Below, one piece after another: positions 1 to 64,000 of a DNA stretch of 64,000 nucleotides. The stretch is taken from positions 1,054,001 through 1,118,000 of the forward strand of contig NZ_JAERQG010000001.1 of assembly GCF_016734805.1 (NCBI RefSeq), given 5' to 3'. The notes under the pieces are model-generated. The model searched no databases. It was not told where the DNA came from and saw nothing but the letters and a program-made list of their open reading frames with translations. The translations under genes and the position numbers were made by a program. Origin of the DNA: Marivirga atlantica. Lineage in GTDB: Bacteria; Bacteroidota; Bacteroidia; Cytophagales; Cyclobacteriaceae. Each line of letters begins with the position of its first letter. Position 1 is the first letter of the stretch.

Positions 1-54
1 GCATCCTAATGGCTAATAATAATATGATTTAACACTCTTTTTAAAAGGATTTTT

Positions 55-62
55 TACTTTTG
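55..62 (+). promoter_or_regulatory. Bacteroidota -7 promoter box for lpxH
   Basis: The bases TACTTTTG match the Bacteroidota -7 consensus TAnnTTTG exactly. I see no good -33 TTG at the usual distance. Only 7 bases separate the box from the ATG at 70, so the transcript would start at or within a few bases of the start codon. This is inference from the motif. Confidence 0.6.
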
Positions 63-69
63 CAGTTGC

Positions 70-858
70 ATGCAAAAGAAAGGCGAAATATCAATTCAAT
101 TAGAAGCAAACCAGAAATTATATTTCGCTTCTGACTTTCATTTAGGCACACCCACAAAAGAGGCTAGTAGAGAAAGAGAACTTAAGATCATTCGCTGGCT
201 TGATGTTGTAAAAAAAGATGCAGCAGCCATTTTCCTGGTAGGTGATCTTTTCGATTTCTGGCATGAGTATAAAACTGTTATCCCTAAAGGCTTTATAAGA
301 TTTCAAGGCAAGTTGGCTGAACTAGCTGATGCAGGAATTCCCTTGTATATTTTTACCGGCAACCATGATATGTGGATGTTTGGCTATTACACTGATGAGT
401 TGGGTATCCCTTTGTTTAGAACTCCGCAAAAGGTATTAGTGGGAAACAAAAAGATTTTGGTAGGGCACGGTGATGGTCTGGGCCCTGGTGATCGTATGTA
501 TAAATTCTTGAAAAAGGTTTTTGAGAATAAACTTTGTCAATGGGCGTTCAGACAGATACATCCGGATGTTGGTATTAGGATAGCTAATATGTGGTCATCA
601 AAAAGTCGGCTAAATAGCTCAAATGATGAAACATCGAAGTTTTTGGGTGAGGGCGAATGGCTTTGGTCTTATGCAAATGAGGTTGAGCAAAAAGAGCATT
701 ATGATTGCTATATTTTCGGACATAGACATCTACCTATTGATGTAGCAGTGGGCGAAAACTCTAGATACATAAACCTTGGCGAGTGGATTAATTACTTCAC
801 TTACGCTACTTTTGATGGCAAAGAATTTGTACTGGAAAAGTTTGAAGAGAATAATTAA
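70..858 (+). CDS. lpxH: UDP-2,3-diacylglucosamine diphosphatase LpxH
   Basis: This enzyme hydrolyses UDP-2,3-diacylglucosamine to lipid X and UMP, an early step of lipid A synthesis at the inner face of the cytoplasmic membrane. The 262-residue protein shows the full calcineurin-like metal-binding set: DFH (D22, H24), GDLFDFW (D59), GNHD (N98, H99), GHGD (H133) and GHRH (H218, H220). Length is typical of LpxH. No alternative Met precedes the first motif, so the start at 70 is kept even though it lies just 7 bases after a promoter box. The next gene follows after 6 bases and is probably cotranscribed. A second, more distant family member lies at 8556. Confidence 0.9.
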   Translation: MQKKGEISIQLEANQKLYFASDFHLGTPTKEASRERELKIIRWLDVVKKDAAAIFLVGDLFDFWHEYKTVIPKGFIRFQGKLAELADAGIPLYIFTGNHDMWMFGYYTDELGIPLFRTPQKVLVGNKKILVGHGDGLGPGDRMYKFLKKVFENKLCQWAFRQIHPDVGIRIANMWSSKSRLNSSNDETSKFLGEGEWLWSYANEVEQKEHYDCYIFGHRHLPIDVAVGENSRYINLGEWINYFTYATFDGKEFVLEKFEENN

Positions 859-864
859 TATAAA

Positions 865-1260
865 ATGACCAAAAAGCTACTTCTAATTCCTTTCATGTTA
901 CTTTTCATGTTGTCTGTCGGTTTTGCACAAAAAGCCGCTAACGATTCAGTTGCTGTGGAAAAGGTAAAAGGCGATGGTGAAGTAGCTTATCCTAAAAAAC
1001 TGTTGGTAAATGAAAAGCTTGATTTTAAATTGAGTAAAACTCAATCTGGATCTTTTATAGTAAGTTTTTATAATAATGAGAGTAAGCCGGTAGTTGTAAA
1101 AATTTATGATATTACAGGTAATTTAGTAAAGCAGGAAACTGTTGTTCAAAAGGGTAGTTTTAGCAAAGAATACAATCTTGCATATTATAAACCCAGCTTC
1201 TTTGTAGTGGAAGTAGGTAATTCTAAGTACAATCGTACTAAATCCATTATGGCTGAATAG
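865..1260 (+). CDS. Small secreted protein resembling a free-standing T9SS sorting domain
   Basis: This 131-residue protein has a clear signal peptide (about residues 1-21, ending FAQ). Its second half has the pattern of a type IX secretion type A sorting domain: a strand reading VVVKIYDITGNLV, a turn, and a C-terminal strand ending in basic residues. There is no cargo domain in front of it, only about 35 linker residues. It could be a small periplasmic beta-sandwich protein that merely shares the fold. It starts 6 bases after lpxH, so it is likely in the same transcript. Function unknown. Confidence 0.6.
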   Translation: MTKKLLLIPFMLLFMLSVGFAQKAANDSVAVEKVKGDGEVAYPKKLLVNEKLDFKLSKTQSGSFIVSFYNNESKPVVVKIYDITGNLVKQETVVQKGSFSKEYNLAYYKPSFFVVEVGNSKYNRTKSIMAE

Positions 1261-1300
1261 TGGTAACTTTTTAGTATTATAATCTACGAATATTGGTCAA

Positions 1301-1330
1301 TAAAAAAGCCTCAACATTTCTGCTGAGGCC
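1301..1330 (-). terminator. Intrinsic terminator of the FKBP gene
   Basis: Read on the minus strand, GCCTCA and TGAGGC form a six-base-pair stem around a ten-base loop (1308-1329), followed by six T. It lies 25 bases after the stop of the minus-strand FKBP gene. Confidence 0.75.
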
Positions 1331-1354
1331 TCTACTTAAAATTTTACGTATTGA

Positions 1355-1783
1355 TTAGCTGATTTCAACTAATTCAATCTCGAAACTTAAATCTTTTCCT
1401 GCTAAAGGATGATTAGCATCCAATACAATGTTGTCGTCATTTACTTCTGCAATAACAACTGGCACTGCTTGCCCATCAGGTTGTTGCATTGATAATTGCA
1501 TACCAACTTCAGGTTTGATGTCTTCAGGTACTTTATCATTAGGTACAGGTACCATCATGTCATCTCTTTTGTCACCATAAGCTTCCGCACTTGGTATTTC
1601 AGCAGTTTTCTTGTCACCAATAGCCATTCCGTCTACTGCCTTGTCAAAACCTGCAATCATCTGTCCAGAACCTAATTCGAATTCAATTGGCTCTCTTTCT
1701 AATGAGCTATCAAATACAGTTCCATCAGTCAATTTGCCTGTGTAATGAACTTTTACTTTGTCGCCTTTTTTTGCTGTTGACAT
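1355..1783 (-). CDS. FKBP-type peptidyl-prolyl cis-trans isomerase, SlyD-like
   Basis: This 142-residue protein is a cytoplasmic prolyl isomerase and probable chaperone. The N-terminal motif KVHYTGKLTDGTVFDSS is the FKBP signature, and the middle insertion (about residues 65-125) matches the insert-in-flap domain of SlyD. It lacks the His/Cys-rich metal-binding tail of E. coli SlyD. The open frame extends upstream to 1807, but I place the start at 1783 (protein beginning MSTAKKG). The promoter box at 1818-1825 would put the transcript start near 1812, leaving no room for a leader before 1807 but a normal one of about 30 bases before 1783. Confidence 0.9.
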   Translation of the reverse strand: MSTAKKGDKVKVHYTGKLTDGTVFDSSLEREPIEFELGSGQMIAGFDKAVDGMAIGDKKTAEIPSAEAYGDKRDDMMVPVPNDKVPEDIKPEVGMQLSMQQPDGQAVPVVIAEVNDDNIVLDANHPLAGKDLSFEIELVEIS

Positions 1784-1817
1784 AAATCTTGTTTTTGTTA
1801 TTGTCATTTGTAAACCA

Positions 1818-1825
1818 CAAAGGTA
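1818..1825 (-). promoter_or_regulatory. -7 promoter box for the FKBP gene
   Basis: On the minus strand the bases read TACCTTTG, an exact TAnnTTTG match. No -33 element at good spacing is visible. The position supports the downstream start at 1783. Confidence 0.6.
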
Positions 1826-2002
1826 TCATTAAGATTCACCAAAATGAAACTAATTCCCTCTTTATCAGATTAGTGTTCGCTATTGCAACATTTAATTCTT
1901 CAATCGTTCATTATTGAACATAAAATGGCTTAAATTCATAGCTGAATTAGCTTTTTGCCCCTTGGCATCATTTTTTCTCTACACGCATTAATACCAATAA
2001 CT

Positions 2003-3388
2003 ATGGAAAAAGAAATTAACAAAGTACTTATAATTGATGACGATGAGGATGTTTTGTTTGCAGCTAAGATGTTGCTAAAAAAACATGTAAAAGAAGTTTT
2101 AATAGAGAAGGATCCGCGCAAAATTCCCTTTTTGTTAAACCAGGGTACATATGATGTAATTCTGCTTGACATGAACTTCAGCCAGGATACTACAAGTGGT
2201 AAAGAAGGTATGCACTGGCTTGAGCAAATTAAGGAACGAGATCCTCAGGCAGTAGTAATTTTGATTACAGCCTTTGGTGATGTTGAAACAGCGGTTGAAG
2301 CGTTAAAAAATGGTGCCACTGATTTTGTATTAAAGCCTTGGCAAAATGAAAAGCTATTAGCCACCATCCATTCGGCTGCCAAGCTAAAAAGCTCATATAA
2401 TCAGGTAAGCAAATTGCAGCAAGAGAAGCAGCAACTTGAAGAGTCGATAGATGCACCCTTTAAATCCATTATAGGCGAAAGTAAAGCGCTGAAGAATGTT
2501 TTTACTATTATTGATAAAGTAGCACATACTGATGCCAACGTATTAATTCTTGGCGAGAATGGAACAGGAAAAGAGCTAATAGCCAGGGCATTGCATAAGA
2601 AATCCTCTCGAAAGGATAATTCTTTTGTAAGTGTTGATATGGGAGCGCTGACTGATACACTCTTCGAAAGTGAGTTATTTGGACATAAAAAAGGAGCTTT
2701 TACTGATGCAAAAACAGATAGAGCGGGTCGATTTGAAATAGCGGACAAAGGAACAATATTTTTGGATGAAATTGGTAACCTGGGCCCTTCTTTACAAGCC
2801 AAACTTCTTAATGTTTTGCAAAGCAGAACGGTTACTCGTTTAGGAAGTAATGAAGCTAAACCTTTTGACGCTCGCTTAATCTGCGCTACAAATGAAGATA
2901 TTCACAACCTGGTGGGTAAAGGTGATTTCAGGCAGGATTTGTTGTATAGAATTAATACTGTAGAAATTCATTTGCCTGCACTAAGAGATAGGGTTGAAGA
3001 TATTCCCCTTCTGGCAGAGCATTTTATTAGTATTTATGGCAGTAAATATAAAAAGTCGGTAAAATCTCTAGATCAAAGCACCATCAGATTACTGCAAAAA
3101 TATGATTGGCCGGGTAATATCCGTGAGTTGCAACATGCTATAGAAAGGGCTATTATCATGACAGACAATGAAGCACTTCAGCCGGATGACTTCTTTTTCC
3201 TGACCAGCAAAGGAAATGTAATGGAGAAACATGAAATGGAGGATAGTTTCAATCTTGAAGATGTAGAAAGACAAACCATTCAAAAAGCAATAAAAATTCA
3301 TGGAGGGAATATTTCGAAAGCTGCTGATGAACTTGGGCTCACAAGAGCTTCACTCTATAGAAGACTAAGTAAGTATGATATATCGTAA
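2003..3388 (+). CDS. Sigma-54-dependent response regulator, NtrC family
   Basis: This 461-residue regulator has a receiver domain (residues about 7-125, phospho-acceptor D56 in LLDMNF, K111), a sigma-54 AAA+ domain (Walker A GENGTGKE 184-191, Walker B FLDE 253-256) and a Fis-type helix-turn-helix at the C-terminus. It should activate RpoN promoters when phosphorylated by the kinase encoded next, whose start overlaps this gene's stop by 14 bases. The sigma-54 contact loop reads GAFTDA (231-236) instead of GAFTGA. An in-frame Met at 1955 would add 16 residues not expected before a receiver domain, so I chose 2003. Target genes are not evident. Confidence 0.92.
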   Translation: MEKEINKVLIIDDDEDVLFAAKMLLKKHVKEVLIEKDPRKIPFLLNQGTYDVILLDMNFSQDTTSGKEGMHWLEQIKERDPQAVVILITAFGDVETAVEALKNGATDFVLKPWQNEKLLATIHSAAKLKSSYNQVSKLQQEKQQLEESIDAPFKSIIGESKALKNVFTIIDKVAHTDANVLILGENGTGKELIARALHKKSSRKDNSFVSVDMGALTDTLFESELFGHKKGAFTDAKTDRAGRFEIADKGTIFLDEIGNLGPSLQAKLLNVLQSRTVTRLGSNEAKPFDARLICATNEDIHNLVGKGDFRQDLLYRINTVEIHLPALRDRVEDIPLLAEHFISIYGSKYKKSVKSLDQSTIRLLQKYDWPGNIRELQHAIERAIIMTDNEALQPDDFFFLTSKGNVMEKHEMEDSFNLEDVERQTIQKAIKIHGGNISKAADELGLTRASLYRRLSKYDIS

Positions 3389-4730
3389 ACCAGAAGTAAA
3401 AAAGAATGCATTAAAGCTAGCTTTACTACTGATTACAACCTTTTGCTGGGGAGCAGCGGTTTCTTCAGATAGTTGGTTTATAGTAACACTTATATTTCTT
3501 GTATTAATTGGGTTTCAATTTCATGCCTTTATTAAATCTAATGTGAGTAATGAAAGTGCTATCAGGCAATTCTTGGCAGGGGTGAAAAGCCAGAAAGATC
3601 AGGACGAGTGGATTGAAACTTTAGAAAACTCATCTCTGAAGAAAACTTTTTATGAAATAGAAGATGCTATAAAGAATAGACAAGTTGCCCAGGAAGCCGA
3701 ATATCAATATTTCCGAAATATAGTACAGCACGTAGGTATTGGTATACTCACTTTTGATAAAGCGGGTGATATTCAACTGTATAATTTTGCTGCAAAAAAG
3801 CTGTTAAACACAAGTTATACGGTTAAAAATATAGAGGCCTTCTCGAAGATAAGTCTTGAATTATTAGATACTTTTAAGACACTGAAAACAGGCGGACGAA
3901 AACTCGTTGAAGTAAAAGTTGGAGAAGAAGTTCGTCAGCTATCAGTTTATGCCATTGAACTTCAATTACATAACAAGCAATTCAAATTAATTTCACTTCA
4001 GAACATCCAATCGGAGCTTGATGAGAAAGAAATGGAGGCCTGGAGAAACCTCATTAGGGTGCTTACCCATGAAATTATGAATTCAGTAACGCCAATTTCT
4101 TCTTTGTCAAACACTACTTATGGTTTGCTCGATGACATTAAACGTAATGGAGATGAGCAAATACTGGTAGATGCTGAAGATATAGATGATTTAAAACACT
4201 CCATAAAAACTATCGAAAGCAGAAGTGAAGGATTAATTAGGTTTCTAAATGAGTTTAGAAGTTTAACGCATACGCCAACTCCGAAGATGAAGCCGGAAGA
4301 TTTTAATTTGGTGCTAAGAGGCATAGCTCAATTGATGCAGGAAGAGTTGAGCCAGAAGAAGGTAAAACTTCATTTACAGCTTAATGAACAGATACCAACT
4401 GCCAATATTGACAGAGAATTAATTGAGCAGGTAATTATTAACCTCATAAAAAATGCTGCTGAATCTTTCGATGAAGAAGCTCTTGAAAAAAATATATGGC
4501 TGCATTCCAACGTTGATGCAAAAAAGCGAGTCACTATTACCGTAAAAGATGACGGAAGTGGTATAGAACCTGAAGCATTGACTAAAATTTTTATTCCTTT
4601 CTTTACAACCAAAAAAACTGGCTCAGGCATTGGTTTAAGCTTGTCGAAAGAGATAATTCGTAAACATCAGGGTACTATATCCGTTCAATCCGATTTAGGA
4701 GTAGGAACAGAGTTCAGCTTAAAATTTTAG
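3375..4730 (+). CDS. NtrY-like membrane sensor histidine kinase
   Basis: This 451-residue kinase is the likely partner of the upstream NtrC-type regulator; the genes overlap by 14 bases. It has two membrane segments near the N-terminus (about 11-30 and 33-53) with almost no periplasmic loop, a PAS-like region (about 110-210), a dimerisation/phospho-acceptor helix (THEIMNSVTP, H232) and a complete ATP-binding domain: N box with IINLIKNAAES, G1 DDGSGI, F box FIPFFTTKK and G2 GSGIGLSLS. The short loop suggests it senses a membrane or cytoplasmic signal rather than a periplasmic ligand. Confidence 0.9.
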   Translation: MIYRKPEVKKNALKLALLLITTFCWGAAVSSDSWFIVTLIFLVLIGFQFHAFIKSNVSNESAIRQFLAGVKSQKDQDEWIETLENSSLKKTFYEIEDAIKNRQVAQEAEYQYFRNIVQHVGIGILTFDKAGDIQLYNFAAKKLLNTSYTVKNIEAFSKISLELLDTFKTLKTGGRKLVEVKVGEEVRQLSVYAIELQLHNKQFKLISLQNIQSELDEKEMEAWRNLIRVLTHEIMNSVTPISSLSNTTYGLLDDIKRNGDEQILVDAEDIDDLKHSIKTIESRSEGLIRFLNEFRSLTHTPTPKMKPEDFNLVLRGIAQLMQEELSQKKVKLHLQLNEQIPTANIDRELIEQVIINLIKNAAESFDEEALEKNIWLHSNVDAKKRVTITVKDDGSGIEPEALTKIFIPFFTTKKTGSGIGLSLSKEIIRKHQGTISVQSDLGVGTEFSLKF

Positions 4731-4749
4731 CAGTTACACTTTAAAAATT

Positions 4750-4757
4750 TATATTTG
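4750..4757 (+). promoter_or_regulatory. -7 promoter box for the acyl carrier protein gene
   Basis: TATATTTG is an exact TAnnTTTG match. It overlaps the in-frame GTG at 4757, so that GTG cannot be a start on a transcript made from this promoter; the ATG at 4775 fits. Confidence 0.6.
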
Positions 4758-4774
4758 TGGAAAATGTAATCAAA

Positions 4775-5014
4775 ATGTCCCAGGAAGAGATTCAAAAAAC
4801 GATAACAAACATATTAGTTGATAAATTAGGCATTACACGTTCTGAGGTTACCGCTGATGCGAGTTTTATAAAAGACTTAGGAATTGATTCGTTAGATTAT
4901 GCCGAATTGGTGATGGAATTTGAACAGAATTTCAACATACGCATACCTGATACTGACGCTGAAAAACTTTCAACGGTTAATTCAGCTGTGAAATATATTG
5001 GAGAGAAAATGTAA
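4775..5014 (+). CDS. Acyl carrier protein
   Basis: This 79-residue protein carries acyl chains on a phosphopantetheine arm attached to Ser39 in the motif GIDSLDYAELVMEFE. Length and acidic composition are those of a free-standing ACP. The reading frame can be extended to a GTG at 4757, but that lies in a promoter box, so I start at 4775. It is not next to fabF, fabD or other fatty acid genes, unlike the main acpP of most bacteria, and has its own promoter and terminator. It may be the house-keeping ACP or a second, specialised one. Confidence 0.88.
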   Translation: MSQEEIQKTITNILVDKLGITRSEVTADASFIKDLGIDSLDYAELVMEFEQNFNIRIPDTDAEKLSTVNSAVKYIGEKM

Positions 5015-5056
5015 TGAACATTTTTCTACATCAACTGTAACTTTATTGAAGAATAG

Positions 5057-5091
5057 AAGTCATCTTATCATGTTAAGGTGACTTTTCTTTT
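5057..5091 (+). terminator. Intrinsic terminator after the ACP gene
   Basis: An eleven-base-pair stem (5057-5067 with 5074-5084, one G-T pair) around a six-base loop is followed by a T-rich run. It ends the ACP transcript before the TonB receptor gene. Confidence 0.85.
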
Positions 5092-5159
5092 TAATAACCT
5101 TTCCCTAACAACCTAAGTATTTCAAAACCGTTTGTTTCAAGCTGAAGTAAAGCATAAAA

Positions 5160-7553
5160 ATGATTCGTTTAGCGATTAAGAACCTATCACTCATCTTCCT
5201 TTTATTTTGTGTGAGTGAGCTACATGCCCAAAACTATGTGATTAGCGGATATGTGAGAGAAGCCTCATCAGGAGAGGCACTTATCGGAGCAACTGTAGTT
5301 AATACAGAAAATCCTTCTATCGGACAGGCAGCCAATGTTTATGGGTATTATTCATTTGAATTACCAAAGGGTGTTTATACCCTTAGAGCCAGTTATGTTG
5401 GCTATCAAACAAAAACAGTAGAGATAAATCTAAACAGTAATCAAAGCATCAACTTTGATTTAAAAGAAGAGTCTACCAATCTGGAAGAGGTAGTTGTTAG
5501 CGCTCGCAGGAAAGATGAAAATGTTTCTTCCGTAAAAATGAGCACTGAGAATTTGAAAATTGAGAAGATAAAATCAATTCCTGCCTTATTTGGTGAGGTA
5601 GATGTCATCAAAAGTATTCAGTTGCTTCCAGGTGTTAGTTCAGCCGGGGAAGGCACAACAGGTATGTTCGTAAGAGGAGGTTCTTCGGATCAGAATTTAA
5701 TCTTGCTTGATGAAGCTACAGTTTATAATGCTAGTCACTTATTAGGCTTCTTTTCTGTTTTCAATCCTGATGCCATCAAAAATGTTGAAATTTATAAAGG
5801 AGGGATTCCAGCACGTTATGGAGGAAGAATATCTTCCATATTAGATATCCAAATGCGCGAAGGGAATAATAAACAATATCAGGCTTCGGGTGGAATAGGC
5901 TCTATCTCAAGTAGATTCACTGTAGAAGGGCCAATAGTTAAAGATGAATCATCATTTCTAGTATCAGGTAGAAGAACCTATGCAGATGTTTTTCTTGGCC
6001 TGTCTAATAATGAAGATATTAGAGATAACACGCTTTATTTTTATGATCTAAATGCCAAAATGAATTACAAACTTAGCGAGAAGGATAAGATTTATGCTTC
6101 CGGCTATTTTGGGAGAGATAAACTTGGCTTTCAGGATTTATTTGGGTTCGATTGGGGAAATGCTACGTTCTCCGCCCGATGGAATCACCTTTTTAACGAA
6201 AAGCTATTTTTAAATACTACTGCTTTATTTAGTGACTTCAACTATGGTTTTGATGTAGCCGTTCCCGGCTTTGAGTACACCTGGACTTCAGGTTTAAAGG
6301 AGTACAACCTTAAACTCGATTTCGATTATTTTCTAAATAATCAGAACACAATCAAGTTTGGAGTAAACTCTATCTACCATATTTTTTCACCTGTTGACAT
6401 TGTATCGGATAACACAGCATTAGATTCTTTAGATGTTGCCAAAGACTATGCTTTTGAGAATGCAATTTACTTCAGTAATCAGCAGGATTTTGGTGAGAAG
6501 TTGAGCATTGAATATGGATTAAGGTATTCTTCATTTGCTCGCATAGGCAGAGATACAATTACGCTTTACGAGGAGGGGCAGCCCTACAGGCCAGAAAATG
6601 AGATTGGGACAGAGGCATATGGGTCAGGAGAGTTGATTAAACATTATCATGGATTGGAGCCTAGAATTGGCATCAGGTATTTAATCAATTCAAGAAACTC
6701 TATTAAGGTTTCATACAATCGAATGAGGCAGTATTTACAAGTTGCTACAAATGCTACAGCTGGTTTTCCTACTGATAGGTGGATCCCTGCGGACAGTTAT
6801 ATTAAACCAATTATTGGAGATCAGGTAGCAGCAGGATATTTCAAAAATTTGAATGAAAATGCCTGGGAACTATCAGTTGAGACCTATTACAAATGGCTAC
6901 AAAATGTAGTAGACTTTTTACCCGGTGAAGATATTTTATTGAATGATAAAATAGAGAATGCAGTAGCCTCAGGCAAAGCATGGGCTTATGGAGCCGAATT
7001 TCTCATCAGAAAAAATGTAGGTAAAACAACCGGCTGGCTTGGTTATACCCTATCTAGAACTCAACGTCAAATTGATGGTGTAGCAAATGGTAATCCGTAC
7101 TTAGCCAGATATGATAAAACACATGATATTTCATTAGTAGTGTCTCATGCACTCACTGATCGTTTACAGCTTTCAGGTAACTGGGTGTACAATACGGGTG
7201 CTGCTGTATCATTCCCTGAAGGGCGTTATGTAATCGATGGTAAATCAGTTCCCTACTATAATGATAATGTGCGTAATACTAGTCGTATGCCCGATTATCA
7301 TAGAATGGATTTATCGCTTAATTGGAAGCTTAAAAGTAAGAGAGATTGGTTTGACCAAGAGCTGAATTTCTCATTATATAATGTTTACAATAGAAAGAAT
7401 GCCTTTTCTATTGAATTTAGAGAGGTGAATAATGGTGATCCCAATTTTAATGAAGATATAGATGGGCCTATCACCAGTACCAGACCAGAGTCAGTAAAAA
7501 CTGCCCTTTTCGGTATTATTCCATCAATCACGTATAACTTTAAAATAAATTAA
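5160..7553 (+). CDS. TonB-dependent outer membrane receptor with CarboxypepD_reg-like domain
   Basis: This 797-residue protein imports an unknown ligand across the outer membrane using TonB energy. A signal peptide (ending LHAQ, about residue 23) is followed by a carboxypeptidase-regulatory-like beta-sandwich (about 27-112), a plug domain (about 120-235, with LLPGVSSAGEG and MFVRGGSSDQNLILLDEA) and a 22-strand-type barrel to the C-terminus. It lacks the length and context of a SusC protein; no SusD follows. The next gene is a DUF4249 lipoprotein two bases downstream, a pairing usual in Bacteroidota. Substrate cannot be read from sequence. Confidence 0.92.
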   Translation: MIRLAIKNLSLIFLLFCVSELHAQNYVISGYVREASSGEALIGATVVNTENPSIGQAANVYGYYSFELPKGVYTLRASYVGYQTKTVEINLNSNQSINFDLKEESTNLEEVVVSARRKDENVSSVKMSTENLKIEKIKSIPALFGEVDVIKSIQLLPGVSSAGEGTTGMFVRGGSSDQNLILLDEATVYNASHLLGFFSVFNPDAIKNVEIYKGGIPARYGGRISSILDIQMREGNNKQYQASGGIGSISSRFTVEGPIVKDESSFLVSGRRTYADVFLGLSNNEDIRDNTLYFYDLNAKMNYKLSEKDKIYASGYFGRDKLGFQDLFGFDWGNATFSARWNHLFNEKLFLNTTALFSDFNYGFDVAVPGFEYTWTSGLKEYNLKLDFDYFLNNQNTIKFGVNSIYHIFSPVDIVSDNTALDSLDVAKDYAFENAIYFSNQQDFGEKLSIEYGLRYSSFARIGRDTITLYEEGQPYRPENEIGTEAYGSGELIKHYHGLEPRIGIRYLINSRNSIKVSYNRMRQYLQVATNATAGFPTDRWIPADSYIKPIIGDQVAAGYFKNLNENAWELSVETYYKWLQNVVDFLPGEDILLNDKIENAVASGKAWAYGAEFLIRKNVGKTTGWLGYTLSRTQRQIDGVANGNPYLARYDKTHDISLVVSHALTDRLQLSGNWVYNTGAAVSFPEGRYVIDGKSVPYYNDNVRNTSRMPDYHRMDLSLNWKLKSKRDWFDQELNFSLYNVYNRKNAFSIEFREVNNGDPNFNEDIDGPITSTRPESVKTALFGIIPSITYNFKIN

Positions 7554-7554
7554 A

Positions 7555-8415
7555 GTGAGAACTTTATTTAAATACATACTCGTTACATCCTTTATACTGA
7601 GCGGTTTTGCATGCCAGGAATTAGTTGAGCTGCCATTAGAAGAAGAACAAACCAGAGTGGTAATTGAAGGACTTATTTCCAACAAGGAAGGCAGACAGTC
7701 TGTGAGCGTGGCCAGAACCCTAAATTATTATGAAACAGGTCAGCTGCCTCCAATTACAGATGCAAGTGTGAATATTCTTGATTCAGCAGATAACCTAATA
7801 GAGCAGTTTGTCTACAATGCTGAAGATAGTACATATAAGAGTTTATCTGATTGGACTGCTGAGGTTGGTAAAAGCTACAAAGTACAAGTAGAGGTTGATG
7901 ATCAATTTTATGAGGCTTCGGGTAAAATAATTGCAAATGCCCGACTTGACAGTGTTTACTATTTAAGCGATGAGCAGCTTGAAGCACTTGGGCAAAACTC
8001 TTTTGGAGATGGTTTTTTTATATTCGTAGACGGTTCTTTACCCTCAACGGAAATACAATACTTCTTATTGGAAACAACTGTTAATGATACCTTAAGAAAT
8101 GATAGGGGTGATTTATCAAACTCGATTTTGTCCTCTGAATTTTTTGGTAGTGAATTTCAATTTCTACCTGTTCCGGGTTTGGTGAAAGCCCAGGATAGCG
8201 TGCGCCTTGAATTATTTACACTAACAGAAGATGTCTATCAATATTACATAGAGTTTGTCAACTTGCTCTTTAATGATGGTGGCGTGTTTAGCCCACCTCC
8301 AGTAAATCCTAAAAGCAACATCAGTAATACTACAAATGCTGATAATTATGCACTTGGCTTTATACAATTCAGTTCTGTAATAGAGAACGATTTATATATT
8401 GATGAGGAGGAATAA
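7555..8415 (+). CDS. DUF4249 family lipoprotein, partner of TonB receptor
   Basis: This 286-residue protein begins with a GTG two bases after the receptor stop, indicating translational coupling. It has a lipoprotein signal with Cys20 in the motif SGFACQE and the DUF4249 pattern after it: VVIEGLISN, then SVSVARTLNYY and DASVNILD, which form Ig-like strands. By analogy with other receptor/lipoprotein pairs it probably sits on the outer membrane and assists ligand capture by the receptor; this is inference. The protein ends with an acidic tail. Confidence 0.85.
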   Translation: MRTLFKYILVTSFILSGFACQELVELPLEEEQTRVVIEGLISNKEGRQSVSVARTLNYYETGQLPPITDASVNILDSADNLIEQFVYNAEDSTYKSLSDWTAEVGKSYKVQVEVDDQFYEASGKIIANARLDSVYYLSDEQLEALGQNSFGDGFFIFVDGSLPSTEIQYFLLETTVNDTLRNDRGDLSNSILSSEFFGSEFQFLPVPGLVKAQDSVRLELFTLTEDVYQYYIEFVNLLFNDGGVFSPPPVNPKSNISNTTNADNYALGFIQFSSVIENDLYIDEEE

Positions 8416-8555
8416 ATCTTTTTCAATGTTTGTTCAATGAAGTTAATGAATTGTTATTAGTGCAATTAAAAGTCCGCATAATCATATTAAAAAATTAACT
8501 CTGTCGTAAAGACTGAATCATAGGCTTTATACATCTTTGATAAACACGAAGATGT

Positions 8556-9398
8556 ATGAAAACTCACTACAAAACGCTTGTTATTTCTGATGTTCACTTA
8601 GGCACTAAAGGCTCTAAAGCGAAGGAGCTTGTTAAGTTTATGAAGCAGGTAAGCTGTGATAAGCTGATCCTAAATGGAGACATTATCGATGGCTGGCAAT
8701 TAAAGAAATACGGTAAATGGAAAAGGAAACACACCCGCTTTTTTAATCGTATTTTAAAAATGATAGAAGAGTTCCAGACTGAGGTAATTTACCTGCGTGG
8801 CAACCATGATGATTTTCTTGATCAGATACTTCCCTTTAAAGTAGGTAATCTTTCTATCCAACGAGATTATGTGCTGGAAAGCGGAGCCAAGAAGTATTAT
8901 ATTGTTCATGGTGATATATTTGATTCAATCACAACTAACCTTAAGTGGGTGGCGAAATTAGGAGATGTTGGCTATACATTTCTTTTGTGGGTAAACGGTC
9001 AATATAATAATTACAGAAGAAGAAAAGGGCTTCCCTATTACTCGTTAAGCCAGGTAGTTAAGTCTAAAGTTAAATCTGCAGTTTCTTATATCGATGATTT
9101 TGAAACCCAACTTGCTGAAATAGCCAAACTTAAGAATTGTGATGGTATTATCTGTGGACATATTCACCAACCAGCTATTAAGGAGATCAATGGTATTCAT
9201 TATATGAACTCTGGTGATTGGGTAGAATCAATGAGTGCTTTGGCAGAGGATAAGAATGGCGAATGGAGTTTAGTCTATTTTGCTGAAACTAAGGATAAGT
9301 CTTTTGATGTGCCAGTAGCTAACAGAACTTTTTCTGCTTACAATGACACTGAAGAGTCAGATGAAGATATTGAGGCTTTAAGAAAAAAGACGGCCTAA
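8556..9398 (+). CDS. LpxH-like metallophosphoesterase (COG2908 type)
   Basis: This 280-residue protein has the complete calcineurin-like set: SDVHLG (D12, H14), NGDIIDGW (D42), RGNHDD (N83, H84), VHGD (H118) and GHIHQP (H203, H205). It is distinct from the LpxH at 70: the signature GDIIDGW replaces GDLFDFW and the cap region differs. Members are often annotated as UDP-2,3-diacylglucosamine diphosphatase, but with a better LpxH in the same window another phospho-substrate is likely. It sits 35 bases before a kinase-like gene of unknown role. The C-terminal tail (from about residue 255) is acidic and probably disordered. Confidence 0.85.
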   Translation: MKTHYKTLVISDVHLGTKGSKAKELVKFMKQVSCDKLILNGDIIDGWQLKKYGKWKRKHTRFFNRILKMIEEFQTEVIYLRGNHDDFLDQILPFKVGNLSIQRDYVLESGAKKYYIVHGDIFDSITTNLKWVAKLGDVGYTFLLWVNGQYNNYRRRKGLPYYSLSQVVKSKVKSAVSYIDDFETQLAEIAKLKNCDGIICGHIHQPAIKEINGIHYMNSGDWVESMSALAEDKNGEWSLVYFAETKDKSFDVPVANRTFSAYNDTEESDEDIEALRKKTA

Positions 9399-9433
9399 TT
9401 CCTAATATTAGCTGAAAGGCTTTATATTAGGCC

Positions 9434-10459
9434 ATGGCCCTAATCAGCAAGAAAAAGAAAATATTCTCTGTTAGTGATAGACTTCTAAAATACTTAGCGC
9501 ACAACGGTCGCTCGATGTCTATTCCTATCGCATATTCTGATCTTACCCGTTTCGACAACGCAATACCTCTTTACGATTCAGATAATAAAGATACCCTCTG
9601 GGAAACTATCTTTTTTCCTCAAGATGATATGAAGCACATCTATCATGGCTTGAAAACCATCTACGCTATTTTAAAAGCGGATGGTGACCTTTCAGTGATG
9701 GAGCATTTATATGTTGATAGGGTGGATGCCTGCACCTACGGAAACACCTATCCTTTTCGGGTACGCATAGTGAATAGAATAAACGATAACTTCGATTATT
9801 TCTACATTAAGAAGGCTGATGCTTCAAGAATTTATGGATTAGAGCTCGAACACTTACTTTCACCTAATAGGATGAGCTATCTGGTTGATGGAAACACTTT
9901 AATTGAAGAACATATACCAGGTATACCAGGAGATCAATTCATCAAAAACTATATGAATGATGCTAAGCTTAATAAAACCAGGCTAGCTAAAGAATTTGTT
10001 AAGTTTACTGAGCGCTGCTTTGTGAGGTTGTTAGGAGATATGCACTCCAGCAACTTTGTAATTGATATCACTCCTGATTTTGAAGAAATCCATTATCGGA
10101 TTAAATCAATAGATTTTGATCAACAGTCATACGAAGGCCGTAAGGCAGTATATATGCCTCAATACTTTAAACAGAATAATCCTATTATCGATATAGGCGT
10201 TCAAATGATGACTCCTGCAACAGTAAAGCAGTATCAAAAAGAGGAGCGCTCATTAATTGTAAACCGAATAAAAGCTTCCTCTCATAGTTTAAAAGAGCTT
10301 ATGAAAAGCATGCGTAAGGATACAATTTCTTTACCTGAAAATGTTGCTAACCTAAAACAGGAACTTGCTGAACATTACAAGCATGATGATTTCAAGAATT
10401 GTAAAAGTATGGGTGACATCGTAGCTACCAGTCTGCAATACCTGGTAGACCATCATTAG
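9434..10459 (+). CDS. Uncharacterised protein with kinase-like active-site motifs
   Basis: I do not recognise a named family. The 341-residue cytoplasmic protein (no signal peptide) carries a pattern reminiscent of protein kinase and aminoglycoside-phosphotransferase folds: a possible beta-3 lysine in YIKKAD (122-129), a hinge-like TLIEEHIPG (155-163), a catalytic-loop-like GDMHSSNFVID (201-211) and a metal-binding IKSIDFD (223-229). If real, it phosphorylates a small molecule, sugar or protein. The neighbour upstream is an LpxH-like phosphoesterase 35 bases away on the same strand, so the two probably share a transcript and may act on related lipid or sugar phosphates. The kinase call is inference. 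Confidence 0.6.
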   Translation: MALISKKKKIFSVSDRLLKYLAHNGRSMSIPIAYSDLTRFDNAIPLYDSDNKDTLWETIFFPQDDMKHIYHGLKTIYAILKADGDLSVMEHLYVDRVDACTYGNTYPFRVRIVNRINDNFDYFYIKKADASRIYGLELEHLLSPNRMSYLVDGNTLIEEHIPGIPGDQFIKNYMNDAKLNKTRLAKEFVKFTERCFVRLLGDMHSSNFVIDITPDFEEIHYRIKSIDFDQQSYEGRKAVYMPQYFKQNNPIIDIGVQMMTPATVKQYQKEERSLIVNRIKASSHSLKELMKSMRKDTISLPENVANLKQELAEHYKHDDFKNCKSMGDIVATSLQYLVDHH

Positions 10460-10467
10460 GGCTTTAG

Positions 10468-12399
10468 CTAATTTTTAGTAAGTACAATCATTTGGTTTAA
10501 TGATTTAGTTACCTGGTCAAAGAAACTACTCAGTGCTTTGTATTCATTCGCCATGAAAATCACTTTGTTTACGTCTATTACATAAGATAGAGTGATGGTA
10601 TTACCGCTTCTTGAAACTTGATATCTAAAATCGCAATTAAAGCTCTCCATCGATACAGCATTGGATTGTGGCAATGATTGAATGGAGTATCCTTCAGGAA
10701 TTTTATAGGTGAATGATCCCTTTCTATATAATGGCGCATAAAGTGTAATAGGGTTTTGCCTGTCTACATCCGGAAAAGGATTACTTGTAAATTCATTTTT
10801 AATAAGAGGATTGATCCGAATGGTTGTTCCATCTGTTTTATCAAAAGGCCTGGCAAATACAAGCTCTTCTTGAATCACTTTATTGTCATTAAATTCATCT
10901 TTCACATCATGACTTATAATATTCCATTTTGGATTTTCGAATATAGTTTCTATCAAATAATCATTATAAGAGCGGAAGTCTGTTAGGTATTGGGTGTCAA
11001 AAGTATACACACTATAACCATCTCTTTTAACTCTGTACTTTCCGGCAACGGTGGCACTATCAGTTATACTGAAATTACCTTCTATTTCTTCTCTGTCATC
11101 AAAAAGGAAATTTAAAGGATATAGGCCATTGCTACTTTTAGAAATTATTAGCCCACCATTATTAATACAATTGGGAGCTAGCATATTGAACAATAAATTC
11201 TTGTCTGAAGCATCTAAAAAGTAATTCTGATCCATTGTTCTCACAAACACCACATACTTATTGAATAGCTCAAAATAAGGAAAGTCAGGATAGACAGGTC
11301 GGTTGTCAATTGTACTTAAAGCTACCAGATAAGCGTCATAACCGGCCTGATTGAGCATTTTAGCTAGTATCATATTTATTTGTTGCTCATTTCCTCTTCT
11401 TCTGTTATAAGTTTGTTGAAGATTTTTATCGTATAGATTGTTATCAACTTCAAAATTGTTACGCACAAAGAAATAGAACGATTGTATGTTCTTTTCATCA
11501 GTGAAACTTCTGTGATAAATCTGGTCTACTTTTTCATTCAAATATTCGGCCTTGAGTTGAATTTGATTGAAATAAGGGTCGCTTGCCCAGTTAAAAGCTA
11601 GTTCTTCATAAGCTTGTGGCAGTAAATAAACAGTAGTAAAATCTGGGAGGGTATATTCTGCTAAATGATAACTTAACTTTGATATAAAGAATTCGTCACC
11701 GGGGATGTCTTGCTCATACTTATATGCTGCAATTGAATCCATTTCAAATGTTTCTAGCTGCATATTATAAGGTTCGCCTTTAATACTATCTGTCGTAATA
11801 GAACGCTCTATATCAGTTAGATTTCTTACACCTTCTAAAAATTTATAGAAGAATATGAATGATGGTATTTTAGTGGTAAAAGTTGACCTTAAAACAGGGA
11901 TGTCATTTTGGAAATACCAGTTATGAATGTTTTTCCAATCACCAAACTTGAGTTGGTAGGTAAACTCTACAATATCGCCTACTTTAACCTCATTGGTGTT
12001 GTATGAGGCTTCCAGCTGATTGTCTTCAATTTCTTTTACTTTAAAAGCGGATTGCTTGACAGTTGCTTCCTGAACCTTATCGCCCGCTAAACGGTATACT
12101 TTGCCTTCAATTTTTATGAGAGAATCCTCCTTGGCGTAAGGCAAACTGAAGTTCCCCCATTTTTTACCACTCTCTTTAAGTATTTGAATGCGGATGGTGT
12201 GATTAAAATATAGTTCAAGCTCATTACTGTAATAAATATATCCGCTGTCAAGCTGAATAACCGCTTCGTCATCACCAATAAAGTCGCCTTTTACGCTGAA
12301 GTTAAGGGGGGCATCAACCTCTTGTGCGGAAAGATTGTATGAATTAATGAAAGCAAGTAAAACAAAAAGTGTAGATAAGTAGGCTTTAGCTCGGTTCAT
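10468..12399 (-). CDS. DUF3857 / transglutaminase-like secreted protein, catalytic residues missing
   Basis: This 643-residue exported protein has a signal peptide (starting MNRAKAYLS, ending LSAQ), an N-terminal DUF3857 beta domain (about 35-260) and a transglutaminase-like core (about 270-450). The expected Cys-Asp of the core is replaced in RRRGNEQQIN and the catalytic His region reads FELFNKYVVFV without His; only the Asp of FLDASD remains. It is therefore probably a non-enzymatic binding protein. The open frame extends to 12453, but the signal peptide begins at the Met at 12399, which I take as the start. It ends 8 bases from the convergent gene at 9434-10459. Confidence 0.85.
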   Translation of the reverse strand: MNRAKAYLSTLFVLLAFINSYNLSAQEVDAPLNFSVKGDFIGDDEAVIQLDSGYIYYSNELELYFNHTIRIQILKESGKKWGNFSLPYAKEDSLIKIEGKVYRLAGDKVQEATVKQSAFKVKEIEDNQLEASYNTNEVKVGDIVEFTYQLKFGDWKNIHNWYFQNDIPVLRSTFTTKIPSFIFFYKFLEGVRNLTDIERSITTDSIKGEPYNMQLETFEMDSIAAYKYEQDIPGDEFFISKLSYHLAEYTLPDFTTVYLLPQAYEELAFNWASDPYFNQIQLKAEYLNEKVDQIYHRSFTDEKNIQSFYFFVRNNFEVDNNLYDKNLQQTYNRRRGNEQQINMILAKMLNQAGYDAYLVALSTIDNRPVYPDFPYFELFNKYVVFVRTMDQNYFLDASDKNLLFNMLAPNCINNGGLIISKSSNGLYPLNFLFDDREEIEGNFSITDSATVAGKYRVKRDGYSVYTFDTQYLTDFRSYNDYLIETIFENPKWNIISHDVKDEFNDNKVIQEELVFARPFDKTDGTTIRINPLIKNEFTSNPFPDVDRQNPITLYAPLYRKGSFTYKIPEGYSIQSLPQSNAVSMESFNCDFRYQVSRSGNTITLSYVIDVNKVIFMANEYKALSSFFDQVTKSLNQMIVLTKN

Positions 12400-12478
12400 A
12401 GAGTGTAACAGTTGAAATCTTATTGACGATTGATTTAAGAAATTGTTCAGCAATTATTGTTCCAGTTATCAATAAAGT

Positions 12479-13183
12479 TTATAAAATCAGCTTCAGATCA
12501 CTCAGGCAACCTATTTCATGCGTAACAGAAGCCTCATGTACTTTCTTATCAGGATTAAAATAAATCTGATCCATTCCGAAATTACGGGCGCCTAAAATGT
12601 CTGTTTGTAAGTTATCACCAATCATAACACTTTCGTTCATGCGGGCATCAGCTTTGTCAATAGCATACTTAAAAATAGATGCCATAGGCTTTTTATACCC
12701 TGCGCTATCTGAAGTAACTACTGTATCAAAAAAGGTGTTTAGCTTGGCATTTTCTAGTTTGATGTATTGCACATCGTTAAACCCGTTAGTTAAAATATGG
12801 AGTTGGTATTTCGGTTTTAGATACTCTAATACCTCAAAAGTATAGGGCAAAACATACGGTTTTGTGGGGCATAACATCAGGTACTCATCCGATAAGTTTT
12901 CACTAAGTATGCTGTCTTTGATAGCATAGTGATCAAGAATTTTTAGAAAACGCTGCGATCTGATAGCATCTCTGCTAATTCTATTTTTGTTAAAATCATC
13001 CCACAAACCTCTATTAACCCAATCAAAAGTTTCTAGAAAATGATTGTTATCAGGCACGCCTAATTCAAGTAATTTGTATTTCAGGATAAGTTCATTTAAG
13101 GCTTCAGCTGAATTCTTTTCATAATCCCAAAGGGTATGATCTAAATCGAAAAATATATGTTTGTATTTTTTTAATTGCTCCAT
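12479..13183 (-). CDS. yjjG: HAD phosphatase, YjjG-type pyrimidine nucleotidase
   Basis: This 234-residue cytoplasmic HAD hydrolase has motif I FFDLDHTLWD (D13 nucleophile, D15), motif II ILTNG, motif III Lys in GYKKP and motif IV GDNLQTDILGA. The DLDHTLWDYE start and overall length fit the YjjG family, which dephosphorylates dUMP/dTMP and non-canonical pyrimidine nucleotides (house-cleaning). Its start overlaps the stop of the ArsR-type gene by 13 bases, so the two are translated from one message. Substrate assignment is by family resemblance only. Confidence 0.82.
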   Translation of the reverse strand: MEQLKKYKHIFFDLDHTLWDYEKNSAEALNELILKYKLLELGVPDNNHFLETFDWVNRGLWDDFNKNRISRDAIRSQRFLKILDHYAIKDSILSENLSDEYLMLCPTKPYVLPYTFEVLEYLKPKYQLHILTNGFNDVQYIKLENAKLNTFFDTVVTSDSAGYKKPMASIFKYAIDKADARMNESVMIGDNLQTDILGARNFGMDQIYFNPDKKVHEASVTHEIGCLSDLKLIL

Positions 13184-13554
13184 TTCTTATTGTGTAATTT
13201 ATTGAGTGCTAACTCTCTATTAGAGTACATTACCCTAAATGTTTCCTGATCATTTTGTAATAATTGATCTTTCTCTACAAATCTAAAACCTTGTGAGAGC
13301 AAGTCCTTTACCTCTTCTTTGATATAATAAAACACCCATTGATCTACCTTTCTTGAGTTGAGCACGCCATTATTTTTTAAGTAAAGTAAATGTCTGGAGG
13401 TTTTTGCCTGTGTAAAATCCAGAATGAGCTCTAAGTCAGAAATACACATTTCTTTATTTTCGTGTATCAAGAATAATATGCGTAATCTGGAATCGTCCGA
13501 TAAACACTTAAAAACCTGAGTGATAAAATTGAGCGTAAAATTTTTTAAACGCAT
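13171..13554 (-). CDS. ArsR family winged-helix transcriptional regulator
   Basis: This 127-residue protein has the ArsR winged helix: VFKCLSDDSRLRILFLI, then CISDLELILDFTQAKTSRHLLYLKNNGVL (recognition helix about 50-65) and a wing with DQWVFYYI. The metal-site motif of ArsR/SmtB (CxC in helix 3) is not complete: only one Cys is present in EMCISDL, so it is unlikely to sense arsenic or zinc that way. It is cotranscribed with the overlapping HAD phosphatase gene. Its promoter (13607-13614) lies back to back with that of the plus-strand gene at 13701, so it could regulate both directions. Confidence 0.85.
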   Translation of the reverse strand: MRLKNFTLNFITQVFKCLSDDSRLRILFLIHENKEMCISDLELILDFTQAKTSRHLLYLKNNGVLNSRKVDQWVFYYIKEEVKDLLSQGFRFVEKDQLLQNDQETFRVMYSNRELALNKLHNKKWSN

Positions 13555-13606
13555 GTGAAATAATGACTCTTATTTGATAGAATTGTTATTAAAGAACTGA
13601 AAGATA

Positions 13607-13614
13607 CAAATTTA
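13607..13614 (-). promoter_or_regulatory. -7 promoter box for the ArsR-HAD operon
   Basis: On the minus strand the bases read TAAATTTG, an exact TAnnTTTG match, 52 bases upstream of the ArsR start codon. Confidence 0.55.
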
Positions 13615-13685
13615 AAAAACGGATTTTTACTTAGAACGTACAAGTACTGAACTTTCTAATCGTTTAGATACTTATATTTTAATAT

Positions 13686-13693
13686 TATATTTG
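13686..13693 (+). promoter_or_regulatory. -7 promoter box, nearly leaderless
   Basis: TATATTTG is an exact TAnnTTTG match that ends only 7 bases before the ATG at 13701. A weak -33 (TTTA near 13663) is present. The predicted transcript starts at or next to the start codon. Confidence 0.6.
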
Positions 13694-13700
13694 CGCTTAT

Positions 13701-14348
13701 ATGAAATGCATTTTTTACACCATAGTAGTTTTTTTATTGATAGGCAGCACTGCTTTTGCACAAGATGCAGCTTCAAATGCCGATCAGGACTCTAAAGTAA
13801 TTCAATTTACAGGTGTAGTGTTAGATGCCGATAGCTCATCTATTCCTGGTGTGCATATTTATACACCAGTTTATGGCAGAGGTACTTCTACTAATGTATA
13901 TGGGTTTTTCTCAATGCCGGCACTTGAAGGTGATAGTCTCATAATTAGTGCTGTCGGTTTTAAGAAGAGCAGGTACATAGTTCCTGAAATTAATGGACAA
14001 ACTTTAAAAGTGATCATTACACTGGAAGCTGACACAACAGAATTAGACGAAGTACGAGTATATAATATGCCTCCGACTGCGGAAGCATTTAAACAGGCTG
14101 TGTTAGCCATGCAATTACCATCAGAGTACGGAAATATAACTAATAATTTATCACCTGCTACTATGCAGGAATTGATGAAAAGGCTTCCTCCTGATGGCTC
14201 CTCTAACCATAGGTGGTTTACTCAACAGCAAGCCGCTTACCAACAAAGAAGATATTCAGCCCCAGTTAACCCGCTATTGAATCCTATGGCTTGGGTGGAA
14301 TTATTCAGGTCAATAAAGAGAGGCGACTTTGAGAATAATGATGATTAG
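13701..14348 (+). CDS. Secreted protein with CarboxypepD_reg-like domain
   Basis: This 215-residue protein has a signal peptide (MKC start, ending AFAQ at about residue 21) and one carboxypeptidase-regulatory-like beta-sandwich (about 33-120: FTGVVLDADSSSIPGVHIY, GRGTSTNVYGFFSM, SAVGFKKS, LDEVRVY). This is the same domain found at the N-terminus of TonB receptors, but no plug or barrel follows. The C-terminal 90 residues are polar, with Gln- and Pro-rich stretches, and carry no motif I recognise. Likely periplasmic or outer-membrane associated; exact role unknown. It is followed by a terminator, so it is probably monocistronic. Confidence 0.8.
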   Translation: MKCIFYTIVVFLLIGSTAFAQDAASNADQDSKVIQFTGVVLDADSSSIPGVHIYTPVYGRGTSTNVYGFFSMPALEGDSLIISAVGFKKSRYIVPEINGQTLKVIITLEADTTELDEVRVYNMPPTAEAFKQAVLAMQLPSEYGNITNNLSPATMQELMKRLPPDGSSNHRWFTQQQAAYQQRRYSAPVNPLLNPMAWVELFRSIKRGDFENNDD

Positions 14349-14424
14349 AACAATTTAATAATTATCTAATAGCCTGATTAATCCTTCCTTTTTTGTTATC
14401 TTCTAACAAGAATTTTTTAGTTAA

Positions 14425-14451
14425 GTGAAATTCGTTTAATTTCACCTTTTT
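14425..14451 (+). terminator. Intrinsic terminator
   Basis: A perfect eight-base-pair stem (14425-14432 with 14438-14445) around a five-base loop is followed by CTTTTT. It separates the gene at 13701 from the sensor kinase at 14494. Confidence 0.75.
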
Positions 14452-14493
14452 GCTAATTGAAATAAACTACTGTTAATCTACCGAATCATTGGT

Positions 14494-16329
14494 GTGAAAC
14501 GCCTTTTTGTAATATGTCTGGTTCTAATTACCACTGTGGATTACACTCATGCCACAGACTGGGAAACCCTACTTGAAAAAGGCTCAGGCAGAGTAGATAT
14601 TTTTTATTACCCGACTGAACCTTTTATTTACAAAAATGAGATAGGTGAACTGGAAGGTATAGAAAAAGAGATTCTGGAATCTTTTTTCCGTTTTGTAGAG
14701 AAAAAATATGAAGTAAAAATCTTTAGAAACTGGGTTGAAGTACCAGAGTTTGATTCTCTCTTTCAGGATGTGGCAACACACGAAAATGCTTTCGGTATAT
14801 CCTTGATATCAAAAACCAGAAGAAGAGAAGAAGTTGTGGCTTTCTCTAGTGCCTACATGCCCGATGTTAGTGTGCTAATTAGTAATATTTCCGTTCCCTT
14901 CATAAACGATACTTCAGAAATTAGCATACTTGACGGATTTGAGGCAGCAACTATAAGCAATACCACCTATCAGGATGATTTACTGGATTTATCAGAAAAA
15001 TTTGATCTAGGGTTAAAACTCATAAATGTAGCTAGTGAAGAAAACATCATTGAATTAGTAAGCATTAACAGCAGTATGGTTGGCTATGTAGGTCTGCCTT
15101 TTTATGTAATTGAAATTGGAAGAGGTAATCCTGTTAAGAGGCAAGGAACGTTTCAGGTTAAACGTGATGGCTACAGATTCATTTACAATAAAAACTCTGG
15201 CTGGAAAGAGGCTGTACAGAAATATTTTGAAAGCTACCTATATAAGGCAGAAGCGGATCACATCATCAGACGATATTTGGGTAATGACTATTCAGAGCTT
15301 ATTTGGGGCATAGCAGGTAGTAAGCAAGCGCAGAATAACGATACTGAAATAGAGTTTCTTAACAGAGAAAAAGAATTACAAAGTAAAAGTCTATTTCAAT
15401 CTCAGCAGGAAAAAGAAATGCAGCGGCTTGTTATCATAGCTACAAGTATAGGACTGCTGTTTGTTGTAATAATTGCTTTTTTGCTAGTTAACAACAATAG
15501 GAGAAAGGGTAAAATCAACCAGATGCTAATGGAAAAGCAGGATGAACTAGAGCTCCTATTAAAACAGCTTAATCAGCAAAAGGATGAAATAGGTTATCAA
15601 AGGAAACTGCTTCAGCAGAAGAACAAGCAATTGGTCAATATTAATAAGCAAAAGGATGATTTAATTGGTTTGGTAGCCCATGATTTAAAAAGCCCAATTA
15701 ACCAGATGACTGGTTTGATTAACTTATTAGGTTTTAAAAGTGATAGTTGGGATGATGAAGAGAAACAACTTTATGAAAAGCTAGAGCAATCAAACGGGCA
15801 TTTGAAGGAGCTTGTTGAACGAATACTTGACTTAGAGGCTATCAGAGAAGATTCTTTAAACTACCACATTACTAAAGTAGATATGATCACTTTGGTAAAG
15901 GAAGTGATGGATGATTTTGAAGGAATAGCCAAGCGTAAGGATATTAAAATAAAGGGTGTAAAATTAGATGAGGCTTACTACGTAATGGCGGATGCCTTTT
16001 TCTTAAAGCAAGTATTTGAAAACCTTTTGAGTAATGCTATCAAGTTTTCACCTCATGGTAAGCTTGTAGAATTGATAGCTGAGGAAGTTGATGAGTTTTA
16101 TCATATCATAGTAAAAGATCAAGGCCCTGGGATTTCTAAAAAAGACAAGTCAAAACTTTTTACCAAATACCAAACACTCTCAGCAAAGCCAACGGGAGAT
16201 GAATCTTCAACTGGTTTAGGTCTTTCAATCGTAAAAAAATACGTTGAGGAAATGGAAGGCAGCGTTTGGGTTGAAAGCGATGAAGGCAAGGGCGCTGAAT
16301 TCTATGTTTCTTTTAAGCAAGCTAAATAA
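14494..16329 (+). CDS. Sensor histidine kinase with periplasmic SBP_bac_3-like domain
   Basis: This 611-residue kinase starts at a GTG. A signal peptide (about 1-20) leads to a periplasmic solute-binding-type domain (about 33-265, family 3 pattern with EGIEKEILESFF and GISLISKTRRR), one membrane segment (312-332), a coiled coil (about 340-385), the phospho-acceptor helix LVAHDLKSPINQ (H396) and an ATP-binding domain with NLLSNAIKFS, KDQGPGIS and TGLGLSIVKKY. It should sense a small ligand such as an amino acid. No response regulator is adjacent, so the partner is elsewhere. Its last 8 bases overlap the convergent gene at 16322. Confidence 0.9.
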   Translation: MKRLFVICLVLITTVDYTHATDWETLLEKGSGRVDIFYYPTEPFIYKNEIGELEGIEKEILESFFRFVEKKYEVKIFRNWVEVPEFDSLFQDVATHENAFGISLISKTRRREEVVAFSSAYMPDVSVLISNISVPFINDTSEISILDGFEAATISNTTYQDDLLDLSEKFDLGLKLINVASEENIIELVSINSSMVGYVGLPFYVIEIGRGNPVKRQGTFQVKRDGYRFIYNKNSGWKEAVQKYFESYLYKAEADHIIRRYLGNDYSELIWGIAGSKQAQNNDTEIEFLNREKELQSKSLFQSQQEKEMQRLVIIATSIGLLFVVIIAFLLVNNNRRKGKINQMLMEKQDELELLLKQLNQQKDEIGYQRKLLQQKNKQLVNINKQKDDLIGLVAHDLKSPINQMTGLINLLGFKSDSWDDEEKQLYEKLEQSNGHLKELVERILDLEAIREDSLNYHITKVDMITLVKEVMDDFEGIAKRKDIKIKGVKLDEAYYVMADAFFLKQVFENLLSNAIKFSPHGKLVELIAEEVDEFYHIIVKDQGPGISKKDKSKLFTKYQTLSAKPTGDESSTGLGLSIVKKYVEEMEGSVWVESDEGKGAEFYVSFKQAK

Positions 16330-17500
16330 TTTCAGTTAGCTGGGTTCTACTTATCTTTTGTAGGTACACTCTTTCAAATCTATCAGCAAGGAATGTTGTA
16401 CCCAAAACAGCTATTCCACCATCTTCAAAAACTTCCAAATCAGCAAATGTAAAAGGGTTAAGTGTGCCGAGAAATAATGTGTTGATGAGGTCTCCTGTAT
16501 TCTTATCAAAGAAATATAATATTACTTGCCTACCTTCTGTTTCAGAGGCTATGATAGCGTATTCATCTGTCCCGAAACTATAATCAACAATTTTACTGAT
16601 AGCGTTAGGCGCAATTTCAGGAACTTTTCTGTTGAAATAATTAACGCTTGAGGTCACACTATTAGCTGATAATTCAGTGCTTCCTGAGAGAAAGTGATCT
16701 GAAAATTGATAGGCAATAAAGGCATAGTTATTTCCACCGATTGGCAGCAGGTATTTCATTGCGGCATCAGTATTCTGACCTTGAATTACACCAGTAGGGT
16801 CATCACCTAGGTCTGTAAAAACCAATGACATGGTAAAATTGTAAAAACCGTTGAAGTAGTAACTACTATTAGGCGCTTGTCCACAGAAAAATGGTAATCT
16901 ATCTTTTCTTCTGGTAAAGTGATCTGTTATGGCTTCAAGCACATTATTTCCGGCTCCAATAGAGTAGCTGGCCTGATTTTGTATTTGGCCATCAATACTT
17001 ACCAGGCTCATAACAGATTCTCTACTATCCTGATTGTAGCTTAATAGTATGAGTTCATTATTTCTATTAAGGCCGGCAGCAAGTGGATATGAAGTACTCA
17101 TATTTAAAGCGGTGAAATTTAAATCACCAGATGCACTTATTGAAGCCAGATGAGGCCTTAACGTATTTCTATCCATGCAGAAAAAGTAGTGTGTAGAACC
17201 CAGCTTGATAAGATCTTTAGTAGGGGCTACAAATTGATCTTCCAGTTGTTGTTCATTCTTAAACTCTCCACTCAATTCGGTAGTGATGAGGTTAATACCA
17301 TAAAAATTGCTAACGTCCAGCCTTCTTTCTGAAAGTATAAAAATATTACTATCGGATGCACCAAGAGCTGTTGGCTGATAGCTCACATTATAATTTTGAT
17401 CATCATAAATTTGAAGAAATGCATCTTCAGGTGTAAACTCTTCTTCTTTGCAGGCAGCAAGAATTAACAAACCAATGATTAAATAAGTAAATCTTTTCAT
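16322..17500 (-). CDS. Lipoprotein of unknown function, last gene of the DUF1800/DUF1501 operon
   Basis: I do not recognise the family. The 392-residue protein has a lipoprotein signal with Cys16 in LLILAACKEEE. The body is beta-rich with repeated short strands (for example NIFILSERRL, HYFFCMDRNTL, ELILLSYNQDS, YAIIASETEG), which suggests a beta-propeller-like fold, although I cannot confirm repeats. It starts 5 bases after the upstream beta-barrel gene and is probably the fourth gene of the operon that starts at 21842. Its 3' end overlaps the convergent kinase gene by 8 bases. Confidence 0.7.
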   Translation of the reverse strand: MKRFTYLIIGLLILAACKEEEFTPEDAFLQIYDDQNYNVSYQPTALGASDSNIFILSERRLDVSNFYGINLITTELSGEFKNEQQLEDQFVAPTKDLIKLGSTHYFFCMDRNTLRPHLASISASGDLNFTALNMSTSYPLAAGLNRNNELILLSYNQDSRESVMSLVSIDGQIQNQASYSIGAGNNVLEAITDHFTRRKDRLPFFCGQAPNSSYYFNGFYNFTMSLVFTDLGDDPTGVIQGQNTDAAMKYLLPIGGNNYAFIAYQFSDHFLSGSTELSANSVTSSVNYFNRKVPEIAPNAISKIVDYSFGTDEYAIIASETEGRQVILYFFDKNTGDLINTLFLGTLNPFTFADLEVFEDGGIAVLGTTFLADRFERVYLQKISRTQLTEII

Positions 17501-17505
17501 GGCTA

Positions 17506-18357
17506 TTATAAGGCTTTGAATTGGCTATCGATATAGCGTAAAGGGAATACGAAACTGATGGAGGCGCTGTAATTACTCAGGCGGTAATCATCTTGCTTTT
17601 CACCTATTGCCAGAAATAAACTTTCTTTATTTCGTGCTGATGGATCAACCACATTATTAAAGCTGTGACGATATTGAAGATCCACTACTGTTCTAATATT
17701 CCAAAAGTCGAAGCTGGCTCCTATTCCACCAAGAACTCCCCAATTATTGAGGAATTCATCTTTGTTGTTGGAATTAATACTCGTTCTGTTGTAGGTAATA
17801 GCCGTACCTGATGCATAATCGGTCTCTCGTATGGCTACTTCTTTGTTCGCATCAAAAACAAAACTGTAGAAGGCACCGGCCATGGCAAAAGGTCTTACTT
17901 TACCGTCCAGTATATCATACTTTAAGGCTACGGGTACATCAATAAATGTTACGGATTGATTAGTTGTGTATTCAGTTTCGAACCGCTCGTTTTCTGCATC
18001 ACCTATCCATGAGGTTCCACTTTCATAAGTAATATTGTGTTTGAAGAAAGTAGGGAAAGTGCTCAATGAGAAACCGGCATGGTAAAAGGTAATATCTAAA
18101 CCTACATGAAAGGCTGGTCTTTCGAAATCCATATATTCCTTCTCGAGCGATTCTTCATCATAATTGATGGGATAAAATCCTGGGAAACGCTCAATAGGCG
18201 TAGCATTTGTAAAATTTAAACCACTTCTAATGCCCAACCACCACTGTGTTTTCAGGAAATCTGATGAGCCGGGTTTTTTTGGCTGTTTTCTTTTTTGTGC
18301 AAAGCTCAACTGGCTTAGCAACAAACAGCCGATGAATAATAATAAGGTTCGTTTCAT
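17506..18357 (-). CDS. Outer membrane beta-barrel protein (PorT/porin-like)
   Basis: This 283-residue protein has a signal peptide (MKRTLLLFIGCLLLSQLSFAQ) and alternating aromatic strands typical of the small outer-membrane barrels of Bacteroidota: WWLGIRSGLNFTNA, FHVGLDITFYHAGFSLSTFPTF, VPVALKYDI, GVLGGIGASFDFW, VVDLQYRHSF and a C-terminal SASISFVFPLRY. It is third in the minus-strand operon, 21 bases after the DUF1501 gene. A structural or T9SS-related role is possible but not shown by the sequence. Confidence 0.78.
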   Translation of the reverse strand: MKRTLLLFIGCLLLSQLSFAQKRKQPKKPGSSDFLKTQWWLGIRSGLNFTNATPIERFPGFYPINYDEESLEKEYMDFERPAFHVGLDITFYHAGFSLSTFPTFFKHNITYESGTSWIGDAENERFETEYTTNQSVTFIDVPVALKYDILDGKVRPFAMAGAFYSFVFDANKEVAIRETDYASGTAITYNRTSINSNNKDEFLNNWGVLGGIGASFDFWNIRTVVDLQYRHSFNNVVDPSARNKESLFLAIGEKQDDYRLSNYSASISFVFPLRYIDSQFKAL

Positions 18358-18378
18358 GTGTATAAGCTTATTTCATAG

Positions 18379-20085
18379 TTATTTCACTATGATTTTTCTA
18401 CTGACATTGATGTGGTTAGCCTTTATTGAGATGTGATACATTCCAGTTTTAAGATCGGTAGTATCAACTATTAATTCGTTTTCTCCCTGAGTGATATTTT
18501 GAGTGCCTCTATGCATTACTTTCCCTGTTAAATCTATTAGCTCGTACTGAAGCTTACCGCTACTAATTGTTGTAATGGTAATGCTCGCTTTGTCGGAAGC
18601 TGGGTTAGGATAAGGCTGACCAACAGTATACCTGGAGTCAATAAAGGCAGTGTTTCCAGTTACTTTATCAGATACCATATTGACTTCTGGTAGTGTATTA
18701 CCATTGTCATCAGTAGCATTGAAGAAATCCTTGAAGAAAATATCTTGATTGATTACTGATTTCTCAACAGCAAACCAATCATGAAGAATACTTGCATAAA
18801 GCTGACGGTAATCAAACTGTAAATCAATGTTACTTTTGCTCATATCAGGATTTGTACCGAAGACTCCGGCATTTACTTTGTCACCAAAAGCCATTACGGC
18901 TCCACCCTTTCCGTGGTCAGTGCCATAGCTGCCGTTTGAAGGAATTCTTCTTCCAAATTCAGACATGGTGATTGTCAATACTTTGTCTGAAATTCCTCTG
19001 GCCTTCAAATCTTTTTGGAAAGCTTTTAAAGCTGCAGAGATATGATACATTTTTGTAGAATGTGTACCCATAGTTGAATCATACGACTCTACCTGTTGAG
19101 CATGCGTATCAAAACCACCAATTTTCACTAAGAAAACTTTAGTCTTGATCCCACCACCTAAAAGCCTGCTTACAAGTTTAAGTTGCCCACTCAAAGGGTT
19201 CCTTAAATTGCCGCTTGGTGCATTGAAGGGATAAACTTCAGGATACTCTACTGAGCTATCTGATGAAGCCTCATATATTTGCTGAAGTCTTCGAACATAG
19301 GTTTCTGACTTATCCTCCAAACCTAAAATCCAATCCATTTCTTTTTTGTAAGCGGAACCATTTAAAAATTCAGGCGGCAAACCTCTGGGGTCTATGCCCT
19401 CATCCCCGAAGCCTTCAAGGTTTTCAATTTGGTTAAGTAATCCTGCCGGGCTATTACCAAGTGAAATGGATGTAGGGATGTTTCCTTCCTGGTGAAAAAG
19501 TAAGGATGAATCATTACCCATTTCAAGCGCTAGCGGATCGGGCATATCGTTATTAGGGAAATCATCAGGATAGCTTTGAGGCGCATAAGTTTGTGCCAGA
19601 TATCTACCTATCCAGCCAGAGGAGTAATAATCCTCGAAATCACCACCCATAAACCAAATGTCTCTACCCCTAAAGTGAGAGCCGTTATTCTTTGGATAAG
19701 ATACACCTTGATAAACAGCTGCCTGACCATTGTCATACATTTCTTTAAAATCGAACATATCAGGGTGTAAACCCACCTGATCGGCAGAAGCCAAAGTGCT
19801 ATCAAGCGGAATTAACGTTCTGTTACCGCTTTTGTAAGGGATGGCAATATTGGCACGTCTGCTATAATAATGGTCGTAAGCCTCAATAGGGATGAAGCTG
19901 TTGATGCTGTCATTACCGCCATGCATTTGAAGAATAACCAACACATTATCATTGGTGCTATTGTGTACCAGGTTTTTCAATGGCTTATGTGACGAAAGCA
20001 ATTGCAGCGGGATGCCCTGAAATGCAATGGGTACTCCTGCCGCTAGCCCTAAATTTTTTAGAAAATTTCTTCTTTTCATCTTCAC
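18379..20085 (-). CDS. DUF1501 protein with Tat signal and T9SS C-terminal sorting domain
   Basis: This 568-residue protein begins with a twin-arginine signal (KRRNFLK at 4-10, then a hydrophobic stretch), is built around a DUF1501 domain (about 45-460, with QMHGGNDS, HPDM, GGFDTHAQQ, SEFGRR and DHGKGG, an arrangement related to alkaline-phosphatase-fold enzymes) and ends in a type A T9SS sorting domain (last 80 residues: PYPNPASD, YELIDLTGKV, LKTGMYHISI, final IIVK). It should be folded in the cytoplasm, pass through Tat, then be exported to the surface by T9SS. DUF1501 proteins are usually paired with DUF1800, here just 11 bases upstream. Substrate unknown. Confidence 0.9.
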   Translation of the reverse strand: MKMKRRNFLKNLGLAAGVPIAFQGIPLQLLSSHKPLKNLVHNSTNDNVLVILQMHGGNDSINSFIPIEAYDHYYSRRANIAIPYKSGNRTLIPLDSTLASADQVGLHPDMFDFKEMYDNGQAAVYQGVSYPKNNGSHFRGRDIWFMGGDFEDYYSSGWIGRYLAQTYAPQSYPDDFPNNDMPDPLALEMGNDSSLLFHQEGNIPTSISLGNSPAGLLNQIENLEGFGDEGIDPRGLPPEFLNGSAYKKEMDWILGLEDKSETYVRRLQQIYEASSDSSVEYPEVYPFNAPSGNLRNPLSGQLKLVSRLLGGGIKTKVFLVKIGGFDTHAQQVESYDSTMGTHSTKMYHISAALKAFQKDLKARGISDKVLTITMSEFGRRIPSNGSYGTDHGKGGAVMAFGDKVNAGVFGTNPDMSKSNIDLQFDYRQLYASILHDWFAVEKSVINQDIFFKDFFNATDDNGNTLPEVNMVSDKVTGNTAFIDSRYTVGQPYPNPASDKASITITTISSGKLQYELIDLTGKVMHRGTQNITQGENELIVDTTDLKTGMYHISIKANHINVSRKIIVK

Positions 20086-20096
20086 TGAGTTTTTGC

Positions 20097-21842
20097 TTAC
20101 ATCAATTGATATTCCGGTGATTGAAGTACTCCGTTGAATAAATCAAGCAATTGTCTACTTACTGTTTCCCTATCCACATTATTGGTCCATCTAAAATTCC
20201 AGGCTTCTTCAGGGTTCTCGTCTATAGCGAAAGTGTTTAGGAAGGCATCCAGGAAATATAGCAATCTTTCGTTCGTGAGTTCGCTGGAATTATCTTCAAA
20301 GGCAATGCTATTTGATAGGGGTAAGAAATGTCTGCAAACTTCTTCAACTAATAACCTGGCATTTGAAGCAATTGAGTCATCTATAAACTTTTCTACATAT
20401 TCAATGGGCGAAAGCATGTTGAGCTGTAGATCGTTCATCATATTAAAATTTAAATACTGAACGAAAGCATAGCGCTGCGTTAAATAAGTAGTGGTAATCC
20501 AGCTTCTATGGTATATAGGGAATTGATGGTAAGCCGAATAGCCAGCAACCTCATAAGGTTCGTAAAAGGCTAGTCCCATATCATCAATTCTGCTCAATAA
20601 TGTTCCTGAAGCTTCATAAAAAGCCTCATACTCATCTATATAATCAGGTAATTCTAACTCAAAACTTCTGGCTTGACCTATTACCAAATCAATGGGTGAC
20701 TTGATAATACTTCCATAGCTGTCATCGGTAACGCCCGCTGCACCTTCATAAAACTCTCTACTTGTAAAGAAAGCTTCAAGCACTGGTTGAATTCTGAAAT
20801 CATTATCTCTAAAAACTGTTGCCAAATCAGTTATAATGCCAGCCTGAACGCTCTCATTTATTTCATGATAGCCGAAAAAGCGATATAATTTTCTTGCAAT
20901 ATGTAAGCCCGTTTCAGTTTGGTCGAATATAATATCTACCAATTGCTGAATTTCATCTAAGGCACTTTCAGGGGTGGCATTACCATTTAATAGTAAGTCA
21001 GGATCAGGAGTAATGGTAGCATCTCCAAATCTATAGCTTAAAGTTTTAGGATCATTGTCGTGCTGATTAGCCGTTTGCCCATTACCCTTTACGCTTCCTG
21101 TTGGTAATTCAGTATCCGGATCAATATTGCTGAAAGTGTTATCAATATCAAAACCAGACATTACGCGTGCACCTTCTTGAACATCTTGCTCTGTAAAGGT
21201 TCCGTAATCTCCTTCGCCCTGACTGTCCTTATCAGCTCCTTCCAGCCCTCGCCCAATTGTATATAATTCCAGGAACTCGCGCGCATAGTTTTCATTGGGA
21301 TTGCCCTTTACATTGAGTCTACCATCCAGAAAACGCAGCATGGCGTTATCTACCGTAATTTTCTTACAGAGTGATTTAAAATTTAATTCCTCTTCCAGGT
21401 AGCTGTCAAAAGCAAATTTTCTGAATAGGGCATTCTGAAAGTATAACGCTCTGCTATTACCTACTACTGATTTCTTTGTCGTGAAATGCGTATGAAGAAA
21501 GAAAACTAATCTTTCTCTAAAAATGAACGCTAACTTTTGTTCTTCTGGTACCTTAGGAGCAAGGTATAAACCTAACTGCCACCTCAAAAAATAACTTTCT
21601 AATTCAAAACCTTCTGAGTTAGCATCTGTGGTTCCACTTTCAATCCATTCAGTTGCTGTAGCAGGATCAATCGGTAATTCAGGATCTGGCAATTCATCCA
21701 TAAATAATCTCTGGATGGCTTGCTGAGGTGTTAATGCGGCAAACTCATTAACGAGTGCAACTGTAGCACCAAAAACAGTACGTCTCAAAAGGTGTGAAGC
21801 TCTGTTAAATCCTAGAGGTTCTGTAAGTGGAGTTAAAGCCAT
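20097..21842 (-). CDS. DUF1800 family protein
   Basis: This 581-residue protein is the usual partner of DUF1501 proteins. The diagnostic start RASHLLRRTVFGAT, then RERLVFFLHTHFTT, LRFLDGRLNVKGNPNENYAREFLELYTIGRG and HIARKLYRFFGYHE are all present. No signal peptide is visible at the N-terminus, so it may be cytoplasmic, or travel with the Tat-dependent DUF1501 partner; this is inference. It is the first gene of a minus-strand operon of four (DUF1800, DUF1501, barrel, lipoprotein). The biochemical role of the pair is not established. Confidence 0.88.
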   Translation of the reverse strand: MALTPLTEPLGFNRASHLLRRTVFGATVALVNEFAALTPQQAIQRLFMDELPDPELPIDPATATEWIESGTTDANSEGFELESYFLRWQLGLYLAPKVPEEQKLAFIFRERLVFFLHTHFTTKKSVVGNSRALYFQNALFRKFAFDSYLEEELNFKSLCKKITVDNAMLRFLDGRLNVKGNPNENYAREFLELYTIGRGLEGADKDSQGEGDYGTFTEQDVQEGARVMSGFDIDNTFSNIDPDTELPTGSVKGNGQTANQHDNDPKTLSYRFGDATITPDPDLLLNGNATPESALDEIQQLVDIIFDQTETGLHIARKLYRFFGYHEINESVQAGIITDLATVFRDNDFRIQPVLEAFFTSREFYEGAAGVTDDSYGSIIKSPIDLVIGQARSFELELPDYIDEYEAFYEASGTLLSRIDDMGLAFYEPYEVAGYSAYHQFPIYHRSWITTTYLTQRYAFVQYLNFNMMNDLQLNMLSPIEYVEKFIDDSIASNARLLVEEVCRHFLPLSNSIAFEDNSSELTNERLLYFLDAFLNTFAIDENPEEAWNFRWTNNVDRETVSRQLLDLFNGVLQSPEYQLM

Positions 21843-21960
21843 AATTTACTGATTAGCATTGTTAAAAGTAGCAAGTTTTTATACAGAAGTAAATACTTAT
21901 CTATGATTATGTAATGTTTATCGAAAGATTGCAATTGTTTATAGAAGTGTTTAGTTCTTC

Positions 21961-21990
21961 TTGATTTGTGCTTTCTTTCTTCTAATTTTG
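21961..21990 (+). promoter_or_regulatory. Complete -33/-7 promoter, nearly leaderless
   Basis: TTG at 21961-21963, a 19-base spacer and TAATTTTG at 21983-21990 match the Bacteroidota promoter exactly. The ATG of the next gene starts 5 bases after the box, so the transcript is probably leaderless. Confidence 0.7.
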
Positions 21991-21995
21991 AAGAT

Positions 21996-22556
21996 ATGAG
22001 ACAATTTATAGCACTACTCGCCTTTATTTTAATTTTATCATCATGCCAAAAGGAAGATCCTAAGACCATCTACTTTGTAAGGCATGCTGAAAAAGATACT
22101 TTATACCCTAAGGACCCTGCACTTACTATTGAGGGAGTTATGCGTTCTGTTGATTTAGCCGCTTACTTTAAGCATATAAAAGTTGATACCATTTTTAGTT
22201 CAGACTACAAACGCACCAAAGAAACGGCTCAGCCCTTATCAGAAAAGCAAGGAGTAGGCATCGGTATTTATGATCCTATGGATTTTGAAAGCTTTGCTGA
22301 GAACTTAAAAAGTCTAAAAGCCGATACCATAGTAGTAGTAGGGCATAGCAATACGCTTTTGCCACAAATGGAAGCTTTAGGAGCTGAAAAGCCACAAGCT
22401 GAAATTACTGAGTTTGAATATAATAAGTTGTTTGAATTTCATTTGGTAGACAAATCAGTAATAACCCATACTTATGGTTCTAATGGAAAAGTTAAAAAAA
22501 GCAATAAGCTGATTAATACTAAATCAGATAAATCGAACATTTCTCCTGTCAATTAA
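21996..22556 (+). CDS. Histidine phosphatase family lipoprotein (SixA-like)
   Basis: This 186-residue protein has a lipoprotein signal with Cys17 (ILSSCQKE) and the histidine phosphatase (phosphoglycerate-mutase-like) motifs: FVRHAEK with catalytic H30 and R29, SSDYKRTKETA with R73, and VVVGHSNT with H117. It is short and SixA-like but membrane-anchored on the outside of the cytoplasm. Phospho-substrate unknown. The open frame extends to 21966, but the lipoprotein signal starts at 21996, which also fits the promoter. The next gene starts 10 bases later. Confidence 0.85.
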   Translation: MRQFIALLAFILILSSCQKEDPKTIYFVRHAEKDTLYPKDPALTIEGVMRSVDLAAYFKHIKVDTIFSSDYKRTKETAQPLSEKQGVGIGIYDPMDFESFAENLKSLKADTIVVVGHSNTLLPQMEALGAEKPQAEITEFEYNKLFEFHLVDKSVITHTYGSNGKVKKSNKLINTKSDKSNISPVN

Positions 22557-22566
22557 TTATTGATAG

Positions 22567-23007
22567 GTGCATTTACTACTCAAAACCAAGGTTGATCAAA
22601 ACTACCTCAAAGTTAAGGAAGGCTTTAACGAGGATTTATTTACCAGTCTTAACCCACCATTCCCACCAGTTGAACTTAAAGAGTTTGGTGGCAGTGAGGA
22701 GGGTGACATTGTTCACTTAAGGTTGAACTTTATCTTTTTCAAGCAGGACTGGATAAGTGAAATTACCTACGATAGAACCAATATAGAAATCTTTGAATTT
22801 ATTGATGAAGGTAAAAAGCTTCCCTTCTTTTTAAAGTACTGGAAACATCACCATAAAGTACTGAAGCTTGATAATAATACGTCAGAAATTGTTGATGACA
22901 TCACCTTTAAATCTCCTTTCAAGCTGATGGATTATCTTTTATATCCTGTACTTTGGCTACAGTTTGCTTACAGGAAACCTATTTATAGGAGGTTGTTCAA
23001 CCGATAA
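22567..23007 (+). CDS. SRPBCC-like (START-fold) ligand-binding protein
   Basis: This 146-residue protein starts at a GTG. The order of elements (VKEGFNEDLFTSLNPPFPPVEL, a beta stretch DIVHLRLNF, KQDWISEI, FEFIDEGKKLPFFLKYWKHHHKV, then DDITFKSPFKLMDYLLYPVLWLQFAYRKP) fits the helix-grip fold of the SRPBCC superfamily, as seen in a family of about 150 residues common in Bacteroidota. The last helix is long and aromatic and ends in basic residues. It likely binds a hydrophobic ligand. It sits 10 bases after the histidine phosphatase and is probably cotranscribed. No function is known to me. Confidence 0.7.
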   Translation: MHLLLKTKVDQNYLKVKEGFNEDLFTSLNPPFPPVELKEFGGSEEGDIVHLRLNFIFFKQDWISEITYDRTNIEIFEFIDEGKKLPFFLKYWKHHHKVLKLDNNTSEIVDDITFKSPFKLMDYLLYPVLWLQFAYRKPIYRRLFNR

Positions 23008-23122
23008 ATAGAGCCTTTCACAAAAAGATATCAGTTAATATAAAAATAATATACACCTAGCTTTTATTAGCGCCCATTTCTTGCTTGTTTTGTACCTTGT
23101 GGATTAAAAATTCCATTAAAGA

Positions 23123-23719
23123 ATGACAAAGCGATTCAACTTAGGAATATTTGCAATCTTATTCTCGATAATACTGTTTAGCTGTTCTGATCCCGAATGC
23201 TATGAATTCACCTCTGAGGATAATGAATGGTTCCCATATTCAGAGGGGGATACATTAATTTTTGGAAATAGTGAAGGAGATACGCTGACTCTTGTGGCGG
23301 ATGAGGTGTCTTTTATTTCACGCGATTTTAGGCCAAGTGTGGAATCATTCGATGAACTTTGCGTAAACACAAAAGTAATGACATTCCATAATATTCTAGG
23401 TAAAGGAAGAACTGAAAAGTTTCCATTCGAGTTGCACTATTATATTCAAAATGTAGGTGATCAATTTGCTGTAACATTTAGTGAAGTTATTTTTACGCCT
23501 AAAGGGGAAGAATATTATTTTGATAATGCTATCAATTTGAATTATAATTTTAATAATGGCTCAACAAAATCATTAATCGTTATTTCCGATTCAACATTAC
23601 TTAATATACCACGACCAGAGTTTACAGTCTTCCGATATGGTTTCGATAAATCTGGAGTTAAAATATTCAATTTAGGTTTAGACCCGGACGCAACGTTTGA
23701 ACTTATAGAACAGAAGTAG
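23123..23719 (+). CDS. Lipoprotein of unknown function
   Basis: I do not recognise the family. The 198-residue protein has a lipoprotein signal (Cys21 in ILFSCSDPEC) and a beta-rich body (YSEGDTLIFGNSEGDTLTLV, FPFELHYYIQNV, FAVTFSEVIF, SLIVISDS, FTVFRYGFDKSGVKIF) resembling other small Bacteroidota lipoproteins with one Ig- or lipocalin-like domain. It stands alone: 115 bases after the previous gene and followed by strong hairpins. Two further Cys (C25 and one in the middle) could form a disulfide. Confidence 0.65.
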   Translation: MTKRFNLGIFAILFSIILFSCSDPECYEFTSEDNEWFPYSEGDTLIFGNSEGDTLTLVADEVSFISRDFRPSVESFDELCVNTKVMTFHNILGKGRTEKFPFELHYYIQNVGDQFAVTFSEVIFTPKGEEYYFDNAINLNYNFNNGSTKSLIVISDSTLLNIPRPEFTVFRYGFDKSGVKIFNLGLDPDATFELIEQK

Positions 23720-23742
23720 AATAAAAGCAAATTCTGATTATT

Positions 23743-23777
23743 AAAGCACGTGTACAATTCACGTGCTTTTTTATTTT
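23743..23777 (+). terminator. Intrinsic terminator after the orphan lipoprotein
   Basis: GCACGTG and CACGTGC (23746-23752 with 23760-23766) form a perfect stem around a seven-base loop, extended by AAA/TTT, and are followed by TTTTTTATTTT. First of three hairpins in this gap. Confidence 0.85.
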
Positions 23778-23787
23778 ACTACTAACG

Positions 23788-23802
23788 CGAGTTTAAAACT
23801 CG
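23788..23802. repeat. Palindromic element between two terminators
   Basis: CGAGTTT and AAACTCG form a perfect seven-base inverted repeat around a single A. It has no T-run and sits exactly between two terminator hairpins. It could be a REP-like element; I cannot tell if it recurs in the genome. Confidence 0.5.
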
Positions 23803-23810
23803 TGCTACAA

Positions 23811-23847
23811 CAAACCTCAATGTTCTTACATTGAGGTTTGTTTTTTT
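23811..23847 (+). terminator. Strong second terminator hairpin
   Basis: A perfect twelve-base-pair stem (23811-23822 with 23829-23840) around a six-base loop is followed by seven T. It isolates the operon starting at 23930 from upstream transcription. Confidence 0.88.
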
Positions 23848-23929
23848 ACCCAATCAAATCACTAATCCTTTCCCGCCACATTCCGTTCATTAGTTTGCGA
23901 ATAGCTCGATTTGCAACTAAATTCATTCC

Positions 23930-25318
23930 ATGGAACTATCAACTGCTCAACTCAAATGTATAGGTGAATTCTCAGAAGTACCCGATGACCAACTCCAATG
24001 GCTTATCGATCATTCTGAACTAAAGTTTTTAGAAGTAGGAGATACTATTTTCTCAAGAGGTGATCCTATTGATAAAATGTTCATTGTGTTAGAAGGTAAA
24101 GCTTATATCAAAATCAATCAGAATGGCAATTACAAACACCTAGCTACTATTGAAGCCAAAAATATTACAGGTTTGTTGCCTTACTCCAGAGCAAGTTCAG
24201 CTATTGGAATTGCCGAGGTGGTAGAACGAAGCAAAGTGTTAATTACACCAAAAGAGCAGATCCTTGAATTGGCCACCAAACACTATGAATTAACTGAGGC
24301 ATTGGTGCACGTGATGACCAACCGAACACGAGAGTTTGCCAAACAGAATGTACAATCAGAGAAAATGATGGCGCTTGGTAAACTTTCAGCGGGCTTGGCT
24401 CATGAGTTGAATAATCCGGTCTCAGCGATTTCACGCAGTGCGTTAGAGTTGCAAAAGCAAATGCATCACACACCAGAAAAGTTTAAACGCATCATGGAGC
24501 TTAAGCTTAACTCAGATCAAACGGATAAAATCAACAGCATTCTTTCAGAAAAAATCAATCATAAACCTACTGACCAGATGAGCCTTCTGGAAAGGAGTGA
24601 GGCTGAAGAGGAACTGGAGGATTGGCTTAGCAAAAAAAACATTGACAGAGCTTATGAGCTAACAGAAACACTGCTTGAATATGGTTTCGACCTTAGCAAC
24701 CTGGAAGAGGTTTGCAACATTGCCGGCAAGGACAATTTCCAAACAGTACTTACATGGATAGAGAATAGCTTAAGCACAGAAAAAATAGTCGTTGAAATTC
24801 AGGAAGCTTCTGAAAGAGTTGATAATCTGGTGAAATCAATCAAAAGCTTTACTCATATGGATCAAAGTCCGGAAGCTCAGCCAACCGATTTGATCAAAGG
24901 TATTAATGATACGCTCACCATTCTTAACCATAAGCTGAAAACTAAATCGATCAGTGTTGATAGAGATTTCGAAACAGATTTACCGAAAGCCAAAGTGGTG
25001 ATTGGAGAAATCAATCAGGTTTGGACAAATATCATTGATAATGCCATTGATGCGATGGAGCAAAATGGACAGCTTAAAATTAGAATTTTCGAAGAGTCAG
25101 GTTGTATCTATGTTAAAATAACTGATGATGGCGAAGGTATTTCAGAAGAAAATCTGAATAAGATTTTTGATCCTTTTTTTACCACAAAAGCAATTGGCAA
25201 AGGTGTAGGTATGGGGCTGGAGTTGGTACAAAGAATCGTTAATCAACATAATGGTAAAATATCGGTTGAATCTAAGAAAGGAGAAACCACATTTACGATA
25301 GGCTTGCCACTGGCCTAA
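23930..25318 (+). CDS. Cyclic-nucleotide-binding-type sensor histidine kinase
   Basis: This 462-residue soluble kinase (no membrane segment) begins with a cNMP-binding-type beta-roll (about 10-130, with VGDTIFSRGDPIDKMFIVLEG), followed by the phospho-acceptor helix KLSAGLAHELNNP (H158), a long helical insert (about 175-270) and an ATP-binding domain with TNIIDNAIDAM, TDDGEGIS, FDPFFTTK and GVGMGLELV. The cNMP pocket keeps an SRASSA segment but lacks the FGE glutamate that contacts ribose in cAMP receptors, so the ligand may not be cAMP. The next gene, 17 bases on, has a receiver domain and is the likely phosphorylation target. First gene of a three-gene unit. Confidence 0.88.
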   Translation: MELSTAQLKCIGEFSEVPDDQLQWLIDHSELKFLEVGDTIFSRGDPIDKMFIVLEGKAYIKINQNGNYKHLATIEAKNITGLLPYSRASSAIGIAEVVERSKVLITPKEQILELATKHYELTEALVHVMTNRTREFAKQNVQSEKMMALGKLSAGLAHELNNPVSAISRSALELQKQMHHTPEKFKRIMELKLNSDQTDKINSILSEKINHKPTDQMSLLERSEAEEELEDWLSKKNIDRAYELTETLLEYGFDLSNLEEVCNIAGKDNFQTVLTWIENSLSTEKIVVEIQEASERVDNLVKSIKSFTHMDQSPEAQPTDLIKGINDTLTILNHKLKTKSISVDRDFETDLPKAKVVIGEINQVWTNIIDNAIDAMEQNGQLKIRIFEESGCIYVKITDDGEGISEENLNKIFDPFFTTKAIGKGVGMGLELVQRIVNQHNGKISVESKKGETTFTIGLPLA

Positions 25319-25335
25319 AACTGCAACGAAAAAAC

Positions 25336-27000
25336 ATGAAAAAACCAATCATATTTGTTTTAGATGACGATGCGCAAGTCCTAAAAGCTGTCACGCGCGA
25401 TTTAAAATCTAAATTTCAGGAATCCTATCGGATACTCAGCACAACAAGTCCCCATGATGCTATTGAGGCTGTGGAGGGATTGCTCAAGAAGAACGAAGTA
25501 ATAGCACTTTATTTGGTTGATCAGCGCATGCCCGAAATGTTAGGAGTTGATTTCCTTAAAAAGGTAAATACTTTCTTCCCTGAAGCCAAGAAGGTTTTGC
25601 TAACGGCTTATTCTGATACCGAGGCCGCTATAAAAGCCATTAATGAAGTGCAGCTCGATTATTATTTAAATAAACCCTGGAGCCCCCCTGAAGAGAGACT
25701 TTTCCCTGTACTGGAAGATTTACTGGGTGCGTGGCAAGCGCAATATATTCCAGAATTTGAAGGACTTAGTGTGATCGGTTATCAATATGCTCCTTATTCG
25801 CACGAAATTAAAGATTTCCTGGCCAGTAACTTATTTCCCTTTCAATGGCTCGATGTGGAGACTAGTGAAAAGGCACAGCAATTGGTGGAACTACACAAAT
25901 TAGAGGCTAAAGATCTGCCTGTGGTGTCTTTTGGAGATGGGGAATGCATGAGTCGGCCAACCACTATAGAATTGGCTAAAAGATTAGGACTTAATGCCGA
26001 AACCAAGGATGACTTATATGATGTCACTATCATTGGAGCAGGTCCTTCAGGATTGGCAGCTGCAGTTTACGGAGGTTCAGAAGGCCTGAAAACTTTATTG
26101 ATCGAGAAACATTCTCCCGGAGGCCAGGCAGGAAAAAGCTCAAGAATCGAAAATTATTTGGGCTTTCCCAATGGATTAAGCGGTCAGGATTTAACACACA
26201 GAGCTATCACTCAGGCTAAAAGATTTGGTATAGAGTTTCTTTCACCGAGAGAGGTAGTTTCATTACATACTAAAGACAATTATAAAATCCTTAAAATGAA
26301 TGATGGGGCTGAAATTAAGTCCAAAAGTATCATCATCTCAACAGGTGTGAATTATAAAAAACTTCCTGCCCCTGGCGTAGAAGATTTCACCGGAGCAGGA
26401 GTTTATTACGGTTCATCCATGACCGAAGCACAGGCTTGCAGGAATAAAGAAGTCTATATTGTGGGTGGAGGCAACTCGGCAGGTCAGTCGGCTATTTATC
26501 TTTCCAAATTTGCCAAAAATGTTTACATCGTCATCAGAAAGCCTGACCTCACAAGCAGTATGTCTTCTTATCTTATTGATCAGATTAATACAGTAAGCAA
26601 TATTCAAGTGGTGGCTAATACAGAAATCACTAAGGTTGAAGGAGAAAATGAGCGTCTAAGCTGTGTTGAATTAACGGATGTTGTGTCAGATGATAAACGG
26701 AAATCACCTGCTAATGCCTTGTTCATTTTCATTGGCTCAAAACCTTATACTGAATGGATAATGGATGAGGTGCTACAAGATGAAAAAGGCTTTTTGAAGA
26801 CTGGAAAAGATTTACAAAACGATGAGCACTTTAAAGCTAAATGGAAAATAAAAAGAGATCCTTATCTTTTGGAAACCTCAAGCCCTGGTATTTTTGCATC
26901 TGGTGATGTGCGCTCGGGCGCTATGAATAGAGTAGCTTCTGCAGTGGGGGAAGGATCAATGGCTATTAAATTTGTGCATCAATATTTAAACGAAGTGTAG
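25336..27000 (+). CDS. Response regulator fused to thioredoxin-reductase-like flavoprotein lacking CxxC
   Basis: This 554-residue protein has a receiver domain (1-130, D62 in LYLVDQRMPEM, K113), a Cys-less thioredoxin/glutaredoxin-like middle part (about 140-220, ending LPVVSFGDGECMSRPT) and a TrxB-type FAD/NAD(P)H oxidoreductase domain (about 226-554; FAD motif IGAGPSGLAAAVYG, nucleotide motif VGGGNSAGQSA, FAD motif IFASGDVRSG). Where TrxB has CATC, the sequence is YYGSSMTEAQAC (357-368), leaving one Cys, so it cannot perform dithiol chemistry as TrxB does. It is probably a phosphorylation-controlled NAD(P)H flavin enzyme. It lies 4 bases before the zinc finger gene. Confidence 0.88.
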   Translation: MKKPIIFVLDDDAQVLKAVTRDLKSKFQESYRILSTTSPHDAIEAVEGLLKKNEVIALYLVDQRMPEMLGVDFLKKVNTFFPEAKKVLLTAYSDTEAAIKAINEVQLDYYLNKPWSPPEERLFPVLEDLLGAWQAQYIPEFEGLSVIGYQYAPYSHEIKDFLASNLFPFQWLDVETSEKAQQLVELHKLEAKDLPVVSFGDGECMSRPTTIELAKRLGLNAETKDDLYDVTIIGAGPSGLAAAVYGGSEGLKTLLIEKHSPGGQAGKSSRIENYLGFPNGLSGQDLTHRAITQAKRFGIEFLSPREVVSLHTKDNYKILKMNDGAEIKSKSIIISTGVNYKKLPAPGVEDFTGAGVYYGSSMTEAQACRNKEVYIVGGGNSAGQSAIYLSKFAKNVYIVIRKPDLTSSMSSYLIDQINTVSNIQVVANTEITKVEGENERLSCVELTDVVSDDKRKSPANALFIFIGSKPYTEWIMDEVLQDEKGFLKTGKDLQNDEHFKAKWKIKRDPYLLETSSPGIFASGDVRSGAMNRVASAVGEGSMAIKFVHQYLNEV

Positions 27001-27004
27001 TAGT

Positions 27005-27286
27005 ATGGCTTTAAAAGAAAAAGTTTGTGATCATCTGAAGGAGTTTGACCCAGGCAATAAGAAAAACGCTGAAAGTTATGAATGTGCAGAATGTGTGAAA
27101 TCAGGAGACATGTGGGTGCATCTACGTACTTGTCAGCAATGTGGCATTACACTTTGTTGTGATTCATCACCAAATCAACATGCCAGTAAGCATGCTAAGG
27201 CACATCAGCACCCTGTAATCACTTCTGCTGAACCTGGAGAAAACTGGGCATGGTGCTATGAACATCTTAACTTCTTAAAGTTTTAG
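27005..27286 (+). CDS. UBP-type zinc finger protein
   Basis: This 93-residue protein is a single ZnF-UBP domain. Candidate zinc ligands are visible as C8/H10, C27/C30, C43/C46, C51, H59, H63, H67 and C84 with the signature LRTCQQCGITLCCDSS and HxxxH elements. In eukaryotes this domain binds the free C-terminus of ubiquitin; bacteria lack ubiquitin, so its ligand here is unknown, possibly a C-terminal tail of a partner protein. It starts 4 bases after the flavoprotein stop and is clearly in the same operon, suggesting it is an output or adaptor for that signalling enzyme. Confidence 0.9.
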   Translation: MALKEKVCDHLKEFDPGNKKNAESYECAECVKSGDMWVHLRTCQQCGITLCCDSSPNQHASKHAKAHQHPVITSAEPGENWAWCYEHLNFLKF

Positions 27287-27354
27287 TATAGTAGAAGTTT
27301 GATGTTTTCGAGTAATCAAATAAAATACAGGACTATTTTTTGAATGAATGGAGG

Positions 27355-27382
27355 TTGATAAAAATTATATTGGTTAATTTTG
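27355..27382 (+). promoter_or_regulatory. -33/-7 promoter for the gene at 27404
   Basis: TTG at 27355-27357, a 17-base spacer and TAATTTTG at 27375-27382 match the Bacteroidota promoter. The start codon follows 21 bases later. Confidence 0.65.
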
Positions 27383-27403
27383 CCCCCTTAAAATCAACCT
27401 TTT

Positions 27404-28711
27404 ATGCGCCATTTATTTTTACTGCTTTGCCTGGCAGTTAGTAATGAACTTTTTTCTGCAGCTACAGTACTTGTTGAAGTTGAACACCAAGAAAATGTTA
27501 AGATTTCCCTAAAGGATGCCGCCTTGGGTGATTACTTAACCTATCAACCAATTTTCGACTTTCCTGAAAAAACCACTTTCGGACTGGATGATGGCAGTTT
27601 TACTCTCCTAGAGGTTGTGGTGGATGGTGAACCATATTTGCTTTATGTTAAGGGTAGTTATATCACCATTGATCTTAAAAATTCTAAAATAAAGAGTGAT
27701 GCCTTTTTTCTTTTTAATCGTAAGAAGGACTTTTTTGAAACCAATGTAAATGGGAAGTGGCTACTTCATCTGTTTGAAATAGAAAAGTATTATAAAAATC
27801 AATTAACTACTATTGATAGTCTAATTCAAGTTGATAATGCTTATGGCTATCAGGAAAATGGTGTTAAATACTGGGATAAACGTTCAGCAAAAAAGCTACT
27901 CAACTATATTGACAAGCATTACAGTAACGGGCAGGACTTCAAACTGAAATATAATAGTCCTTCATTCATAAAATTTTCAGAACTGCTTTATTCATTGGCC
28001 TTTCAATATTCTGAGAAAGATATAAGTAGAACCCTCAGCATTGAAGAGCAATATGAACTTATCAAAAATACAATGCCTGAAGGTATGGTTCAGGCTGTTC
28101 AATTATATCATTTTTTTAGACCATCCGCACCCTTAGTGGTTATGGAGTCTGCAAATACTGTTGATGATTTTAAAGTTTTAGATAATCGTGTGAAGTTTGC
28201 TGCTCAGAAATCCATAGAACTTAAAAAGGCCAATATGTTACCTTCTGAATCAACTGAAATTAATTGGGTAGTTGGTTTCGATGTAGATGAATCTTTAAAT
28301 GCTTTCTTTTCAAAACGTGACTATAAGAAACCTGCAATCATCGTTTTCTGGACCACTTTTGGGGGTGCCATGGATTATGAATATCATCACTTAAAACAAT
28401 TGCAATCCACATTTGGTGATTATTTCGATTTCATATACGTATGTGTGAATGCTTTTGAACAAGAGCAAAAGGCAAAGGCAATTATAAGAAGGGAGGGTTT
28501 GAGTGGTAATCATCTTTTTCCTAAAAGTGCGGATGCTTTTTGGAAGAGTGAGTGGAAGGACAAAAGGATTTCTACACTGCCTTTCTATGTCATAACAGAT
28601 GCCAATGAAGAAGTTGTTCTAGCTGTTGAAACCCCTTTAGATTTTAATGAACGTATTCAGGCTCAAATGAAACTTATTAAAAAGAATAAAAAGACTGGAC
28701 TGACTAATTGA
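27404..28711 (+). CDS. Secreted protein with C-terminal thioredoxin-like domain lacking active-site Cys
   Basis: This 435-residue exported protein has a signal peptide (about 1-19). Residues about 20-100 are a beta domain, 105-290 are mostly helical, and the last 140 residues have a thioredoxin fold of the TlpA type: AIIVFWTTFGGAMDYEYHHLKQL, then FDFIYVCVN, the cis-Pro region STLPFYVITDANEEVV. The CxxC is replaced by TFGG, so it is not an oxidoreductase. The layout matches periplasmic TlpA-like proteins of Bacteroidota that also carry an N-terminal domain. Monocistronic, with its own promoter and a terminator. Confidence 0.78.
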   Translation: MRHLFLLLCLAVSNELFSAATVLVEVEHQENVKISLKDAALGDYLTYQPIFDFPEKTTFGLDDGSFTLLEVVVDGEPYLLYVKGSYITIDLKNSKIKSDAFFLFNRKKDFFETNVNGKWLLHLFEIEKYYKNQLTTIDSLIQVDNAYGYQENGVKYWDKRSAKKLLNYIDKHYSNGQDFKLKYNSPSFIKFSELLYSLAFQYSEKDISRTLSIEEQYELIKNTMPEGMVQAVQLYHFFRPSAPLVVMESANTVDDFKVLDNRVKFAAQKSIELKKANMLPSESTEINWVVGFDVDESLNAFFSKRDYKKPAIIVFWTTFGGAMDYEYHHLKQLQSTFGDYFDFIYVCVNAFEQEQKAKAIIRREGLSGNHLFPKSADAFWKSEWKDKRISTLPFYVITDANEEVVLAVETPLDFNERIQAQMKLIKKNKKTGLTN

Positions 28712-28770
28712 TCGAATCTACTTCATATCTCTAAGCCGTTACTTAATAAACTTTTATTGCATTCCATAAA

Positions 28771-28800
28771 AAAAGGGACCATCTGGTCCCTTTTCCTTTT
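28771..28800. terminator. Bidirectional terminator between convergent genes
   Basis: AAAAGGGACC and GGTCCCTTTT (28771-28780 with 28785-28794) pair perfectly around a four-base loop; A-rich sequence lies before and T-rich after, so it can end both the gene at 27404 (plus) and ftsH (minus). Confidence 0.85.
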
Positions 28801-28816
28801 ATAATTATTTAGACGA

Positions 28817-30895
28817 TCAAGCCTTTTCCGAATCATCTTTTGATTCTGAAACTGCTTCACCTTCTAAGTCTTTGTTTTCACTTTCTTTTTTCTCCTCTTC
28901 TTTTTTCTTGGAAGCATCAGCATGGCTTTTGGCATTGGTGAAAGCTTCATAAGTAGTCTGCGTATCAAAAGGTCTTTTACCAATTAATCGCTCAAGATCA
29001 GACTGGAAGAGTATTTCTTTCTCAAGAAGCTCTTGCGCAAGAGTCTCAAGCTCATTCTGCTTATCGCTAAGTAACTGCTTGGTTCTTTCATAAGCTGCAT
29101 CAATCAGCTTTCTTACTTCCTGATCAATGGTGTTAGCTGTCGCCTCAGAATATGGTTTAGTGAATTTATAATCACCACCGTCTTTAGAATCGTAGAATGA
29201 AACATTACCAATTTTATCATTCATACCGTAAACACTTACAATACTGTAAGCCATTTTGGTAATTCGTTCTAAATCACTCAAGGCACCTGTTGAAATTTTG
29301 CCAAAAGTTAATTCCTCTGCAGCTCTACCACCTAATGCCATGCACATTTCATCCATCAGCTGCTCTGTCTGATAAAGAAACTGCTCTTTTGGTAAATACT
29401 GTGCATACCCTAATGCAGCTACTCCTCTTGGTACAATACTTACTTTCACCAAAGGATCAGCATGCTCCAAGAACCAGCCTGCTACTGCGTGACCAGCCTC
29501 ATGGTAAGCAACAATTTTTTTCTCATCAGGAGAGATAATCTTATTTTTCTTCTCAAGTCCACCAATTACCCTATCAATGGCATCATGGAAATCCTGCATT
29601 TCAATTGCCTTTTTATTTCTTCTGGCAGCTATAAGTGCTGCTTCATTACAAACATTAGCAATCTCTGCACCAGCAAAACCTGGTGTTTGTGCGGCAAGCT
29701 TTTTAGAATCTACACTTTGTGTATCAACCTTTAATGGTTTCAAGTGCACTTTAAAAATAGCCTCTCTACCGATAATGTCGGGTTTATCAATGCTGATTTG
29801 TCTATCAAAACGACCTGGTCTCATTAAGGCTGAGTCTAGTACGTCAGGTCTGTTGGTTGCCGCTAAAATGATTACTCCTGAATCAGTTGAGAAGCCATCC
29901 ATTTCCACTAAAAGAGAGTTTAAGGTATTCTCTCTTTCATCATTTGAGCCTGGCATTTTACCCCCACCTCGTGATCTACCAATTGCATCAATTTCATCAA
30001 TAAATACGATACAAGGAGCTTTCTCTTTTGCTTGCTTAAACAAATCTCTTACTCTGGCAGCACCAACACCCACAAACATTTCCACGAAATCAGAACCTGA
30101 AAGTGAGAAAAATGGAACACCTGCTTCACCAGCAACGGCTTTGGCTAATAAAGTTTTACCAGTACCCGGAGGGCCTACTAATAACGCACCTTTAGGAATT
30201 TTACCCCCAAGGGTAGTGAACTTTGAAGGATTCTTTAAGAATTCAACAATTTCTGCTACTTCTTCTTTTGCTTCATCAAGTCCGGCAACATCCTTAAAAG
30301 TGATTTTAACCTTGTTTTCAGCATCAAATAGCGCAGCCTTTGATTTACCAATATTAAAGATTTGACCTCCAGGACCACCCTGTCCAGTCATTCTTCGCAT
30401 CAAGAACCAAACACCAAATAAGAGGAATATTAAGAAACCATAGTTCAGCAACATGTCTGACCATTGGGTTCTTTCTTCAACCTCATAACCAATTCGCTTA
30501 TCGTCTGAAACCTGAGCTTCTAGTTCTTGAAAATTTTTGTTAAAAATTTCAAGGTTTGGAACTTTGAAACTGTAATGAGGTCCTGATTTGTAATTCCAGG
30601 GATTACCTTGACTTTCAAGCTCGTTGATGTATTTAGAGTTGTTTAGCGCTTCATCTTTGAGATAAACTTCAACTAAGCTCTGATTCTTTAATAGAACCAC
30701 CTTCTTCACATCATTGCTCATGTACATTCTCTCAAATCTCTTTTCAGAAATTTGAATAGTGTTATTGCTTCCACTTAGTAATGAGATTCCAAAAACGACT
30801 GAAACTAATATGATGATAACCCAAACCTGATAATTAGGCTTTTGTGGCGGCTTAGGTATGATTTTCTTTTTATTACTTTTTGGTTTTTCTGCCAT
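28817..30895 (-). CDS. ftsH: ATP-dependent zinc metalloprotease FtsH
   Basis: This 692-residue membrane protease degrades misfolded membrane proteins and regulatory proteins. It shows two membrane segments (about 23-42 and 150-167) around a periplasmic domain, a AAA domain (Walker A GPPGTGKT 241-248, Walker [12 protein letters not shown] with ATNRPDVLD and RPGRFDR) and an M41 peptidase domain with HEAGH at 465-469. The C-terminal 45 residues are a highly charged Lys/Glu tail. It is slightly longer than E. coli FtsH (644). It lies 71 bases after rsfS on the same strand. Confidence 0.97.
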
Positions 30896-30966
30896 TATAC
30901 TTTGTTAATTATCCTTAATGTCAACTGCTTAACGGTAGCCAAGCAATTTATGTTTTGATACTGATT

Positions 30967-31314
30967 TTAAGCTACTTCAATAACCTTAGCGTCTCCCCAA
31001 AGGTCTTCTAAATTGTAATGATTTCGCTTATCAGTTTTGAAGATGTGAGCTACCACGGTAACAAAATCAATCAATATCCATTCTCTATTATTTTTACCCT
31101 CTTTTTGCCAAGGTTTTTCTTTTCCCTGCTTAAAAGCAAATTCCTCAACAGAATCAGCTATCGCATCAACCTGTGTGTCTGAATTAGCTGAACATAAAAT
31201 AAAAAAATCGGCTACTGCATTCTTCACATCGGAAAGGTCTAAAATAACGATATCATTTGCTTTCTTCTCCTGCATTCCCTGCACAACTAGCTTACTTAAA
31301 GCTTCTGAATCCAT
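30967..31314 (-). CDS. rsfS: Ribosomal silencing factor RsfS
   Basis: This 115-residue protein binds ribosomal protein L14 and blocks joining of ribosomal subunits in slow growth. Family signatures are visible: DIVILDLSDVKNAVADFFILCSANSDTQVDAI, then EWILIDFVTVVAHIF and RNHYNLEDLWGDA. Length is normal. It is upstream of ftsH on the minus strand and divergent from birA. Confidence 0.95.
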   Translation of the reverse strand: MDSEALSKLVVQGMQEKKANDIVILDLSDVKNAVADFFILCSANSDTQVDAIADSVEEFAFKQGKEKPWQKEGKNNREWILIDFVTVVAHIFKTDKRNHYNLEDLWGDAKVIEVA

Positions 31315-31449
31315 GTATTGTATTTAGTATTTAATTTTTTGCTGTAATAAATAGTTTGCGTGAAATTTGTTACACCAGTTTACTGGTAATAAAAACACAT
31401 CAGCTTTGCTTACAAATTAAATTATTTATTTCAAGCTTTGCGATGATTG

Positions 31450-31457
31450 CAAACTTA
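31450..31457 (-). promoter_or_regulatory. Possible -7 box for rsfS-ftsH
   Basis: On the minus strand the bases read TAAGTTTG, an exact match, but 135 bases from the rsfS start and without a clear -33. It would imply a long leader. Confidence 0.35.
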
Positions 31458-31473
31458 AAGCTACAAAATAATA

Positions 31474-32238
31474 GTGCATAAAATCTTTGCCAATACTTTA
31501 TTTATAGGGAAACAGTATGTTTCTCTGCCAAGCTGTCATTCAACTAATGACATGCTGATGCAAATGGCAGACGAAAAGCTGGTGTTCGAAGGCACAGTAC
31601 TTAAGGCAGATGCTCAAACAAGGGGTAAAGGACAGCGTGGAAATACATGGTTAAGCGAGCCATCCAAAAACCTGACTTTCTCCATTCTATTAAAACCAAA
31701 ATTCTTGAAACCGCATCAACAGTTTGATTTGAACAGAATCATTTCATTGGGAATTTTAGAAGCGCTACAAAAATATCTACCGCATGAAACTATTGAGGTA
31801 AAATGGCCTAATGATATTTATGTAAATAAGCAGAAAATTGCTGGGATACTCATTGAAAACACCTTAAGCAGTCAGGCAATTACGCAGAGTATTGTTGGTA
31901 TCGGATTAAACGTAAATCAGTTTGATCAGCTTCCTGATGGAGCAACCTCAGTATTAAAGGCTTCAGGATTAGTTTTTGAAATAGAAGAAATACTTGAAGA
32001 GATAATTCATCAAATTGAAAAGTATTATCTCATGTTGAAATCGGGTGAAAGATCAATAGTAGATCAATCTTATATAAATCATTTGTTCCAATTTCAACAA
32101 ATGGCAAACTATGAGGATGCTGATGGAGCATTCAGAGGAACCATAAAGGGAGTGTCAAAAGATGGATTGTTACTAATAGCTAAGTCCACAGGGAAAGAGT
32201 GTAGCTATCAATTTAAAGAGGTGACTTTCAAAAGGTAA
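31474..32238 (+). CDS. birA: Biotin--[acetyl-CoA-carboxylase] ligase BirA
   Basis: This 254-residue enzyme attaches biotin to the Lys of carrier proteins such as the one at 47875 via biotinyl-AMP. Visible motifs: STNDMLM, the biotinoyl-AMP loop TRGKGQRGNTW, KWPNDIYVNKQKIAGILIE and GIGLNVNQ. It starts at a GTG. There is no N-terminal helix-turn-helix, so it is a group I ligase without repressor activity. The small C-terminal beta domain (GAFRGTIKGVSKDGLLLI) is present. Confidence 0.93.
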   Translation: MHKIFANTLFIGKQYVSLPSCHSTNDMLMQMADEKLVFEGTVLKADAQTRGKGQRGNTWLSEPSKNLTFSILLKPKFLKPHQQFDLNRIISLGILEALQKYLPHETIEVKWPNDIYVNKQKIAGILIENTLSSQAITQSIVGIGLNVNQFDQLPDGATSVLKASGLVFEIEEILEEIIHQIEKYYLMLKSGERSIVDQSYINHLFQFQQMANYEDADGAFRGTIKGVSKDGLLLIAKSTGKECSYQFKEVTFKR

Positions 32239-32287
32239 TCAATGCGCTATTCCTTTCATTTGCCTTTCTATTATTAAACTTATGTGG

Positions 32288-32295
32288 TAATTTTG
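32288..32295 (+). promoter_or_regulatory. -7 promoter box for ahcY
   Basis: TAATTTTG is an exact TAnnTTTG match 31 bases upstream of the ahcY start. A TTTG lies upstream but at a long spacing (25 bases). Confidence 0.6.
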
Positions 32296-32326
32296 GGTTC
32301 TAATTCGAAAATGTAATAAAAATCAG

Positions 32327-33634
32327 ATGACTGAAACACAGAATTATAAAGTAAAAGACATATCCCTTGCTGACTGGGGAAGAAAAGAGATTACGCTTGC
32401 GGAAGCAGAAATGCCAGGCTTAATGGCTTTAAGAGAAGAGTATGGCAAGGAACAACCTTTAAAAGGTGCTCGCATTGCTGGATGTCTTCACATGACTATC
32501 CAAACGGCTGTGCTTATTGAAACACTTGTAGCTTTAGGTGCAGAAGTAACATGGAGTTCATGTAATATTTTCTCTACACAAGATCAGGCTGCTGCCGCTA
32601 TCGCTGCTGCTGGCATTCCCGTTTATGCCTGGAAGGGAATGAATGAGGAAGAATTTAACTGGTGTATCGAGCAAACCTTGTTTTTTGGAGAAGGAGATGA
32701 TAAGAAACCTCTTAATATGATTCTTGATGATGGTGGTGATTTAACCAATATGGTATTAGATCAATATCCTGAATTAGCTGAAGGTATTAAAGGCTTATCA
32801 GAAGAAACTACTACTGGTGTTCACAGACTTTATGAAAGAATGAAGAAAGGAACACTTCCTATGCCAGCTATCAACGTGAATGATTCTGTTACTAAGTCAA
32901 AATTTGATAACAAATATGGCTGTAAAGAATCATTGGTTGATGCAATTAGAAGAGCTACTGATGTTATGATGGCTGGAAAAGTAGCTGTTGTTGGTGGTTA
33001 CGGTGATGTAGGTAAAGGTTCTGCTGCTTCATTAAGAGGTGCTGGAGTAAGAGTAATAGTTACAGAGATTGATCCTATTTGTGCATTACAGGCAGCTATG
33101 GATGGTTTCGAAGTTAAGAAAATGAAAAATGCTATTCCGGAAGCTGACATTGTAGTAACAGCGACTGGTAATAAGGATATCATTACTAGTGAAATGTTTG
33201 AGTTGATGAATGACAAAGCTATTCTTTGTAACATTGGGCATTTCGATAATGAAATTGATGTAGCATGGTTGCATAAAAATGCAGAGTGGGACAATATTAA
33301 GCCACAGGTTGATTTGGTTACACTAAAAAATGGAAAGCAAATCATTCTTTTAGCCGAAGGTAGATTAGTGAACCTAGGTTGTGCTACAGGTCACCCGTCA
33401 TTTGTGATGTCAAACTCATTTACTAACCAGACATTGGCGCAAATGGAGTTGTGGAATAATACTGATAAATATGAGAATGCAGTTTATACGCTTCCTAAAC
33501 ACTTAGATGAGAAAGTAGCTGCTTTACACCTAGCTAAAATTGGTGTTGAGCTTGATACATTGTCTAAAGATCAGGCAGACTATATTGGTGTTACGCCTGA
33601 AGGTCCATTCAAACCTGAATATTACAGATATTAA
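32327..33634 (+). CDS. ahcY: Adenosylhomocysteinase
   Basis: This 435-residue NAD-dependent enzyme splits S-adenosylhomocysteine into adenosine and homocysteine in the activated methyl cycle. Visible motifs: [55 protein letters not shown], the NAD-binding [11 protein letters not shown] and the end [10 protein letters not shown]. Full length, with its own promoter and terminator; monocistronic. Confidence 0.97.
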
Positions 33635-33657
33635 TTATATTGTTTTATTAAGTGAAG

Positions 33658-33690
33658 GCCATTCGTTTAAATACGGATGGCTTTTTTATT
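33658..33690 (+). terminator. Terminator after ahcY
   Basis: A nine-base-pair stem with one G-T pair (33658-33666 with 33673-33681), six-base loop, then six T. It extends to the 3' end of the convergent glycosyltransferase gene (stop at 33686). Confidence 0.85.
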
Positions 33691-34672
33691 GCTTCAATCT
33701 TTCAATTTCACTTAATACTTTGTGAGCTCTGGCAATGTCTGAATGATATTTAGCAGTATGCTCTTTGGCGCGATCCGCAATCTCTAAGCGTGCTTGATCA
33801 TGGTTTAGATAATAATCGCATAATTCTTCAAGGTTCGATAAGTCTTCTTTTACGTAAACCAAATGCTCACCATCTTTAAACTCATCAGGGATAACAATTC
33901 CTGGTTTTTGGCTTATCATAAAGCAACCTAGAGCAGGGGCTTCCCAATAGCGCATAGTGTCCCAACCACCACCTCTGAAGTTAAGTACAACTCTACTTCT
34001 ATATAACTCTTCTAAGTAGAAATCTCCTTTTCTATTATAGTCCTTAAAATTTTGATTAAGCTTTGTTCCATTAGATTGGCAATCATATTGATTTTGTATT
34101 ATCTGTAAAGCCTTGGTACGAATAGGGTGTGATTCAACGGCCCAGAAGGTAACATCATATTTAGGAGGTAATCTTTTAATATGATTTGTAGTATTGAAAT
34201 TTACTCCAAAAGGTAAAGGAAATACATTATCAGGATAGGTTGTTTCCTTCAAATATTCTCTTTTGAATATCAAATCAAAGGGTCTGTCAGTTGCTTTAGG
34301 ATAAAGCTCCTCTCTACCTAGTCTTTTTAAATCTTCCCCAATACCAGACCTATCACCTCCATCTACAAAAACAGTTATACAATGCTCAGGAATTTTATGC
34401 TTTATTTGATGATATGATTCAAATGCATCAGGCTTTGCAGAGCCTACTATCACGGCATCAAATTTCTTGAAGTTAGATAAGAAAGGCGAGAATGTTAATA
34501 AGGACCTTCCTTCATACCCCATGTTTTTTGGGTAACTCTTGAGAGGAAGAAAATAATTCTTGTGAAAATTAATGGTTGTTAAATTCTTGCTCCCTAGCTT
34601 TTTGAATAGCCCTGAAAAAAGGATGTCTTGTAAATAATCAAATTTGGCACTACCGATAAAAAGTATATTCAT
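33686..34672 (-). CDS. Glycosyltransferase, group 1 / CgeB-like
   Basis: This 328-residue protein resembles CgeB-type glycosyltransferases with a GT-B fold: MNILFIGSAKFDYLQDI at the N-terminus, a central linker, and a C-terminal donor-binding part with SRVVLNFRGGGWDTMRYWEAPALGCFMISQKPG and DLSNLEELCDYYLNH. The same C-terminal pattern occurs in the GT90-like gene at 38289. It overlaps the upstream GT2 gene by 4 bases and is the last gene of the minus-strand surface-glycan operon. Sugar specificity unknown. Confidence 0.82.
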   Translation of the reverse strand: MNILFIGSAKFDYLQDILFSGLFKKLGSKNLTTINFHKNYFLPLKSYPKNMGYEGRSLLTFSPFLSNFKKFDAVIVGSAKPDAFESYHQIKHKIPEHCITVFVDGGDRSGIGEDLKRLGREELYPKATDRPFDLIFKREYLKETTYPDNVFPLPFGVNFNTTNHIKRLPPKYDVTFWAVESHPIRTKALQIIQNQYDCQSNGTKLNQNFKDYNRKGDFYLEELYRSRVVLNFRGGGWDTMRYWEAPALGCFMISQKPGIVIPDEFKDGEHLVYVKEDLSNLEELCDYYLNHDQARLEIADRAKEHTAKYHSDIARAHKVLSEIERLKQ

Positions 34673-35487
34673 AAGCTATTAATCCCGTATGGTGTTTTGA
34701 TGTATTTGTTATCAATAGTTTCTTTCAGAAGCACCAAATTTTCTTTTTCAAAAGCCCTGCTTTGCTTCTTATGCCATAAATGATATTGAACTAAAGCTAA
34801 TTTTGGTTTGAAAATTTCAAAACCTGCATGTCGTGCACGCTTCTCAAGTTCAGTGTCTTCACCAACTCCAGGATGTTCATACCTCTCATCAAAACCATTT
34901 AGCTCAATCACATCAGCTTTATGAATCGAAAAATTACAACCAAGAATGCCCTTCTTAAAAGAACCGTATTTTTCGTTTAAACTCTTACTATTTACCCGGA
35001 AGCCCACTTCTGCCTTTCTGGTTTTACCAAAAAAACTATCCCATAGCGCTACATATTTCAGTGGTTGAAGATTCCCTTTTTTGATGAATTCAACATTAAC
35101 TTTTTGAGATAAGAATTCTGATAATTCAACTCTTCTTCCGTTTACCATCCTGTGAGTCTTTTTATATTTCAGGTGATCAGCGATGAAATATTTATCAGGG
35201 ATGCAATCCCCATCAATGAAAATTAAATAGGGGCTTTCTGCTGCTAATACGGCTTTATTAAGAACTGTAGTTTTTCTAAAACCCTTGTCTTCATGCCAAA
35301 TGTGCTTTATAATTAAATCGCTCTTTTTCGAGTATAATTGAATTTTATCCACTACTTCTTGAGGAGAACCATCATCGGCAATAATTACTTCAAAAGCCGT
35401 TTCTGCTTGCTTTTTTAGTGCCTCAAAGATTAATTCGAGTTGATCAAATCTTTTATAAAAACCGATAATAATAGAAGCTTTAGTCAT
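34669..35487 (-). CDS. Glycosyltransferase family 2
   Basis: This 272-residue GT-A enzyme has SIIIGFYKRFDQL, IADDGSPQE, the metal motif FIDGDCIPD, and a C-terminal part with GCNFSIHKADVIELNGFDERYEHPGVGEDTELEKRARHAGF, which is typical of family 7C-like galactosyltransferase C-termini in bacterial GT2 enzymes. It overlaps both neighbours (4 and 8 bases), indicating tight translational coupling in a glycan operon. Confidence 0.9.
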   Translation of the reverse strand: MTKASIIIGFYKRFDQLELIFEALKKQAETAFEVIIADDGSPQEVVDKIQLYSKKSDLIIKHIWHEDKGFRKTTVLNKAVLAAESPYLIFIDGDCIPDKYFIADHLKYKKTHRMVNGRRVELSEFLSQKVNVEFIKKGNLQPLKYVALWDSFFGKTRKAEVGFRVNSKSLNEKYGSFKKGILGCNFSIHKADVIELNGFDERYEHPGVGEDTELEKRARHAGFEIFKPKLALVQYHLWHKKQSRAFEKENLVLLKETIDNKYIKTPYGINSL

Positions 35488-36574
35488 CTTTATTCAATTG
35501 TTTATAAAGCGATAAATATTGATAAGTCATTTGCTTAATGCTAAATTTCTGTGCTTTCTCTTTAGCTTTCAAACTCATTTGTTGTAGCAAATACTCATTC
35601 TCTAATAACTCAATAAGTCTTTTTGACATCGCCTTATAGTCCCCTATATGTTCAAAGTAACCATTTACTCCTTGCTCAATAATTTCTGGAATACCACCAG
35701 CATCAGTTCCTATTAAAGCACAGCCAGCTGCCGCAGCATCAATAAAGCTTGTTCCTAGTCCTTCCGAGCTTGAGCAGAGCATAAATACATGAGAAGCTTG
35801 TAAGATTTGAGGAACATCTGTTCTAAAACCGGCAAAGGTAAGCTTATCTTCAATCTTCAAATCTTTTACTAACAGTTTAAGTTTTTGTTCTTCCGCTCCT
35901 TTTCCTACAATTAGGAAATGAGCCTGCTCATTTTTTTGTATGGTTTCAGCGGCAGTCCTAATAAAAGTTTCAAAATCCTTTTCTGGAGATAACGCACCAA
36001 CTCCAGTTATTAAAAAGTGCTTTTCTGGTATGTTTAATTCTTTCTTTAAAGATTGAGTTTTGTCGAACTTCTTGAATTTGCTTAGATCTATACCACTGTA
36101 TATCACTGAAAGTTTGCTCTCATCTTTTACTATCAGCTTTATCTGCTTCTTAACATCCTGCGAAATACAAACAATTTTCTTAATACTACTGTGGTTGTAT
36201 TTCCACTTATTAATAGAGCTTTGTTTGATGGTGTATGAGACTCTTCGGTGGAGAATAAACTTTTGCTTATTACTTATGAGATTCGCAAAAAGACCAATGG
36301 AATGAGCCTTTGAGGTATGTAGATGAACGAAGTCAGCTTTTTGCTCATTAAATAATTTAGCAACTTTTGCTATAGCAGAGATGTCTATCGAATTTCTGAT
36401 AGCAATAGCGCTGTGAGGTATGTTTTTTTGCTTGGCATACTTCTGCATCTCAGAGTCTTTTCTACAGATGAGAAAATTCTCAATACCGGTATGATTCAGC
36501 TCCTCAACGAGGTAAGCTATTTGTTGCTCACCACCTCGCCAATGTTTTTCAGTGCTAAAATGAAGCAGTTTCAT
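35480..36574 (-). CDS. Glycosyltransferase family 4
   Basis: This 364-residue GT-B enzyme shows the retaining GT4 pattern: HFSTEKHWRGGEQQIAYLVEEL at the acceptor side, HLHTSKAHSIG, YSGIDLSKF, GVGALSPEKDFETFI, and the donor site SSSEGLGTSFIDAAAAGCALIGTDAGGIPEII with the E-x7-E-like arrangement. It overlaps the flanking genes by 8 and 4 bases. Likely adds a sugar to lipopolysaccharide core or a surface glycan. Confidence 0.9.
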   Translation of the reverse strand: MKLLHFSTEKHWRGGEQQIAYLVEELNHTGIENFLICRKDSEMQKYAKQKNIPHSAIAIRNSIDISAIAKVAKLFNEQKADFVHLHTSKAHSIGLFANLISNKQKFILHRRVSYTIKQSSINKWKYNHSSIKKIVCISQDVKKQIKLIVKDESKLSVIYSGIDLSKFKKFDKTQSLKKELNIPEKHFLITGVGALSPEKDFETFIRTAAETIQKNEQAHFLIVGKGAEEQKLKLLVKDLKIEDKLTFAGFRTDVPQILQASHVFMLCSSSEGLGTSFIDAAAAGCALIGTDAGGIPEIIEQGVNGYFEHIGDYKAMSKRLIELLENEYLLQQMSLKAKEKAQKFSIKQMTYQYLSLYKQLNKDD

Positions 36575-37338
36575 TGATTGTTTGATCTCTTTTTCTGTAT
36601 GTATTTAGCATACTTCAAAAACTTAGAGTGGGCTGAAATAATTGCGTTAGTAAAGCCAGCAAAACCATCTAAAAAACCCAGTTTCACTATATATTTCTTT
36701 ACAAATATAAAGGGAGGATCTAAAAGCATTTTAAGGATTGCATTATTGATGCTACCTGATTGAATTAGTCCATCTGCCGCTAAATCTGAGAATTTGTTTA
36801 CCTGAGCTACATGAGTATATAATGATGATGTTGTATAGTGCAGAATATCTCCATCAAGTTTACCAATTATGCTTGAAGACTCAACTACAGCCTTTTCATG
36901 AACACTAGATGTTGACCATAAAACACTTCCTTTCTTCCAAAATCTTATTTTATAGTCTGGATATTCACCACTATGTTTCATCCAGTGTCCATAATAATTG
37001 TTTATTCTCGATACCTTATAAACCTCATACAAAGGGCCAGTTTCTTTTAATTTTGATATTTCATTTGACAATTTCTCGCTTAGTCTCTCATCTGCATCCA
37101 AAGACAGAATATAGTCTCCTTTACATTTTTCTAGGGCATCATTCTTTTGCTGTCCATAACCTTTAAATGGCTGTTGGAAAAATGATACTTCTTTAAAAGA
37201 TTTACAGATTTCGGCTGTCTTATCATTAGAAAAACTGTCAACCACTATTACCTCATCAGCAACTGGAAGTAAAGATGAAATACATTCTTTTATATGTTTT
37301 TCTTCGTTAAATGTTATTATGGTAGCACTTATCTTCAT
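36571..37338 (-). CDS. Glycosyltransferase family 2, WaaE/KdtX-like
   Basis: This 255-residue GT-A enzyme resembles the WaaE/KdtX group that adds a hexose to the lipopolysaccharide inner core: MKISATIITFNEEKHIKECISSL, VDSFSNDKT, GYGQQKNDALEKCKGDYILSLDADERLS, RFWKKGSVLWSTSSVHEKAV. The open frame extends to 37368 but the family start is the Met at 37338, which is one base after the stop of the upstream sulfotransferase-like gene. It overlaps the next gene by 4 bases. Confidence 0.88.
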   Translation of the reverse strand: MKISATIITFNEEKHIKECISSLLPVADEVIVVDSFSNDKTAEICKSFKEVSFFQQPFKGYGQQKNDALEKCKGDYILSLDADERLSEKLSNEISKLKETGPLYEVYKVSRINNYYGHWMKHSGEYPDYKIRFWKKGSVLWSTSSVHEKAVVESSSIIGKLDGDILHYTTSSLYTHVAQVNKFSDLAADGLIQSGSINNAILKMLLDPPFIFVKKYIVKLGFLDGFAGFTNAIISAHSKFLKYAKYIQKKRSNNQ

Positions 37339-37339
37339 T

Positions 37340-38152
37340 CTATGCTGAGTGTTTTTGGGCAAATTCAATACACTTCTGCCAGTCTTCTCTGTAAAATTCC
37401 TCTACCTTTTCTAGCTCATTCTGTGTTATCAGCTTTTTGTTTTTATCAATTTCAGGTAGTCGTTTAGCAAGAGCAAGATAGATGTGGTTTACCAACCATT
37501 TCGATCGGTAATTTAAATAGCCCGCGATCCGGTTATTGGTTTTATATGATTTTGATTTGTCAAAAGGACCATGCTTAAAAATAAACTTCAATTGCTTTTC
37601 AGAATAAGAGCTATGCTTTACGCTAAGGTCTATATCAGCAATGTTATAGCTAGCATTTAAATAGCCCGCGATCCTGTCAAGAAATGCTTCCGCATCCTTC
37701 TTCAAGTCATCATAGAAGAGAATTAAAGGCTTGGTGTTAAAATTCTTTTGTAAATGCTCAAGCATAGGGTAGAAGTACAAGTCCTTTTGTTTCCACTCTC
37801 CATTGTCATTTTCCAAATCAATAAACTCTGAGAATGTCTGTTTACCTCCATTCTTCACGTATCTTCTGTATTGAGAGGCAATCCAGCTATCATTTCTCCT
37901 TAAAATGATAATTATATTTGCATCCTTAGATAAGTCAGCAATTTTATTGGTCTCAATGTAGAATTGTCGATCAAACTCTCGTGAGAATAAATATTTACTA
38001 TGTTTTGCTTGAGCTACAATCTTTGGAAAAAAGCGATAAATGTTGGACTGTGTATAGTGAATTTCCTTTAGTTTTGGGAAGAATCGTTGTTGGAGAAAGG
38101 TAGAGGCATTTTTACCTAAACCCACATGAAAAAATAATTGTGTTTCTGACAT
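37340..38152 (-). CDS. Sulfotransferase-like protein in glycan operon
   Basis: This 270-residue protein has the phosphosulfate loop pattern HVGLGKNASTFLQ (9-21) and a 3'-phosphate motif IIIILRRNDSWIASQYRRYVK (about 87-107), as in PAPS-dependent sulfotransferases. It probably sulfates a surface sugar. It is the first gene of the operon that continues with four glycosyltransferases. A 20-base exact repeat occurs twice in it (37511-37530 and 37655-37674), both copies encoding RIAGYLN in the same frame. Confidence 0.8.
   Translation of the reverse strand: MSETQLFFHVGLGKNASTFLQQRFFPKLKEIHYTQSNIYRFFPKIVAQAKHSKYLFSREFDRQFYIETNKIADLSKDANIIIILRRNDSWIASQYRRYVKNGGKQTFSEFIDLENDNGEWKQKDLYFYPMLEHLQKNFNTKPLILFYDDLKKDAEAFLDRIAGYLNASYNIADIDLSVKHSSYSEKQLKFIFKHGPFDKSKSYKTNNRIAGYLNYRSKWLVNHIYLALAKRLPEIDKNKKLITQNELEKVEEFYREDWQKCIEFAQKHSA
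37511..37674 (-). repeat. Intragenic exact direct repeat, 20 bases, 144 bases apart
   Basis: The 20 bases at 37511-37530 recur unchanged at 37655-37674. The distance is 48 codons and both copies encode RIAGYLN within the sulfotransferase-like gene. Confidence 0.85.
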
Positions 38153-38175
38153 ATTTTAGAACATCGTTCAAATGG

Positions 38176-38183
38176 CAAATATA
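38176..38183 (-). promoter_or_regulatory. -7 promoter box for the glycan operon
   Basis: On the minus strand the bases read TATATTTG, an exact match, 23 bases before the start of the sulfotransferase-like gene. It would drive the five genes from 38152 to 33686. Confidence 0.6.
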
Positions 38184-38288
38184 GTTATAATGTTAGCTTT
38201 TTATAGCGCTAATCCTTTTAGTCAGAAGTTAACAATAATACCTTAAAACACAGATGTATTACGTTGGTAAGAGTAAAAAACAGGTAAG

Positions 38289-39260
38289 ATGGAATTAAAG
38301 AGATTATCATTTTCTCACAAACCTAGTAAGCTATTATACTATACAAAGAATTATTTTAGGTTGATTATACCTGCCTATTTTTATAACACAAATTTGGAAA
38401 TAGCTTGCAGTAAACTTGACAGCTCTACATTAGAATCCATTAAAAAACGTGTTGATTATTATAATAAGCTTAAAGAGCCATTTGAGTTATCAAAAGAAGC
38501 GATTTTGTTGTCTGATTTGAAATTGAAGAACAACATCAAAACATATTTTTTTGACCTGATTAAATATTTAAAATACTTCCCCTCCCATTATAAAGTCACC
38601 TATCTTTTCGGGGATGTAACTAGTATTCCGGATGAGCCATGTATTGTTAAAAGTCGCCCGATTTCAGAGGATAATCAAAACTCAGTTTTATTAAATCTGA
38701 ATAAAGTACGCCATTTCATTTTTATAAAGAATGACAAACTTCAATTTCAAGATAAGCAGAATATGCTTGTGAGCAGGGGTAAGGTACATCCTTCACAACC
38801 ACATAGAATTAAATTCTTAGAAAAGTATTTTGACCACCCAATGTGTAACATAGGAATGGTTAATAGAAATAATCTCAAAAAGGAATGGAAGGTTAGTAGG
38901 ATGACTATTTCTGAGCAATTAAGGTTTAAATTCATACTTTGTTTAGAAGGCAATGACGTAGCGAGCAACCTTAAATGGGTAATGAGTTCTAATTCAATTG
39001 CTGTAATGCCCACTCCCAAATATGAGACTTGGTTTATGGAGGGCAGGCTGATTCCAGATTATCATTACATACATATAGAAGATGATTATTCAAACTTGGA
39101 AACAAAGCTTAATTACTATCTAAATCACCCAGAAAAAGCACTTGGAATTATTGAGAATGCACATGCTTTTATAGATCAGTTTATGGATAAAAGGAAGGAG
39201 AATCTGGTGTCATTACTAGTTCTTAACAAATATTTCACAAAAACAATGCAGAAGCAATAG
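38289..39260 (+). CDS. Glycosyltransferase family 90-like (LPS-modifying, CAP10-type)
   Basis: This 323-residue protein resembles the bacterial LpsA/CAP10 glycosyltransferases: CIVKSRPISEDNQNSVLLNLNKVRHF, RGKVHPSQPHRIKFLEKYF, and the diagnostic KFILCLEGNDVASNLKWVMSSNSIAVMPTPKYETWFMEGRLIPDYHYI followed by DDYSNLETKLNYYLNH. It is divergent from the glycan operon on the minus strand, which it most likely serves. Sugar specificity unknown. Confidence 0.85.
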   Translation: MELKRLSFSHKPSKLLYYTKNYFRLIIPAYFYNTNLEIACSKLDSSTLESIKKRVDYYNKLKEPFELSKEAILLSDLKLKNNIKTYFFDLIKYLKYFPSHYKVTYLFGDVTSIPDEPCIVKSRPISEDNQNSVLLNLNKVRHFIFIKNDKLQFQDKQNMLVSRGKVHPSQPHRIKFLEKYFDHPMCNIGMVNRNNLKKEWKVSRMTISEQLRFKFILCLEGNDVASNLKWVMSSNSIAVMPTPKYETWFMEGRLIPDYHYIHIEDDYSNLETKLNYYLNHPEKALGIIENAHAFIDQFMDKRKENLVSLLVLNKYFTKTMQKQ

Positions 39261-39416
39261 CATTCAAGTCAAAGTATACAATCTTCTTTTTGTCTTTCTA
39301 TTAAACAATTTAATCTAACAAGTCGTCAATAGCGTATATCATGATGATATAGGAAAATTATACCTATAACTTTATTAGGTTTTTTGGGTTAATAATATCC
39401 AAACTGAGTATTATTT

Positions 39417-40007
39417 ATGAATTCAGGTGAAACTATGGCGTACGATCAGCGAGATAAGCAAAGGATATTCGATAAGGAGTTTATGCCCCATATTGATGCT
39501 ATGTATAATTTTGCGTTTAGACTCACACTGGACGAAGATGACGCCAAAGATTTGGTACAGGAGACCTATATGAAGGCTTTTAGGTTTATTAAATCCTTTG
39601 AAGAAGGAACCAATGCAAAGGCCTGGCTGTTCAGAATTCTCAAGAACAGTTTTATCAACAATTATAGAAAGGTAAGTAAGCAACCTAATAAAGTTGATTA
39701 TCAAGAGGTTGAAACTTACTACAATTCAGAAAAGGTTGATGCTAATTATACTACCGATTTACGTGTTGAAACTGTTCAGCATATGATTGGTGATGAAATT
39801 ACCAATGCGTTAAATTCATTAGCCGTTGATTTCAGAACTGTGATCATTTTGTGTGACTTGGAAGGTTTTACTTATGAAGAGATGGCAAAGATTCTAGACA
39901 TCCCGATAGGTACTGTAAGGAGTAGGTTACACCGCGCAAGAAACTTGTTAAAGGAAAAGCTTGCTTCCTATGCTAATAGCATGGGTTACAAGGATAAGCG
40001 CAAATAA
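39417..40007 (+). CDS. ECF-type RNA polymerase sigma factor
   Basis: This 196-residue protein has sigma region 2 (about 25-90: MYNFAFRLTLDEDDAKDLVQETYMKAFRFIKSF, AWLFRILKNSFINNYRK) and region 4 (about 125-185: LAVDFRTVIILCDLEGFTYEEMAKILDIPIGTVRSRLHRARNLL). It directs RNA polymerase to a stress or envelope regulon. An alternative start at 39435 (MAYDQRDK) follows an AGGTGA. The downstream gene encodes a small zinc-binding anti-sigma candidate, 118 bases later. Confidence 0.93.
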   Translation: MNSGETMAYDQRDKQRIFDKEFMPHIDAMYNFAFRLTLDEDDAKDLVQETYMKAFRFIKSFEEGTNAKAWLFRILKNSFINNYRKVSKQPNKVDYQEVETYYNSEKVDANYTTDLRVETVQHMIGDEITNALNSLAVDFRTVIILCDLEGFTYEEMAKILDIPIGTVRSRLHRARNLLKEKLASYANSMGYKDKRK

Positions 40008-40125
40008 AAGAATTGGATATTTTAAAGTGCCAAAAACATTGGTCATATTTGTATAATCAACCATCAAACGAAAGGATTAAACTTTATTACAATTACAAAT
40101 TCATTTTTTCCTATAACCAACAATC

Positions 40126-40365
40126 ATGATAGCAGAAGAAAACCTTAAATGCACCGAATTACTAAATTTGGTAATAGATGGGCAAGCTTCAAAAGAACAG
40201 GAATTAGAACTTATGCAACATGTTCATAATTGCCCGAAATGTAAGAATGAATTTGAACTTAATACTTCAATAAAGGAAAGCCTGAAAGAAAGACTTAAGA
40301 GGATTAATACACCAAAAGAACTTTCCTCAAACATCCAATCCAAAATAATAGAGCTGGCTTCTTAA
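40126..40365 (+). CDS. Small zinc-binding anti-sigma factor candidate
   Basis: This 79-residue protein carries the ZAS-type motif HxxxCxxC (H32, C36, C39) after an N-terminal Cys (C9). It has no membrane segment, so it is a soluble anti-sigma factor of the RsrA/ChrR type that may respond to oxidation or metal rather than envelope stress. It follows the ECF sigma gene, which supports a sigma/anti-sigma pair. The next gene, gmk, starts 10 bases later, so this pair may be cotranscribed with house-keeping genes. Confidence 0.8.
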
Positions 40366-40375
40366 TATTTTTTTA

Positions 40376-40945
40376 ATGCATCAAGGAAAAGCAATTATTT
40401 TCTCTGCCCCATCCGGAGCAGGTAAAACTACTATAGTTCAGCACTTAATTGAAAAATTTCCCCAGTTAGGTTTCTCCATTTCCGCTTGCACAAGAGATAA
40501 ACGTGGTAGAACAGAAGTAGATGGTGTCGATTACTATTTCTTAACAGTAGAGGATTTTAAGAATAAGATTGATAACAATGAATTTGTAGAGTGGGAAGAG
40601 GTTTATGAAGGAAACTTCTATGGGACCTTAAAAGAAGAGATTGAGCGTATCTGGTCACAGGGTAAGCATGTTATTTTTGACGTTGATGTTAAAGGTGGTA
40701 TTAAACTGAAGGAATACTTTGGGGATAAGGCACTGGCAATTTTTGTTAAAGTACCCTCCATTGAAATTCTCGAACAAAGACTTACAAAAAGAAATTCGGA
40801 ATCTTCATCCAGCCTTTCTCAAAGGCTTTATAAGGCTAAATTTGAAATGACTTTCGAAGATAGGTTTGATGAAACTTTGGTAAATGAAGATCTTCAAAAA
40901 TCATTAGTTAAGGCAGAAGAGCTTGTTAGCAATTTTCTAAATTAA
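40376..40945 (+). CDS. gmk: Guanylate kinase
   Basis: This 189-residue enzyme phosphorylates GMP to GDP. Visible are the P-loop [12 protein letters not shown], the GMP-binding [38 protein letters not shown] and [13 protein letters not shown]. Full length. It starts 10 bases after the anti-sigma gene and ends 4 bases before nadD. Confidence 0.97.
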
Positions 40946-40949
40946 GATT

Positions 40950-41528
40950 ATGTCAAGAAGGGTTGGGCTTTTTTTTGGTTCATTTAATCCTATCCATGTG
41001 GGCCATTTGATTGTGGCTAATACCATCATAGAATTTGAGGCTATTGATGAAGTATGGTTCGTAGTTTCACCACAAAACCCTTTTAAAAAGCAAAGTGCTC
41101 TAGCACACGAATTTGACCGGATAGACATGGTGGAGGCTGCTATTGCTGATCATTTTAAAATGAAGGCTAGTGATGTGGAATTTCAAATGCCTAAACCAAG
41201 TTATACGGCCGATACACTTGCTTACCTAATTGATAAACACCCTGAAATTGATTTTAAACTGATTATTGGAGAGGATAACCTTTCCCATTTTCCTAAATGG
41301 AAGAATCATGAATTTATTTTAAATCAGTTCGGATTAATTGTTTATCCCAGACCTAATGCAAAACCATCTGAGTTAACAAAGCACGAGAATGTGAAGTTTG
41401 TTAAGGCTCCTATGATGGATATTTCGGCAACATTTATCAGAGATAATATCAAAAACGAAAGATCTGTTAAGTATTTATTGACCGATGGTGTTATAGAAAT
41501 AGTTAATGCCAAAAACCTCTATCGATAG
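40950..41528 (+). CDS. nadD: Nicotinate-nucleotide adenylyltransferase
   Basis: This 192-residue enzyme makes deamido-NAD from nicotinate mononucleotide and ATP. The adenylyltransferase motif GLFFGSFNPIHVGHLIVA is at the N-terminus, SYTADTLAYL and a C-terminal ISATFIRDNIKN motif follow. Full length, 4 bases after gmk, so the two are translated together. Confidence 0.96.
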   Translation: MSRRVGLFFGSFNPIHVGHLIVANTIIEFEAIDEVWFVVSPQNPFKKQSALAHEFDRIDMVEAAIADHFKMKASDVEFQMPKPSYTADTLAYLIDKHPEIDFKLIIGEDNLSHFPKWKNHEFILNQFGLIVYPRPNAKPSELTKHENVKFVKAPMMDISATFIRDNIKNERSVKYLLTDGVIEIVNAKNLYR

Positions 41529-41612
41529 TTTTTCTAATAGTTTTAGGGATTATTTTGTAATTTAATTCTGCCTGGTGCGTCTACTTCGTGATCAAACCCT
41601 TTAATATCAATA

Positions 41613-44267
41613 ATGGCTAAGTATTTAGTTTTCTTACTGCTTACAACTATCACCATTTATAATGCTTTTGCTCAGGGAGTTAGGGGTACGATATATGATG
41701 AAAATGGTTCACTACTGCCCTTTGCTACAATCTATGTGCCTGGTTCAGGTAGTGGAACTTCAACAAATGCTGATGCCTATTATGAACTTAATTTGCCACA
41801 AGGTAAATACCAGATAGAGTACAAATTTATTGGCTATGATACCCAAATTAAGGAAATTGAGATAACAGAAGGCTTTACGCGTCAGGATGTTTATCTGGCG
41901 CCTCAAACCTTACTTCTAAATGAAGTTGTCACCTCTGCTACCGCTACGGATCCAGCCAACTGGATGATGAGAAGAGCTATTGCCAAAAGTAGCTATCACC
42001 GCCAGTTTATTGATGGATATAAGGCCAGAGTTTATGTAAAAGGAAAGGGACGCATTACAGATATTCCTTTTTACTTGAGAGGTGTGTTAAAAAAAGAGGG
42101 GATTGATACATCTACCCTGATTATTACAGAATCCGTGAGCGAGATTAGCTATAAACGACCCAATCAATTCAAAGAAAAGGTTATCTCAATTTATGCCTCG
42201 AAGGAAACCGACTTTAACGCAAATCCAATGCCTTACATCGCGGGGAGTTTCTATCAGGAAGAAATAGGAGAGGCTATCTCACCTTTATCAACCAAGGCTT
42301 TTAAGTACTATAAGTTCAAGCATCTCGGTGCTTTTATGGATGGTAATCATTTGATTAACAGAATTAGAGTCACTCCAAAGGTAGATGCTCCTAATGTATT
42401 TGAGGGCGAAATTCAATTAGTTGAGGAGGATTGGGCCCTATACAGTGTGGATTTAACTACACAAATTGATTTTGGTATTAAGTTTAGAATCAAGCAAGTG
42501 TATGAATTTATCGATCAAGCTTCATGGATGCCTATTACGCATCATTTAATGGCCGATGGTGAGGTAATGGGAGTAGATTTTGAATTTGATTATTTGGCAA
42601 GCGTATCTAACTACAGCGTACAACTTAATCCTGCCTTTCCTAAACAAATTGTAATTGTTGATGCTGATAAAAAAAGTAATTCAGCTAAAGAAGAAAATCT
42701 ATCAATACAAACACTTAAAAAGCAATCGGGAAGTAAAAAGGAAGTAGTGGTCGAAGATCTTTCTGAGATTGTTGAGCAGTTTGAGAAGAATGAAACTGAT
42801 TCACTTGAGAAGATTGATGTTGTAGGTATTTATGATTTTAAAATTGACTCGATGGCTTTCAATCAGGATTCACTCTTTTGGAGCAAAGTAAGGCCTATAC
42901 CATTATCAATAAATGAAAAACGAGGCTATGCCAAAATAGATAGTCTAAGTATATTAAGAGCGGAGCGTGATCAGGCAGATTCTGCTAAGAATGCTAAAAG
43001 GGGAACATTTCAAATTACTGATATACTTTTCGGAGGCAGGTATAATCTGGATAGTGCAGGCAAGAATCAATTTATTATTTACAATGCTTTGTTAAGCACT
43101 CAGTTTAATACGGTTGAAGGTTTAAATGTAGATTATAGTCTAGGCTTTAAAAGGAAACTACCTTCTACAATTCAAAATGTAGATTTGTCTGCAAAAGACT
43201 ATACATATTATAACTCACCTTACTTATTGTTAAAGCCAACCTTAAGATATGCAGCTGCCAGAAATACATTTACAGGGAAGCTTATGGCAAAATATCGATT
43301 CTCTACAGGCAATTTAGCCCTAACAGGAGGTAGATATGTTAGTCAGTTCAATGATTTACCGGCCTTATCACCATTAATTAATACAAGTTTTACACTGGTT
43401 TGGGAACAGAATTTCATGAAGCTTTATGAGAAGGATTTTCTTCAATTGGCATTTGATAAACGTTTTTCGTCAAAATGGAATATTTCAGGAAACCTAAACT
43501 TCGAACAGAGATATAAGCTATTAAATAACACAGATTACTCTTTTATTAACTGGAAACGAGAGTTTACACCAAATATTCCGAATCATGTAAGGCTTATTGA
43601 GGAGTTTCAAAATCAGCGTGCCTTAACCGCAGAGGTAAAGTTAACCTATCGACCGAATGTGAAATACGTAATTCGAAATGGAGTAAGACGACCAATTTTT
43701 AAGGATGCTCAACAGATTAGTTTCGGATACTATAAAGGTATTAGTGAACTTTTTGGTAGCGATGTAAATTTCGACAGAGTGGAGCTTGAGTATAGAAATG
43801 ATATTGACTTTGGCCTGAAGGGTACGCTTTTTTATGATTTAAAAGTGGGCGGATTTCTTAATAATAGCGCTCTTGGTTTTATGGATTTTGCTCATTTTCC
43901 TGGAAATAGATCATTTGTTACCCAGGCTGATCCTGTAAAAAGTTTTCGACTCTTAGATTATTATTTATACAGCACTGATGCGCAATATGCTCAGGGGTTT
44001 CTTTTTCATAGGTTCAGAAAATTTTTTATAACACAGATTCCTGCTACTCGCCTTTTTGGATTAAGAGAAGGTGCTTTTGCTAACTACCTATATACGCCAG
44101 ATAGCAAGAATTATATGGAATTTGGCTATTCCCTTGAAGGAATTCTCAACTTCTTTAGGGTAGAGTTTGCGACAAGTTTTGAAGACCTCAAATATCAAGG
44201 GTGGGGAATAAGAGTAGGAATTTCTACTACATTGGGTAGCAGCGTGCAAGTTAACGTTGAAGATTGA
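41613..44267 (+). CDS. DUF5686 and CarboxypepD_reg-like outer membrane protein
   Basis: This 884-residue protein has a signal peptide (ending AFAQ, about residue 21), a carboxypeptidase-regulatory-like domain (about 23-105, GVRGTIYDENGSLLPFATIYV and LLLNEVVTSA) and then the long DUF5686 region (from about 115), which ends in a barrel-like series of aromatic strands (for example WNISGNLNFEQRYK, YMEFGYSLEGILNFFRVEFATSF). It probably forms an outer membrane barrel; role unknown. Its last 17 bases overlap the convergent TPR kinase gene. Confidence 0.85.
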   Translation: MAKYLVFLLLTTITIYNAFAQGVRGTIYDENGSLLPFATIYVPGSGSGTSTNADAYYELNLPQGKYQIEYKFIGYDTQIKEIEITEGFTRQDVYLAPQTLLLNEVVTSATATDPANWMMRRAIAKSSYHRQFIDGYKARVYVKGKGRITDIPFYLRGVLKKEGIDTSTLIITESVSEISYKRPNQFKEKVISIYASKETDFNANPMPYIAGSFYQEEIGEAISPLSTKAFKYYKFKHLGAFMDGNHLINRIRVTPKVDAPNVFEGEIQLVEEDWALYSVDLTTQIDFGIKFRIKQVYEFIDQASWMPITHHLMADGEVMGVDFEFDYLASVSNYSVQLNPAFPKQIVIVDADKKSNSAKEENLSIQTLKKQSGSKKEVVVEDLSEIVEQFEKNETDSLEKIDVVGIYDFKIDSMAFNQDSLFWSKVRPIPLSINEKRGYAKIDSLSILRAERDQADSAKNAKRGTFQITDILFGGRYNLDSAGKNQFIIYNALLSTQFNTVEGLNVDYSLGFKRKLPSTIQNVDLSAKDYTYYNSPYLLLKPTLRYAAARNTFTGKLMAKYRFSTGNLALTGGRYVSQFNDLPALSPLINTSFTLVWEQNFMKLYEKDFLQLAFDKRFSSKWNISGNLNFEQRYKLLNNTDYSFINWKREFTPNIPNHVRLIEEFQNQRALTAEVKLTYRPNVKYVIRNGVRRPIFKDAQQISFGYYKGISELFGSDVNFDRVELEYRNDIDFGLKGTLFYDLKVGGFLNNSALGFMDFAHFPGNRSFVTQADPVKSFRLLDYYLYSTDAQYAQGFLFHRFRKFFITQIPATRLFGLREGAFANYLYTPDSKNYMEFGYSLEGILNFFRVEFATSFEDLKYQGWGIRVGISTTLGSSVQVNVED

Positions 44268-46416
44268 TGGCTTCCGTTTTAGGGATATGAACTTCAAATA
44301 TCGTATTGCCAGATTCTCCGGATTTTAATTCGAATGCGCCATTTAATTTATTTAGGCAAAGAATAATGGTGTACAATCCAATGCTCAGGTTATTAAATTC
44401 TTTATTCGCTTTTGACAGGCTATCGATCAACTGAGATATTTCTTCAACCCTCAGCTTTAGGTGTAAAAGGTCAAGTTTAATGATGACGCGATCCTCTTCT
44501 TCAAATAACGACAGCATCACTTCTTTATCTGCTATCTGTTCACTTTTAAGAATTTGAAAGGAGTTCTGTAATAGGTTAAAAATGATAAGTCTTACTAACT
44601 CTATATCAGAGAGAAGTTGAATTGATTCCTGTTTATCAACTTTTATGTTAATCGAAGAAATATTTTCTATGTAAGCAATTTCACTTTTACATTCTTCAAT
44701 TATTTCGTCAAATGGGATTCTACTTACTTCTATAACTTTAGCATTGAGCTCACTAATCAATTTAAGTTCATCAATGATAAAGTTTAATCGCTTAGTAGCT
44801 TTATCTAACATGATAAAATAATCTAATGACTTTTCATCAGTAATATCTTTTAATGCCAGTGAGCAAATGCCCATTAGCCTAACGAGTGGTCCTTTAATAT
44901 CATGGGATGATTTGTAAATAAAATTGTCCAGCTCAAGACTGGTGGCTTTTAACGATTCATTTACCTTTTTTAATTCTGTGGTGCTGGCATCTACCTTACC
45001 CTCAAGCTGCTTATTCAGCACCTCTAACTCATCCCTCTGGTTACTAATGAGGTTTTTCGCAATTTCCAATTCTCGGAAATTTTCTTCCATGTATTCTTTT
45101 TGGGTTTCAATTTCTTCCTTTTGGGCTTCAATGGTGTCATTTTGCTTTTCTAAAGAATGATTTATCTTTTTATTTCTTCTGTAAAGCATAAAAAGAAGAA
45201 TTGAAAAGGGTAAAATCAAGATGATGAATGAAATGTAAATAAGGTTTTGAAAGCGCTCACTTTTGAGCTGCATCTCAGCATCCTGAAATTTTATTCTGTT
45301 TTCTTCTTCTTGCAGTTTACCTGGTATTAAAGATAAATTTCTATCTAATACTTGTGTATAAAGAGAGTCTCTTTTATTCAAGTACATCTCCACGTACTCA
45401 TTAGCTCGACTGAAATTATTTAGTGCTAAAAAAAGCTCTTTGTAAACAATATAATTTGATAAGGTAATTTCTGATGCATTACTAATTTTTGCCAAAGAAT
45501 CACTTTTATTAAGATGTTTCACGACTGGGTCATAATTTTTTTGAGCCAGATATATTTTGGCTTCAAGCGTATGAGACTTGGCTAGTCCTTTTCTGTCATT
45601 AATAGCCGTTTGTTTAGTAATAGCCTTATTAAGTAAGTCAAGAGCCGAATCGTAGTTATTCTCAATAAATTGGATTTCACCTATCTCCATAAGTGTGACA
45701 GCTTTCCAGATGTTGTTGTCTGTTGTTTTACCAATTTTCAACGATTTTTTGAGTGTTTCTTTTGCTTTATTGATCCTTTTCTGGGCGATATATGAACGAG
45801 CTGAATTATTTAAAGAATAAATCTGTAAGTCATTATTATCATTTTTAATAGCTTGTTGATAGCCCCTTTCAAAGTAACTAAGAGCTTTTTGGTGGTTTTT
45901 AGCACGCTGATAGATCAAACCTATGTTATTTAGGGTATGCTCCATTCCATATTCATCACCTGTAAGCTCTTTTACTTTTAAAGATCTTAGTAAATATTCA
46001 AGTGCACTTTGATAATTATTGAGGTTAAAGTAAGTAAAACCAATATTATTTAAAGAAGAGTTAATTAAAGCTGAATCTTTTATACTCAGTGCAATAGCTA
46101 GTGATTGTTTGTTATAGTCAAGTGCTTCAAGAGCGAAACCCTGATAAAGAAAAACTCCGCCCAGTAGCCTTAATGATTTTGATATTTTAGTTGAATCACC
46201 ACTAGCCCTTGCAAGAAAAAGCGCCTCTTTAGCGTATTGTTCAGCTATATCCGGGTAGTTGAGCCAGCTATCAATTGTTAATTTATTTAGTATATCAACT
46301 CTTTCAGAACCTGATTTTTTGCGCAGTTCTCGTCTAAGGCTATCAGTTTTATTTTGTGCTTTAGCAAAACTAATAACCATGAAAAGGAGCGCTATGTGAA
46401 ACGGGTTTACCTTCAA
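44251..46416 (-). CDS. TPR sensor histidine kinase with degenerate ATP-binding domain
   Basis: This 721-residue protein has a signal peptide (about 1-20), about seven periplasmic tetratricopeptide repeats (about 45-340), one membrane segment (about 392-412), a coiled coil (415-490) and a phospho-acceptor-type helix (YKSSHDIKGPLVRL, H505). The ATP domain keeps an N-box (IIFNLLQNSFQI) but lacks the G1 DxGxG motif and has only a remnant of G2 (LSIGLYTI). It may therefore not phosphorylate itself, or act as a scaffold or phosphatase. No regulator gene is adjacent. It overlaps the convergent DUF5686 gene by 17 bases. Confidence 0.85.
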   Translation of the reverse strand: MKVNPFHIALLFMVISFAKAQNKTDSLRRELRKKSGSERVDILNKLTIDSWLNYPDIAEQYAKEALFLARASGDSTKISKSLRLLGGVFLYQGFALEALDYNKQSLAIALSIKDSALINSSLNNIGFTYFNLNNYQSALEYLLRSLKVKELTGDEYGMEHTLNNIGLIYQRAKNHQKALSYFERGYQQAIKNDNNDLQIYSLNNSARSYIAQKRINKAKETLKKSLKIGKTTDNNIWKAVTLMEIGEIQFIENNYDSALDLLNKAITKQTAINDRKGLAKSHTLEAKIYLAQKNYDPVVKHLNKSDSLAKISNASEITLSNYIVYKELFLALNNFSRANEYVEMYLNKRDSLYTQVLDRNLSLIPGKLQEEENRIKFQDAEMQLKSERFQNLIYISFIILILPFSILLFMLYRRNKKINHSLEKQNDTIEAQKEEIETQKEYMEENFRELEIAKNLISNQRDELEVLNKQLEGKVDASTTELKKVNESLKATSLELDNFIYKSSHDIKGPLVRLMGICSLALKDITDEKSLDYFIMLDKATKRLNFIIDELKLISELNAKVIEVSRIPFDEIIEECKSEIAYIENISSINIKVDKQESIQLLSDIELVRLIIFNLLQNSFQILKSEQIADKEVMLSLFEEEDRVIIKLDLLHLKLRVEEISQLIDSLSKANKEFNNLSIGLYTIILCLNKLNGAFELKSGESGNTIFEVHIPKTEAINLQR

Positions 46417-46520
46417 GGTTTCATTTATGTTGATTTTATAACTAATAAATCATAATAAGCTCTTTGCAAAGGGGAGATTTTTTTTGAGCAAAGTTTAATG
46501 GCTGATATACAATAATATAC

Positions 46521-46552
46521 AAAAAAAGGAAAACCTCTATTATAGGCTTTCC
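46521..46552 (-). terminator. Terminator after frr
   Basis: On the minus strand a nine-base-pair stem with one mismatch (46528-46536 with 46544-46552) is followed by seven T. It ends the biotin carrier-pyrH-frr transcript. Confidence 0.75.
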
Positions 46553-46582
46553 TTTCTTCGTTTAAATAGTAAATTACTAAGA

Positions 46583-47143
46583 TTAAACCGTCATAATTTC
46601 CTTTTCTTTGTGCTCAAGTATTTCATCTATCCTTTTCACATAAGTATCAGTAAGTTTTTGAACAGAGTCTTCTCCATCTTTAACGTCATCTTCAGAAACG
46701 CTTTCTTTAAGTAATTTTTTAAGCTCATCATTAGCTTCCTTTCTACTATTTCTTATTGAAATTTTACCGTCTTCAGCCTCGTTTTTTGCTTGTTTACTCA
46801 AGGCAATCCTTCTCTCTTCAGTAAGTGGTGGTATGCTAATTCTTACAATATCTCCGTCATTTTGAGGATTAAAGCCCAAATCTGAATTAATTATAGCCTT
46901 TTCAATTTCCGGGATTGAGCCTTTTTCGAAAGGTTTTATAATAATTGATCTGGCATCTGGAGTGGAAACAGAAGCCACTTGATTTATAGGAGTAGGGTTA
47001 CCATAGTACATCACCATCAATCCGTCAAGCATATTTGGAGATGCCTTTCCTGCTCTAATTTTCTGTAATTCACTTTTGGTGTGCTTAATAGCACGTTCCA
47101 TTTGCTCTTTGGCTTCTTCTAAAATCAGATCTATTTCTTCCAT
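46583..47143 (-). CDS. frr: Ribosome recycling factor
   Basis: This 186-residue protein splits post-termination ribosomes together with EF-G. Family features: HTKSELQKIRAGKASPNMLDGLMVMYYGNPTPINQVASVSTPDARSIIIKPF and IPPLTEERRIALSKQAK. Full length. It is 13 bases after pyrH, the usual order. Confidence 0.97.
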   Translation of the reverse strand: MEEIDLILEEAKEQMERAIKHTKSELQKIRAGKASPNMLDGLMVMYYGNPTPINQVASVSTPDARSIIIKPFEKGSIPEIEKAIINSDLGFNPQNDGDIVRISIPPLTEERRIALSKQAKNEAEDGKISIRNSRKEANDELKKLLKESVSEDDVKDGEDSVQKLTDTYVKRIDEILEHKEKEIMTV

Positions 47144-47156
47144 GTTTAAGTATAAA

Positions 47157-47864
47157 TTAAGATTGGATCAGGGTTCCTACTTTTTCACCATTAACTAAAT
47201 CAAGTAGGTTACCTGGTTTGTTCATATCAAATACAATAATTGGTAAATCATTTTCCTGGCACAAGGTAAAGGCTGTCATGTCCATCACATTCAATCCTTT
47301 CTCATACACCTCTTGGAAAGAAATTTTTGAGTAACGCTTTGCATCAGCATCTTTTTCAGGGTCTGCCGTATAAACTCCATCTACTCGAGTACCTTTCAAT
47401 ACTACATCAGCCTCAATTTCGATGGCTCTTAAACTAGCAGTAGAGTCAGTAGTGAAATATGGATTCCCGATGCCAGCACCAAATATGACCACTCTTCCTT
47501 TTTCCAAATGCCTGATGGCCCTTCTTCTTATAAAAGGTTCGCAAACCTGCTCTATCTTAAATCCTGACATCAAACGGGTGTACATGCCATGATTTTCCAA
47601 TACACCTTGAACTGCCATCCCATTTATTACGGTGGCCAACATGCCCATATAATCTCCTTGAACACGATCAATACCCGCACCCTCAGCTTGAATACCTCTA
47701 AAAATATTGCCTCCCCCAATTACAATGGCTATCTCCAGTCCCAAGTCCTTCACCTTTTTTATTTCCTGAGCATACTGCTCAAGTCTTTTTGGGTCTATGC
47801 CATAACCTTCATCACCCATAAGGGCTTCACCACTAAGTTTTAATAATATGCGTTTGTATTTCAT
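47157..47864 (-). CDS. pyrH: UMP kinase
   Basis: This 235-residue enzyme phosphorylates UMP to UDP. Visible: [57 protein letters not shown], and [42 protein letters not shown]. Typical bacterial hexameric form. It lies 10 bases after the biotinyl carrier gene. Confidence 0.97.
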
Positions 47865-47874
47865 TGAGCAGGAT

Positions 47875-48375
47875 TTAAAATTCTATAAGCAATTGATTCT
47901 TTTCTACGCTTTCGCCTTTTTTGATTTTGATTTGTTTAATAGTTCCCTCACCTGCGGCTTTAATAACATTTTCCATTTTCATTGCCTCAAGAATTAAAAG
48001 AGAATCACCTTTCTGAACTTCATCTCCTTCTTTCACCAAAATATCAGCAATAAGACCCGGCATTGGAGCCTTTAAGTCGTTAAGCTGGCTATTTGCTAGA
48101 TCACTCATGCCTAGTTTTTCAAGCAATAAGTCCATCTTATCTTTCAAAGAGAGTGTGGTAGTTTTGCCGTTTATTTTGAGAGTGAAGGTTTTACTTTCAT
48201 AATCTACCGATACAACATGAGCAGTATAGGTCTTGGCATTATTTATAATATGAAAGGAATTTTCATCAATTGGCGAGATGTCCCAATCGAGTATTTTATC
48301 ATTAACAACAAGCTGATCTTTCTGGTAAGAAGTTTCAAACTCAGTCTCCTGCTTGTCAAGTTTGATCTTATACAT
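47875..48375 (-). CDS. Biotinyl carrier domain protein
   Basis: This 166-residue protein ends in a biotinyl/lipoyl domain (about 98-166) with the biotinylation motif EAMKM (Lys133) and the preceding APMPG turn. The N-terminal 95 residues form a beta-rich part like those of carrier subunits of acyl-CoA or oxaloacetate-type carboxylases in Bacteroidota. The partner carboxylase is not in this window. BirA at 31474 would biotinylate it. First gene of the operon with pyrH and frr. Confidence 0.87.
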
Positions 48376-48573
48376 AATTAAAATTTAGCACGAAGTTAAA
48401 AATTAGCTTTATAAATCACACCTATTCGTTATTCAAAGTACAAAAAAATCTGAACCCATATTTATTTTAAGTTGAAGTATAATTTTTAAAAACTTGCAAC
48501 TGATTGAGATTCAAGCATTTTTAATGATTGATGTTTAATTAATAAAAAAAAGACAGCTTTTTTTGATCTAAAG

Positions 48574-48604
48574 TTTGATAAAATAAATAAAGCATATAAT
48601 TTTG
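48574..48604 (+). promoter_or_regulatory. Promoter of the tRNA-tuf transcription unit
   Basis: TTTG at 48574-48577, a 19-base spacer and TAATTTTG at 48597-48604 match the full Bacteroidota promoter. tRNA-Tyr starts 48 bases later. The remaining bases from 48376 hold nothing else I can identify. Confidence 0.8.
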
Positions 48605-48651
48605 CACTTCCTAAAACGAAAGGGTTTTAGAGAATGCTTATTGAAACTATT

Positions 48652-48734
48652 GGGGGAATACCAAAGCGGCCAACTGGGACGGACTGTAAATCCGTTGTCT
48701 TTCGACTTCACAGGTTCGAATCCTGTTTCCCCCA
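48652..48734 (+). tRNA. tRNA-Tyr (GTA)
   Basis: An 83-base class II tRNA with a long variable arm. Acceptor stem GGGGGAA pairs with TTCCCCC; anticodon GTA is at 48686-48688; T-loop GGTTCGAATCC is present. The terminal CCA is not fully encoded. Confidence 0.95.
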
Positions 48735-48757
48735 CAACTACCTTTAAAGGTGGAAAT

Positions 48758-48830
48758 GCGGGAGTAGCTCAGTTGGTAGAGCGGCAGCCTTCCAAGCTGC
48801 AGGTCGCGGGTTCGAGCCTCGTCTCCCGCT
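48758..48830 (+). tRNA. tRNA-Gly (TCC)
   Basis: Acceptor GCGGGAG pairs with CTCCCGC; D arm GCTCAGTTGGTAGAGC; anticodon stem GCAGC/GCTGC with anticodon TCC at 48791-48793; T arm GCGGGTTCGAGCCTCGT. It follows tRNA-Tyr by 23 bases. Confidence 0.95.
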
Positions 48831-48949
48831 CTAATGATAAAAGTTTTACTGAGCATTCGGTTTTGAGGCAGAACGGTTACGTGACTGCCTTTAATAGGAT
48901 ATGCCTATTTTGGCAATAAAAAAGAGCAATCAATTTAAATAATTGATAA

Positions 48950-49021
48950 GCCGATGTAGCTCAGGGGTAGAGTGCTTCCTTGGTAAGGAAGAGGTCGGGG
49001 GTTCAAATCCCCTCGTTGGCT
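48950..49021 (+). tRNA. tRNA-Thr (GGT)
   Basis: Acceptor GCCGATG pairs with CGTTGGC (two G-T pairs); anticodon stem CTTCC/GGAAG with anticodon GGT at 48982-48984; T arm GGGGGTTCAAATCCCC. It lies 61 bases before tuf, a common arrangement. Confidence 0.95.
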
Positions 49022-49082
49022 CAATCAGTGTTTATTGAATACTTAAATAATAAATTTTAACTAAACTGAGGATTTTTCAAAT

Positions 49083-50270
49083 ATGGCTAAAGAAACCTTT
49101 GACCGTTCGAAACCACACGTGAATATCGGAACTATCGGTCACGTGGATCATGGTAAAACTACATTAACTGCAGCAATCTGTAAAGTATTATCTGATAAAG
49201 GATTTGCTGATGCAAGAGATTTCTCTTCTATTGATAACGCTCCTGAAGAGAAAGAAAGAGGTATTACAATTAACTCTTCTCATGTAGAGTACGCTACAGA
49301 AAACAGACACTATGCTCACGTTGACTGTCCAGGTCACGCGGATTACGTTAAGAACATGGTAACTGGTGCTGCTCAAATGGATGGTGCTATCTTAGTAGTT
49401 GCTGCTACTGATGGTCCAATGCCACAAACTCGTGAGCACATCCTTCTTGCTCGCCAGGTAGGTGTACCAGCTGTTGTTGCTTTCTTAAACAAAGTTGATT
49501 TAGTAGATGATGCTGAGCTTTTAGAGTTAGTTGAAATGGAAGTTAGAGAATTACTTTCTTTCTACGATTTCCCAGGTGATGACCTTCCAGTTATCCAAGG
49601 GTCTGCTCTAGGTGCACTTAACGGTGAAGCTGAGTGGGTTGCTAAAGTAGACGAATTAATGGCAGCTGTTGATGAGTATATTCCATTACCAGAAAGATTA
49701 ACTGATAAAGATTTCTTAATGCCTGTAGAGGATGTATTCTCTATTACTGGTAGAGGTACTGTTGCAACTGGTAGAATCGAAAGAGGTGTAATCAACTCTG
49801 GTGATCCAGTTGATTTAATCGGTATGGGTGCTGAAGGACTTAAGTCTACAGTAACTGGTGTTGAGATGTTTAGAAAGATATTAGACAGAGGTGAAGCTGG
49901 TGATAACGTAGGTCTTTTGTTAAGAGGTATTGAAAAAGCTCAGATCAAAAGAGGTATGATTATTTGTAAGCCTGGATCTGTTAATCCACATGCTCACTTC
50001 AAAGCTGAGGTTTACGTTCTTTCAAAAGAAGAAGGTGGTCGTCACACTCCATTCTTCAACAAATATCGTCCACAGTTCTACTTAAGAACAACTGACGTTA
50101 CTGGTGAGATTTTCTTACCAAAAGATGTTGAAATGGTAATGCCTGGTGATAACGTAACTATCGAAGTTAAGTTGATCAACAAAGTAGCTTGTGAAAAAGG
50201 TCTAAGATTCGCTATCCGTGAGGGTGGTAGAACAGTAGGTGCCGGACAGGTAACTGAGATTTTAGACTAA
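49083..50270 (+). CDS. tuf: Elongation factor Tu
   Basis: This 395-residue GTPase brings aminoacyl-tRNA to the ribosome. Visible: G1 GHVDHGKT, switch [12 protein letters not shown]3 [13 protein letters not shown]4 NKVD and domains II-III ([32 protein letters not shown]). It starts 61 bases after tRNA-Thr and ends at a terminator; cotranscribed with the three upstream tRNAs. Confidence 0.98.
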
Positions 50271-50298
50271 CTTTTAAAATAGATTAGATAGAAATCAG

Positions 50299-50333
50299 AT
50301 GCGTTCTCAATTTTTTGGGAGCGCATTTGTTTC
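50299..50333 (+). terminator. Terminator after tuf
   Basis: A ten-base-pair stem with two G-T pairs (50299-50308 with 50317-50326) around an eight-base loop is followed by TTTGTTT. The T-run contains the -33 element of the next promoter. Confidence 0.75.
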
Positions 50334-50357
50334 ATATAAAAGTTTTATCTACCTTTG
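50326..50357 (+). promoter_or_regulatory. Promoter of tRNA-Trp-secE-nusG-ribosomal protein unit
   Basis: TTTG at 50326-50329, a 20-base spacer and TACCTTTG at 50350-50357 match the full Bacteroidota promoter. tRNA-Trp starts 29 bases later. The -33 overlaps the end of the tuf terminator. Confidence 0.8.
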
Positions 50358-50385
50358 CACACCATTTTGGGTAGCATAGGTATTT

Positions 50386-50458
50386 ACGGGTGTAGCTCAA
50401 TTGGTAGAGTAGCGGTCTCCAAAACCGTTGGTTGTGGGTTCGAGTCCTACCTCCCGTG
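50386..50458 (+). tRNA. tRNA-Trp (CCA)
   Basis: Anticodon CCA at 50419-50421 with stem GCGGT/ACCGT; D arm GCTC/GAGT; T arm GTGGGTTCGAGTCCTAC. The acceptor stem ACGGGTG pairs with CTCCCGT except for a T-T opposition at position 6-67. It leads the secE-nusG operon, as in many bacteria. Confidence 0.93.
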
Positions 50459-50480
50459 CAATATTGAAACATTATAGAAG

Positions 50481-50672
50481 ATGCAAAAATTAACATTATT
50501 TCTAAAGGAGTCTTGGTCTGAAATGCGTTATAAGGTTACATGGCCGAGTTATAGCAAATTGCAGAATAGCTCCATATTAGTATTGGTTGCTTCCTTAATT
50601 TTTGCGCTCTTAATCGGTGTTATTGATTTGGCGTTTGATAATGCTATGGAATGGTTTTATAATGCTTTTTAG
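50481..50672 (+). CDS. secE: Preprotein translocase subunit SecE
   Basis: This 63-residue single-membrane-segment form of SecE (segment about 33-53) stabilises SecY in the translocon. The conserved FLKESWSEMRYKVTWPSYSKL amphipathic part is visible. It lies 22 bases after tRNA-Trp and 25 before nusG. Confidence 0.95.
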   Translation: MQKLTLFLKESWSEMRYKVTWPSYSKLQNSSILVLVASLIFALLIGVIDLAFDNAMEWFYNAF

Positions 50673-50697
50673 CATTTGAGAATTTAAGAATTAGATA

Positions 50698-51255
50698 ATG
50701 TCAGAGTTTAAATGGTATGTATTAAGAGTAGTTAGTGGTCAGGAGAAGAAAGTGAAAACTTATCTTGAGACTGAAATTGCTCGTCAGAAGTTAGAAGAGT
50801 TCATTCCTCAAATACTTATACCTACAGAAAAGGTGTATGAGATGAGAAATGGGAAGAAACGAGTAAGGGAAAGAAACTTTTTTCCTGGTTACGTATTCGT
50901 TTCGGCTGATATTTCTAATGGAGAAGCAAATCATGCCATTACGAGTATACCTGGAGTAATCGGTTTCTTAGGAGGAAACGGTTCGGGTGATGCTAAAACA
51001 CCGGTGCCTTTGAGGCAATCAGAGGTTAATAGAATACTAGGTAAGGTTGACGAGACTGAAGAGATGGATGAAAAGCTGAGCACTCCATATATAGTGGGTG
51101 AATCAGTTAAAGTGATGGATGGACCTTTTAGTGGTTTTACAGGATCTGTTGAGGAAGTTTTTGAAGAAAGAAAGAAACTCAACGTGATGGTAAAAATCTT
51201 TGGTAGAAATACCCCTGTGGAATTGAATTACATGCAAGTAGAAAAAACAGAATAG
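50698..51255 (+). CDS. nusG: Transcription termination/antitermination factor NusG
   Basis: This 185-residue protein couples RNA polymerase to Rho or ribosomes. NGN domain starts with [20 protein letters not shown] and contains [12 protein letters not shown]; the KOW domain reads [21 protein letters not shown]. It ends 4 bases before rplK. Confidence 0.97.
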
Positions 51256-51259
51256 CAAG

Positions 51260-51703
51260 ATGGCTAAGGAAATAAGTGGATATCTGAAATTACAGATTAA
51301 AGGAGGCGCTGCTAACCCTTCACCTCCAGTGGGTCCTGCTTTAGGTAGTAAAGGACTTAATATAATGGAGTTTTGTAAGCAGTTTAATGCGAGAACTCAA
51401 GAGAAAGCTGGTCAAGTACTTCCGGTTTTAATTACAATTTATTCAGATAAGTCTTTTGACTTTGTAGTTAAAACTCCTCCTGCTCCGGTATTGCTTTTAG
51501 ACGCTGCCAAGAAAAAGAAAGGTTCTGCGGAACCTAACCGTAACAAAGTTGGATCGGTTACTTGGGATCAGATAAAAGAAATTGCAGAAACTAAAATGCC
51601 TGATTTAAATGCTTTCAAAGTAGAGTCAGCTATGCGTCAGGTGGCTGGTACTGCAAGAAGTATGGGGTTAAGAGTTACAGGAACTGCTCCTTGGGAATCA
51701 TAA
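51260..51703 (+). CDS. rplK: 50S ribosomal protein L11
   Basis: This 147-residue protein forms the stalk base of the 50S subunit. The family signature [35 protein letters not shown] and the C-terminal [12 protein letters not shown] are present. It follows nusG by 4 bases. Confidence 0.98.
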
Positions 51704-51713
51704 AAACAAGAAA

Positions 51714-52412
51714 ATGGCTAAGCTAACAAAAAACCAAAAATTAGCAGCGGAAAAAATTGACGCTGATAAAAAGTATTCTTTGGCAGAGGCATCTTCTCTT
51801 GTTAAAGAAATTACTACTACCAAATTTGATGCTTCTATTGATTTAGATATCAGATTAGGAGTAGATCCTAGAAAAGCTGACCAGATGGTAAGAGGAGTGG
51901 TAGCACTTCCGCACGGTACTGGTAAAGATGTAAAAGTATTGGCATTGGTTACTCCTGACAAAGAACAGGAAGCTAAAGATGCTGGTGCTGATTATGTAGG
52001 ATTAGACGAATATATCACGAAAATCGAAGGCGGTTGGACTGATATAGATATTATAGTTACCATGCCAACTGTTATGGCTAAAGTTGGTAGACTAGGTAAG
52101 GTTCTTGGACCAAGAGGTCTAATGCCAAATCCAAAATCAGGAACTGTTACGCTTGATGTTGGAAAGGCGGTTCAAGAGGTGAAGTCAGGTAAAATTGACT
52201 TTAAGGTGGATAAATTCGGTATTATACATGCAAGTGTTGGTAAAGCTTCCTTCTCACCAGAGAAAATTGCTGACAATGCAAGTGAATTGATCCAAACTTT
52301 AGCTAAGCTAAAACCAGCTTCTGCTAAAGGTACTTATTTTATGAGCATGACCATGTCCTCTACTATGAGTACTGGTATCTCAATTGACAAAAACTCTATA
52401 GCTGGAATTTAA
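51714..52412 (+). CDS. rplA: 50S ribosomal protein L1
   Basis: This 232-residue protein forms the mobile L1 stalk. Visible: [28 protein letters not shown] and [15 protein letters not shown]. It lies 10 bases after rplK and 1 base before rplJ. In other bacteria L1 represses its own operon; no binding site was identified here. Confidence 0.98.
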
Positions 52413-52413
52413 T

Positions 52414-52944
52414 ATGACTAGGCAAGAAAAAGGACAACTTATAGAGGAGCTTACTGAAAAACTTTCTAACACTGGATATTTCTATGTAGCGGATGCTTCT
52501 GGATTATCTGTGGCAGAAACTAATGCTTTTAGAGCGTTTTGTTACGAAAAAGGAGTTGAATACAAAGTTGTAAAAAACTCTTTTATCCAAAAAGCGCTAG
52601 AGAAACAGGAAGCAGATTTTTCTGGTATGTTTGATAGCCTTAAAGGGTTTTCAGGAATACTGTTTTCTCCAGAAGTAGGAAACGCTCCTGCAAAAGTTTT
52701 AAAAGAGTTTCGTAAGAAACATGATTTAAATAAGCCCTTGCTTAAAGCGGCTGCTATAGATACAGATGTTTTCGTTGGTGAAGAGCACTTAACTTATTTA
52801 AGTGAGCTTAAATCTAAAAATGAGCTTATCGGTGATGTTATTGCATTACTACAGTCTCCAGCGAAGAATGTTGTTTCAGCACTTCAAAGTGGTGGGAACA
52901 AGATTTCTGGATTAGTAAAAGCGCTTGAAGAAAGAGCACAATAA
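52414..52944 (+). CDS. rplJ: 50S ribosomal protein L10
   Basis: This 176-residue protein anchors the L7/L12 dimers to the ribosome. The N-terminal [33 protein letters not shown] and [10 protein letters not shown] are typical. It follows rplA by one base. Confidence 0.97.
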
Positions 52945-52984
52945 GAAAAAAAGAACAAAAACATTAAATTTAAATAACACAATC

Positions 52985-53365
52985 ATGGCTGATATCAAAG
53001 CAATTGGAGATCAATTAGTAGAATTAACAGTAAAGGAAGTTAATGAACTTGCTGATTACCTTAAAGAAACACACGGTATCGAACCTGCAGCAGCAGCTGC
53101 TCCTGTTATGATGGCAGGTGGCGCTGGTGGTGGAGAAGGTGCTGCAGAAGAGAAATCTTCTTTTGACGTAGTATTAACTTCAGCAGGCTCTGCTAAGCTA
53201 CAAGTTGTTAAAGCAGTTAAAGAATTAACTGGTTTGGGCTTGAAAGAAGCTAAAGAATTAGTTGATGGCGCTCCTAAAGCTGTTAAAGAAGGAGTAGCTA
53301 AAGACGAAGCAGAAGCACTTAAAAAGCAGCTTGAAGAAGCTGGTGCAGAAGTAGAATTAAAGTAA
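52985..53365 (+). CDS. rplL: 50S ribosomal protein L7/L12
   Basis: This 126-residue protein is the flexible stalk that recruits translation factors. N-terminal dimer domain, an Ala-rich hinge with [11 protein letters not shown], and a C-terminal domain ([43 protein letters not shown]). The open frame extends to 52925, but those 20 Lys/Asn-rich residues are not part of L7/L12; the start at 52985 is clear. Confidence 0.98.
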
Positions 53366-53412
53366 TCAGATTTAATCCTGAATGGATTAGCTGATTTCTG
53401 CCCAAGAAATTA

Positions 53413-53453
53413 GGCCTGGTGCCTGACGTTTATGTCAGGCTCAGGTCTTTTCC
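53413..53453 (+). terminator. Hairpin between rplL and rpoB, likely partial terminator
   Basis: GCCTGAC and GTCAGGC (53421-53427 with 53434-53440) pair perfectly around a six-base loop; an outer CCTG/CAGG (53415-53418, 53442-53445) extends the stem, followed by TCTTTTCC. Its position matches the known rplL-rpoB attenuator of E. coli, so incomplete termination is likely. Confidence 0.75.
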
Positions 53454-53533
53454 TGTTTGTACATATTTTAGTGCAAACAATTTGTGTCTTATGACACTTA
53501 CCTTTTAATACACAACTTTAAATATTCAGAGCC

Positions 53534-56500
53534 TTGGCTAATATAAATCAATCTGAAAGAATCAATTTCTCCTCTATTAAGAGGGTAATTGATTACCCTG
53601 ATTTCCTAGATGTACAGTTACAATCATTCAAGGACTTTTTTCAATTAGAAACTCCAGCAGAAAAGAGAGCTGAAGAAGGTATTTTTAAAGTGTTTCAAGA
53701 GAATTTCCCAATCTCTGATTCACGTGAGAATTTTGTTCTTGAATTTGTTGACTATCTGGTAGATCCTCCAAAGTATGACATTGATGGTTGCATAGATAGA
53801 GGTTTAACTTATTCAGTGCCATTAAAGGCTAAGTTACGCTTATTGTGTAACGATGAAGATAATGAGGATTTCGAAACTATTGAGCAAGAAGTTTTCTTAG
53901 GTAATATTCCTTATATGACCGAGAAGGGATCTTTCATTATCAATGGAGCAGAAAGAGTTATTGTATCTCAGCTACATAGATCCCCAGGTGTATTCTTTGC
54001 TCAGAGCAAGCACACCAATGGTACAAAATTATATTCAGCTAGGATTATTCCTTTCAAAGGTTCTTGGATAGAATTTGCGACTGACGTTAATAACGTTATG
54101 TACGCTTACATTGACAGGAAGAAGAAATTTCCTGTTACTACATTATTAAGAGCTATAGGTTATGGCTCTGATAAAGACATTTTAGATCTTTTTAATTTAT
54201 CTGAAGAAGTTAATGGAACTAAAGCGGCTTTAAAGAAAGCTGTAGGTAGAAAATTAGCGGCAAGGGTTTTAAGAACCTGGACGGAAGATTTCGTGGATGA
54301 GGATACTGGTGAAGTGGTATCTATTGATAGAAACGAGGTTTTATTAGAAAGAGATTCTGTAATTGAGGAAGAAGATATCGATTTGATCATCGATGCTGGT
54401 GTTAAGTCAATTATCCTTCACAGAAAAGATGTTAACATTACTGATTATAGTATTGTATATAACACCCTTCAAAAGGATAACTCTAACTCTGAAAAAGAAG
54501 CTGTAGAACAGATCTATCGTCAGTTGAGAAATACTGAAGCTCCAGATGAAGCTACTGCCCGTGAGATCATAAACAACCTATTCTTCTCTGAAAAGCGTTA
54601 TGATTTAGGTGAAGTTGGTCGTTACAGAATTAATAAAAAATTAGGATTAGATATCGATGCTGAAACTAAGGTTTTAACAAAAGTTGATATCATCCACATT
54701 GTAAAATACTTAATTGGGTTAATCAACTCTAAAGCTATTGTTGATGATATTGACCACTTAAGTAATAGAAGAGTTAGAACAGTAGGTGAGCAATTATATG
54801 CTCAGTTTGGTGTTGGTCTTTCTCGTATGGCTCGTACCATTCGTGAAAGAATGAATGTGAGAGATAATGAGGATTTTAAACCTGTTGATCTTATTAATGC
54901 CAGAACACTTTCTTCTGTTATCAACTCATTCTTTGGAACTAACCAATTATCTCAGTTCATGGATCAAACGAATCCATTATCTGAGATTACACATAAAAGA
55001 AGAATGTCAGCCTTAGGTCCTGGTGGTCTTTCAAGAGAAAGAGCTGGTTTCGAGGTTCGTGACGTTCACTATACTCACTATGGTCGTCTTTGTACTATTG
55101 AGACGCCAGAGGGTCCAAATATTGGACTAATTTCTTCACTATGTGTGCATGCTAAAGTGAACAGCATGGGCTTCATCGAAACACCTTATCGTAAAGTTGA
55201 AAACGGTAAAGTGGATATGAGTGGTAATGTATTATACCTTACTGCTGAAGAAGAAGATGAACACAACATTGCGCAGGCTAATGCGCCTATCAGTGATAAA
55301 GGCCAATTTGAAAATGACAGAGTAAAGGCAAGATTTGAAGGTGACTTCCCAGTATTAGAGCCAAAAGAGCTTTCTTACATGGATATTGCACCTAACCAGA
55401 TTGTATCGGTTGCGGCTTCTATGATTCCTTTCTTGGAGCATGATGATGCGAACCGTGCTTTGATGGGATCAAACATGCAGCGTCAAGCTGTTCCTTTGTT
55501 AAGACCTGAAGCGCCAATTGTAGGTACAGGTTTAGAAGGAAGAATTGCCAGAGATTCTCGCTCTTTAATTATAGCTGAGAAAGATGGTGAAGTAACATAT
55601 GTTGATGCTACAAAAATAGTTATCAAGTATGATATGACCGAAGAAGAGGAGTTGGTGTCGTTTGATGATGATGAAATCACTTACGATTTAATCAAATTCA
55701 GAAGAACTAACCAAAACACTACTATTAACCTTAGGTCATTAGTATACAAAGGTGATAGAGTTGAAAAAGGTCAAATTCTTTGTGAAGGTTATGCTACTGA
55801 AAAAGGTGAACTAGCTATAGGTAGAAATATGAAGGTTGCCTTCATGCCTTGGCAAGGTTATAACTTTGAGGATGCGATTGTAATATCTGAGAGAGTTGTT
55901 AGAGAGGATATCTTTACATCAATTCACGTTGAAGAATTTGAACTTGAAGTTAGAGATACTAAGCGTGGTGAAGAAGAATTAACTTCTGAAATTCCAAACG
56001 TAAGTGAGGAAGCTGTTAAAAACTTAGATGAAAATGGTATCATCCGAGTTGGTGCTGAAATTTCAGAAGGTGACATATTAATTGGTAAAATCACGCCTAA
56101 AGGTGAAACTGATCCTACTCCGGAAGAAAAACTTTTAAGAGCTATCTTCGGAGATAAAGCAGGTGATGTAAAAGATGCTTCAATGAAAGCCTCTCCTTCA
56201 TTAAAAGGTGTTGTAATTGATACTAAATTATTTGCTCGCCATAAGAAAGATAAAGATGGAAGAGCTGCTGCTAAAAAAGAAGTAGAAGTACTTTCTAAAG
56301 AATACAGTCGTCAATTGTTGACTATCAGAGAGCAGAAAATTGAGAAACTTACTCAATTGCTTGAAGGTAAAACTTCTCAAGGCATCAAGCACAAGTTTGG
56401 TGATGAGATCATGAGCAAAGGTGTTAAGTTCAATAGAAATAATATTGAAAAGAACCTTTTCCCTGAGAAGAATATCTACAGAGATGAAAGTAATTATAAT

Positions 56501-57406
56501 GTACCTGAAGAGGTAAACTTGATATCTGATTTAATTCTTGATAATTGGACAGACGATGAAAATACCAATGCGTTAATCGTTGATCTTGTTAGAAATTATA
56601 ATAAGAAGAGAAACGAGATTGCGGGTAAATTTAAAAGAGAGAGATTTACACTTGAGGTAGGGGATGAATTACCAGCTGGTATTGTTCAGTTAGCTAAAGT
56701 TTATGTTGCTAAAAAGAGAAAACTAAAAGTTGGTGATAAAATGGCAGGTCGTCACGGTAACAAGGGTGTAGTTGCCAAAATTGTACGTGATGAGGATATG
56801 CCATTCCTTGAAGATGGTTCTACGGTGGATATTGTATTAAATCCATTAGGTGTACCTTCAAGGATGAACATCGGTCAGATTTATGAAACCGTACTTGGTT
56901 GGGCAGGTCTTAAATTAGGTAGAAAATATGCTACTCCAATTTTTGATGGTGCAACTGCTGATGAGGTTTCTAAAGAATTGTCAGATGCTGGCTTACCAGA
57001 ATTTGGTAGAACACATTTGTTTGATGGTTTAACTGGTGAAAGGTTTGACCAGAAAGTAACAGTAGGTGTCATCTATATGCTGAAACTAGGTCACTTAGTT
57101 GATGATAAGATGCACGCACGTTCTATCGGACCATACTCACTTATTACGCAGCAGCCGCTGGGTGGTAAAGCACAGTTTGGTGGTCAGCGTTTCGGAGAAA
57201 TGGAGGTTTGGGCACTTGAGGCTTTCGGAGCATCTCACGTGTTACAAGAGATACTAACCATTAAATCAGATGACGTTATAGGTAGAGCAAAAGCCTATGA
57301 AGCCATCGTTAAGGGTGAAAATATGGGTAAACCAAATATTCCTGAATCATTCAATGTATTGGTTCATGAGTTGAGAGGTTTAGCATTAGAAATCACTCTA
57401 GATTAA
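53534..57406 (+). CDS. rpoB: RNA polymerase beta subunit
   Basis: This 1290-residue subunit starts at a TTG codon (no other start fits the N-terminal [20 protein letters not shown]). The rifampicin region ([23 protein letters not shown], then [17 protein letters not shown]) carries the sensitive-type residues. [30 protein letters not shown] and the C-terminal [19 protein letters not shown] are present. It is transcribed with the upstream ribosomal genes through a hairpin. Confidence 0.98.
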
Positions 57407-57420
57407 TTCATTTGTTAATA

Positions 57421-57443
57421 AGGGGACGCGAGTCCCCCTTGTT
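57421..57443 (+). terminator. Hairpin between rpoB and rpoC
   Basis: GGGGAC and GTCCCC (57422-57427 with 57432-57437) pair around a GCGA tetraloop, followed by CCTTGTTT. With only a short T-run it is more likely a weak attenuator or an RNA processing or stability element than a full terminator. Confidence 0.55.
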
Positions 57444-57466
57444 TAGATATTTAGATACCAACAATT

Positions 57467-60400
57467 ATGGCATTCAAAAAAAATAAAAAGATCAACACTG
57501 ATTTCTCCAAGATTACTATCAGTTTGGCTTCTCCAGAATCTATTCTTGAAAGTTCTCATGGTGAAGTAACCCAGCCAGAAACAATTAATTACAGAACATA
57601 TAAGCCTGAAATGGGTGGTTTATTCTGTGAGAGAATTTTTGGCCCTGTAAAGGATTGGGAGTGTCATTGCGGAAAATATAAGAGAATACGTTATAAAGGT
57701 ATTATCTGTGACCGTTGCGGTGTTGAGGTTACTGAAAAGAAAGTACGTAGAGAAAGAATGGGACACATTGAACTTGTGGTTCCTGTTGCTCATATATGGT
57801 ACTTCAAATCATTGCCAAATAAAATAGGTTACCTTCTTGGTTTACCAACTAAGAAATTAGATCAGATTATCTATTATGAAAGATATGTAGTAATCCAGCC
57901 TGGTATTAAAGAAGAGGATGGAACTGCCTATATGGATTTCTTAACGGAAGATGAATACCTTGATATTCTTGATAAGCTTCCAAGAGAAAACCAACAGCTA
58001 GATGATGATGATCCAAATAAATTCATCGCTAAAATGGGTGCTGAAGCATTAGATATGCTTTTAGGCAGATTGAAGTTAGATGAATTATCTTATGAATTGC
58101 GTCATCAGGCAGCTACTGATACTTCTCAGCAAAGAAAAGCTGAAGCACTTAAGCGATTAAGAGTTGTTGAGGCTTTCCGTGATGCTAGAACAAGAATAGA
58201 AAATAGACCTGAGTGGATGGTCATTAAAATGGTTCCTGTAATTCCACCTGAATTACGTCCATTAGTGCCATTAGATGGTGGTCGATTTGCAACATCAGAT
58301 TTAAATGATCTTTACAGAAGAGTTATTATTAGAAATAACCGTCTGAAAAGATTGATTGATATTAAGGCTCCGGAAGTTATTCTTAGAAATGAGAAACGTA
58401 TGCTTCAGGAAGCTGTAGATTCACTTTTCGATAACTCAAGAAAAGTAAATGCGGTAAGATCAGATGGTAACAGAGCCCTTAAATCACTTTCAGATATGCT
58501 GAAAGGTAAACAAGGTCGTTTCCGTCAGAACTTATTAGGTAAGCGTGTGGATTATTCAGGTCGTTCAGTAATTGTTGTTGGACCAGAGTTGAAAATGCAC
58601 GAATGCGGTATTCCTAAGAATATGGCAGCTGAGCTCTTTAAGCCTTTTGTAATTAGAAAGCTAATCGAAAGAGGAATCGTGAAGACAGTTAAGTCTGCGA
58701 AGAAAATTGTTGACAGAAAAGATCCAGTTGTTTGGGATATTCTGGAGAATGTAATGAAAGGACATCCGGTTCTTCTTAACCGTGCTCCAACACTTCACAG
58801 ATTGGGTATTCAGGCATTCCAGCCTAAACTAATAGAAGGTAAGGCTATTCAGTTGCACCCATTAGCGTGTACTGCATTTAATGCCGATTTTGACGGTGAC
58901 CAAATGGCTGTTCACGTTCCATTAGGACATGAGGCTATTTTGGAAGCTTCAACATTAATGCTTTCTTCTCATAATATACTGAATCCTGCTAACGGTGCTC
59001 CTATAACAGTACCTTCTCAGGACATGGTACTTGGTCTTTATTATGTAACCAAGGGTAGAAGAAGTACTGAAAACGAAAAAGTTTTAGGTGAAGGTAAAAC
59101 CTTCTACAGTCCTCAGGAAGTAATTATTGCTACTAACGAAGGACAGCTTTCTAAGCATGCTTACATCAAGGTGAGAACTGAGGTGAGAACGCCTAGTGGA
59201 GAGCTTGAGACAAAAATAATTGAAACTGTAGCTGGTAGGGTAATCTTTAATCAAAGTGTACCTAAAGAGGTAGGCTTTGTAAATGAGCTACTTACCAAAA
59301 AGAAATTACAGGTAATTATTTCTAATGTATATAAGATAAGTGGTTCAGCCAGAACTGCACAATTCTTAGATGATATTAAAGAACTAGGTTTCCAAATGGC
59401 CTATAAGGGCGGTTTATCAATGGGACTTGGAGATATCATGGTTCCTGAAATTAAGGAAACACTTGTTGAGCAAGCTAAGGATGAGGTAGATGCAGTTTGG
59501 AACAACTACTTAATGGGTCTTATTACAGACAACGAGCGTTACAACCAGGTAATTGATATCTGGACTAGAATTAACTCTCAGTTGACTAACTCATTAATGC
59601 AGCAGCTTGAGGAAGACGATCAGGGATTCAACTCAATCTATATGATGATGCACTCTGGAGCCAGAGGTTCAAGAGAGCAGATTCGTCAGCTAGGTGGTAT
59701 GAGGGGTCTAATGGCCAAGCCTCAGAAAAACCTTGCAGGATCAGTTGGTGGTATTATTGAAAACCCAATTCTATCTAACTTCCGTGAAGGACTTGATGTA
59801 ATCGAGTACTTTATTTCAACTCACGGTGCTAGAAAGGGTCTTGCAGATACAGCCTTGAAAACGGCCGATGCTGGTTACTTAACCAGACGTTTAGTTGACG
59901 TTGCACAAGATGTTGTAGTGAACGAGACTGACTGTGGTACATTAAGAGGTCTTACAGTATCAGCTCTGAAGGATAATGAAGAAGTTGTTGAATCATTATA
60001 TGAGAGGGTATTAGGTAGAGTTTCTGTTCATGATGTTTATGATCCTGTTTCTGAAGAGTTAATTGTAGAAAGTGGAGAGCAAATAAGTGAAGAAATTGCT
60101 GAAATTATTGAGAATTCCGCAATTGAAGAGGTAGAAATCAGATCGGTACTAACTTGCGAAACTCGTCAGGGAGTTTGTGGTAAGTGTTATGGTAGAAACC
60201 TTGCTACTTCTAAGATGGCACATAAAGGTGACTCTGTAGGTGTAATTGCTGCACAGTCAATTGGTGAACCAGGTACTCAGCTTACACTAAGAACATTCCA
60301 CGTAGGTGGTACAGCTTCTAACATTGCAGTTGAAGCAACTGTAAAGGCCAAATTTGCTGGTGTTGTGGAGTTTGAAGATTTGAGAGCTATCCAATCAACC

Positions 60401-61768
60401 AATTCTGATGGTGAAAAGATCACTGTTGTAATGGGTAGATCTGGAGAGATAAAGATTGTTGATCCTAAGACTAAGAAAGTCTTAATGAGCAACAACGTGC
60501 CTTACAGTGCTGTACTTAAAGTAAAAGAAGGTCAGAAAGTAGAGAAGGATGAAGAACTTTGTTTCTGGGATCCTTATAATGCGGTGATCTTATCTGAATT
60601 TGAGGGTGTTGCTGAATTCGAATCAATCGAAGAAGGTGTTACTTATAAAGAAGAGTCTGATGAGCAAACTGGTCACAGAGAGAAAGTAATTATCGACACT
60701 AAGGATAAAACTAAGAACCCAGCGGTTATAGTTAAAACTGAAGGTAAAGATGATAAGGTTTATAACATTCCGGTTGATGCTCACTTAGCAGTTGATGACA
60801 ACCAGAAAATTAAACCAGGTCAAATTCTTGCTAAAATTCCTAGATCGACTTCTAAGTCAAAAGATATTACTGGTGGTCTTCCAAGAGTAACTGAGTTATT
60901 TGAGGCAAGAAACCCATCGAATCCGGCTGTTGTGTCAGAAATTGATGGTGTGGTAACTTATGGTGGTATTAAAAGAGGTAATAGAGAAATCTTTATTGAA
61001 TCTAAGGATGGTGTTAAGAAGAGATACTTAGTATCATTATCTAAGCACATTCTAGTTCAGGATAATGACTTTGTGAAAGCAGGTTATTCTCTTTCTGATG
61101 GTGCAACAACTCCTAATGACATTCTTTCAATTAAAGGACCTACTGCAGTTCAGGAATACATTGTAAACGAAATTCAGGAAGTTTACCGATTACAAGGTGT
61201 GAAGATCAATGATAAGCACATTGAAGTAATTGTAAGACAAATGATGCAGAAGGTTCAGGTTCTTGAATCTGGTGATACTGTATTCTTGCCTAATCAGGTG
61301 GTTGATAGATTTGTATTCAGAGAAGAAAATGATAGAATTCTGGATATGAAAGTTGTTACCGATGCTGGTGATTCTACTAATCTTAAACCAGGACAAATCA
61401 TATCAGCTCGTAAGTTAAGAGATGAAAATTCTACACTTAAGAGAAAGGATATGAAAACTGTGAAGGTGAGAGATGCTGAAGCGGCTGTTTCTAAGCCTAC
61501 ACTTCAAGGTATCACACAAGCTTCATTAGGTACTGAAAGCTTTATATCTGCGGCTTCTTTCCAGGAAACCACTAAGGTATTAAGTGAGGCATCTATCAGA
61601 GGTAAAGAGGATAAACTAATAGGCTTGAAAGAGAATGTTATTGTTGGTCACTTGATACCAGCTGGTACAGGGCTTAGAGAGTACAACGATTTAATCGTAG
61701 GTTCTAAAGAGGAACTTGAAGCGATTAAAGAAAACAAAGTAGCTCAAACTGAAGAAGCAGATAAATAA
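57467..61768 (+). CDS. rpoC: RNA polymerase beta' subunit
   Basis: This 1433-residue subunit contains the N-terminal zinc ribbon ([23 protein letters not shown]), the catalytic NADFDGDQM, the bridge helix/trigger loop region ([22 protein letters not shown]) and the second zinc site ([13 protein letters not shown]). It follows rpoB by 60 bases. Length is usual for Bacteroidota. Confidence 0.98.
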
Positions 61769-61795
61769 GATAAAGAGATATCAAATTCATCAATA

Positions 61796-62125
61796 ATGGA
61801 AGATAATAACCAAGGAAAGGGAAAAAATCCGAACCAAATAAATATCGAGTTATCAGAGGAAGTGTCAGAAGGTGTTTACGCTAATCTGGCAATGATAGCT
61901 CACTCCAACGGTGAATTTGTTATCGATTTTATCCGTTTGATGCCAGGAGTACCCAAAGCAAAGGTTAAGTCACGTATTGTTGTGACTCCTCAACATGCAA
62001 AAAGGTTACTGGGGGCATTAAAAGATAATATTGAGAAGTATGAGAAGAATTTTGGTCCGATAAAACAGTCAGAAGAAATGCCAAAATTTCCGATGAATTT
62101 CGGATCAACGATGGGAGAGGCGTAA
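61796..62125 (+). CDS. DUF3467 family protein
   Basis: This 109-residue protein of the DUF3467 family has the core EGVYANLAMIAHSNGEFVIDFIRLMPGVPKAKVKSRIVVTPQHAKRLL, a small beta fold with flexible ends. The function is unknown. It lies 27 bases after rpoC and is followed by a terminator, so it is the last gene of the rpoBC transcript. Its fixed place next to RNA polymerase genes suggests a transcription- or translation-linked role, which is inference. Confidence 0.88.
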   Translation: MEDNNQGKGKNPNQINIELSEEVSEGVYANLAMIAHSNGEFVIDFIRLMPGVPKAKVKSRIVVTPQHAKRLLGALKDNIEKYEKNFGPIKQSEEMPKFPMNFGSTMGEA

Positions 62126-62164
62126 GCTTATTCCTTATAAATTAGGAGTTTGTGAAAATAAATT

Positions 62165-62199
62165 AATCAGATGTGTTTGGATAATGCATCTGATTTTTT
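62165..62199 (+). terminator. Terminator of the rpoBC-DUF3467 transcript
   Basis: A perfect nine-base-pair stem (62165-62173 with 62187-62195) around a 13-base loop is followed by TTTT. The loop contains the -33 element of the rpsL promoter and the T-run adjoins its -7 box. Confidence 0.75.
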
Positions 62200-62206
62200 A
62201 CCTTTG
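62176..62206 (+). promoter_or_regulatory. Promoter of rpsL-rpsG-fusA
   Basis: TTTG at 62176-62179, a 19-base spacer and TACCTTTG at 62199-62206 match the Bacteroidota promoter perfectly. The rpsL start is 58 bases downstream. The whole promoter is interleaved with the upstream terminator. Confidence 0.8.
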
Positions 62207-62264
62207 CAGTCCTAAAAATCTCCAGTAGATAGAGAACTAGTAATAGAAGATAAAGTAAATATAA

Positions 62265-62639
62265 ATGCCTACTATACAGCAATTAGTTAGAAAAGGTAGA
62301 AAGAAGTTGACTTCAAAGTCAAAATCTCCTGCTTTAGATTCTTGCCCGCAAAGAAGAGGGGTTTGTACGCGTGTGTATACTACAACGCCTAAAAAACCTA
62401 ACTCAGCGATGAGAAAAGTAGCAAGGGTAAGATTGACAAATCAAAAAGAAGTGAATGCCTACATTCCAGGTGAAGGTCACAACTTGCAAGAACACTCTAT
62501 AGTTTTGATTAGAGGTGGAAGAGTGAAAGATTTACCGGGTGTAAGATATCACATCATCAGAGGTGCGCTAGATACTGCTGGTGTTAATGGTCGTACCCAA
62601 AGAAGATCGAAATACGGAGCTAAAAGACCTAAGAAATAA
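62265..62639 (+). CDS. rpsL: 30S ribosomal protein S12
   Basis: This 124-residue protein sits at the decoding centre. [22 protein letters not shown] and [13 protein letters not shown] are conserved; the lysines altered in streptomycin-resistant strains (K43/K44 region and GGRVKDLPG) are unchanged. It lies 6 bases before rpsG. Confidence 0.98.
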
Positions 62640-62645
62640 AATAAG

Positions 62646-63113
62646 ATGAGGAAAGCGAAACCTAAAAAGAGATACGTTCTGCCAGACCCTAAGTTTGGTG
62701 ATACAATGGTTACAAAATTTGTAAACTATTTGATGCAGGACGGTAAAAAAAGTACTGCCTACGCAATCTTTTATGATGCTGTTGCTTTAGTAGAGGAAAA
62801 GACAAAGGAAAATGGTCTTGAGACTTGGAAGAAAGCATTAGCTAACATATCTCCATCTGTTGAGGTAAAAAGTAGAAGAGTAGGTGGAGCAACTTTTCAG
62901 GTACCATTAGAAGTACGTCCTGAAAGAAAAGTTTCTTTAGGTATCAAATGGATGATCACTTTTGCAAGAAAAAGAGGTGAGAAGACAATGATGGAGAGAC
63001 TTGCGGGAGAGATAATAGCCGCTTCAAAAGGCGAGGGTGCTGCTATCAAGAAAAAGGATGATACGCACAGAATGGCTGAAGCAAATAAAGCATTTTCACA
63101 CTTTAGATTTTAA
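62646..63113 (+). CDS. rpsG: 30S ribosomal protein S7
   Basis: This 155-residue protein nucleates the head of the 30S subunit. Signature elements: [52 protein letters not shown] and the C-terminal [20 protein letters not shown]. It is 11 bases before fusA. Confidence 0.98.
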
Positions 63114-63124
63114 AATCTAGCATA

Positions 63125-64000
63125 ATGGCAAGAGATCTTAGACTAACGAGAAATATTGGTATCGCTGCACACATCGATGCTGGAAAAACCACCACTACTG
63201 AGCGTATTCTGTATTATACAGGTGTAAGCCATAAGATTGGTGAAGTTCACGATGGTGCTGCAACAATGGACTGGATGGAGCAAGAGCAGGAAAGAGGTAT
63301 AACAATTACTTCTGCTGCTACTACTGTTTTCTGGCCGTACAAAGATGAAAAATACCACATCAACATAATTGACACCCCAGGTCACGTAGATTTTACAGTT
63401 GAGGTAAACAGATCGTTAAGAGTATTAGATGGTTTAGTTTTCCTTTTTAGTGCAGTAGATGGTGTTGAACCTCAATCTGAAACTAACTGGAGATTAGCTG
63501 ATAACTATAAAGTTGCTAGAATTGGTTTCGTAAATAAAATGGACCGTGATGGTGCTGACTTCTTAAACGTGTGTAAGCAGGTGAAGGAAATGTTAGGTAC
63601 TAAAGCAGTTCCATTACAATTACCTATCGGTGCCGAAGGTAATTTCAAAGGTGTAGTTGACCTTGTTGAAATGAAAGCTATTCAGTGGAATGAGGAAGAT
63701 CATGGTATGACTTTCGAAGAGATTGACATTCCTGCTGATATGGTTGACGAAGTAAATGAATACAGAGAAAAATTATTAGAGTCAGTTGCTGAGTATGACG
63801 AAACTCTAATGGAAAAATATTTCGAAGATCCTGAATCAATCTCTATTGACGAGGTGATTGCTGCTTTAAGAGCTGCGACAATTGATTTAGCCTTCGTTCC
63901 AATGATGTGTGGTTCTGCCTTTAAAAATAAAGGAGTTCAAACATTATTGAATTACGTAATGGAGTTGCTTCCTTCTCCGCTTGATAGAGATAGCATTGTA
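63125..64000 (+). CDS. fusA: Elongation factor G, cut by window end
   Basis: The first 292 codons of EF-G, the translocation GTPase, are present and continue past the window. Visible: G1 [30 protein letters not shown]3 [13 protein letters not shown]4 [10 protein letters not shown]. The frame is open to the last base. Truncation is only the window edge. It completes the rpsL-rpsG-fusA operon. Confidence 0.97.

What the first reader, a model, noticed from the sequence alone, without database searches (positions are those of the whole stretch)
23930..27286. Three-gene signalling unit: cNMP-type kinase, receiver fused to a Cys-less TrxB-like flavoprotein, and a UBP zinc finger
Seen: three same-strand genes spaced 17 and 4 bases, isolated upstream by two strong terminators. 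The kinase has a cNMP-type sensor without the FGE glutamate. The second protein joins a receiver (D62) to a TrxB-type FAD/NAD(P)H enzyme that lacks the CxxC (one Cys at 368). The third is a single ZnF-UBP domain, a ubiquitin-tail reader in eukaryotes, in a bacterium without ubiquitin. Known: each domain family. Inferred: a phosphorelay that controls a flavin enzyme, with the zinc finger as adaptor or target reader, perhaps for redox or peptide-tail signals. I know of no described function for the set.
Basis: partly seen in the sequence, partly recalled or inferred. Interest (0 to 1): 0.8.

Follow-up and report, generated by a model that had tools for sequence, protein, structure and literature searches.

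The report
Phosphorelay-linked flavoprotein with zinc-finger partner
Three neighbouring bacterial genes (a soluble sensor kinase, a receiver fused to a flavin enzyme that has lost its thiol chemistry, and a ubiquitin-type zinc finger) form a widespread conserved unit of unknown function that may couple the cell's redox state to ion balance across the membrane.

Summary
Three co-directional genes lie at 23930-27286, spaced 17 and 4 bases, behind two terminator-like hairpins: a soluble cNMP-fold histidine kinase, a receiver/TrxB-like flavoprotein without CxxC, and a lone zf-UBP. Two parts were missed: a Cys-less glutaredoxin-like domain between receiver and flavoprotein, and a conserved helical insert in the kinase's phosphotransfer hairpin. 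The flavoprotein has three cysteines, not one; C368 is not conserved.

The neighbourhood is conserved across phyla. Kinase and receiver-flavoprotein lie within 3 kb in 44 of 47 fetched Bacteroidota loci and adjoin in 37 of 42 named loci. Of 36 zf-UBP genomes in a 395-genome Bacteroidota sample, 33 hold the flavoprotein family; the other three hold zf-UBP near or fused to a cation/proton antiporter. The triad recurs in several gene orders. zf-UBP is also the C-terminal domain of antiporters in Bacteroidota, Deinococcota and Actinomycetota.

Best reading: a cytoplasmic phosphorelay controls a non-dithiol flavoprotein, with zf-UBP as docking partner, most likely to tune cation/proton antiport under redox or electrophile stress, by analogy with KefF-KefC. 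The module is well supported; the antiporter target is inferred, and none was found beside the window's own copy. No functional description appeared in the paper listings seen.

The parts
23743..23769 (+). terminator-like hairpin, 10 pairs
23809..23842 (+). terminator-like hairpin, 15 pairs, then T run
23930..25318 (+). soluble histidine kinase, 462 aa; no transmembrane segment (highest 19-residue Kyte-Doolittle mean 0.86)
24026..24280 (+). cNMP-fold sensor domain (residues 33-117) without the FGE motif
24401..24403 (+). codon of H158, the H-box histidine, invariant in 26 aligned kinases
24470..24736 (+). helical insert (about residues 181-269) between the two helices of the phosphotransfer hairpin, conserved across phyla
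   Evidence: AlphaFold2 model; alignment
25010..25312 (+). HATPase_c catalytic domain (residues 361-461)
25336..27000 (+). receiver / glutaredoxin-like / TrxB-like flavoprotein, 554 aa
25351..25689 (+). receiver domain (residues 6-118); D62 codon at 25519-25521, T90, K113
25762..25989 (+). Cys-less glutaredoxin-fold domain (about residues 143-218), near-invariant P195 and P208; YAPYS (151-155) where a glutaredoxin has its Cys motif
26017..26994 (+). TrxB-like FAD/NAD(P)H domain (residues 228-553) with the conserved replacement YYGAAxTEA in place of CxxC
26437..26439 (+). codon of C368, present in 65 of 97 family members, so not conserved
27005..27286 (+). stand-alone zf-UBP zinc finger, 93 aa, bacterial type (CCDSS, WCY)

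Best explanation
The three genes form one cytoplasmic signalling unit. Its fixed core is the glutaredoxin-like/TrxB-like flavoprotein, with zf-UBP as a recurrent partner; the input domain varies (receiver plus cNMP-fold kinase here, a cNMP domain fused directly in other members, none in a few). Proposed steps: (1) the cNMP-fold sensor of the soluble kinase reads a cytoplasmic ligand, probably not cAMP; (2) H158 passes phosphate to D62 of the receiver; (3) phosphorylation changes the conformation of a flavoprotein that binds FAD and NAD(P)H but cannot do dithiol exchange, so it acts as a redox- and phosphate-gated switch, or as a reductase of small electrophiles; (4) the zinc finger docks the flavoprotein on a target, most likely a cation/proton antiporter or other K+/H+ system, and gates it, much as KefF acts on KefC. 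Shown by sequence: the parts, the domains, the lost cysteines, the conserved neighbourhood, the zinc finger-antiporter fusions. Inferred: cofactor binding, phosphotransfer, ligand, flavin chemistry, docking and target.
For: Kinase within 3 kb of the receiver-flavoprotein in 44 of 47 Bacteroidota loci (gap of 400 bases or less in 40), adjoining in 37 of 42 named loci; zinc finger in the cluster in 20 of 47 and 14 of 42. Co-occurrence: 33 of 36 zf-UBP genomes against 20 of 359 others in Bacteroidota; 31 of 45 against 14 of 153 in Actinomycetota; 34 of 41 genomes chosen for the receiver-flavoprotein hold zf-UBP. Six gene orders keep the linkage. zf-UBP adjoins bare cores in L118, L165, L167 and L170 and cNMP-type cores in L048, L173, L174 and L200. 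Antiporter link: a Kef-type gene in 18 of the 20 zinc-finger clusters (all outside the window's class), zf-UBP fused to Na_H_Exchanger-TrkA_N proteins in L056, L058, L059, L063, L112 and L120, and to Na_H_Exchanger without TrkA_N in L222, L223 and L226. L065 is a compact run glyoxalase-like, esterase, Kef-type, DsbA-like, zf-UBP, kinase, receiver-flavoprotein. Precedents: KefF, a quinone reductase whose catalysis is not directly required to activate KefC (PMC10224563, passages); unphosphorylated PtsN binds and inhibits the antiporter YcgO (PMC11808508, abstract).
Against: No antiporter is among the seven neighbours of the window's unit that I scanned (18379-30895; three have no Pfam hit), nor in the triads of the window's order, L040 and L042. 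A Kef-type protein of the window's genome is unlinked and lacks zf-UBP. Kef- and CPA1-type queries hit none of 80 named loci (flanks up to 8 kb, some shorter). 14 of the 18 antiporter-bearing clusters come from one unnamed family (f36), so they are not independent. Six of nine long Actinomycetota frames with zf-UBP matched zf-UBP alone. 14 of 45 Actinomycetota zf-UBP genomes lack the flavoprotein. 27 of 47 receiver-flavoprotein loci have no zf-UBP in the cluster, and L089 and L092 keep the rest of the operon without it, so it is not obligatory. Nothing measures phosphotransfer, binding or flux.
Confidence: 0.42

Rival explanations
1. The flavoprotein is the end of the pathway: phosphorylation switches on an NAD(P)H-dependent reductase of small electrophiles (quinones, for instance) or of an electron carrier such as ferredoxin or flavodoxin, and the zinc finger is a structural or electron-path partner. 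Antiporters are separate clients of the same zinc finger family.
For: Glycine-rich FAD and NAD(P)H motifs are invariant; the loss of CxxC together with a TrxB-like fold resembles TrxR-type ferredoxin-NADP reductases (type recalled), and ferredoxin-NADP reductases appear in the solved-structure list. Detoxification genes sit beside some copies: an esterase and a weakly catechol-dioxygenase-like gene in L065, S-(hydroxymethyl)mycothiol dehydrogenase in L114.
Against: Does not explain the recurrent zf-UBP-antiporter fusions nor the three zf-UBP genomes with an antiporter but no flavoprotein match.
Confidence: 0.33
2. The zinc finger reads a C-terminal peptide tail, as eukaryotic ZnF-UBP domains read the ubiquitin tail, and recruits tagged proteins to the flavoprotein.
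For: Same family (Pfam); the W-C-Y element at 83-85 is kept in many members, C84 in 90% or more.
Against: The pocket arginine of the HDAC6 zinc finger (role recalled) aligns with S54. The invariant bacterial signature C51-C52-D53-x-S55 around it differs. Fusion to antiporters points to docking within fixed complexes.
Confidence: 0.08
3. A thiol enzyme that works through C368 or another lone cysteine.
For: C368 is present in 65 of 97 members.
Against: It is replaced by F, Y, T, I, S or A in the rest; no member of 97 has CxxC at the TrxB site (two have a CxxC elsewhere); C204 and C443 are not conserved.
Confidence: 0.04
4. A chance or merely historical gene cluster without joint function.
For: zf-UBP is missing from many copies of the pair and lies apart from the flavoprotein in 10 of 36 zf-UBP Bacteroidota genomes.
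Against: Linkage survives reordering in three phyla (Bacteroidota, Actinomycetota, one cyanobacterium), with overlapping genes in some, and genome-level co-occurrence is strong in two phyla.
Confidence: 0.05

Closest known systems
REC-thioredoxin reductase response regulators ('Mycobacterium-like combination', PMC5847659, passages read)
   Same: Same receiver plus TrxB-like architecture; named loci here include Mycolicibacterium and Mycobacterium.
   Different: The two passages read give only the architecture; kinase partner, glutaredoxin-like domain, loss of CxxC, zf-UBP and antiporter links are added here.
Thioredoxin reductase TrxB / AhpF
   Same: Fold and cofactor motifs; Foldseek best hits are AhpF 4o5q and TrxRs; AhpF likewise joins an N-terminal Trx-fold part to a TrxR-like part (recalled).
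   Different: No CxxC in either the glutaredoxin-like or the TrxB-like domain; TIGR01292 scores 236 against a cut-off of 343.
Bacterial zf-UBP protein of PDB 2ida
   Same: Matches residues 24-86 of the zinc finger, E 3e-20.
   Different: Deposited as 'hypothetical protein'; no function stated.
KefF-KefC glutathione-gated K+ efflux system
   Same: A soluble quinone reductase (a flavoprotein, recalled; handled with FMN in PMC11150392, passages) governs the antiporter, and its catalysis is not directly required for activation (PMC10224563, passages).
   Different: KefF is a subunit of about 20 kDa; no receiver, kinase or zf-UBP is mentioned in the passages seen. No antiporter was found beside the window's unit.
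PtsN-YcgO phosphorelay control of a CPA1 antiporter
   Same: A phosphorelay protein binds the C-terminal region of an antiporter according to its phosphorylation state (PMC11808508, abstract and outline).
   Different: PTS proteins; no flavoprotein or zinc finger in what was read.

Membership tests
Two-component system | H-box histidine, catalytic ATPase domain, receiver aspartate with acidic pair, T and K | tested here: met
   H158 invariant in 26 kinases; HATPase_c above cut-off; of 97 aligned flavoproteins, some without a receiver, D62 in 83 (gap in 10, another residue in 4), T90 in 84, K113 in 85
Two-component system | Phosphotransfer between the pair | not testable with these tools
   needs biochemistry
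Thioredoxin reductase | Redox-active CxxC in the NAD(P)H domain | tested here: not met
   0 of 97 members have CxxC at the site; Y358 in 97 of 97
Thioredoxin reductase | Score above the curated cut-off of TIGR01292 | tested here: not met
   236.4 against 343.45 bits
Glutaredoxin | Order of strands and helices b-a-b-a-b-b-a, with the cis-Pro position (recalled) | tested here: met
   AlphaFold2 elements E144-148 H153-164 E169-173 H178-186 E196-198 E204-206 H210-216; P195 in 96 of 97; Pfam PF00462 E 0.014, below its cut-off; no structure search of this domain alone was run
Glutaredoxin | Catalytic Cys motif | tested here: not met
   YAPYS at 151-155 faces WCPLT of the glutaredoxin domain of the L066 antiporter; at residue 152, the Cys position, 91 of 97 have S and none has C
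ZnF-UBP | Pfam zf-UBP above cut-off with the zinc-ligand Cys/His pattern | tested here: met
   39.7 against 22.7 bits; C27 C30 C43 C46 C51 C52 H59 H63 H69 invariant in 25 sequences; which of them bind zinc was not tested
ZnF-UBP, ubiquitin-tail reader | Pocket arginine (recalled) | tested here: not met
   aligned with S54
cNMP receptor | Phosphate-binding cassette with FGE | tested here: not met
   no FGE in the window protein; G-x-L-P-[YF]-S-R stands there in all 8 Bacteroidota kinases aligned and in L134, while L131, L139 and L164 keep FGE
Kef-type K+ efflux system | CPA2 antiporter with TrkA_N in the same operon | tested here: not met
   none among the window neighbours scanned; present in relatives

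The most novel reading that the evidence does not exclude
A widespread, undescribed class of phosphorelay in which a receiver- or ligand-gated, thiol-less glutaredoxin/TrxR-like flavoprotein reports the NAD(P)H or electrophile state and, through a bacterial ZnF-UBP used as a docking module, gates cation/proton antiporters of more than one family. The ancestral bacterial use of ZnF-UBP would then be antiporter and flavoprotein docking, not ubiquitin reading.
Probability: 0.33. Interest if true: 0.85.

Novelty: new variant of a known kind. Interest (0 to 1): 0.62.

Why it matters
It gives a testable function to two annotation-only families (bacterial zf-UBP, and receiver- or cNMP-fused 'thioredoxin reductases') found in several phyla. 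It shows that many proteins named thioredoxin reductase cannot be one. It also suggests that cation/proton antiport may be governed by a phosphorelay and a redox cofactor, a parallel to KefF-KefC and PtsN-YcgO built from different parts.

Tried and rejected
A thiol mechanism through C368 was rejected by conservation. Ubiquitin-like tail reading was disfavoured by the alignment with HDAC6. A universal antiporter neighbour was not found: the Kef-type queries and the Kef- and CPA1-type queries hit none of 80 named loci. A hidden zf-UBP in the 27 Bacteroidota clusters without one was sought with relaxed tblastn (E up to 0.01): no hit in 27; repeated with a control, 5 of 5 loci with a known zf-UBP were hit and again 0 of 27. 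Foldseek on the kinase model returned ordinary histidine kinases in the 50 rows shown and did not identify the helical insert. Paper searches showed no paper on the set, judged by title and start of abstract. 28, 56 and 83 returned nothing; 55 and 84 one paper each on another subject; 12, 76 and 77 found 6,842, 186 and 558 papers, of which only the first 20, 15 and 15 were seen. Of these only PMC5847659 was opened. The library holds open-licence papers only.
Full report
What is there. The kinase has no transmembrane segment by hydropathy and so should sense a cytoplasmic signal. Its cNMP-fold domain lacks FGE; all 8 Bacteroidota kinases aligned, and L134, share a G-x-L-P-[YF]-S-R stretch there, while three of 26 (L131, L139, L164) keep FGE. 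H158 is invariant in the 26. The AlphaFold2 model (26 sequences, mean pLDDT 84.4, pTM 0.50) places a helical insert of about 90 residues between the two helices of the phosphotransfer hairpin; E226, W232, L233 and A245 are nearly invariant in it and W276 just after it is invariant. This would explain the truncated HisKA hit.

The second protein has three domains, not two. The model (42 sequences, mean pLDDT 87.8) shows a receiver (1-136), a b-a-b-a-b-b-a domain (144-216) and a TrxR-like domain (228-553). The middle domain matches Pfam Glutaredoxin only weakly (E 0.014, below cut-off; its counterpart from L115 gave no match), but it aligns with the glutaredoxin domain at the end of the L066 antiporter, YAPYS facing WCPLT (E 0.005 in a three-protein comparison). 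At the Cys position (residue 152) 91 of 97 members have S and none has C; P195 is present in 96 of 97 and P208 in 95. The TrxB-like domain lacks CxxC in 97 of 97 and carries the replacement YYGAAxTEA (consensus). Two of the 97 (L139, L164) have a CxxC elsewhere. C368 is present in 65. The 97 are 55 Bacteroidota sequences and 42 of alignment A3, receiver-less members included. The protein is therefore not a thioredoxin reductase (TIGR01292 236 against 343 bits). The HRR-type NADPH clamp of TrxR (recalled) also differs, IRKPDL against HRRDHL in 4zn0, so NADH is possible.

The third protein is a bacterial-type zf-UBP, closest in the PDB to 2ida (E 3e-20). The Cys/His pattern and the W-x-H-L-R and C-C-D-x-S elements are invariant in 25 sequences. 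The arginine of the eukaryotic pocket is not kept (role recalled).

Is the unit real? In a 395-genome Bacteroidota sample that includes the window's own genome, 36 genomes have zf-UBP above cut-off, two more only below it, and 53 have the flavoprotein family at E <= 1e-100 (only the first few candidates per genome are scored, so these are lower bounds). I classed 48 of the 53 as receiver-type and 5 as lacking a receiver. 33 of the 36 are among the 53, against 20 of the other 359 (Fisher p 9e-31, counted by hand from the two lists; relatedness not corrected). The remaining three have zf-UBP beside (G322), one gene from (G080) or fused to (G122) a Na_H_Exchanger-TrkA_N protein. I fetched the receiver-type loci of all 47 genomes other than the window's: kinase within 3 kb in 44, gap of 400 bases or less in 40; zf-UBP in the cluster in 20, same strand in all 20; Kef-type gene in 21, of which 18 also have zf-UBP. 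'Kef-type' here is a BLAST cluster; 7 of the 21 were checked by Pfam and all 7 have Na_H_Exchanger and TrkA_N. Of the 36 zf-UBP genomes, 21 (window included) have it in the cluster, 2 beside a flavoprotein without receiver (L047 bare, L048 cNMP type), 3 with an antiporter only, and 10 apart from the flavoprotein. Among near relatives the set is sparse: 5 of 39 genomes have a relative of this zf-UBP, the window's included, and none of the nine others of its genus.

41 of the 42 genomes could be searched (L130 is not held); 34 of 41 hold zf-UBP somewhere. In 198 Actinomycetota genomes, 31 of 45 zf-UBP genomes have the flavoprotein family against 14 of 153 others (p 5e-15), and in 12 genomes the two lie within 3 kb; 14 of the 45 lack it. 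Orders seen: kinase-receiver-zf (window, L036, L122), zf-kinase-receiver (L065), receiver-kinase-zf (L113, L114, L133), antiporter/zf fusion-kinase-receiver (L058), receiver-fusion-kinase (L056, L063), receiver-antiporter-zf-kinase (L066). Linkage kept through reordering argues for joint function. Of the 38 loci of the scan without a receiver, 11 have zf-UBP within the locus; of the five with a bare core, three (L165, L167, L170) have it directly downstream, as has the plasmid core L118. L048, L173 and L200 carry a cNMP domain above cut-off and L174 one just below, each with zf-UBP adjoining. So the zinc finger's partner is more likely the core than the receiver or kinase.

What does it act on? 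zf-UBP is the C-terminal domain of Na_H_Exchanger-TrkA_N proteins in Bacteroidota (L056, L058, L059, L063) and Deinococcus (L112, L120), and of Na_H_Exchanger proteins without TrkA_N in Tsukamurella, Nocardia and Antrihabitans genomes (L222, L223, L226). Against this, six of the nine long Actinomycetota frames scanned matched zf-UBP alone, and these came from 32 regions that I chose among the matches. NCBIfam places the L063 protein nearest KefC, below cut-off. In L065 the unit is the end of a compact run: glyoxalase-like (weakly catechol-dioxygenase-like), esterase, Kef-type antiporter, DsbA-like, zf-UBP, kinase, receiver-flavoprotein. Known Kef systems protect against electrophiles and need an oxidoreductase subunit for full activity whose catalysis is not directly required (PMC10224563, passages), and RCK domains hold KefC shut until, it is proposed, they detach (PMC11150392, passages). 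A phosphorelay protein, PtsN, binds an antiporter's C-terminal region (PMC11808508, abstract and outline). I therefore favour control of cation/proton antiport as the output, at 0.42.

Against this: no antiporter was found among the scanned neighbours of the window's copy or in the triads L040 and L042; 14 of the 18 linked cases are in one unnamed family (f36), with four elsewhere (L056, L058, L063, L066); and antiporter queries found nothing near 80 named loci. The window's genome has an unlinked Na_H_Exchanger-TrkA_N-TrkA_C protein without zf-UBP; its other TrkA_N matches were not examined. A reductase output remains nearly as likely.

Known or new? The receiver-TrxB architecture is in print as a domain combination (PMC5847659), and NCBI annotation carries names such as UBP-type zinc finger domain-containing protein and cyclic nucleotide-binding domain-containing thioredoxin-disulfide reductase. 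I found no description of the three-part unit, of its thiol-less nature or of the antiporter link in what searches showed, three of them capped lists, in open-licence papers only.

Noticed in passing
window 24470-24736: Conserved helical insert of about 90 residues inside the kinase's phosphotransfer hairpin, shared across phyla and without a Pfam match.
   Followed up: partly
L066:8216-10594: Kef-type antiporter ending in a glutaredoxin domain with a single-Cys motif (WCPLT), beside a separate zf-UBP, kinase and receiver-flavoprotein.
   Followed up: partly
L065:7993-8547, and the stretches of L089 and L092 printed: DsbA-like protein between antiporter and zf-UBP or kinase, with a one-Cys CPYS motif (read by eye in L089 and L092 only).
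   Followed up: no
L089, L092: zf-UBP is missing while antiporter, DsbA-like, kinase and receiver-flavoprotein genes remain.
   Followed up: yes
L119:7201-8289: Gene annotated as cyclic nucleotide-gated ion channel next to zf-UBP plus FAD oxidoreductase in Rhizobium leguminosarum.
   Followed up: no
L115, L116, L133: Low temperature requirement protein A (LtrA) or a relative near the pair or triad in Deinococcus and cyanobacteria.
   Followed up: no
L113, L143, L146, L151, L171: Universal stress protein gene upstream of the unit in Streptomyces.
   Followed up: no
L130:12237-15146, L154:9650-12559: Two tandem kinases of this family near (L130) or beside (L154) one receiver-flavoprotein.
   Followed up: no
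G446 (genome of L138): Eight zf-UBP matches in one Pseudonocardia metagenome-assembled genome.
   Followed up: no
window 18379-21842: Neighbouring DUF1501 (with a C-terminal sorting domain) and DUF1800 genes on the minus strand.
   Followed up: no
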